DNA of 64,000 bases from Falsigemmobacter intermedius (GTDB lineage Bacteria > Pseudomonadota > Alphaproteobacteria > Rhodobacterales > Rhodobacteraceae). Of this stretch, positions 1 through 64,000 are shown piece by piece (within the stretch, counting starts at the first letter, position 1; each line of letters opens with the position of its first letter). The notes below the pieces were generated by a model that ran no database searches, was not told the DNA's origin, and worked only from the letters and a program-made list of their open reading frames with translations. The stretch covers positions 62,001-126,000 of the forward strand of contig NZ_SBLC01000007.1 of assembly GCF_004054105.1 (NCBI RefSeq). Direction: 5' to 3'. The position numbers and the translations under genes are program-made.

Positions 1-676
1 CAGCGATCAGGTGATAGGCGGGCGAGGTGGAATAGGACAGCACCATATCCGCCTCTCCCTTCAGGAAGAGATCATAGGCCTCTGACCAGCCGGGGGTCAC
101 GGTCAGAATATTATCCGACAGCCCCTCCCAGATCTCTGCCGCCCGCGCGCCGTAGGCGGCCTTCACCCACATCACCAGCCCCAGACCAGGCGTCGAGGAA
201 CGCGGGTCCTGGATCACCACTTTCAGATCCGAAGCAGCAAGCTCTTCGAAAGAGGCCGGCGGGCCGGGCAGGCGGGTTTTGTCATAGTTAAAGGCAAACC
301 AGCCCCAGTCGAAGGGCAGAAACAGCGGGTCTTCAAAAGGCACCGGCAGATCGGGGGCGGCGGCCTGCCCATGGGGCACAAAAAGCCCGGTTGCGGCGGC
401 CTGGGCCGTCAGTGCGGTATCAAGCCCCAGAACCACATCAGCTTCTGAGCGCGCGCCTTCCAGCCGCAGGCGTGCCAGAACAGCCGCGCCGTCGCCGCCG
501 GGCAGAAAGCGCAGATCACAGCCGCACTGCGCCTCAAAGGCTTTCTCGACAATGGGCCCCGGCCCCCAGTCCGCCGCGAAACTGTCATAGGTCAGCACGG
601 TCAACACCGGCTTTTGCGCCAGCGCCGCACCGGCGGTCAGGGTGAGAAGTGAAGCTGCACAGATAAGGGCTTTCAT
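1..676 (-). CDS. thiB: Thiamine ABC transporter, periplasmic substrate-binding protein (3' end off window)
   Basis: The reverse strand reads an open frame of about 225 codons starting at the ATG at 676 and running off the window edge, so the C-terminus is missing. The first 20 residues (MKALICAASLLTLTAGAALA) are a Sec signal peptide with an A-L-A cleavage site. The mature part begins KPVLTVLTYDSF and contains FNYDK, SDLKVVIQDPR and STPGLG, as in ThiB-type extracellular solute-binding proteins that capture thiamine/TPP for the ThiBPQ importer. An AAGGAGG ribosome site lies just upstream of the ATG. The TPP riboswitch in its leader supports thiamine over iron or spermidine as ligand. The permease and ATPase genes would lie beyond the window. 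Confidence 0.92.
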   Translation of the reverse strand, partial: MKALICAASLLTLTAGAALAQKPVLTVLTYDSFAADWGPGPIVEKAFEAQCGCDLRFLPGGDGAAVLARLRLEGARSEADVVLGLDTALTAQAAATGLFVPHGQAAAPDLPVPFEDPLFLPFDWGWFAFNYDKTRLPGPPASFEELAASDLKVVIQDPRSSTPGLGLVMWVKAAYGARAAEIWEGLSDNILTVTPGWSEAYDLFLKGEADMVLSYSTSPAYHLIA

Positions 677-724
677 CCTTGCCTCCTTGTGACAGCGGAG
701 AAAGCAGCGCCGGCAGGCCCGATG

Positions 725-812
725 CACCTTCCCTCCGCCGGTATGAGCCGGTTCAGGTTCAACGGGTTCGCAACTGCATCTCAGCCAGGACCAGCCTGAC
801 ACCCCGAGGTAC
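725..812 (-). ncRNA. TPP riboswitch (THI element) in the thiB leader
   Basis: Read on the minus strand, this leader has the conserved thiamine pyrophosphate aptamer blocks in order: CGGGGTGTC at the 5' arm, GGCTGAGATG (the CUGAGA core), ACCCGTTGAACCTGAA (the second core), and CATACCGGCGGAGGGAA closing the 3' arm. Its 3' end lies about 50 nt before the thiB start codon. In proteobacteria this element usually represses translation or elongation of thiamine biosynthesis or transport genes when TPP is abundant. Whether it works by terminator or by hiding the ribosome site was not resolved from the sequence. Confidence 0.93.
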
Positions 813-816
813 AGAC

Positions 817-844
817 AGCATAGCGGATGACCAGACGGTGACAA
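817..844 (-). promoter_or_regulatory. Sigma-70 type promoter for the thiB riboswitch transcript
   Basis: On the minus strand, TTGTCA (844-839) and TATGCT (822-817) are separated by 16 bp. The predicted start site near 811 coincides with the 5' end of the aptamer, which supports the call. Confidence 0.7.
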
Positions 845-1575
845 GATGCCGCTGCCCCCGTCAGGCCAGGGCCGGATGAAGGCTGTCGCTTTTGGGAAAG
901 ACAGATCAACGCCCTCGCAGAGCCCCCGGGCAAAGGGGAGATCAGGAGCAAGGTTCTGCCCGCCACCGCTGCCGCCTGAGCGCAGGGCCCATCAACGCCC
1001 CCCGTCAGCAGGTCGATATTGGCTGAGGGGCGGGCGGCTATGGCACTCCTGCCCGCATCTGAGATGCTGCTACGCGGGTGCAGGTATAGCTGCGCCCTGA
1101 TGACATCCGGAAGGCGATCAAAGGGATGGCAGACTGCCCGGGCCTTCAGGGGGCCGGGCGTGACCCCACTCCCTCAGTCAGGGGCCTGACCGATTGCCCC
1201 GCGCGGCGTATCCCTTGTTTAAAAATCGCGCGGTCGCCCTTGAAGGCGAATGCCTTTCACAGAGCCTGTTCGGGTGGGTGCCCCCCGGGGCGGGATTCAG
1301 GTTTTCACTGTGAGGCGGGGCGGCAGAGGCCAAAGTCCAGAGGGAGAGTTCGTTCATTCCCTCTCTGGCGACACGGTGACAGCACGGGCCGAAAAAGGGC
1401 CGCAGCCTTTCGCCAGAGCCCTGGCTTGGGGCTAACACATCATAGAGACAGAGCGTTCCGCATAACGCTCTCTGGCAGAGGGAAATGACAAGGGGCGCGG
1501 GGAACGCCGGCGGCCGGAAAGTGTCACACGATCTCTCGGCAAAGGCCGTAACAGGCGGCGGGAGTGTGCCGCATG
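845..1575. other. Gene-free stretch of about 730 bp with two hairpins
   Basis: Open frames here look random in composition and I see no family motif on either strand. Two inverted repeats stand out. One at 1337-1368 has CCAGAG arms and about 13 pairs with one mismatch and two wobbles. The other at 1450-1471 is a perfect 8-bp stem AGAGCGTT/AACGCTCT with a 6-nt loop. Neither is followed by a convincing T-run. They lie between the 3' end of the anti-sigma gene and the thiB promoter. Confidence 0.5.
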
Positions 1576-2037
1576 TCACGCCGCTGCCTCAGGACGCAGG
1601 CAAAATCGCAGTTGATTGGCCCCCCTGACCCGGTCGAAACGGATGTCTGAGGCAAGGGCCCGGATCATGTGCCATCCGAAGCCCCCCTCCGGCAGACCAT
1701 CCAGACCGGCAGGCTGTGCAGGCAGGTCAGGCAGACGCCCCTCAGGCAGGCGGCCATCGGGCAGCGGGCGGCCCTTGTCGGTGACAAGACACATCACCCC
1801 CCGGTCGAGCGGCAGCACCGAAAGTTCAATGTCACCGCCCTGCCCCTCATAGCCATGCTCGACAATATTGTTCAGCACCTCAGCCAGCACGATCTCCAGC
1901 GCGACGCGAAGATCTTCGTGCAGCGCGACCCCGGCAATCGCGCCGGGCAGTTCCTGCAGAGTGCGGCGCACCTCAAAGGGATCGGCCGCGATGACGCGGC
2001 GCAGGCCCTGAAATTCCTGAACGGGATCACCGGCCAT
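1576..2037 (-). CDS. Anti-sigma factor / RsbW-like ATP-binding serine kinase
   Basis: A 153-residue GHKL-fold ATPase of the RsbW/SpoIIAB kind, cytoplasmic. Visible boxes are the N-box EVLNNIVEHGY (about 53-63), the G1 motif DKGRPLP (87-93) and a glycine-rich EGGFGWHMIRAL (117-128). Such proteins bind a sigma factor or other target and phosphorylate a partner STAS protein. Its start overlaps the end of the upstream STAS gene by 11 bp, so the pair is translationally coupled and very likely works as a partner switch. No sigma factor or PP2C phosphatase is present nearby, so the controlled target is unknown. Confidence 0.85.
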   Translation of the reverse strand: MAGDPVQEFQGLRRVIAADPFEVRRTLQELPGAIAGVALHEDLRVALEIVLAEVLNNIVEHGYEGQGGDIELSVLPLDRGVMCLVTDKGRPLPDGRLPEGRLPDLPAQPAGLDGLPEGGFGWHMIRALASDIRFDRVRGANQLRFCLRPEAAA

Positions 2038-2365
2038 CGTCCCCCCCTGCCTGCGGCACCTCAGCGTGAATGGTGAAGACCTGATCCATGCGGGTCAGGC
2101 GAAACACCTTTTCGACCGTGGGGGTCAGAGCGGCGAGTTCAAGACGCCGCTCAGGTCCGGCGAGTTTCATGACCGCCACCACCGCCCCGAGACCGCTGCT
2201 GTCGAGGAAATCCACCCGCGACATGTCCAGAACAATCCGCTCGGACGGCTTTTGAAAAATCTCACGCATCCGCTCTTTAAAATGGATGGCGACAGCGGCG
2301 TCGACGCGGTCTTCGCAGACCCGCGCCACCATGGTTCCGCCCGTTTCTTCACAGCTGATCTGCAT
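2027..2365 (-). CDS. STAS-domain anti-anti-sigma factor
   Basis: A 112-residue single STAS domain protein (RsbV/SpoIIAA type). The start at 2365 gives the usual family length; an upstream in-frame ATG would add 34 uncharacteristic residues. The signature VDFLDSSGLGAVVAVM (51-66) contains the serine pair (56-57) where the partner kinase phosphorylates this family. In the unphosphorylated state it would bind the downstream anti-sigma factor and release its target. It is first in a two-gene operon with the RsbW-like gene. Confidence 0.88.
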   Translation of the reverse strand: MQISCEETGGTMVARVCEDRVDAAVAIHFKERMREIFQKPSERIVLDMSRVDFLDSSGLGAVVAVMKLAGPERRLELAALTPTVEKVFRLTRMDQVFTIHAEVPQAGGDDGR

Positions 2366-2510
2366 ATGATTCCCCTGCCCTCTCAGGAGATACTGTGGCA
2401 AATGCTTCTTAACAGAGAGTAACCACGCCCCCCCGGCGATACTCTCTTTGCAGGCCTTCCCCTTCACGCGCCCCCCGCCTATTCTGGCGGCGATCGTGAG
2501 GGAGATGCTG

Positions 2511-2747
2511 ATGACCGCTGTTTTTGTTCAGTTCCGCTGCCAGCCAGGTAAGACCTATGAGGTGGCCAGCGCCATCTGGGACCGCGAGGTCGTCTCGGAG
2601 CTTTACTCGACCTCCGGGGAATATGACCTGATCGCAAAGGTTTACATTCCAGAGGGCGAAGATGTGGGGCATTTCCTGTCCCGCGCGCTCTTTGACATTC
2701 CGGGGATCGTGCGCACGCTGACCACGATGACCTTCAAGGCTTTCTGA
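2511..2747 (+). CDS. Stand-alone AsnC/Lrp ligand-binding (RAM) domain protein
   Basis: A 78-residue protein consisting only of the Lrp/AsnC effector-binding alpha-beta domain, without the helix-turn-helix. Typical features are FVQFRCQPGKTYEV at the N-terminus, then SGEYDLIAKVYIPEG and a C-terminal VRTLTTMTFKAF strand. The ATG at 2511 is chosen over an upstream in-frame start because the family begins there and GGAG precedes it. Such proteins oligomerise and may bind amino acids or pair with full-length Lrp proteins. The stop lies 1 bp before the next ATG, so it is in an operon with the SDR gene. Actual ligand unknown. Confidence 0.85.
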   Translation: MTAVFVQFRCQPGKTYEVASAIWDREVVSELYSTSGEYDLIAKVYIPEGEDVGHFLSRALFDIPGIVRTLTTMTFKAF

Positions 2748-2748
2748 G

Positions 2749-3486
2749 ATGAGCCGCAGCGCGATTGTGACCGGCGCCTCTGACGGGATCGGAGCCGCCG
2801 TCGCGCAACGCCTGCTGAGCGAGGGCTGGCAGGTGGCCCTTCTGGCGCGGCGCGGGGAGAGGCTGGCGGAAGTGGCGGGCGGCCGGGCCGGGGCGCTGCC
2901 GCTGGTCTGCGATGTAACGGATGCCGAACAGGTGAAGGCCGCTTTCCGCGAGACGGTGGCGCAGTTCGGGCGGCTGGATTTTCTGTTCAACAATGCCGGG
3001 ATTTTCACCCCGGCCGGCTTGATTGATGAGATCGACCCGGACGACTGGCTGCGCTCGGTAGCGGTCAATCAGACGGGGATGTTTTACTGCGCCCGCGAGG
3101 CCTTTTCGATCATGCGCCGTCAGGTGCCGATGGGCGGGCGGATTCTGAACAATGGCTCGGTGGCGGCGCAGTCGCCGCGCTGGGGCTCGGTCTGTTATAC
3201 CACGACCAAACATGCCGTGACGGGGCTGACGAAACAGCTGTCGCTTGACGGGCGGGAGTTTCGCATCGCTGTGGGGCAGATTGATATCGGCAATGCGCGC
3301 ACGGAGTTGCTGAAGGCCCATGTTGAGCGGATGAAAGCGGCGGATCCGGCGGCGGAAGAAACGCCGATGATGGAGCTGTCGACCGTGGCCGCGACCGTGG
3401 CGCATCTCGCCGCCCTGCCGGCGGAAGCCAATGCGCAATGGACCACGCTGATGGCGACCACCATGCCCCTCATCGGCCGGGGCTGA
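2749..3486 (+). CDS. Short-chain dehydrogenase/reductase (SDR) family oxidoreductase
   Basis: A 245-residue classical SDR with the Rossmann motif TGASDGIG near the N-terminus, the NNAG motif (FNNAGIF), NGSVAAQ carrying the catalytic serine region, and the YTTTK form of the YxxxK active site. It would use NAD(P)H to oxidise or reduce a small alcohol or ketone; the substrate cannot be read from sequence. It follows the AsnC-domain gene by one base and ends at a strong hairpin terminator. Confidence 0.9.
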   Translation: MSRSAIVTGASDGIGAAVAQRLLSEGWQVALLARRGERLAEVAGGRAGALPLVCDVTDAEQVKAAFRETVAQFGRLDFLFNNAGIFTPAGLIDEIDPDDWLRSVAVNQTGMFYCAREAFSIMRRQVPMGGRILNNGSVAAQSPRWGSVCYTTTKHAVTGLTKQLSLDGREFRIAVGQIDIGNARTELLKAHVERMKAADPAAEETPMMELSTVAATVAHLAALPAEANAQWTTLMATTMPLIGRG

Positions 3487-3507
3487 GGCGGCGCGGGGGG
3501 GCAGATT

Positions 3508-3529
3508 GAGTATTTAAGAAAAGCCAAAG
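3508..3529 (-). repeat. Copy 1 of the TTTGG...AAATACTC intergenic motif
   Basis: The minus strand reads CTTTGGCTTTTCTTAAATAC TC, matching two further copies at 33395 and 59823. It lies in the convergent gap between the SDR and MATE genes and overlaps the left arm of the terminator. Confidence 0.6.
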
Positions 3530-3562
3530 GGCCGCCCGGGAAAACATCTCAGGCGGCCCTTT
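3526..3562. terminator. Bidirectional hairpin terminator between SDR and MATE genes
   Basis: A perfect 11-bp inverted repeat AAAGGGCCGCC (3526-3536) / GGCGGCCCTTT (3552-3562) with a 15-nt loop sits between two convergent genes and can serve both. Confidence 0.8.
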
Positions 3563-3582
3563 GCTGTCAGGGGTTTTGGACC

Positions 3583-4944
3583 TCAGGGGCGGGGGGCGCT
3601 TTTGCGAAAGCGCCAGATCAGGCAGACGGCGGTGAGCGAGAGGCCGATCACGAGGCCGAGCCAGATACCCGGGCCGCCCAGGCCGGCTTTAAAGGCCAGA
3701 AGATAGCTGGCCGGAATGCCGATGCCCCAATAGGTGATGGCGGCGATATACATCGGCACCCTTGTGTCCTGGATCCCGCGCAAAAGACCCAATGAGACGG
3801 CCTGTGCGGCATCAGCCACCTGGAAGAGGGCCGACATCATCAGCAGGACCGAGCCATAGGCGATGATTTCAGCCGCGCGGGGATTGGCCTCATCGAGAAA
3901 GAGGCCAATGAGCAGTTCGGGGAAAATCAGGAAAGCCGCGATGATGAACAGACCGATGCTCTGGCTGACCGCCAGGGCGGTCCAGGCGCCGTCGCGCAGC
4001 GCCCGGGCATCGCCTGCCCCCTGGGCCAGGCCGACTCGCACCGTGGCTGCATTGGCAAGGCCCACGTGGATCATGAAGGTGAGCGAGGTGATCTCCAGCG
4101 CGATACCATGGGCGGCAAGCTCAACCGTGCCGATCCAGCCCATCATCAGGGCCGCGGCATTGAAAAGCCCCCCCTCCATCAGAGAGGTGAAACCGATGGG
4201 CCAGCCAAGCCGGAACACCTGGCTGAGCGCGCCGGGATCGGCCCGCCAGAAGCGCTGAAAGAGTTTGAAGTGGCGGATCTTCGAGTGGAAGCCCGCCCAG
4301 AGGGCGATCGCAAGGAAGCTGAGGCTTTGCACCGTAACGGAGGAAAGCGCGGCGCCCTGGATGCCCAGCTCCGGCAGTCCGTAGTTGCCGAAGATGAAGA
4401 GCCAGTTCAGCCCGGCGTTCACAAAGGCCGCCGCCACCGTAACCCAGAGCACGATCTGCGCGCGCCCCTGGGCCGCGAGAAAGCTTTTCATGACCATGAC
4501 CAGCAGCGCAGGGGCCATGCCCAGGCCCGTCACCCGCATGAAGGCCTGGGCGTTCTGCGCCACCTCATGTTTCTGACCGAGCAGCATCAGGATCTCATAG
4601 GAGAACCAGAAGACCGGGTAGATCAGCACCGAAAAGCCGATGGAGAGCCACATGCCCATCCGGGTGGCGCGGCGCACCTGTGTTTCATCCCCCCGGCCGA
4701 GCGCCTCTGCGGCAAGCGGCATGACGGCGGCGGCAAAGCCCGCGCCGAGCAGGAACATGATGAAGAAGGTCGAGGCCCCCAGCACCCCGCCCGCCAGAGC
4801 CTCGACGCTGTACCAGCCGAGCATGACGGTATTGGTGACATGCAGGATCACCTGAGCCACGTGGCTGCCGATCAGTGGCAGCGCAAGAATCAAAAGCGCG
4901 CGGACATGCGCAGGAAAGGACATGCGGGGGGTCATGGAAGCCAT
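3583..4944 (-). CDS. MATE family multidrug/metabolite efflux transporter
   Basis: A 453-residue inner-membrane protein with about twelve hydrophobic segments in two repeated halves, as in the MATE (MOP superfamily) exporters that use sodium or proton gradients to expel cationic drugs or metabolites. Family-like stretches are the N-terminal LPLIGSHVAQVILHVTNTVM, the mid-protein GWPIGFTSLMEGGLFNAAAL and the C-terminal GLLRGIQDTRVPM. Two in-frame ATGs (4944 and 4935) are possible starts and neither has a strong ribosome site. It is divergent from carB and ends at the shared terminator. Substrate unknown. Confidence 0.9.
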   Translation of the reverse strand: MASMTPRMSFPAHVRALLILALPLIGSHVAQVILHVTNTVMLGWYSVEALAGGVLGASTFFIMFLLGAGFAAAVMPLAAEALGRGDETQVRRATRMGMWLSIGFSVLIYPVFWFSYEILMLLGQKHEVAQNAQAFMRVTGLGMAPALLVMVMKSFLAAQGRAQIVLWVTVAAAFVNAGLNWLFIFGNYGLPELGIQGAALSSVTVQSLSFLAIALWAGFHSKIRHFKLFQRFWRADPGALSQVFRLGWPIGFTSLMEGGLFNAAALMMGWIGTVELAAHGIALEITSLTFMIHVGLANAATVRVGLAQGAGDARALRDGAWTALAVSQSIGLFIIAAFLIFPELLIGLFLDEANPRAAEIIAYGSVLLMMSALFQVADAAQAVSLGLLRGIQDTRVPMYIAAITYWGIGIPASYLLAFKAGLGGPGIWLGLVIGLSLTAVCLIWRFRKSAPRP

Positions 4945-5080
4945 CCGGAGGGTCGCCGCAACGGCAGCAACAAAGGGTCAGCCATAGCTGCGATCGGGCG
5001 ATTCCTCAAGCTGTCGGCCCCCTGCGTCGCTTTGCACAGGGCAGGATGCGGGAAATCGCATGTCTCCCCCCGTTATTGAC

Positions 5081-5108
5081 TTGCGATCCTGCCGCCCATG
5101 CCTATAAC
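5081..5108 (+). promoter_or_regulatory. Candidate carB promoter
   Basis: TTGCGA (5081-5086) and TATAAC (5103-5108) are 16 bp apart, giving a transcript start near 5115. That rules out the upstream in-frame ATG at 5098 and supports the carB start at 5146. Confidence 0.55.
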
Positions 5109-5145
5109 GCCGATCAATTTGCCGCCTGAAACGCCAGAGGATCCC

Positions 5146-8475
<3,330 letters not shown>

Positions 8476-8498
8476 TCGCTCCATCTCCTGACACTCTG

Positions 8499-8529
8499 AA
8501 AGCCGGGCAGCCACGCTGCCCGGCTTTTT
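8499..8529 (+). terminator. Rho-independent terminator of carB
   Basis: A perfect 13-bp stem AAAGCCGGGCAGC (8499-8511) / GCTGCCCGGCTTT (8515-8527) with a CAC loop is followed by further Ts, 24 bp after the carB stop. Confidence 0.93.
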
Positions 8530-10126
8530 CATATTCCCCACCCGAGCCTCGCGAACAGGCCCCGCGTGGCCAGAGAGATTGCCCCGACATCACAAGCTGC
8601 GCTGAGGGCAGCCCCCTGGGGGAGGATCAGTGCATCTCAGGCCGGAGTCTCCTGTCAAAAAGTACCGGCGCGCGAGGCATCACAGGTTGGTTTTAAGCCC
8701 CAACTTAAGCGGTTTGGATGCTGAGCACGGTTTGTCAGGAAACAGTTCAAGGTATGACCCCACACGTTTATTATGATCTATTTATGATCATAATGATCAC
8801 AATATAATGCTCAGAATTTTGCGGTCAGATTAAACGGCAAGATCGCTTTTAGCTCGCCGATCTCCTTGAAATAGATGGCGCAGCAGCACCCGAGCACAGC
8901 TCCATCAAGACAGAAGCCCGAAGTTGTAGTGAGGAATTTAGGGCTGGCTTGGGTCGCGCTCGCTTAAAGTATTCCGGCACGTCCGGCCCTGATCTCTGCC
9001 CGACAAAAAATCTTTCAAAGCAACACCTTAGCCGCGCTTTTCACGCAATTGCCTGCCCCGCTGCCCGGATCACAAACTGCCAGCCCCGGAACATCTGGAG
9101 CCCCCTCTGCTCGACGCGGGATGCTGTGGTTCCTGAGCCAAAAATCAGGCTAAGCCGCTGAAGGTTTTGGATTTTCAGCCAAAAGCGACCGAAGCAATCA
9201 GCGTGTCAGACTCAATCGACCATAGGCCGCCGATTGGTGGAGCGAAGCCACGCCTGAAGACCAGCCCGGCTGCTCGCGCCATTCCCTTTCAGACATCGCA
9301 TCTCTCACATTCTGCCAAAGAATGCGGGATGTGAGAGTCGGTCGGGCATCACAGACCAGCAACACAAACTGAAGCAGGCATTTCCCGGCAGCGCAGGGAC
9401 GACGCTTAAGACACCCGCCTTTCAAGCCGAGCAGGACCTGCAAAGTCTGGCTCCCATCGCCTTTCATGCTCGATGGCTTCAGATCCTGGTCAGAGCGCCG
9501 ACTTGTCCCATGACCCTATGACTATCCGACAGACACCCCGAACGAGGTGCCTGCCGTCAGCGTTCCAGCCTTAAACGAACAGAACGATAATCTGCCTCGC
9601 TTCCTGTTGAGAGCAATCGCGCCGGCCCTTTGGCGCGGAAAGGAAGGCTGCCCCATTCACTCCAGCCCAATCGCCCGTTCGAGGTTTGAAGAAAAGTACA
9701 ATTTTTTACAATACAAGTAGCATTCTTAATATGCATAGTTTGCATATAAAACTAATTCGACCTAATAAAATGCTCTGCCCGCTCAAAGTGTCTGCCAAAA
9801 AGCTTTTGCTCTCCCCCTGCCCCACCTCCGCGGCTCTCACCTCTTTGCCGCCCCGAACGGAGAGCTTCTTTCTCATCCCGGAACGGACCAGAGATCTCCC
9901 TCTCTGCGAACACACCTGAGGCGGGGCGTTTGAAAACCGGGAAGCCTGAAATCAGGAACCTCCCGGCGCGCATCGCGTCTTCTGAGGGAAAGGGCAAAGA
10001 CCCGTGCCGTCGCCTCATCACGGGCAATCGCGTCTCACATCGGGCTCACGCGATTTTTTGGCTGCAGGACTTGCCAAAGCCCCCTTACTCAGGCCAGGTG
10101 CCGCCGGATTTCAGGAATATCGAACG
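8530..10126. other. Gene-poor 1.6-kb stretch with AT-rich islands and palindromes
   Basis: No frame here carries a recognisable family motif, ribosome site or biased codon use. Two AT-rich islands break the high-GC background. The first (about 8768-8815) has three ATGATC words at 8773, 8784 and 8793 and a 15-bp palindrome TGATCATAATGATCA at 8785-8799. The second (about 9685-9775) has an ATATGCA/TGCATAT inverted repeat at 9729-9747. On the minus strand near 8960-8820 one frame ends in EIGELKAILPFNLTAKF, which could be a decayed gene end, but nothing could be identified. The region may be remnant foreign DNA plus regulatory DNA. Confidence 0.45.
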
Positions 10127-10687
10127 ATGAGCCTTCTCGCCCAAAGCCTTCCCTTTGCCCCGACAGCCCTGCGGCGCAGCGCGCTGCTGACGGGCCTTGC
10201 CCTGCTGCTCGCAGGCTGCGCTGAGCTGAGCTCGTCCTCGGCCCCGCGTCTCAACAAAGAAGGCGCTGCCGCCTGGAGCAGCTATGCGGTCACGCCGCAG
10301 AACATCGCCGCCGTGCGCGCCCGCGCATTGGATACGGTCAACAACACCCGCAGCTCGGCCGGGCTGGGCCCCGTTTCGCTCGATGACTCGCTGAACCGCG
10401 CGGCCGAGCGTCACTCAGCCTCGATGTCGCGGCAAAAGCGGGCCTGGGCCTTCGGGGAAGACGGCTCCTCGCCGATCCACCGCGCGGCGCAGGCCGGGTT
10501 CCAGGGCAGCTTCCTTGGTGAAATGGTCTCTGAGACCTATCAAAGCGAGGTTCAGGCCATCGCAACCTGGGCAGCCAAGCCGGAACTGCGCGCGATTCTG
10601 CTGGATCCGCGCGCGACCCGTATCGGGCTCGGGGCCTTCCAGGATCCTGACATGAAACTCTGGTGGACCCTCAATGTGGGCCAGTAA
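10127..10687 (+). CDS. CAP-domain (SCP/PR1-like) lipoprotein
   Basis: A 186-residue envelope protein. The N-terminus is a lipoprotein signal with the lipobox LLAGC, so Cys31 would be lipidated. The mature part has the CAP-domain order: VRARALDTVNNTRSSAGLGPVSLDDSL, then AAERHSASMS with the conserved histidine, WAFGEDG, and a C-terminal LDPRATRIGLGAF...WWTLNVG strand. Bacterial CAP proteins are secreted or membrane-linked and their activities are mostly undefined. The ATG at 10127 is chosen because it starts the signal peptide. It lies 13 bp upstream of the L,D-transpeptidase gene, suggesting a cell-envelope operon. Confidence 0.82.
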   Translation: MSLLAQSLPFAPTALRRSALLTGLALLLAGCAELSSSSAPRLNKEGAAAWSSYAVTPQNIAAVRARALDTVNNTRSSAGLGPVSLDDSLNRAAERHSASMSRQKRAWAFGEDGSSPIHRAAQAGFQGSFLGEMVSETYQSEVQAIATWAAKPELRAILLDPRATRIGLGAFQDPDMKLWWTLNVGQ

Positions 10688-10700
10688 AACGGAGCAAAAG

Positions 10701-11282
10701 ATGCCAGAAAGCTTCAACCGCCGCCGCCTTTTGGGCTTTGGCGCCTTTGCGGCTGCGGGCCTTGCCGCCCCCGGTCTGCTGCGTGCGCAGGTGACCATGG
10801 TGCAGCCGTCGCAGGGCCATCACCACAACGTGGCCGGCTTCAGCGCGCAACGCTGGCAGGACCATTTCCAACACCTGCGCAAAGGCGCGATCCTGTGCGA
10901 TCTGACCTCGCGGGTGCTGCACTTCTGGTCCGAGGATGAGCAGACCTATCTGGTCTATCCCTCCTCGGTGCCGCGCGACGAAGAACATACGCAGCGCGGC
11001 TATACCGAGATCGTGCTGAAGCGCCGCAATCCGACCTGGATCCCCACCCCGACCATGCGCGCCGCAGACCCGACGCTGCCGGAGAGCATTCCGCCGGGCC
11101 CGGACAATCCGATGGGCAGCCGGGCGCTGAACCTTGGCTGGCAGTATTACCGCATCCACGGCATCGACAATCTCGATAAGATCGGGCGTCCAGCCTCCTC
11201 CGGCTGTGTCGGTCTGTTCAACCCGAATGTGGAAGAACTCTTTGAACTGGTTCAGGTCGGCACTCAGGTGCGCTTCCTTTGA
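10701..11282 (+). CDS. L,D-transpeptidase (YkuD family) with Tat-like signal
   Basis: A 193-residue periplasmic enzyme that crosslinks peptidoglycan peptides or attaches proteins to them. The N-terminus NRRRLLGFGAFAAAGLAAPG looks like a twin-arginine signal. The catalytic YkuD motif is at the C-terminus: His153 in YRIHGID and Cys169 in SSGCVGL. The region between (YLVYPSSVPRDEEHTQRGYTE) is usual for the short Rhodobacteraceae members. ATG 10701 gives the signal peptide; an earlier in-frame ATG overlaps the preceding gene. Likely co-transcribed with the CAP lipoprotein. Confidence 0.9.
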   Translation: MPESFNRRRLLGFGAFAAAGLAAPGLLRAQVTMVQPSQGHHHNVAGFSAQRWQDHFQHLRKGAILCDLTSRVLHFWSEDEQTYLVYPSSVPRDEEHTQRGYTEIVLKRRNPTWIPTPTMRAADPTLPESIPPGPDNPMGSRALNLGWQYYRIHGIDNLDKIGRPASSGCVGLFNPNVEELFELVQVGTQVRFL

Positions 11283-11285
11283 TCC

Positions 11286-11323
11286 TTTCGTGCCGGTGGC
11301 TAAAGCCAGCCACCGGCACGAAA
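11286..11323. terminator. 16-bp perfect hairpin between the L,D-transpeptidase and radC genes
   Basis: TTTCGTGCCGGTGGCT (11286-11301) pairs exactly with AGCCACCGGCACGAAA (11308-11323) around a 6-nt loop. It lies just after the transpeptidase stop on the plus strand and covers the last codons and stop of radC on the minus strand. A T-run is weak on both sides, so its efficiency as a terminator is uncertain. Confidence 0.7.
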
Positions 11324-12052
11324 ACTGACCTCTCTCTCCCGGCCGATGATCAGATGATCATGCAGCACCAGCCCAAGCGCCCGGGCGGCCTCTTCGATCT
11401 TTAAGGTCATGGTAATATCAGCATCCGAGGGCGTGGGATCGCCGGAGGGATGATTATGCACCAGGATAAAGGCGCTGGCATCCAGTTCGAGAGCGCGTTT
11501 TACCACCTCCCGCGGGTAAACCGGCACGTGATCCACGGTGCCACGGGCCTGTTCTTCATCGGCAATCAACACGTTTTTCCGGTCGAGATAAAGCACGCGA
11601 AACTGCTCAACACTGCTGTGCGCCATGGCGGTGTGGCAGTAGTCTAAGAGGGCCTCCCACCCCGACAGAACCGGCCGGTTCAGCACCCGCGCCCGCATCA
11701 TCCGCGCGGCTGCTGCCTCTGTCACCTTCAGATGACAGGCCACGGCCTCTCCCACGCCGTCCAGGGCCAGAAGACGCGGCAGGGGCGCGGCAAGGACCGC
11801 GTTGAAATCGCCGAATGTCTTGAGAAGCTTATGCGCAAGCGGTTTGACATCGCCGCGCGGCAGGGCAGCGAAAAGCACCATTTCCAGCAGCTCATAATCC
11901 GGCAATGCTGCAGCCCCGCCCTGGAGAAAGCGGCTCCGCAACCGCTTGCGGTGGTCGCGGATATAAGACGGCACCACCCCGGCAGGCAGGGCCACCGGAT
12001 CAGCCTCGGCATCAAAGAAGCGCTGTGTCAGATCGGAAAAACCCCGGCTCAT
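11300..12052 (-). CDS. radC: RadC/JAB-domain protein (MPN-type putative metalloprotease fold)
   Basis: A protein of about 250 residues. The N-terminal half has helix-hairpin-helix-like DYELLEMVLFAALPRGDVKPLAHKLL and LLALDGVGEAVACHLKVTEAA. The C-terminal JAB/MPN domain has the metal motif VHNHPSGDPTPSDADI followed by LHDHLIIG. RadC proteins were named for DNA repair but the true role is unsettled. The start is uncertain: ATG 12052 (MSRGFSDL) is favoured, while ATG 12103 is also in frame; neither has a clear ribosome site. Its last codons form one arm of the perfect hairpin at 11286-11323. Confidence 0.88.
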   Translation of the reverse strand: MSRGFSDLTQRFFDAEADPVALPAGVVPSYIRDHRKRLRSRFLQGGAAALPDYELLEMVLFAALPRGDVKPLAHKLLKTFGDFNAVLAAPLPRLLALDGVGEAVACHLKVTEAAAARMMRARVLNRPVLSGWEALLDYCHTAMAHSSVEQFRVLYLDRKNVLIADEEQARGTVDHVPVYPREVVKRALELDASAFILVHNHPSGDPTPSDADITMTLKIEEAARALGLVLHDHLIIGREREVSFRAGGWL

Positions 12053-12111
12053 GGACAGAGCCTGGCAGTTCTGAGTTAATTTCCTCTTAAAGCCCTGCGC
12101 CATCAAAAGCC

Positions 12112-12140
12112 GAAAAAGCAAAGGGCGCCCGAAGGCGCCC
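12112..12140 (-). terminator. Terminator of dnaJ with UUCG loop
   Basis: On the minus strand GGGCGCC-TTCG-GGCGCCC (12140-12123) is followed by CTTTGCTTTTT, directly after the dnaJ stop. The stable tetraloop plus T-rich tail is a typical intrinsic terminator, so radC downstream probably relies on readthrough or a promoter in the short gap. Confidence 0.85.
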
Positions 12141-12146
12141 CGCTTG

Positions 12147-13292
12147 TCAGCTTTTCTTGTCCCAGAAGCTCTTCACCTTGGAAAAGAAGCTGTTGCCTTC
12201 GGGATTGTTATCCTCGGCAAGGCGCTCAAACTCTTCCAGAAGCTCGCGCTGACGGGCCGACAGATTCACCGGGGTCTCAACCGCCAGTTCAATCATCATA
12301 TCGCCGCTGCCACCACCGCGCAGCGCGGGCATCCCCTTGCCACGCAGGCGCATCTGCTTGCCGGTCTGGCTGCCCGCAGGCACTTTGACCCGCGCTTTGC
12401 CGCCGTCGATCGTGGGCACCTCAACCTCACCGCCAAGCGCGGCGGTGGTGATCGAGACCGGCACGCGGCAGTAAAGGTTCACGCCGTCCCGCTGGAAGAT
12501 CTGGTGATCGCGGACCTCGATGAAGATATAGAGATCGCCCGTCGGGCCGCCGCGCATCCCGGCCTCGCCCTCGCCGGTCAGGCGAATGCGGGTCCCGGTC
12601 TCAACCCCGGCAGGGATATTGACCGACAGATTGCGCTCTTTTTCGACGCGCCCCGCACCGCCACAGGCGCGGCAGGGATTTTTGATCGTCTGGCCAGCGC
12701 CGGAACAGGTCGGGCAGGTGCGCTCAACAGTGAAAAAGCCCTGCTGCGCACGGACTTTGCCCATGCCCTGACAGGTGGGGCAGGTCACCGGCTCAGACCC
12801 GTTTTCGCCACCCGAACCATGACAGACGTCACAGTTCACCGCCGTCGGCACGTTGATCGTCTTCTGGACGCCGTTAAAGGCTTCTTCCAGCGTTACGCGC
12901 AGGTTGTAGCGCAGATCCGATCCGCGCCGCGCCCGATTGCGACCACCGCCGCCGCCGCCACGGCCGCCCATGAAATCGCCGAAGAGATCTTCAAAGACAT
13001 CCGAGAAGGCAGAGGAGAAATCACCGCCGCCGCCGCCAAAGCCACCGCGGCCCCCGCCCATGCCCCCTTCAAAAGCAGCATGACCAAAGCGGTCATAGGC
13101 CGCCTTTTTCTGCTCATCCTTCAGGGTCTCATAGGCCTCATTGACCTCTTTGAACTGCGCCTCGGCATCCGCATTGTCGCGGTTGCGGTCGGGGTGCAGC
13201 TCTTTCGCTTTGGTGCGATAGGCCTTTTTGATTTCTTCTGCCGAGGCGCCCCTGGCGATGCCAAGCACCTCATAGAAGTCACGTTTTGCCAT
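12147..13292 (-). CDS. dnaJ: Chaperone DnaJ (Hsp40)
   Basis: A 381-residue type I J-protein that delivers unfolded clients to DnaK and stimulates its ATPase. The J domain begins [14 protein letters not shown] and holds the HPD triad in KELHPDRN. A long Gly/Phe-rich linker follows ([15 protein letters not shown]). Four CxxCxGxG zinc repeats are present in order: [24 protein letters not shown] and CRACGGAG. The C-terminal substrate domains end near [17 protein letters not shown]. It lies 72 bp downstream of dnaK on the same strand, beyond a hairpin, so expression is partly coupled to the dnaK heat-shock promoter. Confidence 0.98.
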
Positions 13293-13321
13293 TCCGTTCC
13301 CCGTATCGAGTCAAAGACAAA

Positions 13322-13346
13322 GGGCGGTCCTTCTTCAGGACCGCCC
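13322..13346 (-). terminator. Hairpin between dnaK and dnaJ (partial terminator or mRNA processing signal)
   Basis: On the minus strand GGGCGGTCC pairs with GGACCGCCC (9 bp, 7-nt loop), followed by a TTTGTCTTTG tail, in the dnaK-dnaJ gap. Such attenuators commonly set a higher level of DnaK than DnaJ. Confidence 0.65.
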
Positions 13347-13364
13347 CCGCTTCGCTCTGTGCTG

Positions 13365-15290
13365 TCAGCGACGCTTGCGGTCTTCGCCGAGATCTTCGAA
13401 ATCGGCGTCAACGATGTCATCATCGCTGTCACGACCACGTGCGGGGCCTTCGTCGTCGCCATCCGCATCGCCCTGGCCATCAGCCTGAGCTTTGTAGATC
13501 GCTTCGCCGAGCTTCATGGCAGCCTCGGTCAGGTTCTGGATCGCCGATTTGATCTTGCCGGCATCGTCTTTCGCCAGAGCCTCTTCCAGCGGGCCCATGG
13601 CCAGCTCGATGGCTTCGACGGTCGACGGATCCACCTTGTCCGAATGCTCTTTCAGCGACTTTTTGGTCGAGTCGAGCAGGCTTTCGCCCTGGTTTTTCGC
13701 TTCAACCAGCTCTTTACGGGCCTTATCGGCTTCGGCGTTGGCTTCTGCATCGCGGATCATCTGTTCGATGTCTGCATCCGACAGACCACCCGAGGCCTGG
13801 ATGGTGATGCGCTGCTCTTTGCCGGTGCCTTTGTCCTTCGCCGAGACCGAGACGATGCCGTTGGCGTCGATGTCAAAGGTCACTTCGATCTGCGGCATGC
13901 CGCGCGGAGCCGGCGGGATCTGCTCAAGGTTGAACTGACCCAGCATCTTGTTGTCCGCAGCCATTTCGCGCTCACCCTGGAACACGCGGATGGTCACGGC
14001 ATTCTGGTTGTCTTCTGCGGTCGAGAACACCTGCGATTTTTTGGTCGGGATCGTGGTGTTACGGTCGATCAGACGGGTGAAGACACCGCCCAGCGTCTCA
14101 ATGCCCAGCGAGAGCGGGGTCACGTCGAGCAGAACCACGTCTTTCACGTCGCCCTGCAGAACGCCGGCCTGGATGGCTGCGCCCATGGCCACGACTTCAT
14201 CCGGGTTCACGCCCTTGTTCGGCTCTTTGCCGAAGAATTCGGTGACAGCCTGGATGACTTTCGGCATGCGGGTCTGACCGCCGACCAGAACGACCTCATC
14301 GATGTCGCCTTTCGACAGGCCGGCATCTTTCAGCGCTGCGATGCAGGGCTTGAGCGACGCTTTGACCAGATCGTCGACCAGCGATTCCAGTTTCGCACGG
14401 GTCAGCTTCACCATCAGGTGCAGCGGCTGGCCGGTGTTTTTGTCCATCGAGATGAACGGCTGGTTGATCTCGGTCTGCTGCGAGGACGACAGCTCGATTT
14501 TGGCTTTCTCAGCGGCTTCTTTCAGACGCTGCAGAGCCATTTTGTCGAGGGTCAGGTCAACGCCATGCTCTTTTTTGAACTCGCCTGCCAGGTAGGAGAC
14601 GATGCGCATGTCGAAGTCTTCGCCACCGAGGAAGGTGTCGCCGTTGGTCGATTTCACTTCGAACAGGCCATCATCGATCTCGAGAATGGTGATGTCGAAG
14701 GTACCGCCGCCAAGGTCATAGACCGCGATGGTTTTGCTGTCTTTTTTGTCGAGGCCATAGGCCAGCGCAGCCGCAGTCGGCTCGTTGATGATGCGCAGTA
14801 CTTCCAGACCGGCGATTTTGCCGGCGTCTTTGGTAGCCTGACGCTGAGCATCGTTGAAGTAGGCCGGAACGGTGATGACAGCCTGCGTGACGGTCTCGCC
14901 GAGATAGGACTCAGCGGTTTCTTTCATCTTCTGCAGGATGACGGCCGAGACCTGCGCGGGGGAATATTTCTCACCGCGGGCTTCAACCCATGCGTCACCA
15001 TTGCCACCGTCAACGATGGCGTAGGGCATGTTTTTCTTATCTTTTTCCAGTGCCGGATCATTGGCGCGACGGCCGATCAGACGTTTCACTGCAAAGATGG
15101 TATTGGTCGGGTTGGTGACGGCCTGGCGCTTTGCAGGCTGACCGACGAGACGCTCGCTCTCGGTGAAGGCAACGATCGACGGCGTGGTACGCGCGCCTTC
15201 CGAATTCTCGATCACACGGGGCTGCGAACCGTCCATGATGGCGACGCAGCTGTTGGTCGTGCCGAGGTCGATACCGATGACTTTGGCCAT
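13365..15290 (-). CDS. dnaK: Chaperone DnaK (Hsp70)
   Basis: A 641-residue cytoplasmic Hsp70, the usual length for the family. The N-terminus [20 protein letters not shown] carries the first phosphate loop; later signatures are [13 protein letters not shown] and [13 protein letters not shown], with the linker [16 protein letters not shown] leading into the substrate-binding domain. The C-terminal lid ends in the acidic [15 protein letters not shown] tail. It is the first gene of a dnaK-dnaJ unit read leftward from an RpoH-type promoter. The long plus-strand frame overlying it is a shadow. Confidence 0.99.
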
Positions 15291-15397
15291 ATTGCTTCCT
15301 CTTCAGGCGATATGCAGGAACCGGACCCTCACATGTGGCATCCGGCGCCGATCCCAGATTACAGGTCCGGAGTGATCCGGGCCCCTTACGTTCGGGT

Positions 15398-15426
15398 ATA
15401 TATGGGGGGGCTTATCGCCCTGCAAG
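15398..15426 (-). promoter_or_regulatory. RpoH (sigma-32) type heat-shock promoter of dnaK
   Basis: Minus strand: CTTGCA (15426-15421), a 13-bp spacer, then CCCCATATATA beginning at 15407. This matches the alphaproteobacterial RpoH pattern CTTG..-N13-CCCCATAT. The transcript would carry a leader of about 100 nt before dnaK. Confidence 0.8.
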
Positions 15427-15491
15427 TGTCACGCCGCTGTGATTTTGCAACGATCCCGCTACGCCAGGCCAAAGCCCGCCATCTGCCTGAT

Positions 15492-16319
15492 TTATTTACC
15501 TGCACCCCAGCTCAGCGAGGCATGGCGACGGGTGTAAAACTCCAGCATCAGACCCAGCATCAGGCAGCAAAGCGTTACAATGACCGGATAGCTGAGGCTG
15601 GTGTAGCGCGGCTCATAGTTCAAAAAGATCGCGCCCCGCGCCTGGTCGATGCAGTGAAACAGCGGGTTCCAGTCGAAAAGCCCGATCATGCTTCCGGGCA
15701 ACATATTGACCACAAACATCTTTCCCGAGGCGATCATATTCACCCGCTGATAGACGGTTGAAATCATCATCACACCCGAGGGCCACCAGGGCTTCGCCGC
15801 CAGCAGCACCATGCCGATCGTCGCCCCCGATCCCCAGGCCAGAAGAAAAATGCCTAAAGTTTTCGCTGGATTGTGAATGGTGATCTGCTGAACCGCAGCG
15901 TGATAGACCCAAAGCACAATCGCCGCCGATAAAACCTGCAGGTAAAGCGACGACAGCGCCGCCGCCATGATCGAGATCACGGTATTCATCGGTGCATGTT
16001 TCATCATGGGAGAGGTCGGCCCCTCTGCCCCGGAAACCGCCCCCACCGCCTTGGTATGGGTCAGGAACATAAAAACGCCCGACATCACATAGAGCAGAAA
16101 ATCACCCCGGATCGCCAGGCGGCGCATGTTTAAAAGCTCAAACATGATGTAGAAAACGCCCACCAGCAGCACGGTCTGAAAGACGTTGAGCAAAAGCCCC
16201 ACCATGGCATTGCCATGAGATTTGCGCACATTGCGCACCGTCGCGTGATAAATCCGCTCCAGCAGCGAGATCGCGCTGCCAAGGCGCCCGGTTTTTCTGC
16301 TCTCTGCCGCTTTAAACAT
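15492..16319 (-). CDS. ABC-2 type polysaccharide-export permease (KpsM/Wzm-like)
   Basis: A 275-residue inner-membrane protein with about six hydrophobic segments, of the ABC-2 class that exports capsule or O-antigen polysaccharides. Typical stretches are ERIYHATVRNVRKSHGNA at the N-terminus, RGDFLLYVMSGVFMFLTHTK, EGPTSPMMKHAPMNT, and FDWNPLFHCIDQARGAIFLN before the last membrane segments. ATG 16319 is chosen because it gives the family N-terminus (MFKAAESRK) and because longer versions run into the divergent cysQ gene. No cognate ATPase gene is in the window; the partner must be elsewhere. Its neighbours make a surface-glycan role likely. Confidence 0.85.
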   Translation of the reverse strand: MFKAAESRKTGRLGSAISLLERIYHATVRNVRKSHGNAMVGLLLNVFQTVLLVGVFYIMFELLNMRRLAIRGDFLLYVMSGVFMFLTHTKAVGAVSGAEGPTSPMMKHAPMNTVISIMAAALSSLYLQVLSAAIVLWVYHAAVQQITIHNPAKTLGIFLLAWGSGATIGMVLLAAKPWWPSGVMMISTVYQRVNMIASGKMFVVNMLPGSMIGLFDWNPLFHCIDQARGAIFLNYEPRYTSLSYPVIVTLCCLMLGLMLEFYTRRHASLSWGAGK

Positions 16320-16415
16320 GTACCGTCCGCATACTTGCCCCGATCGCGCGCCAGCCCCTAATGTAGACTGCGATTGCGGCATCACGAAGACATTTGCGCG
16401 TGAGAGAGGATTTCC

Positions 16416-17225
16416 ATGACCCTGACAACCGCAGAGCGCCAGGCCCTTGTGACGACCATGCGCCGCCTTGCCCTTCAGGCGGGTGAGGCCATTCTTGAGG
16501 TCTATCACTCCGGCGACAGCGGCACCCGCCTGAAGGCGGATGAAAGCCCCGTCACTCTGGCCGATGAGGCCGCAGACCGGCTGATCTCGGCAGGTCTCAG
16601 GGCAGAGTTTCCGCAGCTGACGCTGATCACCGAAGAACAGGCCGAAAGCCATGCGCTGCAGGCTTCGACCTTCCTCATCGTTGATCCCCTTGATGGCACG
16701 AAGGAATTTGTGCAGCGTCGCGGCGATTTCACCGTCAATATCGCCTATGTCGAAGAGGGTGTGCCGCTTCTTGGCGTGGTCTATGCCCCGGCAAAAGAGC
16801 GGCTTTTCTATACACCTGCTGAGGGCGGCGCGGTGGAAGAGGAAGCCCCCTTCGGTGCCACAGCCGGCCGCATCAAGCCGCTGCGGGTGGCAGAGCCTGA
16901 TCTGAATGCGCTGCGCGTCGTCGCGTCAAAATCGCACCGCGACCAGGCGACGGATGATTACATCGCGCTTTATCCGACCGGCGATCTGAAAAGCGCAGGC
17001 TCCAGCCTGAAGTTCTGCCTTGTCGCCTGCGGCGAGGCCGATCTCTATCCCCGCTGCGGGCGGACCATGGAATGGGACACCGCTGCCGGCGATGCGATTT
17101 TGCGCGCGGCGGGCGGGGTCATGGTCCACATGGAGGATCTGCGCCCCTTCACCTATGGCAAAGCCGGCTGGGAAAACGGCTTCTTTATCGCCGCTGCGCC
17201 ACAGGTCCCGCTGAAGGCGCGGTAA
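16416..17225 (+). CDS. cysQ: 3'(2'),5'-bisphosphate nucleotidase CysQ
   Basis: A 269-residue inositol-monophosphatase-fold, Mg-dependent, lithium-sensitive type phosphatase. It removes 3'-phosphoadenosine 5'-phosphate (PAP), the by-product of sulfate assimilation and of sulfotransferases. Metal-site motifs are EEQAES (73-78), DPLDGTKEF (90-98) and WDTAAGDAIL near residue 222. It is divergent from the polysaccharide permease and upstream of galU and the glycosyltransferase/sulfotransferase run, so it may clear PAP made by the sulfotransferase at 22108. A general sulfur-metabolism role is equally possible. Confidence 0.93.
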   Translation: MTLTTAERQALVTTMRRLALQAGEAILEVYHSGDSGTRLKADESPVTLADEAADRLISAGLRAEFPQLTLITEEQAESHALQASTFLIVDPLDGTKEFVQRRGDFTVNIAYVEEGVPLLGVVYAPAKERLFYTPAEGGAVEEEAPFGATAGRIKPLRVAEPDLNALRVVASKSHRDQATDDYIALYPTGDLKSAGSSLKFCLVACGEADLYPRCGRTMEWDTAAGDAILRAAGGVMVHMEDLRPFTYGKAGWENGFFIAAAPQVPLKAR

Positions 17226-17249
17226 TCAGCGGAAGATTGCAACCCTGGG

Positions 17250-17261
17250 TTTGCGCGCAAA
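17250..17261. promoter_or_regulatory. 12-bp palindrome in the galU leader region
   Basis: TTTGCGCGCAAA is a perfect palindrome in the 176-bp gap between cysQ and galU, next to a second quasi-palindrome GCAACCC-t-GGGTTTGC (17239-17254). It could be an operator; no regulator family is assigned. Confidence 0.3.
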
Positions 17262-17401
17262 CAAATCCGTTGCGAGAAGATTTGCACTGATCTACGCCGG
17301 AGCGGTCCTGCCCGGACCGGCTCCAGCCCCGACGGACATGAATTCAGAACCGACCCGGGGCTTCACGCCTTTCCGCAGACTCATTTTTAAGGATTCCCCA
17401 G

Positions 17402-18280
17402 ATGCAAAAGAAGGTAACGAAGGCCGTCTTTCCGGTTGCAGGCCTCGGCACACGCTTTCTTCCCGCTACCAAATCGATCCCGAAAGAGATCATGACGCTG
17501 GTCGACCGCCCGCTGATCCAATACGCCATCGACGAGGCGCGGGCCGCAGGCATCCGGGAGTTCATCTTTGTGACCTCGCGCGGAAAATCCGCGCTTGAGG
17601 ATTACTTCGATCACAACCCCGAACTGGAAACCGCGCTGAAGTCCAAGGGTAAGACCGAACTCCTGGCAGAGCTGCAGCACACCAATATGGATTCGGGCGC
17701 CATCGCCTATGTCCGTCAGAACAGCCCGCGCGGCCTTGGTCATGCCGTCTGGTGCGCGCGCCGCATGATCGGCGATGAGCCTTTCGCCGTGCTGCTGCCC
17801 GATGACGTGATCGCCGCAGAAAAGCCCTGCCTTGCGCAGATGGTGGAAGCCTATGCCGAAACCGGCGGCAATATGGTTGCGGCCATGGAAGTGCCGGAAG
17901 ACAAAGCCTCGTCCTATGGTGTTCTCGATATCGGTGAGACCATGGGCCGTGTGGTCCGTGCCAAAGGCATGGTCGAAAAGCCCGCCAAAGGCACCGCGCC
18001 CTCGAACCTCGCTGTGATCGGCCGCTACATTCTGACGCCGGAAGTGCTCAAGCATCTCGACAAAGCAGAGGTCGGCACCGGTGGAGAGATCCAGCTGACC
18101 GATGCCATCGCCAAAGAAACCGCCAAAAACCAGGTCTTCGGCCTGCGCTTTGAGGGCGAGCGTTACGACTGCGGCTCAAAATCGGGCTTCCTCCAGGCGA
18201 CCGTGGCCTTCGGCCTGAAGCGCCCGGATCTGCGCGACGAACTGCACGAGTTCCTCACCTCGCTTGATCTGTCGAAATAA
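17402..18280 (+). CDS. galU: UTP-glucose-1-phosphate uridylyltransferase
   Basis: A 292-residue nucleotidyltransferase that makes UDP-glucose, the donor or precursor for many surface polysaccharides. The nucleotide-binding signature is VAGLGTRFLPATKSIPKEI (12-30), with RPLIQYAIDEA after it, the DDVI metal site in LLPDDVIAA, and the C-terminal YDCGSKSGFL. It is the first gene of a tight run: the next ATG follows its stop by 3 bp. That layout suggests it feeds UDP-glucose to the glycosyltransferases downstream. Confidence 0.97.
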   Translation: MQKKVTKAVFPVAGLGTRFLPATKSIPKEIMTLVDRPLIQYAIDEARAAGIREFIFVTSRGKSALEDYFDHNPELETALKSKGKTELLAELQHTNMDSGAIAYVRQNSPRGLGHAVWCARRMIGDEPFAVLLPDDVIAAEKPCLAQMVEAYAETGGNMVAAMEVPEDKASSYGVLDIGETMGRVVRAKGMVEKPAKGTAPSNLAVIGRYILTPEVLKHLDKAEVGTGGEIQLTDAIAKETAKNQVFGLRFEGERYDCGSKSGFLQATVAFGLKRPDLRDELHEFLTSLDLSK

Positions 18281-18283
18281 GCC

Positions 18284-19351
18284 ATGACAGGCCGCCGGAT
18301 CCTGCCCCCTGCGGGTCGGTCCGGGGGCCTGCCCTCAGTCAGCCCTGCCGTTGCCCTGCGCCTGCGCGGGCGGCGGCAGTATCTGATCCTGCGCGGCCAG
18401 CGTCGCCGCCTGCGCGATCTGACCGCCCTGGCCGATCGCACCGGCGCCATTGCGCGCGGCGCGATCCTGCTCTTTGCCACTCTGCGCAATGAAGAAAACC
18501 GCCTGCCCTGGTTTCTCGAGCATTACCGCCGCCTCGGCGTCGCGCATTTCCTGATCGTCGCCAACAACTGCACCGATGGCTCCGAGGCCCTGCTGAAAGA
18601 CCAGCCCGATGTCTCGCTCTGGCGGACCACGGCCTCTTATAAGGCCTCGCGCTTTGGCATGGACTGGATGAACGGCCTGCTGGCGCGCTATGGCCATGGC
18701 CATTGGTGCCTGACCGTCGATGCCGATGAGCTGCTGATCTATCCGCATTGGGAAAGCCGCCCCCTGCCCGCGCTGACCGACTGGCTCGACGATCATGCGA
18801 TCCCCGCGCTTGGCACGATGATGCTCGATCTTTACCCCAGGGGGCCCCTGGGGGCTGAGCCTTCCGCACCCGGACAGGACCCGCTGGAGACAATCCCCTG
18901 GTTTGACAGCGGCAATTACACCCGGCGGCGTCAGAAAAATCTGGGCAATCTCTGGATCCAGGGCGGTCCGAGAGCGCGGGCGTTTTTCAGCACTGACCCG
19001 CGCCGTGCGCCGACGCTTGGCAAGGTGCCGCTGGTGCGCTGGCACTGGCGCTATGCCTATGTCAGCTCCACCCATACCCTGCTGCCCCGCCGGCTGAACG
19101 ACCGCGCCGAGACGGAGGGCGGGGAAGACCTCTGCGGCCTGCTGCTGCATACGAAGTTTCTCAGCACCATTGTCGAAAAATCACGCGAAGAAGCGACAAG
19201 AGGAGAGCATTTTGAGAACTCTTCCCTCTATAACGAGTATTACGCCGCGCTCAGCGCGGCACCGCAGCTTTGGACAGAGCAGTCAAAGCGGTATCAGGGC
19301 TGGCGCGGGCTTGAAGCCCTTGGCCTGATGTCGCGTGGCGGCTGGCTCTGA
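18284..19351 (+). CDS. Glycosyltransferase family 2-like protein (tandem paralogue 1)
   Basis: A 355-residue GT-A-fold glycosyltransferase of the group annotated Glyco_tranf_2_4. Conserved blocks are ILLFATLRNEENRLPWFLEH (nucleotide-sugar binding), LIVANNCTDGS, WCLTVDADELLIYP with the acidic metal motif, WFDSGNYTRRR and GNLWIQGGPRARAF. The next gene is a clear paralogue with the same blocks throughout. It starts 3 bp after galU with only a weak ribosome site, so coupling to galU translation is likely. Donor and acceptor sugars are unknown. Confidence 0.87.
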   Translation: MTGRRILPPAGRSGGLPSVSPAVALRLRGRRQYLILRGQRRRLRDLTALADRTGAIARGAILLFATLRNEENRLPWFLEHYRRLGVAHFLIVANNCTDGSEALLKDQPDVSLWRTTASYKASRFGMDWMNGLLARYGHGHWCLTVDADELLIYPHWESRPLPALTDWLDDHAIPALGTMMLDLYPRGPLGAEPSAPGQDPLETIPWFDSGNYTRRRQKNLGNLWIQGGPRARAFFSTDPRRAPTLGKVPLVRWHWRYAYVSSTHTLLPRRLNDRAETEGGEDLCGLLLHTKFLSTIVEKSREEATRGEHFENSSLYNEYYAALSAAPQLWTEQSKRYQGWRGLEALGLMSRGGWL

Positions 19352-19389
19352 GACAGGCCGGGAGAGGGTAACAGGGGGGCGGACAGCGT

Positions 19390-20400
19390 TTGGGGCTTTG
19401 GCAGTCATATCGTCTGCGCTGGAAGCGGCGGCGCTGGCTCTGGCGGGCAAGGCAGCGCGGGCGCGAACTGCGCAGCCTGCGCGACAGAACTGCCTCCATC
19501 CGTCCCGGGCAGATCCTGCTGTTTTGCTGCCTGCGCAATGAACTGGTGCGGCTGCCGTGGTTTCTGGACTATTACCGCAACCTGGGCGTCAGCCAGTTTC
19601 TGATCGTCGACAACGGCTCAGAGGACGGCTCAGCCGACTACCTCTGCGCCCAGGAGGATGTCTCGCTCTGGCACACCACCGCCTCTTATCGCGGGGCACA
19701 TTATGGCGTGGACTGGATCAACGATCTGCTGCGCCGCTATGGCACCGGGCATTGGTGCCTGACCGTCGATCCCGACGAATTTCTGGTCTATCCCTTCAGC
19801 GACAGCCGCCCGCTGAAGGCGCTGACCGACTGGCTTGAGGCTTCGGGCACCCGCGCTTTTCCGGCGATGTTGCTGGATATGTATCCCAAAGGGCCGATCA
19901 CCGCGCAGCCCTACCGCGCCGGAACGGACCCGCTGGCGATTGCCTGCTGGTTTGACAGCGGCAATTACACCTTCCGCCGCAACCCCGATCTGGGCAATCT
20001 CTGGATCCAGGGCGGCCCGCGCAGCCGGGCGTTCTTTGCCGACAATCCCGCCAAAGCCCCGGCGCTGAACAAGATGCCCCTGGTCCGCTGGCGGCGCGGT
20101 TATGCCTATATCAGCTCCACCCATATGATGCTGCCACGCGGGCTGAATCTCACCTATGACCGCTCAGGCGGAGAGATCATCTCAGGCTGCCTGCTGCATC
20201 CGAAGTTTCTCGACACCCTCACCACCAAGGCCGAAGAAGAGACACAGAGAGGCCAGCATTTCGCCGCAGGGGCCGAGTATCGCGCTTATCTGGAGGGGCT
20301 GCGCGCGCAGCCAGATCTCTGGACCCGCTGGTCAGAGCATTACATCAACTGGCGCCAGCTTGAGATCCTCGGGCTGATGTCGAAAGGCAACTGGACGTGA
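19390..20400 (+). CDS. Glycosyltransferase family 2-like protein (tandem paralogue 2)
   Basis: A 336-residue paralogue of the preceding gene sharing LLFCCLRNELVRLPWFLDYY, LIVDNGSEDGS, WCLTVDPDEFLVYP, WFDSGNYTFRR and GNLWIQGGPRSRAF. In place of DADE it has DPDE at the metal site, as many family members do. The start is TTG at 19390 behind an AGGGGGG ribosome site 7 bp away. It is separated by 38 bp from paralogue 1 and by 4 bp from the next gene. The pair probably arose by tandem duplication and may add successive sugars. Confidence 0.87.
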   Translation: MGLWQSYRLRWKRRRWLWRARQRGRELRSLRDRTASIRPGQILLFCCLRNELVRLPWFLDYYRNLGVSQFLIVDNGSEDGSADYLCAQEDVSLWHTTASYRGAHYGVDWINDLLRRYGTGHWCLTVDPDEFLVYPFSDSRPLKALTDWLEASGTRAFPAMLLDMYPKGPITAQPYRAGTDPLAIACWFDSGNYTFRRNPDLGNLWIQGGPRSRAFFADNPAKAPALNKMPLVRWRRGYAYISSTHMMLPRGLNLTYDRSGGEIISGCLLHPKFLDTLTTKAEEETQRGQHFAAGAEYRAYLEGLRAQPDLWTRWSEHYINWRQLEILGLMSKGNWT

Positions 20401-20404
20401 GCGC

Positions 20405-22111
20405 ATGACGGTCGGCTATATCATGCTCTGCCACACCGCCCTGCACCGCGCCGCGCAGGTGGCCACGCATTGGGCGGAGAGCGGCTCTCCGGTGGTCATC
20501 CACCTCGACGCCAGAGTGCGCGGGACCCAGGCAGAGCGGCTGAGGAGCGATCTGGCCGCGCAGAAGAAGATCCTGTTTTCACCGCGTCACGCCTGCGAAT
20601 GGGGGATGTGGGGGATGGTGGCCGCCACCCTTGATGCCGCCCGCCTGCTGCTGGAGCGCTTTCCCGAGGTGCGCCACATCTGCCTCGTCTCGGGGGCCTG
20701 CCTGCCGCTCCGGCCGCCGCAGGAATTTGCCGCCTGGCTTGCGGGTCAGCCCGATACCGATTTCATCGAATCCGTCACCACCGCAGATGTCAGCTGGACC
20801 ATGGGCGGCCTTGATGCCGAGCGTTTTACCCTGCGCTTTCCCTTCTCCTGGCGCCGCCACCGCAGGCTTTTTGACGGCTATGTGCGGCTGCAGCGCCGAC
20901 TGCGCATGCGCCGTCATATCCCCGAAGGCATGGTCCCCCACCTGGGCAGCCAATGGTGGTGCCTCACCCGCGAGACGCTTTCCGCCATCCTCAATGATCC
21001 GCGACGGGCGGAATTTGACCGCTATTTCTCGCGGGTCTGGATCCCGGATGAGAGCTATTTTCAAAGCCTTGTGCGTCTTCACGCCCGACGGGTGGAGAGC
21101 CGCTCTCTGACGCTGTCGAAATTCGATCATCAGGGCAAGCCGCATGTCTTTTACGACGATCACCTGCAGCTTCTGCGCCGCTCCGACTGTTTCATCGCGC
21201 GCAAAATCTGGCCCCAGGCCAACCGCCTCTACCGCGAATTTCTGAAGCCCGAGGCCGAGACCGCCCCGCGCGCAGAGCCGAACCCCGGCAAAATTGACCG
21301 GCTGTTCTCCCGCGCCGCTGAACGCCGCCTGCGGGGACGGCCGGGGCTTTACATGCAAAGCCGCTTTCCCGCGCCGGGCCGCGAAGGGGCGCTGACCGCT
21401 CAGCCCTATACGGTTTTTGTGGGCTATGACGATGTGTTTGAAGGCTTTGAAAGCTGGCTTTCCAAATCCTTAGGCGCCCGTGTCCACGGCCATCTTTTCG
21501 CCGCTGAGCGGGTGGAATTTGCCGGAGGAGCCACGATCTGGAACGGCTGTCTGACCGACAGCGCCAGCCTGCGCGATTATGATCCGCAGATGTTTCTGAC
21601 CTCGCTGATCTGGAATTCACGCGGCGAGCGGCAGACGTTTCAGTTCGGCCCCCGCGACAGCCAGGACATTCTGCCCTTCCTGGCCCGCGACCCGCATGCG
21701 CGGATCTCAATGATCTCCGGTGCCTGGGCGGTGCGGCTTTTCCGTGAGGGCGGCAGCTTTGAGGACCAGCGCCGCGAAGCCGCGCGGTTGCAGAAAATTG
21801 AGACCGCGATGATCGACCGGCTGCGCGCCGCGCAGATGCCCGGCCGCATTGATATCCGCCCCCTAGCAGAGTTTCTGGAAGACCCCTTTGAGCCGCTGGA
21901 AGCCCTGCTGGGCGAGCTGCGCCCCGGCCCTCTGCGCGCCATGACAGAGCCGCCCCGTCTGGGGGATATGGCGGGCTTCGGCCGCTTCGTGCAGAACCTG
22001 CGCAATCAGGGCATGAAGCCCGTTCTGCTCGGCGACATTCCCCTTGATGAACCTGTCGTGCCCGGGCGTCGTGCCGCCCGCAACCGCCTGACCGGAGAAA
22101 ACGGATCATGA
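20405..22111 (+). CDS. Branch-type (core-2/I-branching, GT14-like) glycosyltransferase with C-terminal extension
   Basis: A 568-residue protein. The N-terminal roughly 270 residues fit the core-2/I-branching beta-1,6-N-acetylglucosaminyltransferase fold: GYIMLCHTALHRAAQV, VVIHLDARVRG, ICLVSGACLPLRPPQEF, SQWWCLTRETL and WIPDESYFQSLV. The C-terminal half (about 310-568) matches an extra domain known from Rhodobacteraceae homologues (DUF5927/5928-like as I recall) and contains YTVFVGYDDVFEGFESWLSK. It likely adds a branching sugar to a surface glycan. It follows paralogue 2 by 4 bp and overlaps the sulfotransferase gene by ATGA. Confidence 0.82.
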   Translation: MTVGYIMLCHTALHRAAQVATHWAESGSPVVIHLDARVRGTQAERLRSDLAAQKKILFSPRHACEWGMWGMVAATLDAARLLLERFPEVRHICLVSGACLPLRPPQEFAAWLAGQPDTDFIESVTTADVSWTMGGLDAERFTLRFPFSWRRHRRLFDGYVRLQRRLRMRRHIPEGMVPHLGSQWWCLTRETLSAILNDPRRAEFDRYFSRVWIPDESYFQSLVRLHARRVESRSLTLSKFDHQGKPHVFYDDHLQLLRRSDCFIARKIWPQANRLYREFLKPEAETAPRAEPNPGKIDRLFSRAAERRLRGRPGLYMQSRFPAPGREGALTAQPYTVFVGYDDVFEGFESWLSKSLGARVHGHLFAAERVEFAGGATIWNGCLTDSASLRDYDPQMFLTSLIWNSRGERQTFQFGPRDSQDILPFLARDPHARISMISGAWAVRLFREGGSFEDQRREAARLQKIETAMIDRLRAAQMPGRIDIRPLAEFLEDPFEPLEALLGELRPGPLRAMTEPPRLGDMAGFGRFVQNLRNQGMKPVLLGDIPLDEPVVPGRRAARNRLTGENGS

Positions 22112-23493
22112 GCCGCCCCTTTGACCGCTTCATCCTGCTGGCCGATATGCGCACCGGCTCTAACTTTCTGGAAGCCAATCTCAACGCCCTGCCCGGCGTG
22201 ACCTGCCATGGTGAGGCGTTCAACCCGGTCTTTATCGCGCGCAAAGATCACGAAAGCTACCTCGGCATCACCCTGGAGGCGCGCACCCGCGATCCCCACG
22301 CCCTGCTGCGCGCCATGGAGGCTGCGACCGAAGGCCTTGCAGGCTTTCGCTTTTTTCACGACCACGACCCGCGCATCCTGGACACCGCCCTTGCAGATCC
22401 GCGCTGCGCCAAGATCGTTCTGACCCGCAATCCGCTCGAAAGCTATGTCTCGCTGCAGATCGCGCGCGCCACGGGACAGTGGAAACTCGGCGATGCGCGG
22501 CGGCGGCGCGAGGCCAGGGCCCGCTTTGACGGCGCGGAATTTGAGGATCATGTCACCCGCCTCCAAGCCTTTCAGCTGCAGATCCATCGCGCTTTGCAGA
22601 CCTCGGGCCAGACCGCCTTCTGGATTGATTACGAAGACATCGGCGAGTTGTCGGTCATTCAGGGTCTTGCGGCCTTCCTCGGCGTTCCAGCCCCTGAGGC
22701 GCTGGACGACAGCGTTAAAAAGCAAAACCCCGAAAGCCTGGACTCGCTGATTGAGAACCCCGAAGACCTGAGTGAGGGGCTGGCGCGGCTTGACCGCTTC
22801 AACCTCTCCCGCACGCCGAATTTTGAGCCGCGTCGCGGCCCGCAGGTGCCTTCTTTCATGGCCGCGCGTGATCTGCCGCTTCTTTTCATGCCGATCCGCT
22901 CCGGCCCGGTTGACGAGGTGCGGCACTGGCTCTCAGAGATCGGCGGCGGGCTGATCGAGGGCTTTGACCGCCGCTCTCTGCGGGCTTGGATCAAAGAGCA
23001 GCAGGCCCCGCGCAGCTTTACCGTGCTGCGCCACCCGCTGCTCCGGGCGGTGACGGCATTTGAAAAACGCATCCTGCGCGGCCCCAGGTCCGAGACCCGC
23101 CAGATCCTGCGCAAAAACTGGAAACTGCTGCTGCCCGATGATCCGGCAGAGGCTACGGCAGAGGAGCTTTCCGCCGCTTTCGCCACCTTCCTGCGGTTTC
23201 TGAAGGGCAATCTGGCCGGTCAGACGCCGTTGAAGATCGACCCGGCCTGGGCCAGCCAGGCAGCGGTGATTGAGGGGTTTTCCGGCTTTCTGCCTCCCGG
23301 TCACCTCTGGCGTGAAGAGGATCTGGGAGAGGCACTGCCGCTGATGGCGAAACTCTGCGGTAAAGCCGCTCCGCCGCCGCCTCTGGCCCTGCCCCAATTG
23401 CCCTGCTGGCTGCAACAGGCACATGAAGCCGCCGTGCGTGACGCCTATGCCCGAGACTATGCGGCCTTCGGCTTCGGCGATCTCATCAGGTAA
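22108..23493 (+). CDS. NodH-like sulfotransferase, two-part protein
   Basis: A 461-residue protein. The N-terminal half has the PAPS 5'-phosphosulfate loop RTGSNFLE (15-22), then [29 protein letters not shown] (the 3'-phosphate-binding strand) and [11 protein letters not shown], all typical of nodulation-type sulfotransferases that sulfate carbohydrates. The second half (from about 255) begins [17 protein letters not shown] and has [20 protein letters not shown], resembling a second degenerate sulfotransferase module with an RHP motif. The ATGA overlap with the glycosyltransferase couples them. It is convergent with nadK and the two genes overlap by 8 bp. Confidence 0.83.
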
Positions 23494-24268
23494 ACTGCTC
23501 TGAGATCAGCCGCTCTTCGAGGCCGTGACCGGGATCGAAAAGGATGCGGTGCTGCACATCGGGCTCTGAGCGGATTTCCACCGCCAGCACATCGCGCACC
23601 GAGCGGCCATCGGCATCGGCCATCACCGGGCGCTTTTCGCCTTCCAGCACTTCAAAGCGCACGGTGGCGGTTTTGGGCAAAAGCGCGCCGCGCCAGCGGC
23701 GCGGCCGGAAGGCCGCCACCGCCGTCAGCGCCAGAACGTCTGATCCGATGGGCAGAATGGGCCCATGGGCGGAATAGTTATAGGCCGTCGATCCGGCGGG
23801 CGTGCAAAGGATCGCCCCGTCGCAGACCAGTTCCGGCATCCGCTCCCGTCCGTCCACAAGGATGCGCAGCTTGGCAGCCTGAGGTCCGGCACGCAGCAGC
23901 GAGACCTCATTGATCGCAAGCTTTTCAACCTCACCGCCGTTCAGGGTAAAAGCTTTCATCCGCAAAGGGTTGATCAGCTCTTCCTCGGCGGCATCAAGCC
24001 GCGCCATCAGGTCCGGTTCGCCATAGGCATTCATCAGAAAGCCGATGGTGCCGCAGTTCATGCCGTAAACCGGCAGGCCCAGCTTTTGCGTGCCATGAAG
24101 CGTGTCGAGCATGAAACCGTCACCGCCAAGCGCCACGATGACTGAGGCCGCTTCGGGCGCGCATTGCCCGTATCTGGCCGTCAGCGCCGCCAGTGCCTCC
24201 TGAGCCTGGGGCGCGCGTGATGCCAGAAAGGCGATGGAGCGGGGCGATTCCCCGGAACGCGACGACAC
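23486..24268 (-). CDS. nadK: NAD kinase
   Basis: A protein of about 260 residues that phosphorylates NAD to NADP. It holds the [10 protein letters not shown] motif (about 48-57), the [13 protein letters not shown] strand, NEVSLLR and [21 protein letters not shown], the diacylglycerol-kinase-fold nucleotide site. I prefer the GTG at 24268 because GGAGGG lies 8 bp upstream and it brings the N-terminus close to the family start (SIAFLAS). An ATG at 24301 is the alternative. It is convergent with the sulfotransferase gene, with overlapping stops. Confidence 0.93.
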
Positions 24269-24449
24269 GAAACAGACCCTCCGGCAGCGCAGCCGCCCCA
24301 TGTTGCGCAATGCCCCCCCGGACGCAAGCAATCTTGCCGTGAACCGGCCAATTTTGACAGATTCGCGCAGAGGGTCGGTTTCCCGGCTTTTCCCCGCGCC
24401 CTTTGCAGGATAAGGGGTCGCCATCCGCTCAAAGCCCAGAGGAAAGCAG

Positions 24450-25745
<1,296 letters not shown>

Positions 25746-25764
25746 TTTTCGGATCCTGAAATTG

Positions 25765-25794
25765 AAAAGGCGGCCTTCCGGGGCCGCCTTTTTT
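25765..25794 (+). terminator. Rho-independent terminator of glyA
   Basis: An 11-bp stem AAAAGGCGGCC (25765-25775) / GGCCGCCTTTT (25782-25792) plus a T-run, 20 bp after the stop codon. Confidence 0.92.
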
Positions 25795-25812
25795 CTTGGA
25801 AGGGGGGGAGAG

Positions 25813-25879
25813 GCGCGGGGGCTGCCGCCCCCGCCCCCCGCTCCAGGGGGAGGTTCCCTCCCCCTGGAAACCCCCGAGG
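25813..25879 (+). repeat. 67-bp GC-rich repeat, copy A (inverted partner of 29057-29123)
   Basis: This segment and the reverse complement of 29057-29123 are identical at 65 of 67 positions by direct reading. It contains a hairpin CCAGGGGGAG/CTCCCCCTGG. The two differences change the outer C-G pair of the stem into T-A in the other copy, so pairing is kept. Confidence 0.9.
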
Positions 25880-25898
25880 GTGGCTGCCGCGCGCCGGC

Positions 25899-26264
25899 TC
25901 AGAACGGGCCGCGCAACGTCCAGATCGCAAGAAAAACGCCGCCGAGAACCAGCAACATCAGCGCCACGGTTCCTGCGAAATTCAGTGCCGCAGAGATCAG
26001 GCGTTCTTTTGAGCCCAGCGGGCGAAGATGGCTCATGCAGATCTCATAGGCGGCTTCTGCCCGGGTCTGATTAACCATCATAATCCCTTTGGGATGTCGG
26101 GCGAGCCCCTCGAAGGAGGCCAGCTCCCGGGCCGCACGGCGCACCTTGCGCGGCAGTCTGCGGCCCGCTTTGCGCACCAGAACCGCGAGTGACGGCCCGC
26201 GCACCCTCAGGCGGCTTTCGAGAAGATCGGCCACCCGTGCCGCCATCTGCAATACATCCGCCAT
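25899..26264 (-). CDS. Hypothetical protein with one C-terminal membrane segment
   Basis: About 121 residues from ATG 26264 (MADVLQMAARVADLLESRLR). The first 80 residues are basic and helical (RKAGRRLPRKVRRAARELASFEGLARHPKG), followed by AYEICMSHLRPLG and a hydrophobic helix FAGTVALMLLVLGGVFLAIW near the end. I do not recognise a named family, but the composition and start context look like a real gene. It is divergent from pepN and lies inside the interval bounded by the 67-bp inverted repeats. Function unknown. Confidence 0.65.
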   Translation of the reverse strand: MADVLQMAARVADLLESRLRVRGPSLAVLVRKAGRRLPRKVRRAARELASFEGLARHPKGIMMVNQTRAEAAYEICMSHLRPLGSKERLISAALNFAGTVALMLLVLGGVFLAIWTLRGPF

Positions 26265-26444
26265 AAGCACCCCCGATCGCATCCACACCGCTGCAAAGGG
26301 TAGCGGGGGGCGGGCGGACACTCAAGCCACTCGACCCCGCCGGATGCGCCCGTTACTCTGCCGGACTGTCAGCGCGGCATGCCCTGCCCGCCGCCTCTGA
26401 GTCCTCCCCAAGCCCCTGGCGAATGCCGCCGAAGAAGGTGCCCC

Positions 26445-28994
26445 ATGTCTGAGCCGCAGACCGTCTATCTCGCCGATTACCGTCCTTATCCCTTTGACTT
26501 AGGCGAAGTTGCCCTGACCTTCCGGCTTGCGCCCTCGGCCACGCGGGTGATCTCGCGCTTCACGCTGACCCCGAAGGGACCGGCGGAAGATCTGGTGCTC
26601 TTCGGCGATCATCTGCAGCTGATCCGCGCGACGCTGAACGGCAACCCCGTCACCGCGCGGCCAGAGGGCGGCGTTTTGCGCATTCCCGCTGCCGATCTGC
26701 CCGAAGGCCCCCTCACCTGGGAGGCAGAGGTTGAGATTGATCCCGCCGCCAATACCGCCCTTGAGGGGCTTTATATGTCGAACGGCATGTATTGCACCCA
26801 ATGCGAGGCGGAGGGGTTTCGCCGCATCACCTATTACCCCGACCGGCCCGATGTCATGACCACCTTCCGGGTGCGGATTGAAAGCGATCTGCCGGTGCTT
26901 TTGTCCAACGGCAATCAGGTGGCGTCCGGCCCCGGGTTTGCGGAATGGCATGACCCCTGGCCCAAGCCCGCCTATCTCTTTGCGCTGGTGGCGGGCGATC
27001 TGCGCGCGCGCCCGGGGCAGTTTACCACACTCTCGGGCCGCGATGTGGCGCTGAACATCTGGGTGCGCCCGGGTGATGAGGACCGCTGCGACTGGGCGCT
27101 GACCTCGCTGAAAGCCTCAACGAAATGGGATGAGGAGGTTTACGGGCGCGAATATGACCTCGATATTTTCAACATCGTCGCCGTGGACGATTTCAACATG
27201 GGCGCGATGGAGAATAAGGGGCTGAATATCTTCAACTCCCGCGCGGTTCTGGCACGGCCCGACACCGCGACGGATGCCGATTTTCAGCGCATTGAGGCAA
27301 TCATTGCGCATGAATATTTCCACAACTGGACCGGCAACCGCATCACCTGCCGCGACTGGTTCCAGCTTTGCCTGAAAGAGGGGCTGACGGTCTTTCGCGA
27401 CCAGCAGTTCACCGCCGATCTGCGCGGCGCGGCCGTCAAACGCATTGAGGATGCGCTGACCCTGCGCGACCGGCAGTTCCGCGAGGACAGCGGCCCCCTC
27501 GCGCATCCGGTGCGCCCCTCAAGCTTTGTGGAGATCAACAATTTCTACACCGCCACGGTCTACGAAAAGGGTGCAGAGCTGATCGGCATGCTGAAGCGCC
27601 TTGTGGGTGATGAGGGCTACCGCAAAGCGCTGGATCTTTATTTCACCCGCCACGACGGTCAGGCCTGCACCATTGAGGACTGGCTGAAGGTCTTCGAAGA
27701 GGCCACCGGCCGCGATCTGAGCCAGTTCGCCCGCTGGTATTCCCAGGCCGGAACCCCGCGTGTTGAGGTGACGGAAGACTGGGACGACAGCGGCACCTTC
27801 ACCCTGACCCTGCGCCAGAGCCAGCCGGAAACCCCGGACGGCGTGACGAAACTTCCGCTCCATATCCCGGTGGTGGTGGGGCTTCTCAACCCCAATGGCG
27901 ATGAAGTGCTGCCCTCGGTCACGCTGGAACTGACGCAAGCCGAACAAAGCTTCCGCTTTGACAATCTCACCTCCCGCCCCGTGGCTTCGGTGCTGCGCGA
28001 CTTCTCGGCCCCCGTGATCCTCAGCCACGCCCAAAGCGACGCCACCCGCGCCTTTCTGCTGGCCCATGACACCGACCCCTTCAATCGATGGGAGGCGGGC
28101 CGCACCCTGGCCCGCGCGGTCCTTGCCCGGCTGATCACCGAAGGCACGCCCCCCGGCGCCGACTGGCTGGAGGCCATGGCAGCGCTTCTGCGCGACGACA
28201 GCCTCGACCCGGCCTTCCGGGCGCTTTGCCTGCGCCTGCCGGGAGAAGATGATATGGCCGCAACCCTCGCGGACAGCGGTCACGTGCCCGACCCGGACCG
28301 CATCCACCGCGCGAGGCGGCAGCTTCAGACCAGCCTCGCGCAGCATCTGGCCCCGCAGATCCCGGCCCTGATGACAGCCATGACACCGCAGGGCCCTTAC
28401 AGCCCCGACCCGGTCTCCGCCGGCCAGCGCAGCCTGAAGAACACGCTGCTCGCGCTGCAAAGCCGGCTCGACGGTGGCCGCGCGGCACAGGCGGCTTTCG
28501 CGGCAGCCGATAATATGACCGACCTGACCGCCGCACTCGCCTACCTCATCGAGGCGGGGACCGCCGGGGGGGCGTTGAAAACCTTTGAGGCGCGCTACCG
28601 CGATGACCGGCTGGTGCTCGACAAGTGGTTCATGGCTCAGGTGGTTTACGCCAGCCCCGAAACAGCAGCTCAGGTGGCGGATGCCCTGACCGCGCATCCG
28701 AAGTTTGATCTCAAAAACCCCAACCGCTTCCGGGCGGTCTTTGGGGTGCTGAGCGCAAATCACGCGGGCTTTCACCGGGCAGATGGCACGGGCTATCGCC
28801 TGCTTGCCGACTGGCTTTTGCGCCTTGATGCGCTGAACCCACAGACCGCCGCCCGGATGTCGACAGCCTTTGAAACCTGGCGCCGCTATGACGCCGACCG
28901 CCAAGCCCTGATCCGTCAGGAACTCACTCGTCTGCAACAGGCCCCGAACCTCAGCCGCGATCTCGGAGAGATGGTCACCCGCATGCTCGGCTGA
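26445..28994 (+). CDS. pepN: Aminopeptidase N (M1 metallopeptidase)
   Basis: An 849-residue cytosolic zinc aminopeptidase that trims N-terminal residues from peptides. Visible are the exopeptidase motif GAMEN (253-257) and the zinc site HEYFHNW (289-295) with a second glutamate in LKEGLTVFRDQQF. The DUF3458 Ig-like part (PRVEVTEDW) and the C-terminal helical domain (NLSRDLGEMVTRMLG) complete the E. coli PepN type. ATG 26445 (MSEPQTVYLADY) gives the family start; the earlier in-frame ATG adds a Pro-rich stretch not expected. A hairpin follows its stop. Confidence 0.97.
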   Translation: MSEPQTVYLADYRPYPFDLGEVALTFRLAPSATRVISRFTLTPKGPAEDLVLFGDHLQLIRATLNGNPVTARPEGGVLRIPAADLPEGPLTWEAEVEIDPAANTALEGLYMSNGMYCTQCEAEGFRRITYYPDRPDVMTTFRVRIESDLPVLLSNGNQVASGPGFAEWHDPWPKPAYLFALVAGDLRARPGQFTTLSGRDVALNIWVRPGDEDRCDWALTSLKASTKWDEEVYGREYDLDIFNIVAVDDFNMGAMENKGLNIFNSRAVLARPDTATDADFQRIEAIIAHEYFHNWTGNRITCRDWFQLCLKEGLTVFRDQQFTADLRGAAVKRIEDALTLRDRQFREDSGPLAHPVRPSSFVEINNFYTATVYEKGAELIGMLKRLVGDEGYRKALDLYFTRHDGQACTIEDWLKVFEEATGRDLSQFARWYSQAGTPRVEVTEDWDDSGTFTLTLRQSQPETPDGVTKLPLHIPVVVGLLNPNGDEVLPSVTLELTQAEQSFRFDNLTSRPVASVLRDFSAPVILSHAQSDATRAFLLAHDTDPFNRWEAGRTLARAVLARLITEGTPPGADWLEAMAALLRDDSLDPAFRALCLRLPGEDDMAATLADSGHVPDPDRIHRARRQLQTSLAQHLAPQIPALMTAMTPQGPYSPDPVSAGQRSLKNTLLALQSRLDGGRAAQAAFAAADNMTDLTAALAYLIEAGTAGGALKTFEARYRDDRLVLDKWFMAQVVYASPETAAQVADALTAHPKFDLKNPNRFRAVFGVLSANHAGFHRADGTGYRLLADWLLRLDALNPQTAARMSTAFETWRRYDADRQALIRQELTRLQQAPNLSRDLGEMVTRMLG

Positions 28995-29007
28995 TCCGTA
29001 AAAACAA

Positions 29008-29035
29008 AACCGGCAGCCCCTCAGACCTGCCGGTT
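29008..29035 (+). terminator. Hairpin after pepN
   Basis: AACCGGCAG (29008-29016) pairs with CTGCCGGTT (29027-29035) across a 10-nt loop, 13 bp after the pepN stop. There is no long T-run, so strength is uncertain. Confidence 0.65.
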
Positions 29036-29056
29036 GTCATCCTGTCCCGGAGGCGA

Positions 29057-29123
29057 CCTCGGGGGTTTTCAGGGGGAGGGAACCTCCCCCTGAAGCGGGG
29101 GGCGGGGGCGGCAGCCCCCGCGC
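29057..29123 (-). repeat. 67-bp GC-rich repeat, copy B (inverted partner of 25813-25879)
   Basis: Inverted copy of the repeat after glyA. The hairpin here is TCAGGGGGAGG/CCTCCCCCTGA, with T-A replacing the outer C-G of copy A. It sits in the convergent gap between pepN and hisD, ending 5 bp before the hisD stop codon. Confidence 0.9.
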
Positions 29124-29127
29124 GCCC

Positions 29128-30432
29128 TCACATCTCGTTCAGACGGTCCAGACGCGCGCGCACCGACAGCCCATGCGCCTGCAGCGATTCCGCCTGCGCC
29201 AGCCGCTCAGCTGAGGGACCAATCGCCGCCAGCGCCGCCGGAGTCATCTTCGCCATGGTGGTGCGCTTGACGAAATCCAGAACCGACAGCCCCGACGAAA
29301 ACCGCGCCGAGCGCGCCGTCGGCAGCACATGGTTCGGCCCGCCGATGTAATCGCCGATGGCCTCCGGCGTCCAGGCACCAAGGAAAATCGCCCCTGCATG
29401 GGTGATCTCTCCCGCCAGCGCCTCCGGATCGGCCACACAAAGCTCCAGATGCTCCGGCGCCACACGGTTCGACAGCGCCGCCGCCTCTGCAAGATCCTTC
29501 GTCACGATCACCGCGCCATAATCGCGCCAGCTGGCCCCCGCGATCTCTGCCCGCTCCAGCGTCGGGATCAGCCGCTCCACCGCTGCCGTAACCTCTGCGG
29601 CAAAGCCCGCATCATCGGTCACCAGGATCGACTGCGCCACCTCATCATGCTCCGCCTGGCTCAGCAGATCAAGGGCAAGCCATTCGGGATCATTGTCACG
29701 GTCCGCAATCACCAGAATCTCCGACGGCCCCGCGATCATATCGATGCCCACCTTGCCAAAGACCCGCCGCTTCGCCGCCGCCACAAAGGCATTGCCCGGT
29801 CCGGTGATCTTATCCACCGGACGAATGGTATCGGTGCCGTAAGCCAGGGCCGCCACCGCCTGCGCGCCGCCGATGCGGTAGATCTCATCCACACCCGCGA
29901 TTTCACAGGCAAGGATGACCAGCGGATTAACCACGCCGCCCGGGGTCGGACAGACCACCACCAGCCGCTCAACCCCCGCCACCTTCGCCGGGATCGCATT
30001 CATCAGAACGGACGACGGATAGGCCGCCTTACCGCCCGGCACGTAAAGCCCCGCGGCCGAAACCGGCGTCCAGCGCCAGCCGAGCGTCGCGCCCGCCGCA
30101 TCCGTCCAGGAGGCATCTTCGGGCATCTGCCGCGCATGATAGGCCCGGATCCGCTCGGCTGCCAGTTCCAGCGCCGCGCGATCCTCAGGGGTGACCAGCG
30201 CCACCGCCGCCTCAATCTCCGCCCGCGAAAAGGCCAGCGTCTCCGGCGTCAGCTCCAGACGGTCAAATTTCGACGTCAGCTCAATCACCGCCGCGTCGCC
30301 GCGCTCGCGCACATCAGCGATGATCGCGGCCACCGCCGCATCCACATCCGGCGCATCCTCGCGCTTCATCGAGAGCAGATGCTCAAAGCGCGCGGCGAAA
30401 TCCGGGTCGGTCGTGGTCAGATGTTGCGGCAT
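29128..30432 (-). CDS. hisD: Histidinol dehydrogenase
   Basis: A 434-residue zinc enzyme for the last two oxidation steps of histidine synthesis (histidinol to histidine). It has the family length and blocks: VSAAGLYVPGGKAAYPSSVL, IAGPSEILVIAD, LLSQAEHDEVAQS, the catalytic VAPEHLEL region and NHVLPTARSARFSSGLSVLDF. ATG 30432 (MPQHLTTTD) is chosen as the family start. In many Rhodobacteraceae hisD is followed by the UPF0262 and phosphatase genes, but here those lie about 11 kb away at 41497. Confidence 0.97.
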   Translation of the reverse strand: MPQHLTTTDPDFAARFEHLLSMKREDAPDVDAAVAAIIADVRERGDAAVIELTSKFDRLELTPETLAFSRAEIEAAVALVTPEDRAALELAAERIRAYHARQMPEDASWTDAAGATLGWRWTPVSAAGLYVPGGKAAYPSSVLMNAIPAKVAGVERLVVVCPTPGGVVNPLVILACEIAGVDEIYRIGGAQAVAALAYGTDTIRPVDKITGPGNAFVAAAKRRVFGKVGIDMIAGPSEILVIADRDNDPEWLALDLLSQAEHDEVAQSILVTDDAGFAAEVTAAVERLIPTLERAEIAGASWRDYGAVIVTKDLAEAAALSNRVAPEHLELCVADPEALAGEITHAGAIFLGAWTPEAIGDYIGGPNHVLPTARSARFSSGLSVLDFVKRTTMAKMTPAALAAIGPSAERLAQAESLQAHGLSVRARLDRLNEM

Positions 30433-30503
30433 GCGAAGGCCCCCTTTGTGGCATGGCGCGGTGGTAACGCCCCCCGCCGCCCCGCGCAAGCCGCCGCCGC
30501 CGC

Positions 30504-31385
30504 TCAGGGGGCCTTCGCGCTTTGCGCCCGCGACAGCTGCACCGCCAGAATGCCCGCAGCGATCACCACGACCCCCACCACATCCCAGATCCCCAGCGTC
30601 TCACCCAGCAAAACCCAGGCGATCAGCACCCCGAAGAAGGGGTTCAGGAAGTGGAAGGTCGCGGCCTTCACCGCCCCGATGCGCTGCACCAGCAAAAACC
30701 AGATCCAGGTCGCCAGCAGCCCCGGCGCATAAACGGTGTAGAGAAACGCCCAGAGCAGCCGCCAGGACCAGTCCACCACCCAGGTCTCGGTGACACCCGC
30801 CACCAGACCCACGGCTGCCGCCCCGACCAGCATCTGCAAAGAGACAATTACGAAAAGACTGTTCCCGGCCCCTGCCGCCCCGCGCATCGAAAGCGTCGCC
30901 CCCGTCAGCGCCAGAGCCCCGAAACAGACCAGCATCAGCCCGAAGGGATCAACACCACCCTGAATGCGCGCCCCCATGATCAGCGCCACGCCAAAGATCC
31001 CGGCAATCAGACCGCCCGCCGCCAGCCCGCTCAGCCGCTCGCCGTAAAAGGCCCAGCCCGCCAGCGCCACCAGCAGCGGCATGGCCGAGGCCACAATCGC
31101 CGCGACCGAGGCCCCGGTGATCTTCATCGCCACAAAATTCAGCCCCAGATAAAGCGCGTTCTGCAAAAGTCCGAAGACCAGCACCGTGCGCCACTGCCCC
31201 CGCGTCAGCCGGAAGCTCTGCCCAAGGCAGCGCGCAATCAGCACCCCGGTCAGCCCCGCCAGCAGAAACCGCAGCGCCAGAGCCGTCAGCGGCGGCGCCG
31301 CCTGCACGATCATCGTCGCCGAGGTGAAGGCCGAGGACCACATCACCGCAAAGGCGATCCCCATGGCCAGCGCTTTCAGATCCAT
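30504..31385 (-). CDS. DMT-superfamily (EamA) transporter
   Basis: A 293-residue inner-membrane protein with ten predicted hydrophobic helices in two EamA repeats (FAVMWSSAFTSATMIVQAAP in the first; WIWFLLVQRIGAVKAATFHF and NPFFGVLIAWVLLGE in the second). Relatives export amino acids or other metabolites; the substrate here is unknown. ATG 31385 is preferred because a G-rich ribosome site precedes it, while an earlier ATG at 31415 lies in the T-run of the HU terminator. Confidence 0.85.
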   Translation of the reverse strand: MDLKALAMGIAFAVMWSSAFTSATMIVQAAPPLTALALRFLLAGLTGVLIARCLGQSFRLTRGQWRTVLVFGLLQNALYLGLNFVAMKITGASVAAIVASAMPLLVALAGWAFYGERLSGLAAGGLIAGIFGVALIMGARIQGGVDPFGLMLVCFGALALTGATLSMRGAAGAGNSLFVIVSLQMLVGAAAVGLVAGVTETWVVDWSWRLLWAFLYTVYAPGLLATWIWFLLVQRIGAVKAATFHFLNPFFGVLIAWVLLGETLGIWDVVGVVVIAAGILAVQLSRAQSAKAP

Positions 31386-31416
31386 CTCCCCCCCCAGCCG
31401 CAACCGGTCAGCCATG

Positions 31417-31442
31417 AAAAAAGGGCCGCCCGCAGGCGACCC
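31417..31442 (-). terminator. Terminator of the HU gene
   Basis: On the minus strand GGGTCGCC-TGCG-GGCGGCCC followed by TTTTTT, 39 bp after the HU stop. Its tail abuts the start region of the DMT transporter gene. Confidence 0.88.
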
Positions 31443-31480
31443 TAAAGCTTCACTCAGCCACCGCAAGGGGGCTTGAAGGC

Positions 31481-31771
31481 TCAGCCGTTGACGCTGTCTT
31501 TCAGCGCTTTTGCAACGGTGATCTTCACCTGTTTGTCAGCCGCTTTGGTGACCATCTCGCCGGTCGCCGGGTTACGGACCTGACGCTCGGGACGCTCTTT
31601 GCAGGCAACTTTGCCGATGCCCGGCAGGGTCACAGTGCCGCCGGCAGCGACTTCGCGTGCCACGACTTCTGCCACTGCATCGAGAGCAGCAGCAGCAACT
31701 TTGCGGTCCGAACCCATTGCTTCTGCCAGAGCAGCCACCAGCTGGGTCTTGGTCATCGGTTTCGCGGTCAT
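31481..31771 (-). CDS. HU family DNA-binding protein
   Basis: A 96-residue nucleoid protein that bends and wraps DNA as a dimer. It has the HU/IHF fold order: MTKTQLVAALAEAMGSDRK helices, VTLPGIGKVACKERPERQ strands, the DNA-inserting proline arm RNPATGEMV and the C-terminal VKITVAKALKDSVNG. An AAAGGA ribosome site is 9 bp upstream of the ATG. The Ala/Lys-rich N-terminal extension (TAKP) is short. It is transcribed alone and ends at a strong terminator. Confidence 0.96.
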   Translation of the reverse strand: MTAKPMTKTQLVAALAEAMGSDRKVAAAALDAVAEVVAREVAAGGTVTLPGIGKVACKERPERQVRNPATGEMVTKAADKQVKITVAKALKDSVNG

Positions 31772-31936
31772 ACTCGAGTCCTTTCTGCCCCGGCCTGGCC
31801 GGGTTAAACCTCATTGTCCCATGGGCGCGGGACATCCGAACGCCTGAACAACTTTTGTCGCCTCAATTCAAGTCCGAAAGCCACGAAAATTTGCTCCCGC
31901 GCGGAAATCCGCAGTTTTTGCCGCAGGAAAACCCCT
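31772..31936. other. Promoter-bearing gap upstream of the HU gene
   Basis: This gap between amn and HU is less GC-rich than its surroundings and contains a short inverted repeat GTCCC/GGGAC at about 31818-31835. It presumably holds the HU promoter (minus strand), but I could not fix -35/-10 boxes with confidence. Confidence 0.3.
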
Positions 31937-33370
31937 TCAGAGGAAGGCGGTTTCCTCAAAACTGCGCAGTTTGCGGCTGTGAATGCGCTCCGGCGGCATG
32001 GCGCGCAGAAGTTCCATCGCCCGCAATCCGATGTCGAGATGCCGCCCCACCTGGGCGCGATAAAAGTCACTCGCCATGCCCGGCAGCTTCAATTCACCAT
32101 GCAAAGGCTTGTCCGAGACACAAAGCAGCGTGCCGTAAGGCACCCGAAAGCGATAGCCATTGGCCGCAATCGTGGCGCTTTCCATATCCAGCGCAATCGC
32201 CCGCGCCTGAGAGAGCCGCGCCACCGGCCCCGACTGGTCGCGCAGCTCCCAATTGCGATTGTCGATCGTGGCCACGGTCCCGGTGCGCAAAATGCGTTTC
32301 AGCTCATAACCCTCAAGCTGGGTCACCTCTGCCAGGGCCTGCTGCAAAGCGATCTGGATCTCCGCCAGAGCCGGGATCGGCACCCAGACCGGCAGATCTT
32401 CATCGAGCACATGATCCTCGCGCAGATAGGCATGGGCGAGAACAAAATCCCCCAGCCGCTGCGAATTCCTCAACCCCGCGCAATGCCCCACCATCAGCCA
32501 GGCATGGGGCCGCAGCACCGCAATATGATCCGTCGCCGTCTTGGCATTCGACGGACCCACCCCGATGTTCACCAGCGTAATCCCGTTGCCATCCGCCCGC
32601 TTCAGATGCCAGGCCGGCATCTGCGGCAGCCGCGCCAGCCCCGGCATCTCGCCGTCCGGCGTGGTGATCACCTGATTGCCCGGGCCCACAAAGGCGGTAT
32701 AGCCCGACCCGCTCTGCCCCAGCAGCTCCCGCGCCCGGGCCTCGAATTCATCGACATAGAACTGATAATTCGTAAACAGCACATAATTCTGAAAATGCTC
32801 AGGCAGCGTGGCGGTGTAATGGCTCAGCCGCGCCAGCGAATAATCAATCCGCTGCGCCGTAAACGCCGCCAGCGGCCGCGAGCCATCCGCATTGAACAGC
32901 CGGTCGCCATTGACGATGTCATCATTGGTGGTCGAAAGATCCGGCACATCAAAGACATCGCGCAGCACAAAGCTCAACACCCCCTCCTGGGGCACGACCT
33001 GCGGCCCGCCGCTCTCCAGCGCAAAATGCAAAGGGATCGGCGTCTGCGACAGCGCAATCTCCACACTGACCCCGTGATGCTTCATCAACAGCTCAATCTG
33101 CTCGGTCAGATAGCGCCGGTAAAGATCGGGCCGCGTGACGGTGGTCGCATAAACCCCCGGGGCCGAGACATGGCCGAAAGACAAACGACTGTCGACCGGC
33201 TCAAACCCCGTCACCTCCAGCCGGATTTCAGGATAAAAGGCCCGCACCCGCCCCTCGGGCAGCGCGCCCCCCAGCGCCCGCGCGAAACCTTCGCGCAACA
33301 CCGTCACTGAGGCCGCATAAAGCCGCTCCAGCTCCGCCACCGCTGCCGCCGCATCGTCAAACCGCATCAC
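31937..33370 (-). CDS. amn: AMP nucleosidase
   Basis: A 477-residue enzyme hydrolysing AMP to adenine and ribose 5-phosphate, a route of adenylate turnover. An N-terminal regulatory domain (to about 190) precedes a phosphorylase-like catalytic domain with LVNIGVGPSNAKTATDHIAV, WLMVGHCAGLR, RIGDF-like RLGDFVLAHAYLRED and the C-terminal ALDMESATIAANGYRFRVPY. Length and the LPGMASDFYRAQVGRHLDIG tail fit the family. It starts at MMRFDDAA. It lies upstream of HU with a 165-bp gap, so they are likely separate units. Confidence 0.95.
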   Translation of the reverse strand: MMRFDDAAAAVAELERLYAASVTVLREGFARALGGALPEGRVRAFYPEIRLEVTGFEPVDSRLSFGHVSAPGVYATTVTRPDLYRRYLTEQIELLMKHHGVSVEIALSQTPIPLHFALESGGPQVVPQEGVLSFVLRDVFDVPDLSTTNDDIVNGDRLFNADGSRPLAAFTAQRIDYSLARLSHYTATLPEHFQNYVLFTNYQFYVDEFEARARELLGQSGSGYTAFVGPGNQVITTPDGEMPGLARLPQMPAWHLKRADGNGITLVNIGVGPSNAKTATDHIAVLRPHAWLMVGHCAGLRNSQRLGDFVLAHAYLREDHVLDEDLPVWVPIPALAEIQIALQQALAEVTQLEGYELKRILRTGTVATIDNRNWELRDQSGPVARLSQARAIALDMESATIAANGYRFRVPYGTLLCVSDKPLHGELKLPGMASDFYRAQVGRHLDIGLRAMELLRAMPPERIHSRKLRSFEETAFL

Positions 33371-33394
33371 CCGCTCCCTGACTGCCGCCGGGCA

Positions 33395-33454
33395 CTTTGG
33401 CTTTTTCCAAATACTCCCGGGCGGGGTCCGGGGAGGGCAGGCAGCCCTCCCCGG
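33395..33454 (+). repeat. Copy 2 of the TTTGG...AAATACTC motif with GC hairpin
   Basis: CTTTGGCTTTTTCCAAATAC TC (33395-33416) is followed by a perfect 11-bp hairpin CCGGGGAGGGC (33428-33438) / GCCCTCCCCGG (33444-33454). It lies between the acs 3' end and the amn start, both on the minus strand, and could act as the acs terminator. Confidence 0.65.
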
Positions 33455-33476
33455 CGCTTTCCACGCAACCCAAAGC

Positions 33477-35438
33477 TCAGCCGCGATTCATCCGGTTGGC
33501 CACCAGATCATCCACCACCGCCGGATCCGCCAGCGTCGAGGTATCCCCCAGGCTGCCATGGTCATTCTCCGCAATCTTGCGCAGAATCCGCCGCATGATC
33601 TTGCCCGAGCGCGTTTTCGGCAGACCCGGCGCCCATTGAATCAGATCTGGCCTGGCAATCGGGCCGATCTCCTGACGCACAAAAGCCTCAAGCTCACGGC
33701 GCAGCTCTTCCGTCGGCTCCACCCCGTTCATCAGCGTCACATAGGCATAGATGCCCTGGCCCTTGATTTCATGGGGATAGCCCACCACTGCAGCCTCAGC
33801 GACCTTCTCATGGGCCACAAGCGCAGACTCAACTTCCGCCGTCCCCATCCGGTGGCCCGAGACGTTGATCACATCATCGACCCGGCCGGTGATCCAGTAA
33901 TAGCCATCCGCATCCCGCCGGCAGCCGTCGCCGGTGAAGTAATAGCCCTTATACTGGCTGAAATAGGCCTCCTCAAAGCGCGCATGATCGCCCCAGAGCG
34001 TGCGCATCTGCCCGGGCCAGCTGTCTTTGATGCAAAGAACGCCCTCTGCCTCCGTGGCGCTCTGCACCTCTGCGGTCGAGGGATCAAGGATCTCCGGCTG
34101 CACCCCGAAGAAGGGCTTTGTGGCCGATCCGGGCTTTGCGGCAATCGCCCCCGGCAGCGGCGTGATCAGATGGCCGCCGGTCTCCGTCTGCCAGAAGGTA
34201 TCCACAATGGGCCGCGTGCCCTTGCCGACATGGGTGTGATACCAGTTCCAGGCCTCAGGGTTGATCGGCTCGCCCACCGTACCCAGAAGCTTCAGCGAAG
34301 AGAGATCATATTTCTCAACCCACTCCGGACCCAGCCCCATGAGCGAGCGGATCGCCGTCGGCGCGGTATAGAACTGATTGACCTTATGCTTTTCACAGAC
34401 CGCCCAGAAGCGCCCGGCATCGGGCCAGGTCGGCACGCCTTCAAACATCAGCGTGGTCGCGCCATTGGCGAGCGGCCCGTAAACGATATAGCTGTGCCCG
34501 GTCACCCAGCCCACATCGGCGGTGCACCAGAAGATATCCCCGTCATGATAGTCAAAGGTCATCTGATGGGTCATTGAGGCATAGACCAGATAGCCGCCCG
34601 AGGTATGCACCACCCCCTTCGGCTTGCCCGTCGAGCCCGAGGTGTAAAGGATGAAAAGCGGATCTTCCGCCCCCACCTCGACATAGGCGCAATAGGGCTT
34701 TGCCGCCGCCATCTCGGCCTTCACGTCGATGTCGCGGCCCTGAACCCAGGAGATCTGATCGCCGGTGTGCTTCACCACCATGCATTTCACATCATCGCGG
34801 CAATCCAGCAGCGCCTTATCGGCATTGCTCTTCAGCGGGGTCTTCTTACCGCCGCGCGGCGCGTAATCGGCGGTGATCAGCATCTTCGCGCCGCAGTCAT
34901 TGATACGGCTCGCAAGACTGTCGGGCGAGAACCCCGCAAAGACCACCGAATGCACCGCCCCGATGCGCGCACAGGCCAGCATCGCATAGGCCGCCTCCGG
35001 GATCATCGGCAGATAGATCACCACCCGGTCGCCTTTGCTCACGCCATTGGCCTTCAGCACATTGGCCATGCGCGAGACCTGCTCGAGCAGCTCGGTATAG
35101 CTGATATGCTTTGCCTCTGCCTGCGGGTCATCCGGCTCCCAGATGATCGCCGTCTGGCTGCCGCGGGTGGCGACATGGCGGTCGATGCAATTGGCGGCCA
35201 CATTCAGCGTGCCATCGCCAAACCAGCGGATCGAGACGGCTCCGGGGGCGAAGCTGGTGTCCTTCACTTCGGTATAATCACGGATCCAGTCGAGCCTTTG
35301 CCCTTCGCGGCGCCAATAGGCCACCGGGTCCTGCACCGACTTCGCATAGTCGCGGGCATAGCTCTCTGCCGTCACATGTGCATTGGCGGCAAAACCTGCG
35401 TCAGGCGCGTAAACGGCGCCCTGCTGCTGTTCAGTCAT
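33477..35438 (-). CDS. acs: Acetyl-CoA synthetase (AMP-forming)
   Basis: A 653-residue adenylate-forming ligase converting acetate, ATP and CoA to acetyl-CoA. Signatures: [20 protein letters not shown] (phosphate loop), [38 protein letters not shown] and the C-terminal [15 protein letters not shown] carrying the lysine that is acetylated for control in this family. A TAAGGAGG ribosome site precedes ATG 35438. It is full length and stands alone. Confidence 0.98.
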
Positions 35439-35777
35439 CGGGTCCTCCTTATCCCGGTCTTCCGGGCCGGACAGGCGCACTTTTTGAAAAAGCCCCCGTC
35501 AACACCTGTCCTGCCGCTGGCTGAGCCTAAACCAGAAATGATCCGGGTTGTAAGCCCGCAGCTGCGCCGCTCTGCGGGTTCTTCCGCTGCGTAAAATTAC
35601 GATGAATTTCAGTCCACTACACCCGATCCGACCGGGGATTTTCCCGTTCCGGCATAAGAAGACCTTCTCTGCCGCCGCGCTGATCGGGCGATGATTCGCC
35701 CTCAACCCGCTTGTCAGCCCCGGAACCGGCGGCGAAACTGCCGCCCCCTGTCTCTCCTCTTTGAAGTGGTCCCGAGC

Positions 35778-35968
35778 ATGACCCCCGATCCGATCCGCCC
35801 CTCTGACCCGCAGGCCCGTGCGCTGGCGTTGCAGCTGATGGCCGGGGCCCGTTTTGCGGCCCTCGCGGTTACCGAGGCCGGGACCGGCCTGCCGTTTTGC
35901 AGCCGGATCGCGCTGGCGCAGGACCGCGACGGGGTGATGCTGGGCTTCGTCTCCGGCCTTGCGCAACA
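35778..35968 (+). pseudogene. 5' fragment of a pyridoxamine 5'-phosphate oxidase-like (HugZ-type) gene, cut by IS
   Basis: Reads about 64 residues from ATG 35778: MTPDPIRPSDPQARALALQL, then AGARFAALAVTEAGTGLPFCSRIAL and GVMLGFVSGLAQH, the N-terminal split-barrel of PNPOx/HugZ-like flavin or heme-binding proteins. The frame then meets a stop inside the inserted element. The matching C-terminal part resumes in the same frame at 38727. Joining the two across the insertion gives a continuous protein of about 160 residues (…GLAQH + HTRALRDTPACC…), so the gene was intact before transposition. Confidence 0.82.
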
Positions 35969-36223
35969 TGTATAACCACCCCTTGCGCAAGAGGGTATTT
36001 TGGATCTTTTTGGCGCGTTGTCGGGTGCTGACATGTATCCGGCCTTTGATGCGGCCATCTCATGCCGCGGGCCACTATGGTGTTCGCAGATCAGGTCCAA
36101 ATCAAAGCCGCGTGCTCGAGTGGCACGTGTTGCACAACTGGTTCTCCTGATCCTGTCTCACGACCGTTTCGCCAAAGGTCTCCTTGCCCTCTTTCGCTCC
36201 GACGTTCTCGCGACCCTGACGGA

Positions 36224-37252
36224 CTATGCCGCCATGGCCGGAGCCTTGTAGACGCCACCGTGGGCCATCAGGGCCCATACGATCCGCGCCATTTTGTTTG
36301 CCAGTGCGACCCGCACCAGCATAGTTGGCTTACGGCCGAGCATGTCGCTCAGCCATGTTCCGTGCTTTGCGCCAGCATGCACATTCCGTTTGATGATCAC
36401 GCTGTTGGCGCCGATGATCAGCAATCGTCGCAGTGACCTTTCACCCATCTTCGTTGTGGCGCCCAAGCGTTGTTTGCCGCCCGTTGAGTGTTGTCGTGGC
36501 ACGAGGCCTAACCATGCCGCAAAATCGCGGCCTTTGCGGAACGTCTCGGCTGCTGGCGCCAGTGTCACAAAGGCTGTGGCGATCAGCGGCCCGATGCCAG
36601 GGATCGTCATCAGTCGCCTGGCCAGTTCATCTTCTTTGGCACGGTGCGCGATCTCTGCATCAAGCTTGGTGATCTCTGCCTCCAGATGGCGCAGTGAGAT
36701 GATCAAGGCCTGCAAGGGTGCCATTGCTTCAGAAGGTAGACCGCAAGTCGGATCCTCAACGATACTGATCAGCTTCGAGACGTTGGATGTGCCTTGGGGC
36801 ACGACCTGCCCAAACTCCGTAAGATGGCCACGGAACGCATTGATCAGCTGGGTGCGCTGACGGATCAGCACTTCACGGACTCGAAAGACCATGGTTGACC
36901 CTTGTGTCCGTTCGCTCTTCACCGGCACGAAGCGCATCGTCGGCCTTTGAGCAGCTTCACAGATTGCCTCTGCATCGGCGGCATCGTTTTTTTGCCGCTT
37001 CACGAAGGGCTTTACATAAGCCGGCGGGATCAGCCGAACCTCATGGCCTAACTTGCCTATCTCACGTCCCCAAAAATGAGCGCCGCCACAGGCTTCCATA
37101 GCGACAACACAAGGTGCCAGCGCCGATAAGAACGTCAGAACCTGATCGCGCCGCAGCTTCTTACGCAGAACAGCCTTTCCAGACTGATCTGCTCCGTGAA
37201 GCTGGAACACATTCTTTGCCAGATCCAGACCGATTGTTGTAATCTCCGACAT
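36224..37252 (-). CDS. IS110 family transposase (DEDD recombinase), IS 1
   Basis: A 342-residue transposase. The N-terminal RuvC-like DEDD catalytic residues are visible in TIGLDLAKNVFQLHG, VVAMEACGGAHFWGRE and KQKNDAADAEAI-like KRQKNDAADAEAICEA. The C-terminal Transposase_20 domain has LMTIPGIGPLIATAFV and the serine-bearing PRQHSTGGKQRLG. The gene appears intact. Members use a structured non-coding RNA from the element end to pick target and donor DNA. It is head-to-head with the transposase of IS 2, 114 bp apart. Confidence 0.95.
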   Translation of the reverse strand: MSEITTIGLDLAKNVFQLHGADQSGKAVLRKKLRRDQVLTFLSALAPCVVAMEACGGAHFWGREIGKLGHEVRLIPPAYVKPFVKRQKNDAADAEAICEAAQRPTMRFVPVKSERTQGSTMVFRVREVLIRQRTQLINAFRGHLTEFGQVVPQGTSNVSKLISIVEDPTCGLPSEAMAPLQALIISLRHLEAEITKLDAEIAHRAKEDELARRLMTIPGIGPLIATAFVTLAPAAETFRKGRDFAAWLGLVPRQHSTGGKQRLGATTKMGERSLRRLLIIGANSVIIKRNVHAGAKHGTWLSDMLGRKPTMLVRVALANKMARIVWALMAHGGVYKAPAMAA

Positions 37253-37366
37253 GACCGCCTCCCAAATGGATTATGACGATCCCACCATGTTGGAGTGGAC
37301 GGCCCCTGAACGGCATCGAAACGTGCCAAAGTGAGTCGTTGAGGAACTCAAACGAAGGGGTCGTCC

Positions 37367-38410
37367 GTGGATCAGATTATCCGTATTGGCATGGATACTT
37401 CAAAGCACGTCTTTCAGCTGCATGGCGTGAATGCCGCCGAACAACCGGTTCTTCGCAAGAAGATGCGCCGCAAGGAGATGGTGGATTTCTTTGCAAAATG
37501 CCCGCCAACCGTCGTTGCGATTGAGGCCTGTGGTGCTTCGCATCACTGGGCGCGGTTGCTGAGGGAACTCGGTCATGAGGTCAAGCTAATCGCGCCGCAG
37601 CTCGTAAAGCCCTACGTCAAGCGTGGCAAGAATGATGCGGCCGATGCTGAAGCGCTGTGCGAAGCGATGAGCCGTCCGACGATGCGGTTCGTTGCGGTGA
37701 AGAGCGCCGAGCAACAAGCGGCACTAATGCTGGTGGGCATGCGCGAGCGTGCTGTCGCCGCCAGGACGCAGCTTGCCAATACGATCCGTGGCTATGCGGC
37801 CGAGTTCGGACTAACCGCGGCCAAAGGTGTGTCTCATATCCCGCTCCTTTTGGAACGCATCATGGTTGATGAAAGCGTTCCTGCCTTGGCGCGCGATCTG
37901 TTTGTGTCATTGGCGGATGAATTTGCGCAGCTGAAGGAACGCTTGAAAGAGATAGAGGCGAATCTGTTGGCTTGGTATCGCAGCAACGAATGTTGTCGCC
38001 GCCTCGCAACGATCCCCGGTGTCGGGCCAATCGGTGCGATCTTGCTGGTGATGAAAGCGCCGGCACCGGAGCAGTTTGTATCGGGAAGGCAGTTTGCCGC
38101 TTGGATGGGCCTGACGCCCAGAGATCACTCGACAGCCGGCAAGGTCAGGCACGGTGTCATTACGCGAGCCGGCGACGAGACCTTGCGCAAGACATTGGTC
38201 GTGGGCGCGACTTCGCTGCTTCGACAGGTGAGAGCAGGCAAAGGCAGGAATGCCTCGCCCTGGCTCATCGAGCTGCTCAAGCGCAAACCGCCGAAGCTCG
38301 TGGCCGTGGCGCTGGCCAACAAGATCGCCAGGATCGCCTGGAAAATGATGATGGCAGGCGGGACGTATAAAAACAATGCTGCGCCACCGGCTATGGCCTG
38401 CGCGGCATAA
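37367..38410 (+). CDS. IS110 family transposase (DEDD recombinase), IS 2
   Basis: A 347-residue transposase with a GTG start at 37367 behind an AAGGGG ribosome site. DEDD residues lie in IGMDTSKHVFQLHG, VVAIEACGASHHWA and KRGKNDAADAEALCEA; the C-terminal domain has LATIPGVGPIGAILLV and PRDHSTAGKVRHG with the conserved serine. It is clearly divergent from the IS 1 transposase, so the two are different elements, not a duplication. Apparently intact. Confidence 0.95.
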   Translation: MDQIIRIGMDTSKHVFQLHGVNAAEQPVLRKKMRRKEMVDFFAKCPPTVVAIEACGASHHWARLLRELGHEVKLIAPQLVKPYVKRGKNDAADAEALCEAMSRPTMRFVAVKSAEQQAALMLVGMRERAVAARTQLANTIRGYAAEFGLTAAKGVSHIPLLLERIMVDESVPALARDLFVSLADEFAQLKERLKEIEANLLAWYRSNECCRRLATIPGVGPIGAILLVMKAPAPEQFVSGRQFAAWMGLTPRDHSTAGKVRHGVITRAGDETLRKTLVVGATSLLRQVRAGKGRNASPWLIELLKRKPPKLVAVALANKIARIAWKMMMAGGTYKNNAAPPAMACAA

Positions 38411-38693
38411 CGAGATTGGCCAGTCACGGTGAGCAGGAAAAAGGCGCTACCGTGCTGAGCTGATGCGTGAACTTGCAAGAAATCTGAAGATGGTGTGATC
38501 GATCGATCCAAGACGTAGGACACTCCGTATGTGCCAATGGCCCGATGTGGCCGTCACCGTGTTTGGAACCAACGTCGCGGAATCCATCTTGGCCAGCGTT
38601 CATGTGCGAGCGCACCAACAGGCCGGACATATGAACGCAAGCGATCCGATCAAAATCATCAAGGAGTTCTTGTAGGGAGGGGGCCCTCCACAT
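38411..38693 (+). other. Non-coding 3' end of IS 2, candidate bridge-RNA region
   Basis: The 283 nt after the transposase have no credible gene. In the IS1111 group the long non-coding end downstream of the transposase encodes the structured guide (bridge) RNA. That is family knowledge; I did not fold the sequence. The equivalent region of IS 1 is 35969-36223 on the minus strand, where GCGGC/GCCGC and GGCC/GGCC arms are visible near 36040-36075. Confidence 0.45.
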
Positions 38694-38726
38694 ATGGCAC
38701 ATCGATGCCGTCGGGGGGCGGTTACA

Positions 38727-39018
38727 TCATCACACCCGTGCCTTGCGCGACACCCCCGCCTGCTGCCTGCTGATCGGAGAGCCGGGTGCGCAGGGCGATC
38801 CACTGACCCATCCGCGCCTCTCGCTGCAGGCCCGCGCGGTTTTTCCCGATGACGGGCATGAGGCGCGGCTCGGGCTCTGGCTCAAAGCCCATCCGAAAGC
38901 CCGGATCTATGCCGGGCTTCCCGATTTCCGCTTTCTGCGCTTTGAACCGGTCGCGGGCTTTCTGAACGGCGGATTTGGCCGCGCCTTTCGCTTCACCCCG
39001 GAAGAGCTTCGCCCTTAA
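38727..39018 (+). pseudogene. 3' fragment of the PNPOx-like (HugZ-type) gene
   Basis: Continues the split gene in frame: HTRALRDTPACCLLIGEPG, GDPLTHPRLSLQARA and LWLKAHPKARIYAGLPDFRF, then FEPVAGFLNGGFGRAF and a stop at 39018. These blocks are typical of the second half of small PNPOx/HugZ-like proteins. A TTG at 38743 could restart translation but the product would lack the N-terminal barrel. Its stop overlaps the stop of the convergent beta-helix gene by 4 bp. Confidence 0.82.
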
Positions 39019-41309
39019 GTCGGGCTGTCTGCGCGCAGCGTGACCCAGGTGGCGCCCTTACAGCTCACCGGCCAGCGCAGATTGACCGAGGCCTGATCCC
39101 CGCCCTGCAGGTTCTGCGTCGCGGGCATCTCATAGCGCGTGACCGCCCCTTGGGTGATCGCACCATCGGCGACCACCGCCGAGACCACCCGCGCCCGCCC
39201 GCCAAAGGGCAAAAGCCCCAGTGAGTTTACGGTCCAGACCGGGGCTTCGGCATTTTGCACATGGCGCAGCGTCAGCGGGTTCTGAAAGGCGGTGGTCACG
39301 CCGTTGAAGTTATTGCCATGCACGGTGAGATTGCGAAACCGGCTGTAATCCAGATCCGACCAGGTGGTATCGACCTTTTCCACCCGCGCAATCGCGCCGT
39401 TCAGCGTGCGAAAGGTGTTTCCGGTGATTGAGATCCCGTGCAGATAGTGCCCCGCCCCGCGCGGCGTCACCACCAGCCAGCAAAAGGCACTGACGACGTT
39501 ATTGGCGGTAAAGATATTGCCGGTCACCGTCAGCCCGCCAAAGCTGAACTGCGAGGCGAAATCGGGATCGGGCTCCCGCTCATTGGTCATTTCGATAAAG
39601 GAGTTATCAATGTAATTCCCGGTAATCAGGGTTTTGACATTGATCCCCGTCAGCACCAGGCCCGCCGAGCGGACGCCGGGGGCCTCACTGTCGCCCTGGA
39701 ACCAGTGGTTGCCGACGAAAAGATGCCCCGTGCCATGCAATACGCCGAAATGGCGAAAGCGCACCGCGCGGTTGTCGCGGATCTTCACGTCATTGGCGTT
39801 GATGTTAAAGGCAACGGTGCTGCGGTCCTGAACCTTCAGCGCCTGCTCATCTGAGAGGAACTGGCATTCATCCACCATCATCCCCTGACAGCCCGTCCCG
39901 ATTGAGGTGATGGCGCGGTTGCGCGGACGGTTGAACACGCAGCCCTGAAAGCGCGTGGTGATCCCCGAAGGCGGCAGCATCACCGCGCTGGCGTGACCGC
40001 CGCAGAGAAACTCCAGATCCGCCATCTCAAAGCGGTCCAGCCGCCCGAAGCCCGAGAAATCCAGCATATAGCGAAAGCGCGTGAAGCCATAGGTGCGGGT
40101 GCCGCCCTGCGAGCCGGGTGGCAGACTTAACTCAAGCGTGCCGGCAGCGACGTTTTTCGACCGCACATAGGTTTCGCGCGCGACGCCCGTACCGGTCACC
40201 AGCGAGCCGATCTCGATATTGGCGATATTGGTCACACCTGAGAGCGTATAGGGCGCAGAGGTCGAATAGCTCGCCTGAGAGGTGACGCTGCCCGGCGTCC
40301 AGGCCTCTCCCGCCACAGCGGAGAGCTGGCCGTTGTCGAGCACCCGGCGCTGCGCATAGCTTGCCCCCTGAAGCCCCGCGTTTTCCGCCACGAAAAGCGG
40401 CGCCGTCAGGCTGACGCTGCGGCCCTTCAGGTCAAAAGAGACATGATCGCTGAAATGGAAAATGGCCTGAAGCCCGCGCCGCAGCCCTTCTTCTTCGCTG
40501 CCAAAGGCGGCCGTATAGGCGTCGATATCAAAGTTGCGCGTCAGGGCCAGGCGATGCTCTGACGCCATGGCAACCCGCCCCTCAAAGCGCACCGGAGAGG
40601 CGAGCGAAAGGTTGCCGCCCAGCGCATAGACCCCTTCCGGGATCAACAGCACACGGCCCTCCGCCAGCGCCGCCGCATCCGCCGCCTGAAAGGCCGCCAG
40701 ATCATTGGTGCTGCCGTCCCCCTTCGCGCCGTAATCCATCACATCCGTCAGCGGCAGCATCTGACGGTGAAAGACGGAGGTCACATCCTCCACCACCAGA
40801 TTTTCCACCCGCAGCGTCGCGCCATTGGCGCCGGTAAATTCGATCCCGAGATGCGCCCCCGTGGGCGCCGTGCCCCAGGCCAGATCCACCCCCGGCCTTG
40901 CCCCTGAGCCAAGGATCGCGCTGACCGTCACCACCGCGCCGTAGCTGCTGAGGAGCCGGGCGGGCCCCGCCTGCACCAGCCCGCTGAGCGCGCCTGCCGC
41001 CCCCAGCGGCAGGCAGGAGACGCGCACTGAGGGCATCGATCCCGAGAGCACCTTCACCCGCGCCGTCACGCGCAGATACATCCCCGTGCGAAAGGGCGTG
41101 ACCCCCATATAGCGCAGCCGCTGGGTGCCGGTGGTCTTCACCAATTCAATACAATGACCGAAATCGGCATCCCCGCTGACCAGCGCCGCATTGGAGGCCC
41201 CCGCATAGCTCGCCGATCCCGCCGTGCCATCCCCCGACGACCAGACCGATAGCCCCGCCGCAAAAGCCGCCGGCATCAGTGAAAGCCCGTGCGTTACTGC
41301 CATATTCAT
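39015..41309 (-). CDS. Right-handed beta-helix protein (pectate-lyase-3 / GH28-related)
   Basis: A 764-residue protein. Residues about 20-185 form a carbohydrate-module-like beta domain (WSSGDGTAGSASYAGASNAA…FGHCIELVKTTGTQ). Then VMDYGAKGDGSTNDLAAFQA, the entry motif of the Pectate_lyase_3 family, opens a long parallel beta-helix with repeated short Asn/Gly turns such as DNRAVRFRHFG, GNYIDNS, TGNIFTANN and HGNNFNG. ATG 41309 follows a GGGGGACTGAAG ribosome site. No Sec signal is obvious, although residues 10-20 (MPAAFAAGLS) are mildly hydrophobic. Likely acts on or binds a surface polysaccharide; substrate unknown. Confidence 0.78.
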   Translation of the reverse strand: MNMAVTHGLSLMPAAFAAGLSVWSSGDGTAGSASYAGASNAALVSGDADFGHCIELVKTTGTQRLRYMGVTPFRTGMYLRVTARVKVLSGSMPSVRVSCLPLGAAGALSGLVQAGPARLLSSYGAVVTVSAILGSGARPGVDLAWGTAPTGAHLGIEFTGANGATLRVENLVVEDVTSVFHRQMLPLTDVMDYGAKGDGSTNDLAAFQAADAAALAEGRVLLIPEGVYALGGNLSLASPVRFEGRVAMASEHRLALTRNFDIDAYTAAFGSEEEGLRRGLQAIFHFSDHVSFDLKGRSVSLTAPLFVAENAGLQGASYAQRRVLDNGQLSAVAGEAWTPGSVTSQASYSTSAPYTLSGVTNIANIEIGSLVTGTGVARETYVRSKNVAAGTLELSLPPGSQGGTRTYGFTRFRYMLDFSGFGRLDRFEMADLEFLCGGHASAVMLPPSGITTRFQGCVFNRPRNRAITSIGTGCQGMMVDECQFLSDEQALKVQDRSTVAFNINANDVKIRDNRAVRFRHFGVLHGTGHLFVGNHWFQGDSEAPGVRSAGLVLTGINVKTLITGNYIDNSFIEMTNEREPDPDFASQFSFGGLTVTGNIFTANNVVSAFCWLVVTPRGAGHYLHGISITGNTFRTLNGAIARVEKVDTTWSDLDYSRFRNLTVHGNNFNGVTTAFQNPLTLRHVQNAEAPVWTVNSLGLLPFGGRARVVSAVVADGAITQGAVTRYEMPATQNLQGGDQASVNLRWPVSCKGATWVTLRADSPT

Positions 41310-41496
41310 CTTCAGTCCCCCGCCAGATATCTCTGTGATCCGCCCTGCCGCCTGACTGCCCCCGGGGCTGCGGCACCTTGGCCCATGAGGCCCGGGAAAG
41401 TTTAATTCCACTTCACAGTTGCGGACGCTGCGCCCCCGGGCTTGCAAGAGGGGAACCGCTCGGGCATCACAGAGGGCGAGAAGCCCGGAATGCGTC

Positions 41497-41973
41497 ATGA
41501 CCCGTATCTGCCACATCGAGATCGATGAAAGCGGCCTTGCCGCCCCCACCGCCGCCATTGAGCAGGAGCGGCGGGTTGCCATTTTCGATCTGCTTGAAGA
41601 CAACAGCTTCACCCTGCCCGCGCGTGAAGGCCGCGAGGTGCCGCCCGGCCCCTACCGCCTTGGCCTTGCGATCCGCGAGGGGCGGCTGGTCTTTGCACTG
41701 GCCTCGGAAGAGGGGCAGAAAATCGGGGAATTTCACCTCTCGCTCGGGCCGTTCCGGCAGGTGGTGAAAGACTATTTCCAGATCTGCGAAAGCTATTTCG
41801 ACGCCGTAAAGCGCCTGCCGCCGAGCCAGATTGAAGCGATCGACATGGCGCGGCGCGGCATCCACAACGAGGGCGCGCGCACGCTTCAGGAACGCCTTGA
41901 GGGCAAGGCGGAGGTGGATATCGACACCGCCCGGCGGCTTTTCACCCTGATCTGCGTGCTGCACTGGGGGTAA
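41497..41973 (+). CDS. UPF0262 family protein
   Basis: A 158-residue protein matching the alphaproteobacterial UPF0262 family: RICHIEIDESGL at the start, RRVAIFDLLEDNSF, GPYRLGLAIREGRLVF, HLSLGPFRQVVKDYFQICESY and a C-terminal ARRLFTLICVLHWG. Its function is not known. ATG 41497 gives the family length. The phosphatase gene begins 2 bp after its stop, the usual pairing in this order. Confidence 0.92.
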   Translation: MTRICHIEIDESGLAAPTAAIEQERRVAIFDLLEDNSFTLPAREGREVPPGPYRLGLAIREGRLVFALASEEGQKIGEFHLSLGPFRQVVKDYFQICESYFDAVKRLPPSQIEAIDMARRGIHNEGARTLQERLEGKAEVDIDTARRLFTLICVLHWG

Positions 41974-41975
41974 GA

Positions 41976-42428
41976 TTGGCCGAAGAGTTTCCGCAGGCGA
42001 TCCTCTTCTGCTGCGATCACAACGCAGTCCGCTCGCCGATGGCGGAGGGTCTGATGAAACAGATCCACGGCCAGCGCGCCTATGTGCAATCCGCAGGCGT
42101 TGAAAATGATATGGAAATCGACGGCTTCTCCATCGCGGTCTGCCGCGAACTGGGGATTGAGCTGTCCCGCCACCGCTCGCGCTCGTTTCAGGAGATGCAG
42201 GACTGGGGCGATGATCTGGGGCAGTTTGACCTGATCGTCGCGCTCTCGCCCGCGAGCCGCGATCTGGCGCTGGATCTGACACGCCATTCGGCGGTCGAAG
42301 TCGCCTATTGGCCGGTGCCCGACCCCACAGCGACCGGCGACAGCCGCGCGCAAAAGCTGGACGCCTATCGCGCGGTGCGCGACGATATCGCCGCGCGCAT
42401 CCGCGCACGCTTCGGCCCCCCGGCCTGA
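41976..42428 (+). CDS. Low-molecular-weight protein-tyrosine-phosphatase family protein
   Basis: A 150-residue cytoplasmic phosphatase. The phosphate loop CDHNAVRS (Cys13…Arg19, CX5R) and the acid-loop Asp in PVPDPTATG are both present, so it should be catalytically active on a phosphotyrosine or related phospho-substrate. The start is TTG at 41976, 2 bp after the UPF0262 stop, with the GGGGG at that gene's end as ribosome site. The short gap indicates translational coupling. Confidence 0.9.
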   Translation: MAEEFPQAILFCCDHNAVRSPMAEGLMKQIHGQRAYVQSAGVENDMEIDGFSIAVCRELGIELSRHRSRSFQEMQDWGDDLGQFDLIVALSPASRDLALDLTRHSAVEVAYWPVPDPTATGDSRAQKLDAYRAVRDDIAARIRARFGPPA

Positions 42429-42492
42429 GCGGAGCCGCGCCTGCGCCGCGGCCGGAATCGACAGAGCCGGCGCGGCATGCGAGACTGGCTTT

Positions 42493-43962
42493 ATGGCAGA
42501 TCTGATCAGCACGTTTTTCAGCAGCTACTGGCCCCATATTCTCGCTGTTGCGGGCTTTGCGATGTCCGTTCTGGCCGGCTGTCATGCGATCCTGAACAAA
42601 AGCGACGCCCGCGCCGCGGTGGGCTGGGTCGGCGTGATTCTTCTGTCGCCGGTGCTCGGGCCGCTGATCTATCTGGCCGCCGGGATCAACCGGATCCGGC
42701 GCGATTCGCTGCGCGAGAGCCGCGAAGCCGCGGGGCTTCCCCTTCTGGCTGAGGAGCTGACCACCGCCCCCGATCACATCATCTCAGAACGCTTCGGCCG
42801 CCGTTTTCAGGCGCTCAGAACCCTGGGCGACCGGGTGACGGATCTGCCTCTCACCACCTCAAACCGCATTGAGATGCTGCGCGGCGGAGATGAGGCCTAT
42901 GGCCGGATGCTGGCAGAAATTGACGCGGCAGAGCGCTCCATCCTGATGGAGAGCTATATCTTCGACCGCGACCGCATGGGGCAGCGCTTTGTTGAACGGC
43001 TGGTGGCCGCCCGGGCCCGCGGCGTTGAGGTTCGGGTGCTGATTGATGCCGTGGGGGTGCGCTACAGTCTTCCCGCCGTCATCCGCGATCTCAGACGCGC
43101 GGGCCTTCCGGCGGCGCTTTTTAACGGGCGGCTGATCGCAGGGCTCAGACTGCCCTATGCCAATCTGCGCACACACCGCAAACTGCTGATTACAGACGGA
43201 AAAACCGCCTTTATCGGCGGGTTGAACATCCGCGAGGGCTACAGCTCGGAGTTTTATGGCGAGGCCGTCTCCCGCGACACCCATTTCCGTGTCAGCGGCC
43301 CCGTGGTGGGGGAACTTCTGGCCATCGCCGCCGGGGACTGGGCCTTTGCCTCCGGTGAGCGGCTGAGCGGTGCGCCCTGGGCGCTCGGGGATGTCCGGGC
43401 CGCTGCAACAGCCCCCATGGTGATGCGCGCCGTGGCCTCGGGGCCCGACGACAGCCTCGGCAGCAGCCACCGTCTGCTCATGGGGGCCTTCAGCACCGCC
43501 CGGCGGTCGATCCGCATTCAGTCGCCCTATTTCCTGCCCGACCGCGAGTTGACGGCAGCGCTTGCGACGGCGGCTCTGCGGGGGGTGGCCATTGATATTC
43601 TGGTTCCCGGTCAGAACAATCTCGCCTTCGTCGACCGCGCCATGCGGGCGCAGTTTGACCAGCTTCTGGCGCAGGGGTGCCGGATCTGGCGCGGCACCGG
43701 GGGCTTTGATCACTCAAAACTGCTTTGTGTTGATAACACCTGGTCATTCATCGGTTCGAGCAATCTGGACCCGCGCTCTCTGCGGCTGAACTTTGAGGTG
43801 GATCTTGAGGTTTATGATGCGGCTTTTGCAGGGAAAATCGCCGCCCGCATCCAGGAGGGGCTGACCCATGCCGAGCCGGTCACTCTGGAGGGGCTGGCCG
43901 CGCGTCCCTTCCACACCAGACTGATCGACCGCACCATCTGGCTCGCCTCGCCTTACCTGTGA
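42493..43962 (+). CDS. cls: Cardiolipin synthase (phospholipase D superfamily)
   Basis: A 489-residue membrane enzyme joining two phosphatidylglycerol molecules into cardiolipin. The N-terminus has two hydrophobic segments with the PLDc_N-like DARAAVGWVGVILLSPVLGP stretch. Two HKD sites follow: THRKLLITDGKTAFIGG and DHSKLLCVDNTWSFIGSSN, each with the downstream asparagine/arginine context (SNLDPRSLRLNFEVDLEV). Full length, 64 bp after the phosphatase gene. Confidence 0.93.
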   Translation: MADLISTFFSSYWPHILAVAGFAMSVLAGCHAILNKSDARAAVGWVGVILLSPVLGPLIYLAAGINRIRRDSLRESREAAGLPLLAEELTTAPDHIISERFGRRFQALRTLGDRVTDLPLTTSNRIEMLRGGDEAYGRMLAEIDAAERSILMESYIFDRDRMGQRFVERLVAARARGVEVRVLIDAVGVRYSLPAVIRDLRRAGLPAALFNGRLIAGLRLPYANLRTHRKLLITDGKTAFIGGLNIREGYSSEFYGEAVSRDTHFRVSGPVVGELLAIAAGDWAFASGERLSGAPWALGDVRAAATAPMVMRAVASGPDDSLGSSHRLLMGAFSTARRSIRIQSPYFLPDRELTAALATAALRGVAIDILVPGQNNLAFVDRAMRAQFDQLLAQGCRIWRGTGGFDHSKLLCVDNTWSFIGSSNLDPRSLRLNFEVDLEVYDAAFAGKIAARIQEGLTHAEPVTLEGLAARPFHTRLIDRTIWLASPYL

Positions 43963-44021
43963 AGACTTGATCGCAGCGTCAGGCATCTTACCTGACAGGG
44001 ACACTGAGTTGAGGATTTCCA

Positions 44022-44849
44022 TTGCATCGATCCGATCTGCCTGCCCCCCGGCGTCCGCGGTTTCCGATCACCGGTCTGCCTGCCTCAATCCGGGCCGTGC
44101 TCCGGCCCGAAGCCGCCGTTCCGCATCCGGCGGAGGTCCCGCAGCGCGCGCTGCGGGTGGCGAGCTACAATGTGCACAAATGCATCGGCACCGATGGCCG
44201 CTTTGATCCCGACCGTATCCGAGAGGTGATCCGCGAGATCGACGCCGATATCATCGCCCTCCAGGAGGTGGACCGCCGCTTCGGAACCCGCGACGGTCTG
44301 CTGAACCTGCCTGAGCTTGAGGCACGCACCGGTCTGGTGCCCGTCCCGGTCAGCGGCATCCGCAATGCGGACGGCTGGCATGGCAACCTTTTGCTGGTGC
44401 GCAGCGGGCTGGTGCAGAATGTCGAACAGATCGCTCTGCCGGGGCTTGAGCCGCGCGGGGCCATCGTGACGGATCTGCAGTTCGACGATCACGGCCCGCT
44501 GCGGGTGATTGCCGCGCATTTCGGTCTGCTGCGCCAGTCGCGTGCGCGTCAGGTGGCGCGGCTGAGCAGCTATCTGCAGGCCACCGCCGATATGCCTGCG
44601 CTTCTGATGGGGGATCTGAACGAATGGCGCTCGGATCACGGCTCGGTGCTGCACGGGCTTCATGCGCAGATCAGCACGCTGCCGCCCGCCGTGGCCAGCT
44701 TTCCCGCCTCGCGTCCGCGGCTGCCGCTTGATCGCATCATTCCCTTCGGCCCGGGCGTACTCTCGCCAGTGAGCGCCCATGACAGCGATCTTGCAAAGGT
44801 GGCCTCGGACCATCTGCCGATCAAAGCCTGGCTCGCATTTCAGGACTGA
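44022..44849 (+). CDS. Endonuclease/exonuclease/phosphatase (EEP) family hydrolase
   Basis: A 275-residue metal-dependent hydrolase. EEP motifs are in order: VASYNVHKCIGTDGRFD, IIALQEVDRRFG, VIAAHFGLLRQSRARQVARL, LLMGDLNEW and ASDHLPI. Substrates in this fold range from nucleic acids to phosphoesters and lipids; next to cls a lipid or envelope role is possible but unproven. The start is TTG at 44022 with GAGG 7 bp upstream; no ATG in frame precedes the core. The first 45 residues are Pro/Arg-rich and variable. Confidence 0.85.
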   Translation: MHRSDLPAPRRPRFPITGLPASIRAVLRPEAAVPHPAEVPQRALRVASYNVHKCIGTDGRFDPDRIREVIREIDADIIALQEVDRRFGTRDGLLNLPELEARTGLVPVPVSGIRNADGWHGNLLLVRSGLVQNVEQIALPGLEPRGAIVTDLQFDDHGPLRVIAAHFGLLRQSRARQVARLSSYLQATADMPALLMGDLNEWRSDHGSVLHGLHAQISTLPPAVASFPASRPRLPLDRIIPFGPGVLSPVSAHDSDLAKVASDHLPIKAWLAFQD

Positions 44850-44925
44850 AGTCTCAGACTTTTGACCACGTTGCAGCCCGGGCCGGGCTGTGGCTCTATG
44901 CGGTTTCGACGCAAGGGAGACCGCC

Positions 44926-45336
44926 ATGAACCGCCAGGAAACCGAGAAACTGATCGCCCGCTACTATGCCGCTTTTAACGCAGCCGACCCTGCGGGCATG
45001 CTGGCCGTCGTCAGCGATGACATCGAGCACCGCGTCAATGAAGGCGCAACCCGCCTCGGGCGCGCGAAATTCGAGGAATTCTGCGCGCATATGGGCGTGA
45101 GCTACCGCGAAGAGCTGCGCGATATGGTGATCTTTGCCTCAGAAGACGGCAGCCGCGCTGCGGCGGAATTCACCGTCCACGGCGAATATCTCCAGACCGA
45201 CCCGGGCCTGCCCGAGGCAAAGGGCCAGCGCTATATTCTGCCCGCCGGGGCCTTTTTCGATGTGAAGGACGGCCGGATCACCCGCGTGACCACCTTCTAC
45301 AATCTGGCGGACTGGACCGCACAGGTTTCCGCATGA
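44926..45336 (+). CDS. NTF2-like (SnoaL / ketosteroid-isomerase-related) protein
   Basis: A 136-residue cone-shaped alpha+beta barrel protein: ETEKLIARYYAAFNAADPAGMLAVVSDDIEH at the N-terminus and FFDVKDGRITRVTTFYNLADW at the end are typical of the ketosteroid-isomerase-related group. Enzyme or binding role unknown. ATG 44926 follows GGGAG. Its stop overlaps the start of the acetyltransferase gene (ATGA), so the two are coupled. Confidence 0.87.
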   Translation: MNRQETEKLIARYYAAFNAADPAGMLAVVSDDIEHRVNEGATRLGRAKFEEFCAHMGVSYREELRDMVIFASEDGSRAAAEFTVHGEYLQTDPGLPEAKGQRYILPAGAFFDVKDGRITRVTTFYNLADWTAQVSA

Positions 45337-45917
45337 TTGAGGTTCGCAGCCTCACCGGAGAGGAGCTTCTGGCGCGGCTGGATGACGTGGCACGGCTGCG
45401 CATCGAGGTGTTCCGCGCCTTCCCCTATCTCTACGACGGGGACCTCGATTATGAGCGCGGCTATATGCGGGCCTACCGCGACAGCCCGCGCGCCGTTGTG
45501 GTTGCGGCCTTTGCCGGAGATCAGGTCGTGGGGGTTGCGACAGGCACCCCCCTGACCGATCACGACGGCAAGTTCATCGAAGGCTTCCGCGCCAGCGGCT
45601 ATGATCCTGAAGAGGTGTTTTACTGCGCCGAATCGGTGCTGCTGCCTGACTGGCGCGGCCATGGGCTGGGCCATAAATTCTTCGATGCCCGCGAAGCCCA
45701 TGCCCGGGCGCATGGCTTTAAATACTCCGCCTTCTGCAGCGTGATCCGCCCGGGCAATCACCCGGCGCGGCCTGCGGACTATCGCCCGCTTGATGCCTTC
45801 TGGGAGAAGCGCGGCTACCGCGAACTGCCCGGCGTGATGGCAGAATTTTCCTGGAAAGACATCGGCGCTCTTGCAGAAGACGTCAAAGCCCTGCAATTCC
45901 GCATTCGCCCTCTCTGA
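45333..45917 (+). CDS. GNAT family N-acetyltransferase
   Basis: A 194-residue acetyltransferase using acetyl-CoA. The acetyl-CoA loop region is LPDWRGHGLGHKFFDAREAHA, preceded by the strand VFYCAESVLL. The acceptor is not predictable. It overlaps the NTF2-like gene by 4 bp and precedes nadD by 18 bp. Confidence 0.88.
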   Translation: MIEVRSLTGEELLARLDDVARLRIEVFRAFPYLYDGDLDYERGYMRAYRDSPRAVVVAAFAGDQVVGVATGTPLTDHDGKFIEGFRASGYDPEEVFYCAESVLLPDWRGHGLGHKFFDAREAHARAHGFKYSAFCSVIRPGNHPARPADYRPLDAFWEKRGYRELPGVMAEFSWKDIGALAEDVKALQFRIRPL

Positions 45918-45935
45918 GCGAACCGGAGCCTGCTG

Positions 45936-46559
45936 ATGTCCCGCCCCCTCCTGCGCGCTGATCTGCCTTCTGCGCCGCCCGGTCAGGTGATCGGGCTGCT
46001 TGGCGGATCTTTTGATCCTGCACATGAGGGGCATCTGGCCATCACCCGCGCGGCCTTTCGCAGCTTCGGTCTGGACCGGATCTGGTGGCTGGTCTCGCCC
46101 GGCAACCCCCTGAAGTCCGAAGGCCCCGCCCCGATGGAGCGGCGGATTGCGGCGGCTCGGGCGCTGATCTGCGACCCGAAAGTCACCGTGACGGCGATTG
46201 AGACGGCTCTCGGCACCCGCTACACCGCCGATACGCTTGCGGGTCTGCGCCATCTCTGGCCGGGGCAGCGCTTTGTCTGGCTGATGGGCTCGGACAATCT
46301 GGCGGGCTTTCACCGCTGGGACCGCTGGCAGGAGGTCGCGGCGCATCACCCGATCGGCGTGCTCGCCCGTCCCGGCTCGCAGCTGGCGGCTTTATCCTCA
46401 CCTGCGGCACGTTCCATGGCGCGGGCACGTCTGACCGGAGCGGCTGTGGCCCGTCTCGGGCGCAGCGCGGCTCCGGCATGGGCGCTGGCGGGGCTGCCGC
46501 TGAACGCCAGTTCCTCCACCGCCATCCGCAACAGCGGGGCCTGGACGCGCCAGCCCTGA
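45936..46559 (+). CDS. nadD: Nicotinate-nucleotide adenylyltransferase
   Basis: A 207-residue enzyme making deamido-NAD from nicotinate mononucleotide and ATP. It has the nucleotidyltransferase motif [17 protein letters not shown] (20-36), [24 protein letters not shown] and the C-terminal [11 protein letters not shown] with the ISSTxIR-like signature. Complete; GAACCGGAG lies before the ATG. Confidence 0.95.
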
Positions 46560-46640
46560 ACGCCGCGACAGCGCCCCATTGCAACCTCAGGTTCCAGGCC
46601 GCAGAATAACGCCCGGTCCCCCATCCCGGAGAGCTCTCCC

Positions 46641-48125
46641 GTGTCTGACGCCAAATCCGCAGCCGTCCTGACCCGCCGCCTGCTGATCGGAGGACTGCTT
46701 GGAAGCGCTGCGCTGGCCGCGGCCCCGGCCCTCGCCAATGCGCCCTCCCAGTCCCTGCGCCCGCGTGCGCGCGGGGCCGGATCTGCCCCCGCGGCTGCCA
46801 GCCCCGCAGCCGCGCCCCCCGTCAGTTCCGCCGCGCTGATCGAACAGGCCCGTCTGGGTGGTCAGGTCAGCTATGTCGTCCTCGATGCGCGGAGCGGCGA
46901 GGTTCTTGAGGCGCGGGCAGAGACTCAGGCGCTGCCTCCGGCCTCCGTCGCCAAGGCGGTGACGGCGCTCTTTGCGCTTGAGCGGCTGGGTGCGGGCTAC
47001 CGCTTTGCCACCCGCGTTCTCGCCACCGGCCCGGTTTCGGGCGGGAGAGTTCAGGGCGATCTGATCCTCGCCGGGGGCGGCGATCCGACGCTGGATACCG
47101 ACCGGCTGGCTGATCTGGCCATCGCCTTGAAAAACCGCGGCATCCGCGGCATCACCGGACGCTTCCTTCTGCAGGACAATGCCCTGCCGGGGCTGAGCCG
47201 CATTGATGCAGGCCAGCCCCTGCATGTTGGCTATAACCCGGCGATTTCGGGGCTGAACCTGAATTTCAACCGGGTCCACATGGAGTGGAAACGCGCCTCC
47301 AAAGGCTGGCAGATCGCCATGGATGCCCGTGGCGCGCGCCATATTCCGGCCGTGCGCATGGCGCGGGCCGCCATTGCAGAGCGCCAGTCCCCGATCTTCA
47401 CCTTCGAAGAGCGCGACGGCACAGAGCGCTGGACCGTAGCCTCCGCCGCCCTGGGCAAAGGCGGCAGCCGCTGGCTTCCGGTCCGCCGCCCCGCCCTCTA
47501 TGCCGGGGAGGTCTTTCAGACGCTCTGCGCCGCCCAGGGGATCACCCTGCCCGATCCGCGTCAGGGCAGCGGTCGCGGGACGGCTCTGGCTGAGACCCTG
47601 AGCCCCTCTCTGGTGCCGCTTTTGCGCGATATGCTGCGCCATTCGACCAATCTGACCGCAGAGGTGGTGGGGCTTACCGCATCGGGCCAGACCAGCCTGC
47701 GCGCCTCTGCCGCGATGATGAACGCCTGGGTGCGTGAGCGGCACGGCGTCGATCTTGCGCTGGTCGATCACTCCGGCCTTGGCGGCGAGAGCCGGGTCAC
47801 CGCCCTCGCCATGGCGCGCCTGATGCTGCGCAACCCGCAGCTGACCGAGATCCTGCGCCCCTACCAAACGCCCGCCAAAGCCCCCGCAGACCGCGCCCCG
47901 GTGCTGGCGAAGACCGGCACGCTGAATTTCGTCTCGGGCCTTGCGGGCCATGTGCAGACCCGCCGCCCCCTGGTCTTTGCGATCTTCTCTGCCGATACCC
48001 CCCGCCGCGACGCCCTGCGCGGAGATGAACGCGAGCGCCCCCGCGGCGGCCCCGAATGGACCACCCGTGCCCGCACGATGCAGGGCCTGCTGCTGGAACG
48101 CTGGGCGGCGGTTTACGGGGCATAA
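46641..48125 (+). CDS. dacB: D-alanyl-D-alanine carboxypeptidase/endopeptidase (PBP4 class)
   Basis: A 494-residue periplasmic penicillin-binding protein that trims or cleaves peptidoglycan crosslinks. The signal region TRRLLIGGLLGSAALAAAP has a twin-arginine look. Active-site motifs: SVAKA (SxxK), HSTN (SxN) and AKTGTLN (KTG). The GTG at 46641 follows GGAGAG. Typical PBP4 inserts lie between SxxK and SxN (LILAGGGDPTLDT, NFNRVHMEW). Confidence 0.93.
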   Translation: MSDAKSAAVLTRRLLIGGLLGSAALAAAPALANAPSQSLRPRARGAGSAPAAASPAAAPPVSSAALIEQARLGGQVSYVVLDARSGEVLEARAETQALPPASVAKAVTALFALERLGAGYRFATRVLATGPVSGGRVQGDLILAGGGDPTLDTDRLADLAIALKNRGIRGITGRFLLQDNALPGLSRIDAGQPLHVGYNPAISGLNLNFNRVHMEWKRASKGWQIAMDARGARHIPAVRMARAAIAERQSPIFTFEERDGTERWTVASAALGKGGSRWLPVRRPALYAGEVFQTLCAAQGITLPDPRQGSGRGTALAETLSPSLVPLLRDMLRHSTNLTAEVVGLTASGQTSLRASAAMMNAWVRERHGVDLALVDHSGLGGESRVTALAMARLMLRNPQLTEILRPYQTPAKAPADRAPVLAKTGTLNFVSGLAGHVQTRRPLVFAIFSADTPRRDALRGDERERPRGGPEWTTRARTMQGLLLERWAAVYGA

Positions 48126-48129
48126 GGGC

Positions 48130-49725
48130 GTGTGGACCGATCGATCTGACATTTATCTCAGAAGTGAAGAGAGATCCCCCGAAGAGCGGCACCTGATCCA
48201 GGCATGGCTCGGCGGACAGAGTTGCGATTTTGAACTCGTCGACAACACACCGCAGGTCAGAATCGCAGCAGCTATTCTCTTTGAGCTGCTTCAGAAAGAC
48301 CTCCCGCCCCGTTCAAGATTGCATCTCTCAGGTGCCGTGATTGAAGGCGGCCTTAACCTGTGTCCCCGCACTGCAGATGTGGCGATCAGCTTCACCGCCT
48401 GCTGCTTTCAGGAGCCGGTTTTCATTTCCGGCGGCGGTGTGGGCGATCTCACTTTGCGGGGGTGCAAACTGCCTGGCCTGATCGGAGTATCAGCGCAGTT
48501 CGATGGGGACATTCAGATTACTGAAACAGAGATTGAGGGTGTACTTGATCTCACCTCCGCAAAGCTCAGCGGTTCGTTGAAGTTATCCGCCGTATCCATC
48601 AGGGAGCCAAAAGGGTCGACGCAGATTGCACGCCACCCGGACGCGCCCGCTTGTGGTGCTATCCTGAGCAATCTGCAGGCAGGGGGTGGGGTTCATCTGA
48701 ACGAGGTTGCGTCCTGCGGCCCCGCGCAGATGCCTGCACTGGTCACCGGGACGAATCTGACAATCAGCAGCTGCTGCTTTCAGGCCCCACCAGATGAGTT
48801 TGCGCTTTGTCTGGATAATGTGCGGGTGGGCGATAACCTTCAGTTACTGGGATGCCGCGTCCCGCAGGGCAAAGTGTCCCTTCGGAATGCCAGCGCAGGC
48901 TGCCTGACAGATGATGAAGCATTCTGGAGCCAGTGTGCGCAGGGGTACATTATTGACGGGTTGTCCTATCCCCATATGCCCTCCGAATGCCTCAGATCAG
49001 TTCAGTATCGGATCGACTGGCTGACGAGGGGCAGCACATCCGGTGGCAGCTTCGCAAGCCAACCCTGGCGTCAGTTCGCCCATGTGCTACGCGAGAACGC
49101 CGATGATTCCGCAGCGCGTGAGATACTTATGGCACGCGAAAAGCTCTACATCAGCCATGAGCAGGAGAGCATCCGCCAGCGGACGCTTGCGGAATACTGT
49201 GAGGCATTCCGTAACGCGAACCTTGTCGCACTGACGAAGGCACTCTTCGGAACCGGTGACTATCTTCTGCGCTGGATCTGGGCCTTTTTGAAATGGTCCG
49301 TCATCGGCTTCGGATATTCTCCCCAGCGACCCTTCTGGATCTCGCTGGTCCTTGTGACTTTGGGGACGATGCTGGCGGGCTATGGCTTCGAGATGGGAGT
49401 ATTTGTTCCCGCCTCCGATCAGATACTCACGTCAGAGGACTGGCTGAACGCTGTCGCCATCAACCCGATCGCTCCGACCGCCGTGTGGTCAGAATCGCCA
49501 TCCGCGCTGCATTATGAAGAGTTCTCCCCGTTCCTCTTCGCCCTCGACACCTACCTGCCGGTGATGGATCTGGGTCAGGAGAAAAACTGGGTCGTCACAA
49601 CCACGACAGATGAGGGGGACATGGGTCGCCATATCTGGTTCGCTTTCCAGGCAGCAGGCTGGATCGTGACATCGCTCGGGATCGCAGCGGTGGCGGGGCT
49701 GGTGCAGAAGGGGCGCAATGACTGA
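48130..49725 (+). CDS. Beta-helix repeat membrane protein of unknown function
   Basis: A 531-residue protein from GTG 48130, 4 bp after the dacB stop. Residues about 55-290 are a pentapeptide-like beta-helix with spaced L/I/V pairs (LHLSGAVIEGGLNL, DIQITETEIEGVLDL, AKLSGSLKLSAVSI, TGTNLTISSCCFQ, NVRVGDNLQLLG). A region DSAAREILMAREKLYISHEQ precedes two or three membrane segments (LLRWIWAFLKWSVIGFGYSP, SLVLVTLGTMLAGYGFEMG and the C-terminal HIWFAFQAAGWIVTSLGIAA). Homologues I recall are labelled membrane-associated oxidoreductase without biochemical support. Codon use looks less GC-rich than in neighbours, hinting at acquisition. Confidence 0.78.
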   Translation: MWTDRSDIYLRSEERSPEERHLIQAWLGGQSCDFELVDNTPQVRIAAAILFELLQKDLPPRSRLHLSGAVIEGGLNLCPRTADVAISFTACCFQEPVFISGGGVGDLTLRGCKLPGLIGVSAQFDGDIQITETEIEGVLDLTSAKLSGSLKLSAVSIREPKGSTQIARHPDAPACGAILSNLQAGGGVHLNEVASCGPAQMPALVTGTNLTISSCCFQAPPDEFALCLDNVRVGDNLQLLGCRVPQGKVSLRNASAGCLTDDEAFWSQCAQGYIIDGLSYPHMPSECLRSVQYRIDWLTRGSTSGGSFASQPWRQFAHVLRENADDSAAREILMAREKLYISHEQESIRQRTLAEYCEAFRNANLVALTKALFGTGDYLLRWIWAFLKWSVIGFGYSPQRPFWISLVLVTLGTMLAGYGFEMGVFVPASDQILTSEDWLNAVAINPIAPTAVWSESPSALHYEEFSPFLFALDTYLPVMDLGQEKNWVVTTTTDEGDMGRHIWFAFQAAGWIVTSLGIAAVAGLVQKGRND

Positions 49726-49829
49726 GGGACGGGCCTGCTCTCAAAGGGCAGGCGCTGACATAGCGCAGGGAAAGAACACCGCAGCAGGCGGCGGCGTCCC
49801 GGTTTCGATAACGAGCTTACGCCGATCCC

Positions 49830-50780
49830 TCAGACCGGGTCGCGCAGGACTTTCGGGACTTTGAACTCGACGTTCTCAACCGCCGTCTCGACCAGCTCGA
49901 CAGTCGTATTAAAGCGCGCACGAAAGGCGTCGATCACCTCATTGATGAGCACTTCCGGGGCCGAGGCTCCGGCGGTGATGCCGACCGAAGTGATGCCCGA
50001 AAGCGCGCGCCAGTCGATATCGGCCGCGCGCTGCACCAGCTGGCTGTAAGCGCAGCCCGCCGCGCTGCCGACCTCAACCAGACGTTTTGAGTTTGAGGAA
50101 TTCGGCGCACCGATCACCAGGAGCGCGTCGATCTTCGGCGCGATGGCCTTGACCGCCGCCTGACGGTTGGTGGTGGCATAGCAGATGTCTTCTTTTGCGG
50201 GCACGATCAGCGCCGGGAAACGGGCCTTCAGCGCCGCCGCCAGTTCTGCCGTGTCATCCACCGACAGGGTGGTCTGAGTGATCAGCGCGAGTTTGCCCGG
50301 ATCGCGCACCTGAAGCCCAGGCACATCCTCAAGGGTTTCAACCAGAAGCACCTCACCCTCAGGCAGCTGGCCCATGGTGCCCACGGTCTCAGGATGGCCC
50401 TTATGGCCGATCATGATCATCTGCAGACCATTGGCGAAATGGCGCGCCGCCTCATTATGCACCTTGGTCACCAGCGGGCAGGTCGCATCCACGGCGATCA
50501 TCTCGCGCCGCGCGGCTTCAGCGGGAACCGCTTTGGGCACGCCATGGGCGGAGAAGATCACCGGGCGGTCATCGGGGCAGTCTTCAAGCTCTTCCACAAA
50601 GACCGCGCCTTTGGCCCGCAGATCATCCACGACATATTTGTTGTGCACGATCTCATGGCGCACATAGACCGGCGCGCCCCATTTCTGCAACGCCATCTCG
50701 ACGATGCGGATCGCCCGGTCCACGCCTGCGCAAAAGCCGCGCGGCGCCGCGAGATAAAGGGTCAGCGGAGGCAAAGACAT
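49830..50780 (-). CDS. ispH: 4-Hydroxy-3-methylbut-2-enyl diphosphate reductase
   Basis: A 316-residue iron-sulfur enzyme, last step of the MEP isoprenoid pathway, making IPP and DMAPP. The three cluster cysteines are in [21 protein letters not shown] and [12 protein letters not shown]; the [16 protein letters not shown] block and [13 protein letters not shown] substrate motif are also present. Complete, with no close operon partner on its strand except the downstream-oriented neighbours. Confidence 0.98.
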
Positions 50781-50842
50781 GGCGGGTCCTCAGATCACAG
50801 GCTCGGCGTGAACCTAAGCCCATCGGCGGCGAAGTTAAAGGC

Positions 50843-51286
50843 TCAGCCGAAAAGGCCCAGCGTCAGAAGCGCCAGAGCCGCAAAGCGCAGCGTTTTTGCA
50901 AAGGTCAGAATGGCGGTCACCGCAACCAGCGGGGCGCGGGCCAGACCGGCCAGAATTACCAGAAGATCACCCCCGGGGATCCAGGCCAGAAGCAGGGTCC
51001 AAAGCCCCCATTTGCGATACCAGGCTTCCAGCTTCTCGCGCTTTTTGCCCGAGACCGGCATCCATTTATCGCCCCCCGCCGCACCGGCGGCGCGCGCCAT
51101 CAGATAGGTTGCGACGGAACCGGCGGTATTGGCGATTGAGGCCACCAGCACAATCACCAGCGGCAGACCAAGTCCCGAGACCAGAAGGCCGATGAACAAA
51201 GGCTCAGAAGTAAAGGGGAGCGGCGTCGCCGCGGCGAAACTTGCCACGGCCAGACCTGCAAGGCCGGCTGCTCCCCCGACGCTCAT
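50843..51286 (-). CDS. YqaA family (SNARE-associated/DedA-like) membrane protein
   Basis: A 147-residue inner-membrane protein with about four hydrophobic segments and the VASIANTAGSVATYLMAR loop and GLWTLLLAWIPGGDLLVILAGLAR motif of the YqaA branch of the DedA superfamily. DedA relatives are linked to lipid flipping and membrane homeostasis; the function of YqaA itself is not established. It lies upstream of ispH on the same strand with a 62-bp gap. Confidence 0.85.
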   Translation of the reverse strand: MSVGGAAGLAGLAVASFAAATPLPFTSEPLFIGLLVSGLGLPLVIVLVASIANTAGSVATYLMARAAGAAGGDKWMPVSGKKREKLEAWYRKWGLWTLLLAWIPGGDLLVILAGLARAPLVAVTAILTFAKTLRFAALALLTLGLFG

Positions 51287-51332
51287 GCGCCGCGCCCCGT
51301 TTTACGGAAAATATATGCGCGACGCGTGTGTC

Positions 51333-51932
51333 TCACCGGATCTCTGCCATGGGTTGCTCTGCGGCATCTTCACCCGCAGGGCGGTCAGATGCAACCCGCG
51401 GATCGCGCGGCGGACGGCCGATCACGTCACGAAGTTCATCGAGTTCGATGAAATTATCCGCCTGACGGCGCAGCTCATCGGCAATCATCGGCGGCTGGCT
51501 GCGGATGGTCGAGACCACCGAGACGCGCACACCCTGACGCTGCAGGCTTTCGATCAGCGGTTTGAAATCGCCATCGCCCGAGAAGATCACGATATGATCG
51601 ACATGCGGCGCGAGTTCCATCGCATCCACAGTCAGCTCGATATCCATATTGCCCTTCACCTTCCGGCGGCCCTGGCTGTCGGTATATTCCTTTGCCGGCT
51701 TCGTCCGCATGGCGAAGCCGTTGTAGTTCAGCCAGTCCACCAGCGGGCGGATGGGGGAATACTCTTCATTTTCCAGCAGGGCGGTGTAATAAAACGCCCG
51801 CACCAGCTTTCCGCGGCGCATGAACTCCTGGCGAAGAAGCTTGTAATCTATGTCAAACCCGAGGGTGCGCGCCGCTGCATAAAGGTTGGAACCGTCAATA
51901 AACAATGCCAACCGGTCATCTTTGTAAAACAT
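51333..51932 (-). CDS. NYN domain (PIN-like) putative RNase, LabA/DUF88 type
   Basis: A 199-residue protein of the NYN/LabA family: LALFIDGSNLYAAARTLG with the first acidic residue, KGNMDIELTVDAME, and HIVIFSGDGDFKPLI carry the PIN-like metal-site acids. Such proteins are proposed nucleases. ATG 51932 (MFYKDDRLALF) is the family start. The C-terminal 30 residues are charged and probably disordered. It is divergent from folK. Confidence 0.87.
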   Translation of the reverse strand: MFYKDDRLALFIDGSNLYAAARTLGFDIDYKLLRQEFMRRGKLVRAFYYTALLENEEYSPIRPLVDWLNYNGFAMRTKPAKEYTDSQGRRKVKGNMDIELTVDAMELAPHVDHIVIFSGDGDFKPLIESLQRQGVRVSVVSTIRSQPPMIADELRRQADNFIELDELRDVIGRPPRDPRVASDRPAGEDAAEQPMAEIR

Positions 51933-52070
51933 TTTATGTCCCCTGAAACCAGCCCTCGGGCTCATCGACGGGAGTGGTGGCGACCGTCAGATGCTGCCTT
52001 TGCGGACTGCAGAACGTTAAATCGTGTAAAACATCGGCTGCCGCAACAGACCTCAACCGAAAGTGTAACA

Positions 52071-52688
52071 TTGCTGTCACCCTCCGAAAAGCGCGTCATC
52101 ATTGCAGCAGGCGCAAATCTGCCTGTAAAACCTGGCAAAAACGGCCCCGGGGCCTCAGCCCCCGAGGGGCCCTGTGGGACAATCAGCCGCGTCGCCGGGC
52201 AGCTGGAATCATCAGGTTTTAAAGGGCTGATCGCCAGTCCTGTATACCGTACCCCGGCTTTTCCCGCCGGTTCGGGGCCGGATTATGCAAATGCCGCGTT
52301 CTCGGCCCTCTGGAGCGGTAGTGCGACAGAGGCTCTGGCCGCTTTGCACGCCATCGAGGCCGAGGCCGGGCGGGAGCGGCTGACCCGCTGGGGCGCGCGG
52401 ACACTGGATCTCGATCTGATCGCGGTGGACAATGCGGTGCTGCCGGATCGTGCGGGCTTTGACACCTGGCTCAATCTGCCTGCCGCAGATCAGATCCGTC
52501 GCAGCCCGGATCAGCTGATTTTGCCCCACCCGCGCCTGCAGGACCGGGCCTTTGTGCTGGTGCCGGTGGCCGATGTGGCCCCCGACTGGCGGCACCCGGT
52601 TCTGGGCCGCACGATCCGCGAACTCTGTGACGCGCTGCCCGCGACGGAACGGGCAGAGGTGCGGCTCTGGGATCACAGCGAAACGTGA
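52071..52688 (+). CDS. folK: HPPK, 2-amino-4-hydroxy-6-hydroxymethyldihydropteridine diphosphokinase
   Basis: A protein of about 205 residues transferring pyrophosphate from ATP to the pterin in folate synthesis. Motifs: VIIAAGANLP at the start, ASPVYRTPAFPAGSGPDYANA, the HPPK signature RWGARTLDLDLIA, and LPHPRLQDRAFVLVPVADVAPDW. No ATG in frame precedes the core; TTG 52071 with GAAAG 7 bp upstream is my choice. About 40 residues around the first helix differ from the compact E. coli form. Confidence 0.9.
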   Translation: MLSPSEKRVIIAAGANLPVKPGKNGPGASAPEGPCGTISRVAGQLESSGFKGLIASPVYRTPAFPAGSGPDYANAAFSALWSGSATEALAALHAIEAEAGRERLTRWGARTLDLDLIAVDNAVLPDRAGFDTWLNLPAADQIRRSPDQLILPHPRLQDRAFVLVPVADVAPDWRHPVLGRTIRELCDALPATERAEVRLWDHSET

Positions 52689-52710
52689 CCGCCCTGCGGC
52701 AGGGCCGCCC

Positions 52711-52738
52711 TTGTCAAGCCCCGATATTTCAATTAAAC
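52711..52738 (+). promoter_or_regulatory. Tentative rpoZ promoter
   Basis: TTGTCA (52711-52716) is followed after 16 bp by TTAAAC (52733-52738) in a short AT-rich patch upstream of rpoZ. The -10 box is weak, so this is tentative. Confidence 0.3.
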
Positions 52739-52775
52739 GATTCCTTCCCATGCCCTATCCAAACCGGAGTACCAC

Positions 52776-53129
52776 ATGGCCCGCGTGACGGTCGAAGATT
52801 GCGTTGACAAGGTCCCGAACCGTTTCGAGCTGGTGATGCTCGCTTCGCATCGTGCCCGTGAGATTGCTGCCGGTTCCCCCATCACGGTTGAGCGTGAGCG
52901 GGATAAGAACTCGGTTGTTGCCCTGCGCGAAATCGCAGAAGAAACCCAGCTGGCAGATGCACTGCGCGACCGTATGATCGCCAGCCTGCAGACCCAGATT
53001 GAGGTCGATGAGCCGGAAGAAGACAAAATGTCTCTGCTGATGAGCGCCGAGATGGACCGCCCTGCCTCTGACGATATGTCGGAAGAGCGCATGCTGCGGA
53101 TGCTCGTCGAAGCACAGCGCGAAGACTGA
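52776..53129 (+). CDS. rpoZ: RNA polymerase omega subunit
   Basis: A 117-residue omega subunit that helps assemble beta-prime. The conserved N-terminus [20 protein letters not shown], the ASHRAREI helix and [10 protein letters not shown] are present; the acidic C-terminal tail is typical of alphaproteobacteria. It lies 35 bp upstream of rsh, the classic pairing. Confidence 0.97.
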
Positions 53130-53164
53130 CGCGCCCTTTTATATAAGACCCGGACGGACCTGCG

Positions 53165-55285
53165 ATGATTGATGTTGAAGATCTGATCGCGCTGGTCCGT
53201 CTTTACAACCCGCATACCAATGCAGCGCTCATCCGCGAGGCCTATGCCTATGGGATGAAAATGCATGAAGGGCAGTTCCGCCGCTCAGGCGAGCCCTATT
53301 TCACCCATCCCGTTGCCGTCGCCGCCATCCTCACGGAAATGCGGCTGGATGATGCAACGCTGATCACCGCGCTTTTGCACGACACCATCGAAGACACCAA
53401 ATCCACCTATACTGAGGTGGAGCGGATGTTTGGCTATGAAGTCGCCGAGCTCGTCGATGGCGTGACCAAGCTGACCAATCTTCAGCTGTCCTCGACCGAA
53501 TCGAAGCAGGCTGAGAACTTCCGCAAACTCTTCTTCGCGATGTCGAAGGATCTGCGGGTCATTCTGGTGAAACTCGCGGACCGGCTGCACAATATGCGCA
53601 CCATCCGCTCGATGAAGCCGGAGAAGCAGGCGCAGAAGGCCCGCGAAACCATGGAGATCTATGCGCCTCTCGCCGGTCGCATGGGGATGCAGTGGATGCG
53701 CGAAGAGCTGGAGGATCTCTCCTTCCGCGTGCTGAACCCTGAGGCGCGCAACTCGATCCTGCGCCGCTTCATCACGCTGCAGCGCGAATCGGGCGATGTG
53801 GTGCATGTCATCACCAATGACATCCGCACCCTGCTGGAGAAGGCCGGGATTGAGGCCAATGTCTATGGCCGCGCCAAGAAACCCTATTCGATCTGGCGCA
53901 AGATGCAGGAAAAGGATCTCGCCTTCTCGCGTCTCTCAGACATCTATGGCTTCCGCGTGATCACCGACACGATGGAAAACTGCTACGCGGTTCTGGGCCT
54001 GGTGCATCAGCGCTGGCGTGCGGTGCCGGGGCGCTTCAAAGATTACATCAGCCAGCCGAAGCAGAACGGCTACCGCTCGATCCACACCACGGTCTCGGGC
54101 CGTGACGGCAAGCGCGTCGAAGTGCAGATCCGCACCCGTGAGATGCATGAGGTGGCCGAAGCCGGTGTGGCTGCGCATTGGTCCTATAAGGACGGTGCAC
54201 GCACGGTGAACCCCTTTGCGGTCGATCCGGCGCGCTGGATTGCGCAGCTGACCGAGCGGCTGGAAGAGGCGGATCACAATGAGTTTCTCGAGCATGTGAA
54301 GCTTGAGATGTATCAGGATCAGGTCTTCTGCTTCACGCCCAAGGGCGATGTGGTGCAGCTGCCGCGCGGGGCGACGCCCCTCGATTACGCCTATGCCATT
54401 CACACCCGCATCGGCAATGCCTGCGTCTCGGCCAAGGTCGACGGCATCCGCGTGCCGCTCTGGACGCGGCTGAAGAACGGGCAATCGGTCGAGATCATCA
54501 CCGCCGAAGGTCAGAAGCCCCAGGCGACCTGGATCGACATTGTGGTCACCGGCCGCGCCAAGGCCGCGATCCGCAAATCGCTGCGCGATGAAGACCGCGA
54601 GCGCTTTGTGAAGCTGGGTCGCGAACTGGCAAGGGTCAGCTTTGAGCGTCTGGGCAAGAAAGCCACCGATAAAGCGCTGGAAACCGCCGCCCGCACCCTC
54701 TCGCTGCCCGATGCCGAAGAGCTTCTGGCACGGATCGGCTCGGCCGAACTGACCGCCCAGAAGGTTGTGGCGACGCTTTACCCTGAGCTTTCGGTCAGCA
54801 ATACCGAAGTGGACGAAAGCCGCCCCGTGGCCGGTCTCGCCGATGATCAGACCTTCCACCGCGCCAGTTGCTGTCAGCCCCTGCCCGGAGAGCGGATCGT
54901 CGGCATCACCTACCGCGGCCGCGGTGTGGTGGCCCATGCCATCGACTGCCCGGTGCTGGAGGAATACGGCGATCAGCCCGCGCGCTGGATCGATCTTCGC
55001 TGGCATCCCGGCCGGCACGCGGCGGTCAATACCGTCTCGCTCGACATCACCATGGCCAACCACTCGGGCGTGCTGGGGCGGATCTGCACGCTGATCGGCG
55101 ATCGTCAGGCGAATATTTCGGACATCGTTTTCACCGACAAAAAGCCGGATTACTACCGCATCCTCTTTGATGTGGACCTGCGCGATATTGAGCATCTGCA
55201 CACACTGATGATGACCCTTGATGCGGAAACCGATGTGGCCCGCGTCTCGCGCCGCCGCGATCCGTCGCGCAAACCGGGCAGTTAA
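53165..55285 (+). CDS. rsh: Bifunctional (p)ppGpp synthetase/hydrolase (RSH)
   Basis: A 706-residue stringent-response enzyme. Order of domains: HD hydrolase with ALLHDTIEDT (about 70-80) and ADRLHNMRT; synthetase with YRSIHTTVSGRDGKRVEVQI; TGS with VFCFTPKGDVVQLPRGATPL; a zinc-finger-like/RIS part with CCQPLPGERIVGI; and a C-terminal ACT domain (LGRICTLIGDRQANISDIVF). Both active sites look intact, fitting the single bifunctional RSH of alphaproteobacteria. It follows rpoZ and precedes DUF2062. Confidence 0.97.
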   Translation: MIDVEDLIALVRLYNPHTNAALIREAYAYGMKMHEGQFRRSGEPYFTHPVAVAAILTEMRLDDATLITALLHDTIEDTKSTYTEVERMFGYEVAELVDGVTKLTNLQLSSTESKQAENFRKLFFAMSKDLRVILVKLADRLHNMRTIRSMKPEKQAQKARETMEIYAPLAGRMGMQWMREELEDLSFRVLNPEARNSILRRFITLQRESGDVVHVITNDIRTLLEKAGIEANVYGRAKKPYSIWRKMQEKDLAFSRLSDIYGFRVITDTMENCYAVLGLVHQRWRAVPGRFKDYISQPKQNGYRSIHTTVSGRDGKRVEVQIRTREMHEVAEAGVAAHWSYKDGARTVNPFAVDPARWIAQLTERLEEADHNEFLEHVKLEMYQDQVFCFTPKGDVVQLPRGATPLDYAYAIHTRIGNACVSAKVDGIRVPLWTRLKNGQSVEIITAEGQKPQATWIDIVVTGRAKAAIRKSLRDEDRERFVKLGRELARVSFERLGKKATDKALETAARTLSLPDAEELLARIGSAELTAQKVVATLYPELSVSNTEVDESRPVAGLADDQTFHRASCCQPLPGERIVGITYRGRGVVAHAIDCPVLEEYGDQPARWIDLRWHPGRHAAVNTVSLDITMANHSGVLGRICTLIGDRQANISDIVFTDKKPDYYRILFDVDLRDIEHLHTLMMTLDAETDVARVSRRRDPSRKPGS

Positions 55286-55437
55286 GCGCCGCCTTGCGGC
55301 TTTTGTTCAAATTCCGCCGATTTCCCGATTGTGATCGGCGGGGGGCTGCGCCACATCTGTGAAAGCGCCCACATCAGAGAGCCACAGGTCCGCCCCCGCG
55401 GGCCCTGCCGGATCTCTGTCTGAAAAGGACTGCCCCT

Positions 55438-56067
55438 CTGGTTTTCAAACGCCGCGACAGCCGCCCGCTCTGGCGCTCTGCACTGGAAATGATCTGGCCG
55501 AGCAGCGGCTGGAAGCGGGCTGCGACCTATGTCTGGCACCGCATGCGCCGCCTGCCCGACACGCCGGAGCGGATCGCCCGCGGCCTTTTTGCCGGGGTCT
55601 TCATCTCTTTCACCCCGCTTTTTGGCTTTCACTTCCTGGGTGCGGCGGGGATTGCCTGGGCGATGCGCGGCAATATTCCGGCAGCACTCCTGGGCACCTT
55701 TGTCGGTAACCCGCTGACAACGCCCATTTTTATGACGCTTTCGCTTGAAACCGGCTATTGGCTTCTGGGCACGGAAAACCGCCTGACCCTGTCGCAGGTG
55801 CTGCCGTTCTTCTCTGAGGCGTCAGCGCAGATCGCCCGCAATCTTTTGTCCTTCTGGACCGGCGGCGAGAGCGACTGGACGCCTTTGCGGGAGTTTTTTA
55901 CCCGCATCTGGTTTCCCATGCTGGCCGGGTCGGTCATTCCCGGCACGATCGCCGGGCTGATCTTTCAATGGGGCAGCCTGCCGCTCATCCGCGCCTGGCA
56001 GCGCCTGCGCGCGCGCCACCGGGATGCGCGCATCGCTGCGGCCCGGGCGCGGGGAACAAAGCCGTGA
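55438..56067 (+). CDS. DUF2062 domain membrane protein, probable CTG start
   Basis: About 209 residues with three hydrophobic segments and the DUF2062 core RIARGLFAGVFISFTPLFGFHF and LLGTFVGNPLTTPIF. Family members in this lineage begin with a basic MxFKRRD-like stretch and a Trp-rich helix. Here that stretch (VFKRRDSRPLWRSALEM) lies upstream of the first ATG (55489), and no ATG, GTG or TTG precedes it in frame. A CTG at 55438, with AAAGGA about 9 bp upstream, gives exactly the expected N-terminus. Function unknown; it belongs to the rsh-pdxJ block. Confidence 0.8.
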   Translation: MVFKRRDSRPLWRSALEMIWPSSGWKRAATYVWHRMRRLPDTPERIARGLFAGVFISFTPLFGFHFLGAAGIAWAMRGNIPAALLGTFVGNPLTTPIFMTLSLETGYWLLGTENRLTLSQVLPFFSEASAQIARNLLSFWTGGESDWTPLREFFTRIWFPMLAGSVIPGTIAGLIFQWGSLPLIRAWQRLRARHRDARIAAARARGTKP

Positions 56068-56135
56068 AAGCGGTTTCCTTCCCCGGACCTCAGGGCTAAT
56101 CTTCGCCCAAATTCGCTTCTCACCGGAGTTCTGCA

Positions 56136-56894
56136 ATGTCGGCAGCTCAAGCCCTTCGCCTTGGCGTCAACATCGACCATATCGCCACGTTGCGAAATGC
56201 CCGCGGCTCGGCCTATCCTGATCCGGTGCGCGGGGCGCTGCTGGCCCAGGCTGCCGGTGCCGATGGCATCACCGCCCATCTGCGCGAAGACCGCCGCCAC
56301 ATCATCGACAGCGATATTGAACGGCTGATGGCCGCCATCTCGATCCCGCTGAACTTTGAGATGGCCGCCACCGATGAGATGCAGGCAATCGCGCTGCGCC
56401 ATAAACCTCATGCGGTCTGCATCGTCCCCGAAAAGCGCGAAGAGCGCACGACCGAGGGCGGCCTTGACGTCCTCTCCGATGAAGCGCGTCTGACTGACTT
56501 TATCGCGCCCCTGGCTGCGGCAGGCTGCCGGGTCTCGCTTTTCATCGGCCATGATGCGCGTCAGATCGAAGCAGCCGCCCGCGCCGGCGCGGCGGTGGTG
56601 GAACTGCACACCGGCCACTATTGCGATCTTCACGCCGAAGGCCGCATGGCCGAGCGCGACAATGAGTTGCGCGATCTGATGGGCGGCGCAGCGCTTGCCG
56701 CCTCGCTGGGCCTTGAGGTGCACATGGGCCACGGCCTCAGCTTTGAAACGGTCGAACCCATCGCCGCCATCCCGGAAGTGGTTGAGCTGAACATCGGCCA
56801 TTTCCTGATCTCGGAATCGGTTTTCATGGGCCTTGATCCGGCGATCCGCGAGATGCGCCGCCTGATGGATCTGACCCGTCAGGCCATGGCCTGA
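56136..56894 (+). CDS. pdxJ: Pyridoxine 5'-phosphate synthase
   Basis: A 252-residue TIM-barrel enzyme joining 1-deoxyxylulose 5-phosphate and 3-amino-2-oxopropyl phosphate to make vitamin B6. Blocks: [76 protein letters not shown] and [12 protein letters not shown]. Complete; 2 bp before acpS. Confidence 0.98.
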
Positions 56895-56896
56895 TC

Positions 56897-57331
56897 ATGC
56901 TGGCGCCTGGCGGAATGATCCTCGGCATCGGCACGGATCTGGCGAATATTGATCGGATTTCCGCCACGCTGGACCGCTTCGGCGACCGCTTTCGCAACCG
57001 CGTTTTCACGGAAGCCGAGCAGGCCAAAGCCGAGCGGCGTCGCGAAGTGGTCGCCACCTATGCCAAACGCTGGGCCGCCAAAGAGGCCTGCTCAAAGGCG
57101 CTTGGCACCGGCCTGCGCATGGGCATCGCCTGGCGCGATATGGAGGTCGCAAACCTTGCGACCGGCCAGCCGGTGATGAAGGTCCACGGCTGGGCCGCCG
57201 ACCGTCTGGCCGCGCTGACACCTCCGGGCCATGAAGCCATTATCCATGTCTCGCTGACCGATGATCACCCCTGGGCTCAGGCCTTTGTGGTCATCGAGGC
57301 CCGCCCGCTGGCGCGCGATCCCGTCGCTTGA
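56897..57331 (+). CDS. acpS: Holo-[acyl-carrier-protein] synthase
   Basis: A 144-residue (138 if started at ATG 56915) phosphopantetheinyl transferase converting apo-ACP to holo-ACP. The motifs [14 protein letters not shown] and [14 protein letters not shown] are intact. The family normally starts at MILGIGTD (ATG 56915), but the upstream ATG 56897 has the shorter gap to pdxJ; the start is unresolved. Confidence 0.95.
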
Positions 57332-57382
57332 CAGCCGCCCCCCTCACGCGCACATAGCACCGAAGCTCAGGAAAGACGGAAA

Positions 57383-58171
57383 ATGGCAGCCAAAGCGGAA
57401 AAAAAAGACGGCATCTTTGAAACGGTGAAGACCGTGGTCTACGCGGTTGCGATCGCGGCTGTCTTTCGGACCCTGCTGTTTCAGCCCTTCTGGATCCCGT
57501 CGGGCTCGATGAAGGAAACGCTGCTGATCGGGGATTTCCTCTTCGTCAATAAGATGGCCTATGGCTATTCGCGCTATTCCTGCCCCATGGGGCTTTGCCC
57601 CTTTGAGGGCCGCCTGCTGGCCTCAGAGCCTGAGCGCGGTGATGTGGTGGTCTTCCGCCATCCGGTCAACGGCTCGGATTTCATCAAGCGCCTGATCGGC
57701 CTGCCCGGCGATACCGTGCAGATGGTGGACGGCAAGGTGGTGCTGAACGGTCAGGAACTGCCCCAGACCCCGGCCGGAGATTTCATTGAGACCTATGAGC
57801 CCCAGGGTCCGATGAGCAATGAGCCGCGCTGCGCCAATGCCCCGGTGGGCCAGGGCGGCACCTGCATCAAGCCGCGCATGATGGAGACGCTGCCCGGGGG
57901 GCACAGCTATCCGGTGCTTAATATCGACAACGGCGGCTTCGCCGATAATACCCCGGTCTTCACGGTTCCGCCGGGGCATTACTTCTTCCTTGGTGACAAC
58001 CGTGACAACAGCCAGGACAGCCGCTACGGCCGCGCCGTGGGTGGGGTGGGCTTTGTGCCCGCGGAAAATCTGATCGGTCGCGCTGACCGCATCATGTTCT
58101 CTTCGGCGGGCAAGTCGCTCTTCTTTTTCTGGACCTGGCGGGCAGATCGTTTCTTCAAGGCAGTACAGTGA
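57383..58171 (+). CDS. lepB: Signal peptidase I
   Basis: A 262-residue membrane-bound protease removing Sec/Tat signal peptides. One N-terminal membrane helix ([16 protein letters not shown]) precedes the catalytic Ser42 in PSGSMKETL and Lys102 in [12 protein letters not shown]; the late box [17 protein letters not shown] is present. The extra cysteine-bearing loop ([12 protein letters not shown]) is usual in alphaproteobacteria. It overlaps rnc at the stop. Confidence 0.97.
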
Positions 58172-58854
58172 GACTCTCGGCAGACCTTCAGGCATTTCAG
58201 ATCAAACTCGGGCATGACTTCCGCAGGCCCGAGCTTCTGGTCCGCGCCCTGACCCATCCCTCCATCGCCACCGCCACCCGGCCCGACAACCAGCGGCTGG
58301 AGTTCCTCGGCGACCGCGTGCTGGGCCTTGTGATGTCCGAAGCCCTGCTGATGGCCGACCGTGCCGCCTCCGAAGGCCAGCTTGCCCCGCGCTTTAACAC
58401 CCTCGTGCGCAAGGAAACCTGCGCTGAGGTCGCGCGTGAGCTTGGCATCGGCGATGTGCTGCGCCTTGGCCGCTCGGAAATGCTTTCCGGCGGGCGGCGC
58501 AAAGAAGCGCTTCTCGCCGATGCCATGGAGGCGGTGATCGCCGCCGTCTACCGTGATGCGGGCTTTGAAGTGGCCAAGGCCCTGGTGCTGCGCCTCTGGG
58601 GCAACCGCGTCACGGAGGTCCGCGCGGATGCGCGCGACCCCAAGACCTCGCTGCAGGAATGGGCCCAGGCCCGCGGTCTGCCGCCGCCGAGCTACACAGA
58701 AATCGCCCGTGAGGGTCCCCCTCACGAGCCCCGCTTCACCATCGCCGTCCGCCTCGCCTCCGGCGAGGAGGAACAGGCGAAAGCCGGTTCCAAACGCGCC
58801 GCCGAACAGACGGCCGCCCGCACGCTTCTCGCGCGCCTGGAGACTACCTCATGA
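58168..58854 (+). CDS. rnc: Ribonuclease III
   Basis: A 228-residue double-strand-specific RNase for rRNA and mRNA processing. The catalytic signature is [18 protein letters not shown], a second acidic site is [12 protein letters not shown], and a C-terminal dsRBD runs [20 protein letters not shown] to the end. The GTG start at 58168 overlaps the lepB stop. Confidence 0.97.
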
Positions 58855-59822
58855 ATGACGACATCCACGACACCCCCGAAACGCCCGAGACGGTTTTTGC
58901 CGAAGGCCCGCAGCGCGCGGGCTTTGTCGCTCTCATCGGCGAGCCGAACGCCGGCAAATCGACGCTCCTGAACCGTATGGTCGGCGCCAAGGTCTCGATC
59001 GTGACGCATAAGGTCCAGACCACCCGCGCCCGCATCCGCGGCGTGGCCATGGCGCCGGCCGCCAATGCGCAGATCGTCTTTGTCGACACTCCGGGCATCT
59101 TCCGTCCGCGCCGCCGCCTTGACCGTGCCATGGTCACCGCCGCCTGGGGCGGTGCTGCCGATGCCGATCTGGTCGTGCTGCTGATCGAGGCGCACCGCGG
59201 CCTCACGGAAGGCACCAAAGCCATCATCGAGGCGATCCGCGACAAGCTGCCGGGCAAAACCAAAGTGGCGCTTGCGATCAATAAGATCGACCGCGTCAAA
59301 GCCGAAACCCTGCTCGCGCTGACCCAGGAAATGAACGAAGCCTATCCCTTCGTCAAAACCTTCATGGTCTCAGCAGAACGCGGCTACGGCGTTGAGGATC
59401 TGCGCAACTGGCTAGGCAATGAGCTGCCCGAGCACCCCTGGCTCTACCCGGAAGACCAGATCGCCGATCTGCCCATGCGCATGATCGCGGCCGAAGTCAC
59501 CCGCGAAAAGCTGACCCTGCGCCTTCACGAAGAGATCCCCTATCAGCTGACCGTTGAGACCGAAAAGTGGGAAGACCGCAAAGACGGCTCCACCCGGATC
59601 GATCAGCTGATCTATGTCGCCCGCGACGGCCACAAGGGCATCATCCTCGGCGCCGGCGGCTCGACCATCAAAGCGGTCTCCACCGCCGCCCGCCAGGAGC
59701 TGACCGAATTCCTCGGCCGTCCGGTCCATCTGTTTTTGCAGGTAAAAGTCCGCCCCGAATGGCTCAATGAAAAAGAGCGCTATTCGGAAATGGGCCTCGA
59801 CTTCAAAGACGGCGACGCCTGA
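58851..59822 (+). CDS. era: GTPase Era
   Basis: A 323-residue GTPase for 30S ribosome maturation. G1 GEPNAGKST (30-38), G3 DTPGIF, G4 NKIDRV, and a C-terminal KH domain with [20 protein letters not shown]. It overlaps rnc by ATGA, a standard rnc-era couple. A repeat copy begins right after the stop. Confidence 0.98.
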
Positions 59823-59867
59823 TTTTGGTTTTTTAAAAATACTCCGGGGCCCGGGGCAGCGCCCCGG
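59823..59867 (+). repeat. Copy 3 of the TTTGG...AAATACTC motif with GC hairpin
   Basis: TTTTGGTTTTTTAAAAATAC TC (59823-59844) is followed by CCGGGGC-AGC-GCCCCGG (59851-59867). It begins immediately after the era stop codon. The rest of the gap to 59987 is a C-rich, gene-free stretch. Confidence 0.65.
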
Positions 59868-59987
59868 ACCTCTCCACCCGGACCAACGGCCCCGGCTGAC
59901 GCCCCCGCCCGCAGCGCCGACCCCGGGGCATCCCACGGCACCGCCACTGCCCCGCCTCTCTCCCCCAGCCCGCGCCAGGGACATAAT

Positions 59988-60326
59988 ATGAGCCCCCCCC
60001 GTCTTACCGCTGATTTCTGGGTGAAAGCCTATCTCGCCCGGCTCCGGCTGACGGATATTGCTGCCTACGTCACCGCCAAAGGCGATCCGGACGCAGGCTC
60101 AGTCGTGGTGAAATGCGCCACCCTCGACGGTCAGGCCCGCGCTTTCTGCCGCAGCTATGATCTTATGAGTGGCGCCCGTCTCTGGATGGAACTCGCCTCC
60201 GGTCCGGAGACCGAGGTTGATGAGGCCTTACAGCGCGCGCGCAGCCGCGACCCCGACCTCTGGATCATCGAGATTGAGGACCGTCAGGGCCGCACCCTGC
60301 TCGATGAGCCGGGACTGGCTGAGTGA
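59988..60326 (+). CDS. DUF1491 family protein
   Basis: A 112-residue cytoplasmic protein fitting DUF1491 of alphaproteobacteria: RLTADFWVKAYLARLRLTDI, VTAKGDPDAGSVVVK, AFCRSYDLMSGARLWME and DPDLWIIEIEDRQGRTLLDEP. No function known. It commonly lies after era, as here; recO, often next in relatives, is absent. Confidence 0.9.
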   Translation: MSPPRLTADFWVKAYLARLRLTDIAAYVTAKGDPDAGSVVVKCATLDGQARAFCRSYDLMSGARLWMELASGPETEVDEALQRARSRDPDLWIIEIEDRQGRTLLDEPGLAE

Positions 60327-60344
60327 GACCGGGCCTGACCCGTC

Positions 60345-60821
60345 TCAGCCCAGAACCGGGACACAGATCAGGATCTCAGCGTCATCGGGCTGGACACCAG
60401 GCTCAAGACTGTCGGCATAAAGTTCAAAAGGCTTGCGGCTGTCATCAATCTGCTCACCCGAGCCCGGGATCCACTCGTCATAAAGCCAGCACCAGGCTTT
60501 CATCAGACTGTTGAATCCCCCCTTATGGGTCAGCACCGCATAGCGGCCCGGCTTCAGGTCAGAGGGGGTCATCCCCTCAGGTGCCGCCATCACCTCTGAC
60601 ATCAGCACGCCCAGATCGGCGCGCTGCTCTTCCGGCGGGGTGGTGCCGGGATCATCGTGATAAAAACCGACAATAGCCTCAACCTCGGGGGCGAAAACCT
60701 GCGCGGCGGCCAGAATTTCCTCAAGCTTTTCAAACCCTTTTTCAACTTCGGAATAGGGCCCCGTCCAGGGCATCAGCAACATGGGCTGCTGTTCAAGGGT
60801 TGTCACTCGTACCGGATACAT
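60345..60821 (-). CDS. GyrI-like (AraC effector-binding domain) protein
   Basis: A 158-residue SOUL/GyrI-like small-molecule-binding domain: VRVTTLEQQPMLLMPWTGPY at the start, then VGFYHDDPGTTPPEEQRADLGV, GRYAVLTHKGGFNSLMKAW and the end IDDSRKPFELYADSL…AEILICVPV. Such stand-alone domains may bind toxins or gyrase, or act as effector sensors. It is convergent with DUF1491. Confidence 0.87.
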   Translation of the reverse strand: MYPVRVTTLEQQPMLLMPWTGPYSEVEKGFEKLEEILAAAQVFAPEVEAIVGFYHDDPGTTPPEEQRADLGVLMSEVMAAPEGMTPSDLKPGRYAVLTHKGGFNSLMKAWCWLYDEWIPGSGEQIDDSRKPFELYADSLEPGVQPDDAEILICVPVLG

Positions 60822-60978
60822 AGGGGGCTCCTTAACTTATTTGCAGGAAACGCCCCGACAGGCCCCGAGTTTCCCGGCGCATGCATTTAAAACAAGTTTT
60901 CGAGGAAGGATCACATACTCTTGATTAACTAAATTCTTGGATGATTAATGGTGGAATTAATCAACCTTAAAGATAGTC

Positions 60979-61353
60979 ATGAAGACCTTTCTCCTGATCG
61001 GCGCAGTTCTTGTCTCCGGCTGTGCAACGATCACCCGTGGCAGCGAAGACGTGCTGCAGATTGTCACCCAGCCCTCCGGGGCCCAGGTGCAGACCAGCAA
61101 TGGGATGAGCTGCGCTTCCACCCCCTGCGCGCTGAAAATGCCGCGTCGATCCGACCTCGTGGTCACGATCTCAAAGCCGCGCTGCCAGACGGCTCAGGTC
61201 AATGTCACCCACAGAACGGCGGATGCCGGGGCAGCCGGGATGGCCGGTAACGTCCTCGTCGGCGGCCTGATCGGCCTTGCGGTGGATGCCGGCAGCGGCC
61301 CGACCCAGGAGCTGGTCCCCAATCCGGTCACGGTCAATCTGAACTGCCGCTGA
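60979..61353 (+). CDS. Small lipoprotein, PEGA-like
   Basis: A 124-residue envelope protein with a short lipoprotein signal (LIGAVLVSGCATITRG; lipidated Cys15). The rest has the PEGA-like pattern LQIVTQPSGAQVQTSNGMSC…TPCALKMPRRSDLVVTISKP and a Gly/Ala-rich hydrophobic stretch AGAAGMAGNVLVGGLIGLAV. Homologous small proteins are common surface lipoproteins of unknown role. The 125 bp upstream are AT-rich. A CTGCCCCGC/GCGGGGCAG inverted repeat follows at 61361-61399. Confidence 0.8.
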   Translation: MKTFLLIGAVLVSGCATITRGSEDVLQIVTQPSGAQVQTSNGMSCASTPCALKMPRRSDLVVTISKPRCQTAQVNVTHRTADAGAAGMAGNVLVGGLIGLAVDAGSGPTQELVPNPVTVNLNCR

Positions 61354-61509
61354 GCGGTGCCTGCCCCGCTGCCCCGGCCCTGTGCCTGCGGCGGGGCAGC
61401 CCCCCGACCGGGGTCAGGCCTGGTCAAATGCGGATCGGACGCGTGATCGGGTTGAACCTGCGGCCACACTTCTCCATATAGGCAGGGTTCCTCCGGAGGT
61501 CCGTAGTTG

Positions 61510-62469
61510 ATGCAATATCTCGAATTCGAAAAACCCCTCGCTGAAATCGAAGGCAAGGCGGAAGAGCTGCGTGCCATGGCACGGGCGAATTCAGAGGCTG
61601 ACGTCAGCAAAGAAGCCGATGCGCTTGACCGCAAGGCCGAAGCGCTGCTGAAAGACCTCTATAAAGACCTGTCGGCCTGGCGCAAATGCCAGGTGGCCCG
61701 TCACCCTGACCGGCCGCATTGTAAAGATTACATCGACACGCTCTTCACTGAATACACCCCGCTTGCGGGCGATCGTAACTTCGCTGACGACCATGCCGTC
61801 ATGGGCGGTCTGGCGCGGTTTAACGACCAGCCGGTCGTGGTGATCGGCCAGGAAAAAGGCCATGACACCAAGTCGCGCATTGAGCGCAACTTCGGCATGG
61901 CCCGCCCGGAAGGCTACCGCAAAGCCGTCCGCCTGATGGAAATGGCGGCCCGCTTTGGCCTGCCGGTCATCACTCTGGTCGACACCCCCGGTGCCTATCC
62001 CGGCAAAGGCGCGGAAGAGCGCGGCCAGTCCGAAGCCATTGCGCGCTCGACTGAGAAATGCCTGCAGATCGGCGTGCCGCTGATCTCGGTCATCATCGGT
62101 GAAGGCGGCTCGGGCGGCGCCGTGGCTTTTGCCACCGCCAATAAAGTCGCCATGCTGGAGCATTCGGTTTATTCGGTCATCACGCCGGAAGGCTGCGCCT
62201 CGATCCTGTGGAAAGACGCCGACCGCGCCCGCGACGCCGCCGAAGCGCTGCGCCTGACCGCGCAGGATCTGCTGAAACTCGGCGTGATCGACAAGATCAT
62301 CCGCGAGCCGCTGGGTGGCGCACAGCGCGACCGCGAAAGCACCATTGCGGCCGTGGGCGATGCCATTGCCGCAATGCTGAAAGATCTGAACGGCAAATCG
62401 CCCGAGGCTCTGGTCAAGGCGCGTCGTGAGAAGTTCCTCGGCATGGGCGCGCGCGGCCTCGCCGCCTGA
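61510..62469 (+). CDS. accA: Acetyl-CoA carboxylase carboxyltransferase subunit alpha
   Basis: A 319-residue subunit that with AccD moves the carboxyl group from biotin to acetyl-CoA, first step of fatty acid synthesis. Blocks: [77 protein letters not shown] and [25 protein letters not shown] lies 10 bp before ATG 61510; TTG 61507 is a conceivable start. Confidence 0.98.
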
Positions 62470-62490
62470 TCGCATCGGGCTTTGTAAAAG

Positions 62491-62526
62491 AAACACCGGC
62501 AGCGCCTCTGGCCTGCCGGTGTTTTT
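62491..62526 (+). terminator. Terminator of accA
   Basis: A 12-bp stem AAACACCGGCAG (62491-62502) / CTGCCGGTGTTT (62513-62524) plus Ts, between convergent accA and znuA; usable from both sides. Confidence 0.9.
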
Positions 62527-62547
62527 CATTCAGAAACAGCAGATTGG

Positions 62548-63567
62548 TTATTTCAGGCAGTCGCTGATCTTTACTGCCAGATCCCGCATCAGCGCCGCAT
62601 AAAGCCCCGGCCCTTTCGGCAGTGATGAGCCTGACGGATCCAGCGCCGCGCCCTTTTTTACCGAACTCCCCTCAAGCACGGTGTCAAGAAGCCGCTCAGA
62701 CTGGCCCACCTCCGGGAAGGCGCAGACCACCTTCTCTTCACTGAGGCGCGCGCGCAATGCGCTCAGATGCTGCGCCCCGGGCCCCGCCGCATCGCCCCCC
62801 GCCACGGTTCCCGCAGCATGCAGCCCGTAATGTTCCGTGAAATAGCCATAGGCGTCATGGCCCAAGACGAAGGGACAATCCTTCACCGGGGCCAGCAGGT
62901 CGCGCAATTCACCGTCGAGCGCCCGCAGTGATGCGGCGGCGGCTTTGGCATTGGCCTCATAATCGCCGGCATGATCGGGATCTGCCTCAGAGAGATGACG
63001 CGCGATCAGGGTGAGCCAGTAGAGCGCATTGGCCGGCTCCAGCCAGGCATGCGGATCATTCGCGCCATGGGCGTGGTCATGCCCCTCATGATCGTGGTGG
63101 TTATCATGGTCCCTGGCTTCATGGTCATGCCCTTCGTGACCATGGGCGTCATGGTCGTGACCGGCGTGGTCGTGATCCCCGTGATCGTGATATTCATGGT
63201 CATGGTCATGCCCGTGACCGCCAGCGGCTTCTGCCCAGGCCCGCAGTCGGGTGCCCGGGGCCTGCAGCAGCGGCAGAGCAGACGGACCGCCGCCTTCCAG
63301 CGCGCGCGCCATCCAGGGCGCCATATCCGGCCCCGTCCAGATCACCAGATCTGCCCGCGCCAGGGCCGAAGCCTGGCTGGGGCGAAGAGCAAAGTTATGC
63401 CCATCCCCCGCTTCATCCATCAGCAGCACCGGCTCTGCCCGCTCTCCGGCGACCAGCGAGACCAGCGCGTGCACCGGGGGCAGATCCGTCACGATGCGCA
63501 GCTCTGCCGCCTGCAGCATCAGCGGCATCAGCGAGACGACCGCCGAAGTGCTTAAGAATTTCAGCAT
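62548..63567 (-). CDS. znuA: Zinc ABC transporter substrate-binding protein
   Basis: A 339-residue periplasmic zinc-binding protein delivering Zn to ZnuBC. Signal peptide residues 1-20, then the cluster A-I fold with GDGHNFALRPSQASAL (metal His58), WTGPDMAPW, the His/Asp-rich zinc loop at 117-173 (long runs of HDH), PHAWLEPANALYWL (second metal His), LGHDAYGYFTEHYGL and the final Asp in ALDPSGSSLPKGP. AAAGGAG precedes ATG 63567. It is divergent from zur across a Zur box, so repressed when zinc is sufficient. Confidence 0.95.
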   Translation of the reverse strand: MLKFLSTSAVVSLMPLMLQAAELRIVTDLPPVHALVSLVAGERAEPVLLMDEAGDGHNFALRPSQASALARADLVIWTGPDMAPWMARALEGGGPSALPLLQAPGTRLRAWAEAAGGHGHDHDHEYHDHGDHDHAGHDHDAHGHEGHDHEARDHDNHHDHEGHDHAHGANDPHAWLEPANALYWLTLIARHLSEADPDHAGDYEANAKAAAASLRALDGELRDLLAPVKDCPFVLGHDAYGYFTEHYGLHAAGTVAGGDAAGPGAQHLSALRARLSEEKVVCAFPEVGQSERLLDTVLEGSSVKKGAALDPSGSSLPKGPGLYAALMRDLAVKISDCLK

Positions 63568-63610
63568 CACGGGCTCCTTTGCGGGCTTTCCTTCGGGCGA
63601 CAGTTTCTGT

Positions 63611-63627
63611 ATGTGATAATATAACAT
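63611..63627. promoter_or_regulatory. Zur box between znuA and zur
   Basis: ATGTGATA-A-TATAACAT is an 8+1+8 palindrome with one mismatch, matching the alphaproteobacterial Zur operator pattern around TGTTATAnTATAACA. It lies 43 bp upstream of znuA and 19 bp upstream of zur, so one site can repress both. Confidence 0.85.
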
Positions 63628-63646
63628 GTCAAGCGGTGAAATTCGG

Positions 63647-64000
63647 ATGCATCCCACGGCCTTTCATCACCACGAACACCACCACTGCACCGGTGCGGTC
63701 CTCGAGCAGGCGGAACTTCGTGCCCGCGAGGCAGGCGTGCGGCTGACCCCGGTGCGCCGGCGCACGCTGGAGATCCTGCTGGAGGAACATCGCGCCATGG
63801 GGGCCTATGAGGTGCTGGACCGGCTGGCCACAGAGGGCTTTGGCCGTCAGCCTCCCGTGGTCTACCGCGCCCTGGAATTCCTTGTGGAACAGGGGCTTGC
63901 GCACCGCGTCCAGCGGCTGAACGCCTTTGCCGCCTGTATGCATCCGGCGGAAGATCATGAACCCGCCTTCCTGATCTGCCATCTGTGCAAACGCATCGCC
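63647..64000 (+). CDS. zur: Zinc uptake regulator Zur (Fur family), 3' end off window
   Basis: The window ends 118 residues into the frame beginning ATG 63647. An N-terminal His-rich leader (HHHEHHHC) precedes a Fur-type winged helix: EAGVRLTPVRRRTLEILLEE, AYEVLDRLATEGFGRQPPVV and YRALEFLVEQGLAHRV, then LNAFAAC and the start of the dimer/metal domain FLICHLCKRIA, with the CxxC zinc site. Divergent from znuA across its own operator. Confidence 0.92.
   Translation, partial: MHPTAFHHHEHHHCTGAVLEQAELRAREAGVRLTPVRRRTLEILLEEHRAMGAYEVLDRLATEGFGRQPPVVYRALEFLVEQGLAHRVQRLNAFAACMHPAEDHEPAFLICHLCKRIA

What the first reader, a model, noticed from the sequence alone, without database searches (positions are those of the whole stretch)
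25813..29123. 67-bp inverted repeat pair with a compensatory base change, bracketing pepN
Copies at 25813-25879 and 29057-29123 are inverted and match at 65 of 67 bases. The only two differences convert the outer C-G pair of a long hairpin into T-A, preserving the stem. That pattern suggests selection on structure or hairpin-templated correction. The interval contains a hypothetical gene and pepN, so recombination between copies could flip 3.2 kb.
Basis: seen in the sequence. Interest (0 to 1): 0.6.

Follow-up and report, generated by a model that had tools for sequence, protein, structure and literature searches.

The report
Hairpin repeats at bacterial gene ends
The inverted pair is two copies of a widespread repeat that sits near the ends of genes in this bacterial family; its arms change together across species, and a third stretch beside them seems to change with them, hinting at a three-stranded DNA fold rather than a switch that flips genes.

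Summary
In detail: 25813-25879(+) and 29057-29123(-) match at 65 of 67 bases. The two differences are one base pair (25843-25867) of a hairpin inside each copy. The sister species has T-A at both sites, so the window's C-G is derived. The pair is not isolated: a covariance model finds 76 copies in five genus genomes. Stems pair in 99.2% of cells, with 180 double-changed cells and one G-U. Most copies lie within some 15 nt of a stop codon, in convergent or tandem gaps (64 of 68). glyA-hyp-pepN orientation is the same in 5 of 5 genomes, so a flip has no support. New here: the C-run after a hairpin follows the purine arm as a third strand would (C opposite G, A or T opposite A; 13 full-length matches of 34, reversed order 0). 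That is the code of known intrastrand-triplex (PIT/TM) motifs, here in class III/I order and at gene 3' ends. Many family genomes carry dozens of [AG][AG]TATTT tails with a genome-specific tag. Structure-keeping evolution is well supported; triplex formation and 3'-end function are inferred; hairpin-templated correction is neither shown nor excluded.

The parts
25813..25879 (+). EL1: copy 1 of the element, between glyA(+) and a convergent unannotated gene(-); 67 nt after the glyA stop codon, 19 nt before the other stop codon
   Evidence: model match 64.7 bits at 25815-25878; sister orthologue differs only at the one pair; ORF ends
25815..25834 (+). EL1 hairpin 1: 8 bp, TGCC loop
   Evidence: fold
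25835..25841 (+). EL1 C-run after hairpin 1 (possible third strand; the A linker common in the family is missing in EL1 and EL2)
   Evidence: sequence; family copies
25842..25868 (+). EL1 hairpin 2: 12 bp, TTC loop; derived C-G pair at 25843-25867
25869..25879 (+). EL1 C-run after hairpin 2 (possible third strand: 6 of 9 positions fit the purine arm)
29057..29123 (-). EL2: copy 2, between pepN(+) and hisD(-); begins 4 nt after the hisD stop codon; identical to both sister-species copies
29102..29121 (-). EL2 hairpin 1
29068..29094 (-). EL2 hairpin 2, ancestral T-A pair at 29093-29069
25766..25794 (+). U-tract terminator-like hairpin after glyA, upstream of EL1
   Evidence: found by my script; the scan tool did not list it
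24450..25745 (+). glyA (serine hydroxymethyltransferase)
   Evidence: PF00464
25899..26321 (-). gene of unknown function, no Pfam family at E 0.001; conserved in the 5 genus genomes
26379..28994 (+). pepN (M1 aminopeptidase)
29128..30489 (-). hisD (histidinol dehydrogenase)
   Evidence: PF00815
33395..33454 (-). related one-hairpin element in the same window: CCGGGGAGGG hairpin, ACCCCGCCC run, then the genome's tail AGTATTT-N4-AAAGCCAAAG

Best explanation
EL1 and EL2 are two copies of a dispersed 3'-flanking structural element of the Rhodobacteraceae. SHOWN: each copy is two G+C-rich hairpins, each followed by a C-run; most copies sit a few bases after a stop codon, often filling the gap between two convergent genes, and many positions are kept between species; stems change in lockstep; in the sample the C-run follows the purine arm in parallel order (C opposite G, A or T opposite A). 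INFERRED: the element is kept as a DNA structure as much as an RNA one. When single-stranded, one strand can fold into an intrastrand triplex hairpin (class III read along the element, purine-motif class I on the other strand), while the transcript of a flanking gene ends in stable hairpins. Its job would be that of a two-sided gene-end boundary: ending or protecting mRNA 3' ends and stopping convergent transcription. The T-A to C-G change is an ordinary compensatory replacement in this lineage. The two copies are near-identical because one was copied from, or converted by, the other before the two Falsigemmobacter species split.
For: Family of 76 copies in five genomes. Covariation: 16 of 19 pairs, 180 cells, 0 of 500 shuffles (the set includes the 8 seeds); repeated on 46 distinct rows from loci outside the five genus genomes, none of them seeds: 15 of 19 pairs, 128 cells (a few rows are Clostridia or Roseococcus matches). 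Context: 32 convergent, 32 tandem, 4 divergent of the 68 of 76 with both neighbours called, against 31, 111, 61 for background gaps of 70-400 nt on two Falsigemmobacter contigs, p = 2.4e-8. All 8 own copies have a G004 orthologue, 6 of 8 also one in Gemmobacter by at least one flank. Stem pairs changed between G000 and G004: 3 of 163 in the 8 element pairs, 27 of 214 in 22 U-tract terminators, p = 7e-5. Third strand: 13 of 34 unique full-length parallel matches against 0 reversed, 0 of 5000 permutations; odds ratio 12.5 parallel, 0.52 reversed over 87 unique cases; hairpin 2 of the genus set fits better in parallel in 68 of 72 scored, better reversed in 1. The 19-nt core of hairpin 2 occurs without mismatch only at EL1 and EL2 in this genome.
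Against: No transcription, termination or triplex was measured. EL1 and EL2 have no U-tract and lack the tail; glyA already has a U-tract hairpin before EL1, which lies 67 nt after its stop codon. Most asymmetric cases (74 of 87) fit the third-strand code only partly: opposite A there are also 53 C and 16 G; EL1/EL2 fit at 6 of 9; in 4 of 43 cases with a C-rich follower the reversed order scored better. The sample is the loci that I held, mostly fetched for the element or its tail, and copies are related, so counts are not independent. Class III (C+.G-C) triplexes favour acid, and purine-motif triplexes are reported not to form in RNA (PMC4666352), so a triplex in the transcript is doubtful. 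Published PIT elements showed no terminator activity (PMC4666352, section 3 and a passage of section 20).
Confidence: 0.5

Rival explanations
1. Ordinary RNA-level 3' hairpins (intrinsic-terminator-like or exonuclease-blocking), with selection only on transcript folding; the C-runs are composition.
For: Most copies a few bases after a stop codon in sense, strong folding, precedent for compensatory evolution of terminators (PMC5381666, abstract and passages read).
Against: G-U pairs are 1 of 1381 stem cells here against 15 of 284 in U-tract terminators of one contig of this genome, picked by a rule that allows G-U, and 4.98% in B. cereus terminators (PMC5381666); at 20 of the 21 sense-tandem copies still 1 of 376. 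No U-tract. It does not explain the parallel-order match of the C-run.
Confidence: 0.25
2. Hairpin-templated correction: template switching during replication keeps the palindromes perfect, with or without a function.
For: Double changes outnumber single ones at orthologous sites (111 double, 11 single, 1 other; ordinary terminators 2 double, 23 single, 2 other); G-U nearly absent; published as a mechanism that maintains hairpins (PMC8794818, abstract and passages read).
Against: At the closest distance (G000-G004) single changes exist: 2 single, 1 double. I see no way for it to produce the parallel-order third run. At larger distances whole-element replacement by a paralogue also gives double changes.
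Confidence: 0.15
3. REP-like mobile repeats spread by a REP-associated transposase (RAYT).
For: Dispersed, extragenic, palindromic, copy numbers differ between species (8 to 32); tails resemble within-genome copies in G003.
Against: No Y1_Tnp (PF01797) match in G000, G001, G003, G004 although G001 has most copies; G002 has one. Many positions are kept between species. By eye no terminal repeats or target-site duplication flank EL1/EL2 (no formal test).
Confidence: 0.07
4. An inverted-repeat switch that flips the 3.2-kb hyp-pepN segment.
For: Two 67-nt inverted copies 3.2 kb apart. The orientation of neighbouring hisD does differ between clades.
Against: Inner orientation is the same in 5 of 5 genomes; pepN is a housekeeping-type peptidase.
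Confidence: 0.02

Closest known systems
Intrastrand triplex motifs: PIT elements / BoxC / TM-ECO (Holder et al. 2015, PMC4666352; Hoyne et al. and Maher et al. as cited there)
   Same: G+C-rich, dispersed, intergenic; three runs (purine, pyrimidine, third) in one strand with G.G-C and A/T.A-T coding; inverted pairs of copies occur.
   Different: TM-ECO is class II (pyrimidine-purine-third); here the order is purine-pyrimidine-third (class III, with class I on the other strand). In E. coli TM-ECO shows no specific distance to genes and is more often upstream; most copies here sit at short distances after stop codons. Many family elements carry a TATTT tail with a genome tag.
REP / BIME palindromes (from general knowledge)
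   Same: Short extragenic palindromes, many copies, often 3' of genes.
   Different: No RAYT transposase match in this genome; conserved positions.
Intrinsic, including bidirectional, terminators (B. cereus study PMC5381666)
   Same: Compensatory stem changes, convergent genes.
   Different: No U-tract, two hairpins, almost no G-U pairs, added C-runs.

Membership tests
Intrastrand triplex motif (PIT/TM kind) | three tracts in one strand whose letters fit G.G-C and A(T).A-T triplets in the right orientation | tested here: met
   for the wider set: parallel order 13 full matches of 34, reversed 0; odds ratio 12.5 against 0.52. EL1/EL2 themselves fit only partly: 6 of 9 at hairpin 2
Intrastrand triplex motif (PIT/TM kind) | isolated strand forms a triplex in solution | not testable with these tools
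   needs CD, NMR or DMS footprint
TM-ECO (BoxC) specifically | class II pattern CCCTCNCCC-N3-6-GGGNGAGGG-N3-GGGNGAGGG | tested here: not met
   by comparison of the EL1/EL2 sequence with the pattern printed in PMC4666352 section 16: order and letters differ; the pattern was not searched in the genome
REP/RAYT | genome carries a Y1 REP-associated transposase | tested here: not met
   PF01797: 0 matches in G000; the control genomes of the same search include E. coli, where it rings
Intrinsic terminator | hairpin followed by a U-tract | tested here: not met
   sequence; the scan lists no terminator-like site at EL1 or EL2, though it also misses the glyA U-tract hairpin
Known Rfam family | match over a gathering score | tested here: not met
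   7 matches up to E 5 in 25000-30000, all below gathering
Invertible switch | both orientations exist | tested here: not met
   same orientation in 5 of 5 genomes; reads not available

The most novel reading that the evidence does not exclude
Rhodobacteraceae mark many gene ends with hairpins that are kept as intrastrand DNA triplexes: a third run evolves together with both arms (three-way covariation), G-U wobble is not tolerated because DNA rather than RNA is selected, and a TATTT tail carries a genome-specific tag that is homogenised among copies, as if read by a co-evolving factor.
Probability: 0.3. Interest if true: 0.8.

Novelty: new variant of a known kind. Interest (0 to 1): 0.55.

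Why it matters
Intrastrand triplex motifs in bacteria have been counted, shown to fold in vitro and linked to genome instability (PMC4666352), but no role at genes is established there. A family with many copies per genome, placed after genes, whose third run varies with the arms, makes the question testable by comparative counts and by swapping single letters. It also gives a natural set in which selection on DNA, selection on RNA and template-switch repair of palindromes predict different pair types.

Tried and rejected
Inverted repeat as a switch: rejected, orientation is the same in 5 of 5 genomes. RAYT-driven REP: rejected for this genome. Rfam family: none over gathering in 25000-30000. 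Plasmids or phages as carriers: two matches, both on Paracoccus plasmids of over 800 kb, and no phage match. Pairing of the third run with the purine arm by ordinary antiparallel Watson-Crick pairs: rejected, reversed-order full matches 0; with T alone allowed opposite A the first count was 11 full parallel, 0 reversed of 73, with 33 better parallel and 8 better reversed. hisD inversion through element copies: G002 has inverted copies on both sides of hisD plus a second gene (I call it an aminotransferase from reading the protein, no family search), but no close match of it is in G000 (best match 36% identity) and the order of events could not be worked out. The family-wide scan with the covariance model found 2 of 149 genomes (this one and one other), but its first look scored at most 34 candidates per genome, so it is no measure of absence. 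First alignments A1, A3 and A4 were partly out of register and not used for counts; A2 served only for a first consensus fold. The pooled terminator control was too loose (100 of 826 cells were mismatches other than G-U or A-C) and was replaced. Concerted evolution of tails: clear in G003 (5 of 6 orthologous tails less like their G001 orthologue than like their paralogues, 1 tie), not in G001, which has several tail types.
Full report
What is there. At minimum length 30 the window holds one inverted pair: 25813-25879 and 29057-29123, 65 of 67 bases. Each copy is itself two hairpins: GCGGGGGC-TGCC-GCCCCCGC, a C-run, then a 12-bp hairpin with a TTC loop, then AACCCCCGAGG. The two differences are the two sides of one pair of hairpin 2. 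EL1 lies between glyA(+) and an unannotated gene(-), EL2 between pepN(+) and hisD(-). Both gaps are convergent. EL2 begins 4 nt after the hisD stop codon. EL1 begins 67 nt after the glyA stop codon, behind a U-tract hairpin, and ends 19 nt before the stop codon of the other gene.

Where the change happened. The genome G004 has both copies at the same places, in a region 86.7% identical to the window. Both G004 copies equal EL2, so EL1 carries the derived C-G pair. The copies are 97 and 100% identical between the species, while intergenic stretches of the region are 73% (before EL1), 95% (the 19 nt after EL1), 65% (hyp-pepN) and 67% (pepN-EL2). Contig lengths suggest that G004 is Falsigemmobacter faecalis, G001 Gemmobacter nectariphilus, G003 G. 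megaterium and G002 a Gemmobacter MAG (my inference).

A family, not a pair. BLAST with the 67 bases hits 8 of 41 genomes, of which 5 are the genus genomes and 3 give only 21-35 nt matches. A covariance model from 8 copies finds 8, 32, 17, 11 and 8 copies in G000-G004 and none in 20 other genomes at E <= 0.01; at most 150 candidates per genome were scored. In named genomes the same architecture occurs in Stagnihabitans, Rhodobacter, Pararhodobacter, Natronohydrobacter, Pseudorhodobacter and Paracoccus.

Covariation. On 74 distinct rows, seeds included, 99.2% of 1381 stem cells pair, 16 of 19 pairs have a change on both sides (180 cells), 0 of 500 shuffles reach this, and sliding the partners by 1-3 columns destroys it. 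On 46 distinct rows from loci outside the five genus genomes the figures are 98.9%, 15 of 19 and 128 cells, with three wobble cells. The alignments were fitted to the structure. Cells that are not Watson-Crick in the genus set are 7 A-C, 2 G-A, 1 C-C, 1 G-G and 1 G-U.

Comparison with ordinary terminators. My script found 27 U-tract terminator-like hairpins on G000:C119; 22 could be mapped to G004: 187 pairs same, 23 changed on one side (8 of them G-U), 2 changed on both sides and paired, 2 changed on both sides otherwise, 10 gaps; G-U is 15 of 284 pairs in the 27. The 8 element pairs of the same two genomes have 160 same, 1 double, 2 single (one G-U, one A-C), 2 gaps; 3 of 163 against 27 of 214, p = 7e-5. 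Over 39 cross-genome site pairs, which overlap and are not independent, 111 double, 11 single and 1 other change stand against 600 unchanged and 18 gaps. At larger distance this may partly be replacement by a paralogue, and partly the fitted alignment. In B. cereus terminators most changed pairs are one-sided and G-U is 4.98% of pairs (PMC5381666, abstract and passages read). Template switching is a published way to keep hairpins perfect (PMC8794818, abstract and passages read).

Context. With a simple codon-score gene caller of my own, 68 of 76 copies have both neighbours: 32 convergent, 32 tandem (21 in sense, 11 in antisense), 4 divergent. Gaps of 70-400 nt on two Falsigemmobacter contigs give 31, 111 and 61; the copies come from five genomes, the background from two. 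Where a gene ends upstream in sense, hairpin 1 mostly starts 2-15 nt after its stop codon, and the other end is often 20-30 nt from an opposing stop codon.

The third run. After each hairpin comes a C-run. In many copies where the purine arm has an A inside, the run has A or T at the parallel position. Examples: GGGAGG then CCCTCC in this very genome, GAAGGGG then CTTCCCC, GAGAGGGG then CTCTCCCC, GGGGAGGG then CCCCTCCC in Roseococcus. For runs with an inner A followed by a C-rich stretch, 13 of 34 unique cases (18 of 43 before removing repeats) match in full in parallel order and 0 in reversed order; permuting the followers gives a mean of 5.1 and a maximum of 11 in 5000. With a fixed 1-nt linker, over 87 unique cases, opposite A are 124 A/T, 53 C, 16 G; opposite G are 62 A/T, 378 C, 53 G (odds ratio 12.5; reversed 0.52); full matches 13 against 0; same-length permutation mean 3.2, maximum 12 in 5000. 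In the genus set hairpin 2 fits better in parallel in 68 of 72 copies scored, worse in 1, equal in 3. A or T opposite A is the code of the purine motif on the other strand (G.G-C, A/T.A-T). In the scheme of PMC4666352 this is class III along the element and class I on the complement. Of that paper I read the abstract, part 1 of 2 of section 3, sections 10, 15, 16 and 18, and passages.

The tail. GRTATTT-N5-MAGRYRAAR occurs 352 times in G001 and 77 in G003, and 0 times in G000, G002 and G004, with 0 for the reversed pattern. A wider form occurs at least once in 108 of 149 family genomes, one per genus; 53 have 20 or more by my count of the table, while one match alone is at chance level; reversed controls are 0-4. 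In the ten genomes with many listed sites the letters after N5 are fixed or fall into a few types. Many tails follow a hairpin plus C-run, but a good part do not show one. In this genome and G004 the form is RGTATTT-N4-AAAGCCAAAR, 66 and 77 copies, control 0; EL1 and EL2 lack it. By my gene caller all 70 tails on G001:C1 are intergenic and 61 of 70 have a gene 3' end as a neighbour; on G000:C119 11 of 11 do.

Flip. Orientation and order of glyA, hyp and pepN are the same in all five genomes, with an extra gene between glyA and hyp in G001 and G003. hisD is reversed in G002 and G003 relative to G000 and G004 and lies elsewhere in G001; an element next to pepN is kept in four of five genomes. 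A role of the elements in that change is possible but not shown.

Literature. Searches for REP or intergenic repeats in Rhodobacter, Rhodobacteraceae, Paracoccus and Gemmobacter and for triplex motifs with Rhodobacter showed no title or abstract start that describes this family; I did not open those papers apart from PMC4666352, and the library is open-access only. PMC4666352 does not contain the words Rhodobacter, Paracoccus, Roseobacter or alphaproteobacteria in its held main text; its database was not searched.

Noticed in passing
G001:C1 (70 sites), G003, G000, G004 and others: A TATTT-N4/5-tag tail with a genome-specific tag lies at gene 3' ends across the family (53 of 149 genomes hold 20 or more matches); some genomes carry two or more tag types.
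   Followed up: partly
window 29128-30489 and L046, L047: hisD is inverted between Falsigemmobacter and Gemmobacter G002/G003 at the side that abuts EL2; G002 has inverted element copies on both sides of hisD plus a second gene without a close match in this genome.
   Followed up: partly
L078, L098, L111 (Clostridia MAG contigs): Unrelated repeats such as GGGGGAAAA hairpins followed by CCCCTTTT largely fit the third-strand code too (7 of 9, 7 of 8, 8 of 9 in the best cases).
   Followed up: no
window 3509-3529: A tail AGTATTTAAGAAAAGCCAAAG stands without a clear hairpin before it, some 20 nt after a possible stop codon (frame not checked).
   Followed up: no
window 19007-19098 and 20056-20147: A 92-nt direct repeat at 78% identity, 1049 nt apart; whether it is coding was not checked.
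   Followed up: no
L179, L180, L163: In a few copies the upstream reading frame, by my gene caller, runs into the element and ends at a TGA inside hairpin 2, so the element may supply the stop codon.
   Followed up: no
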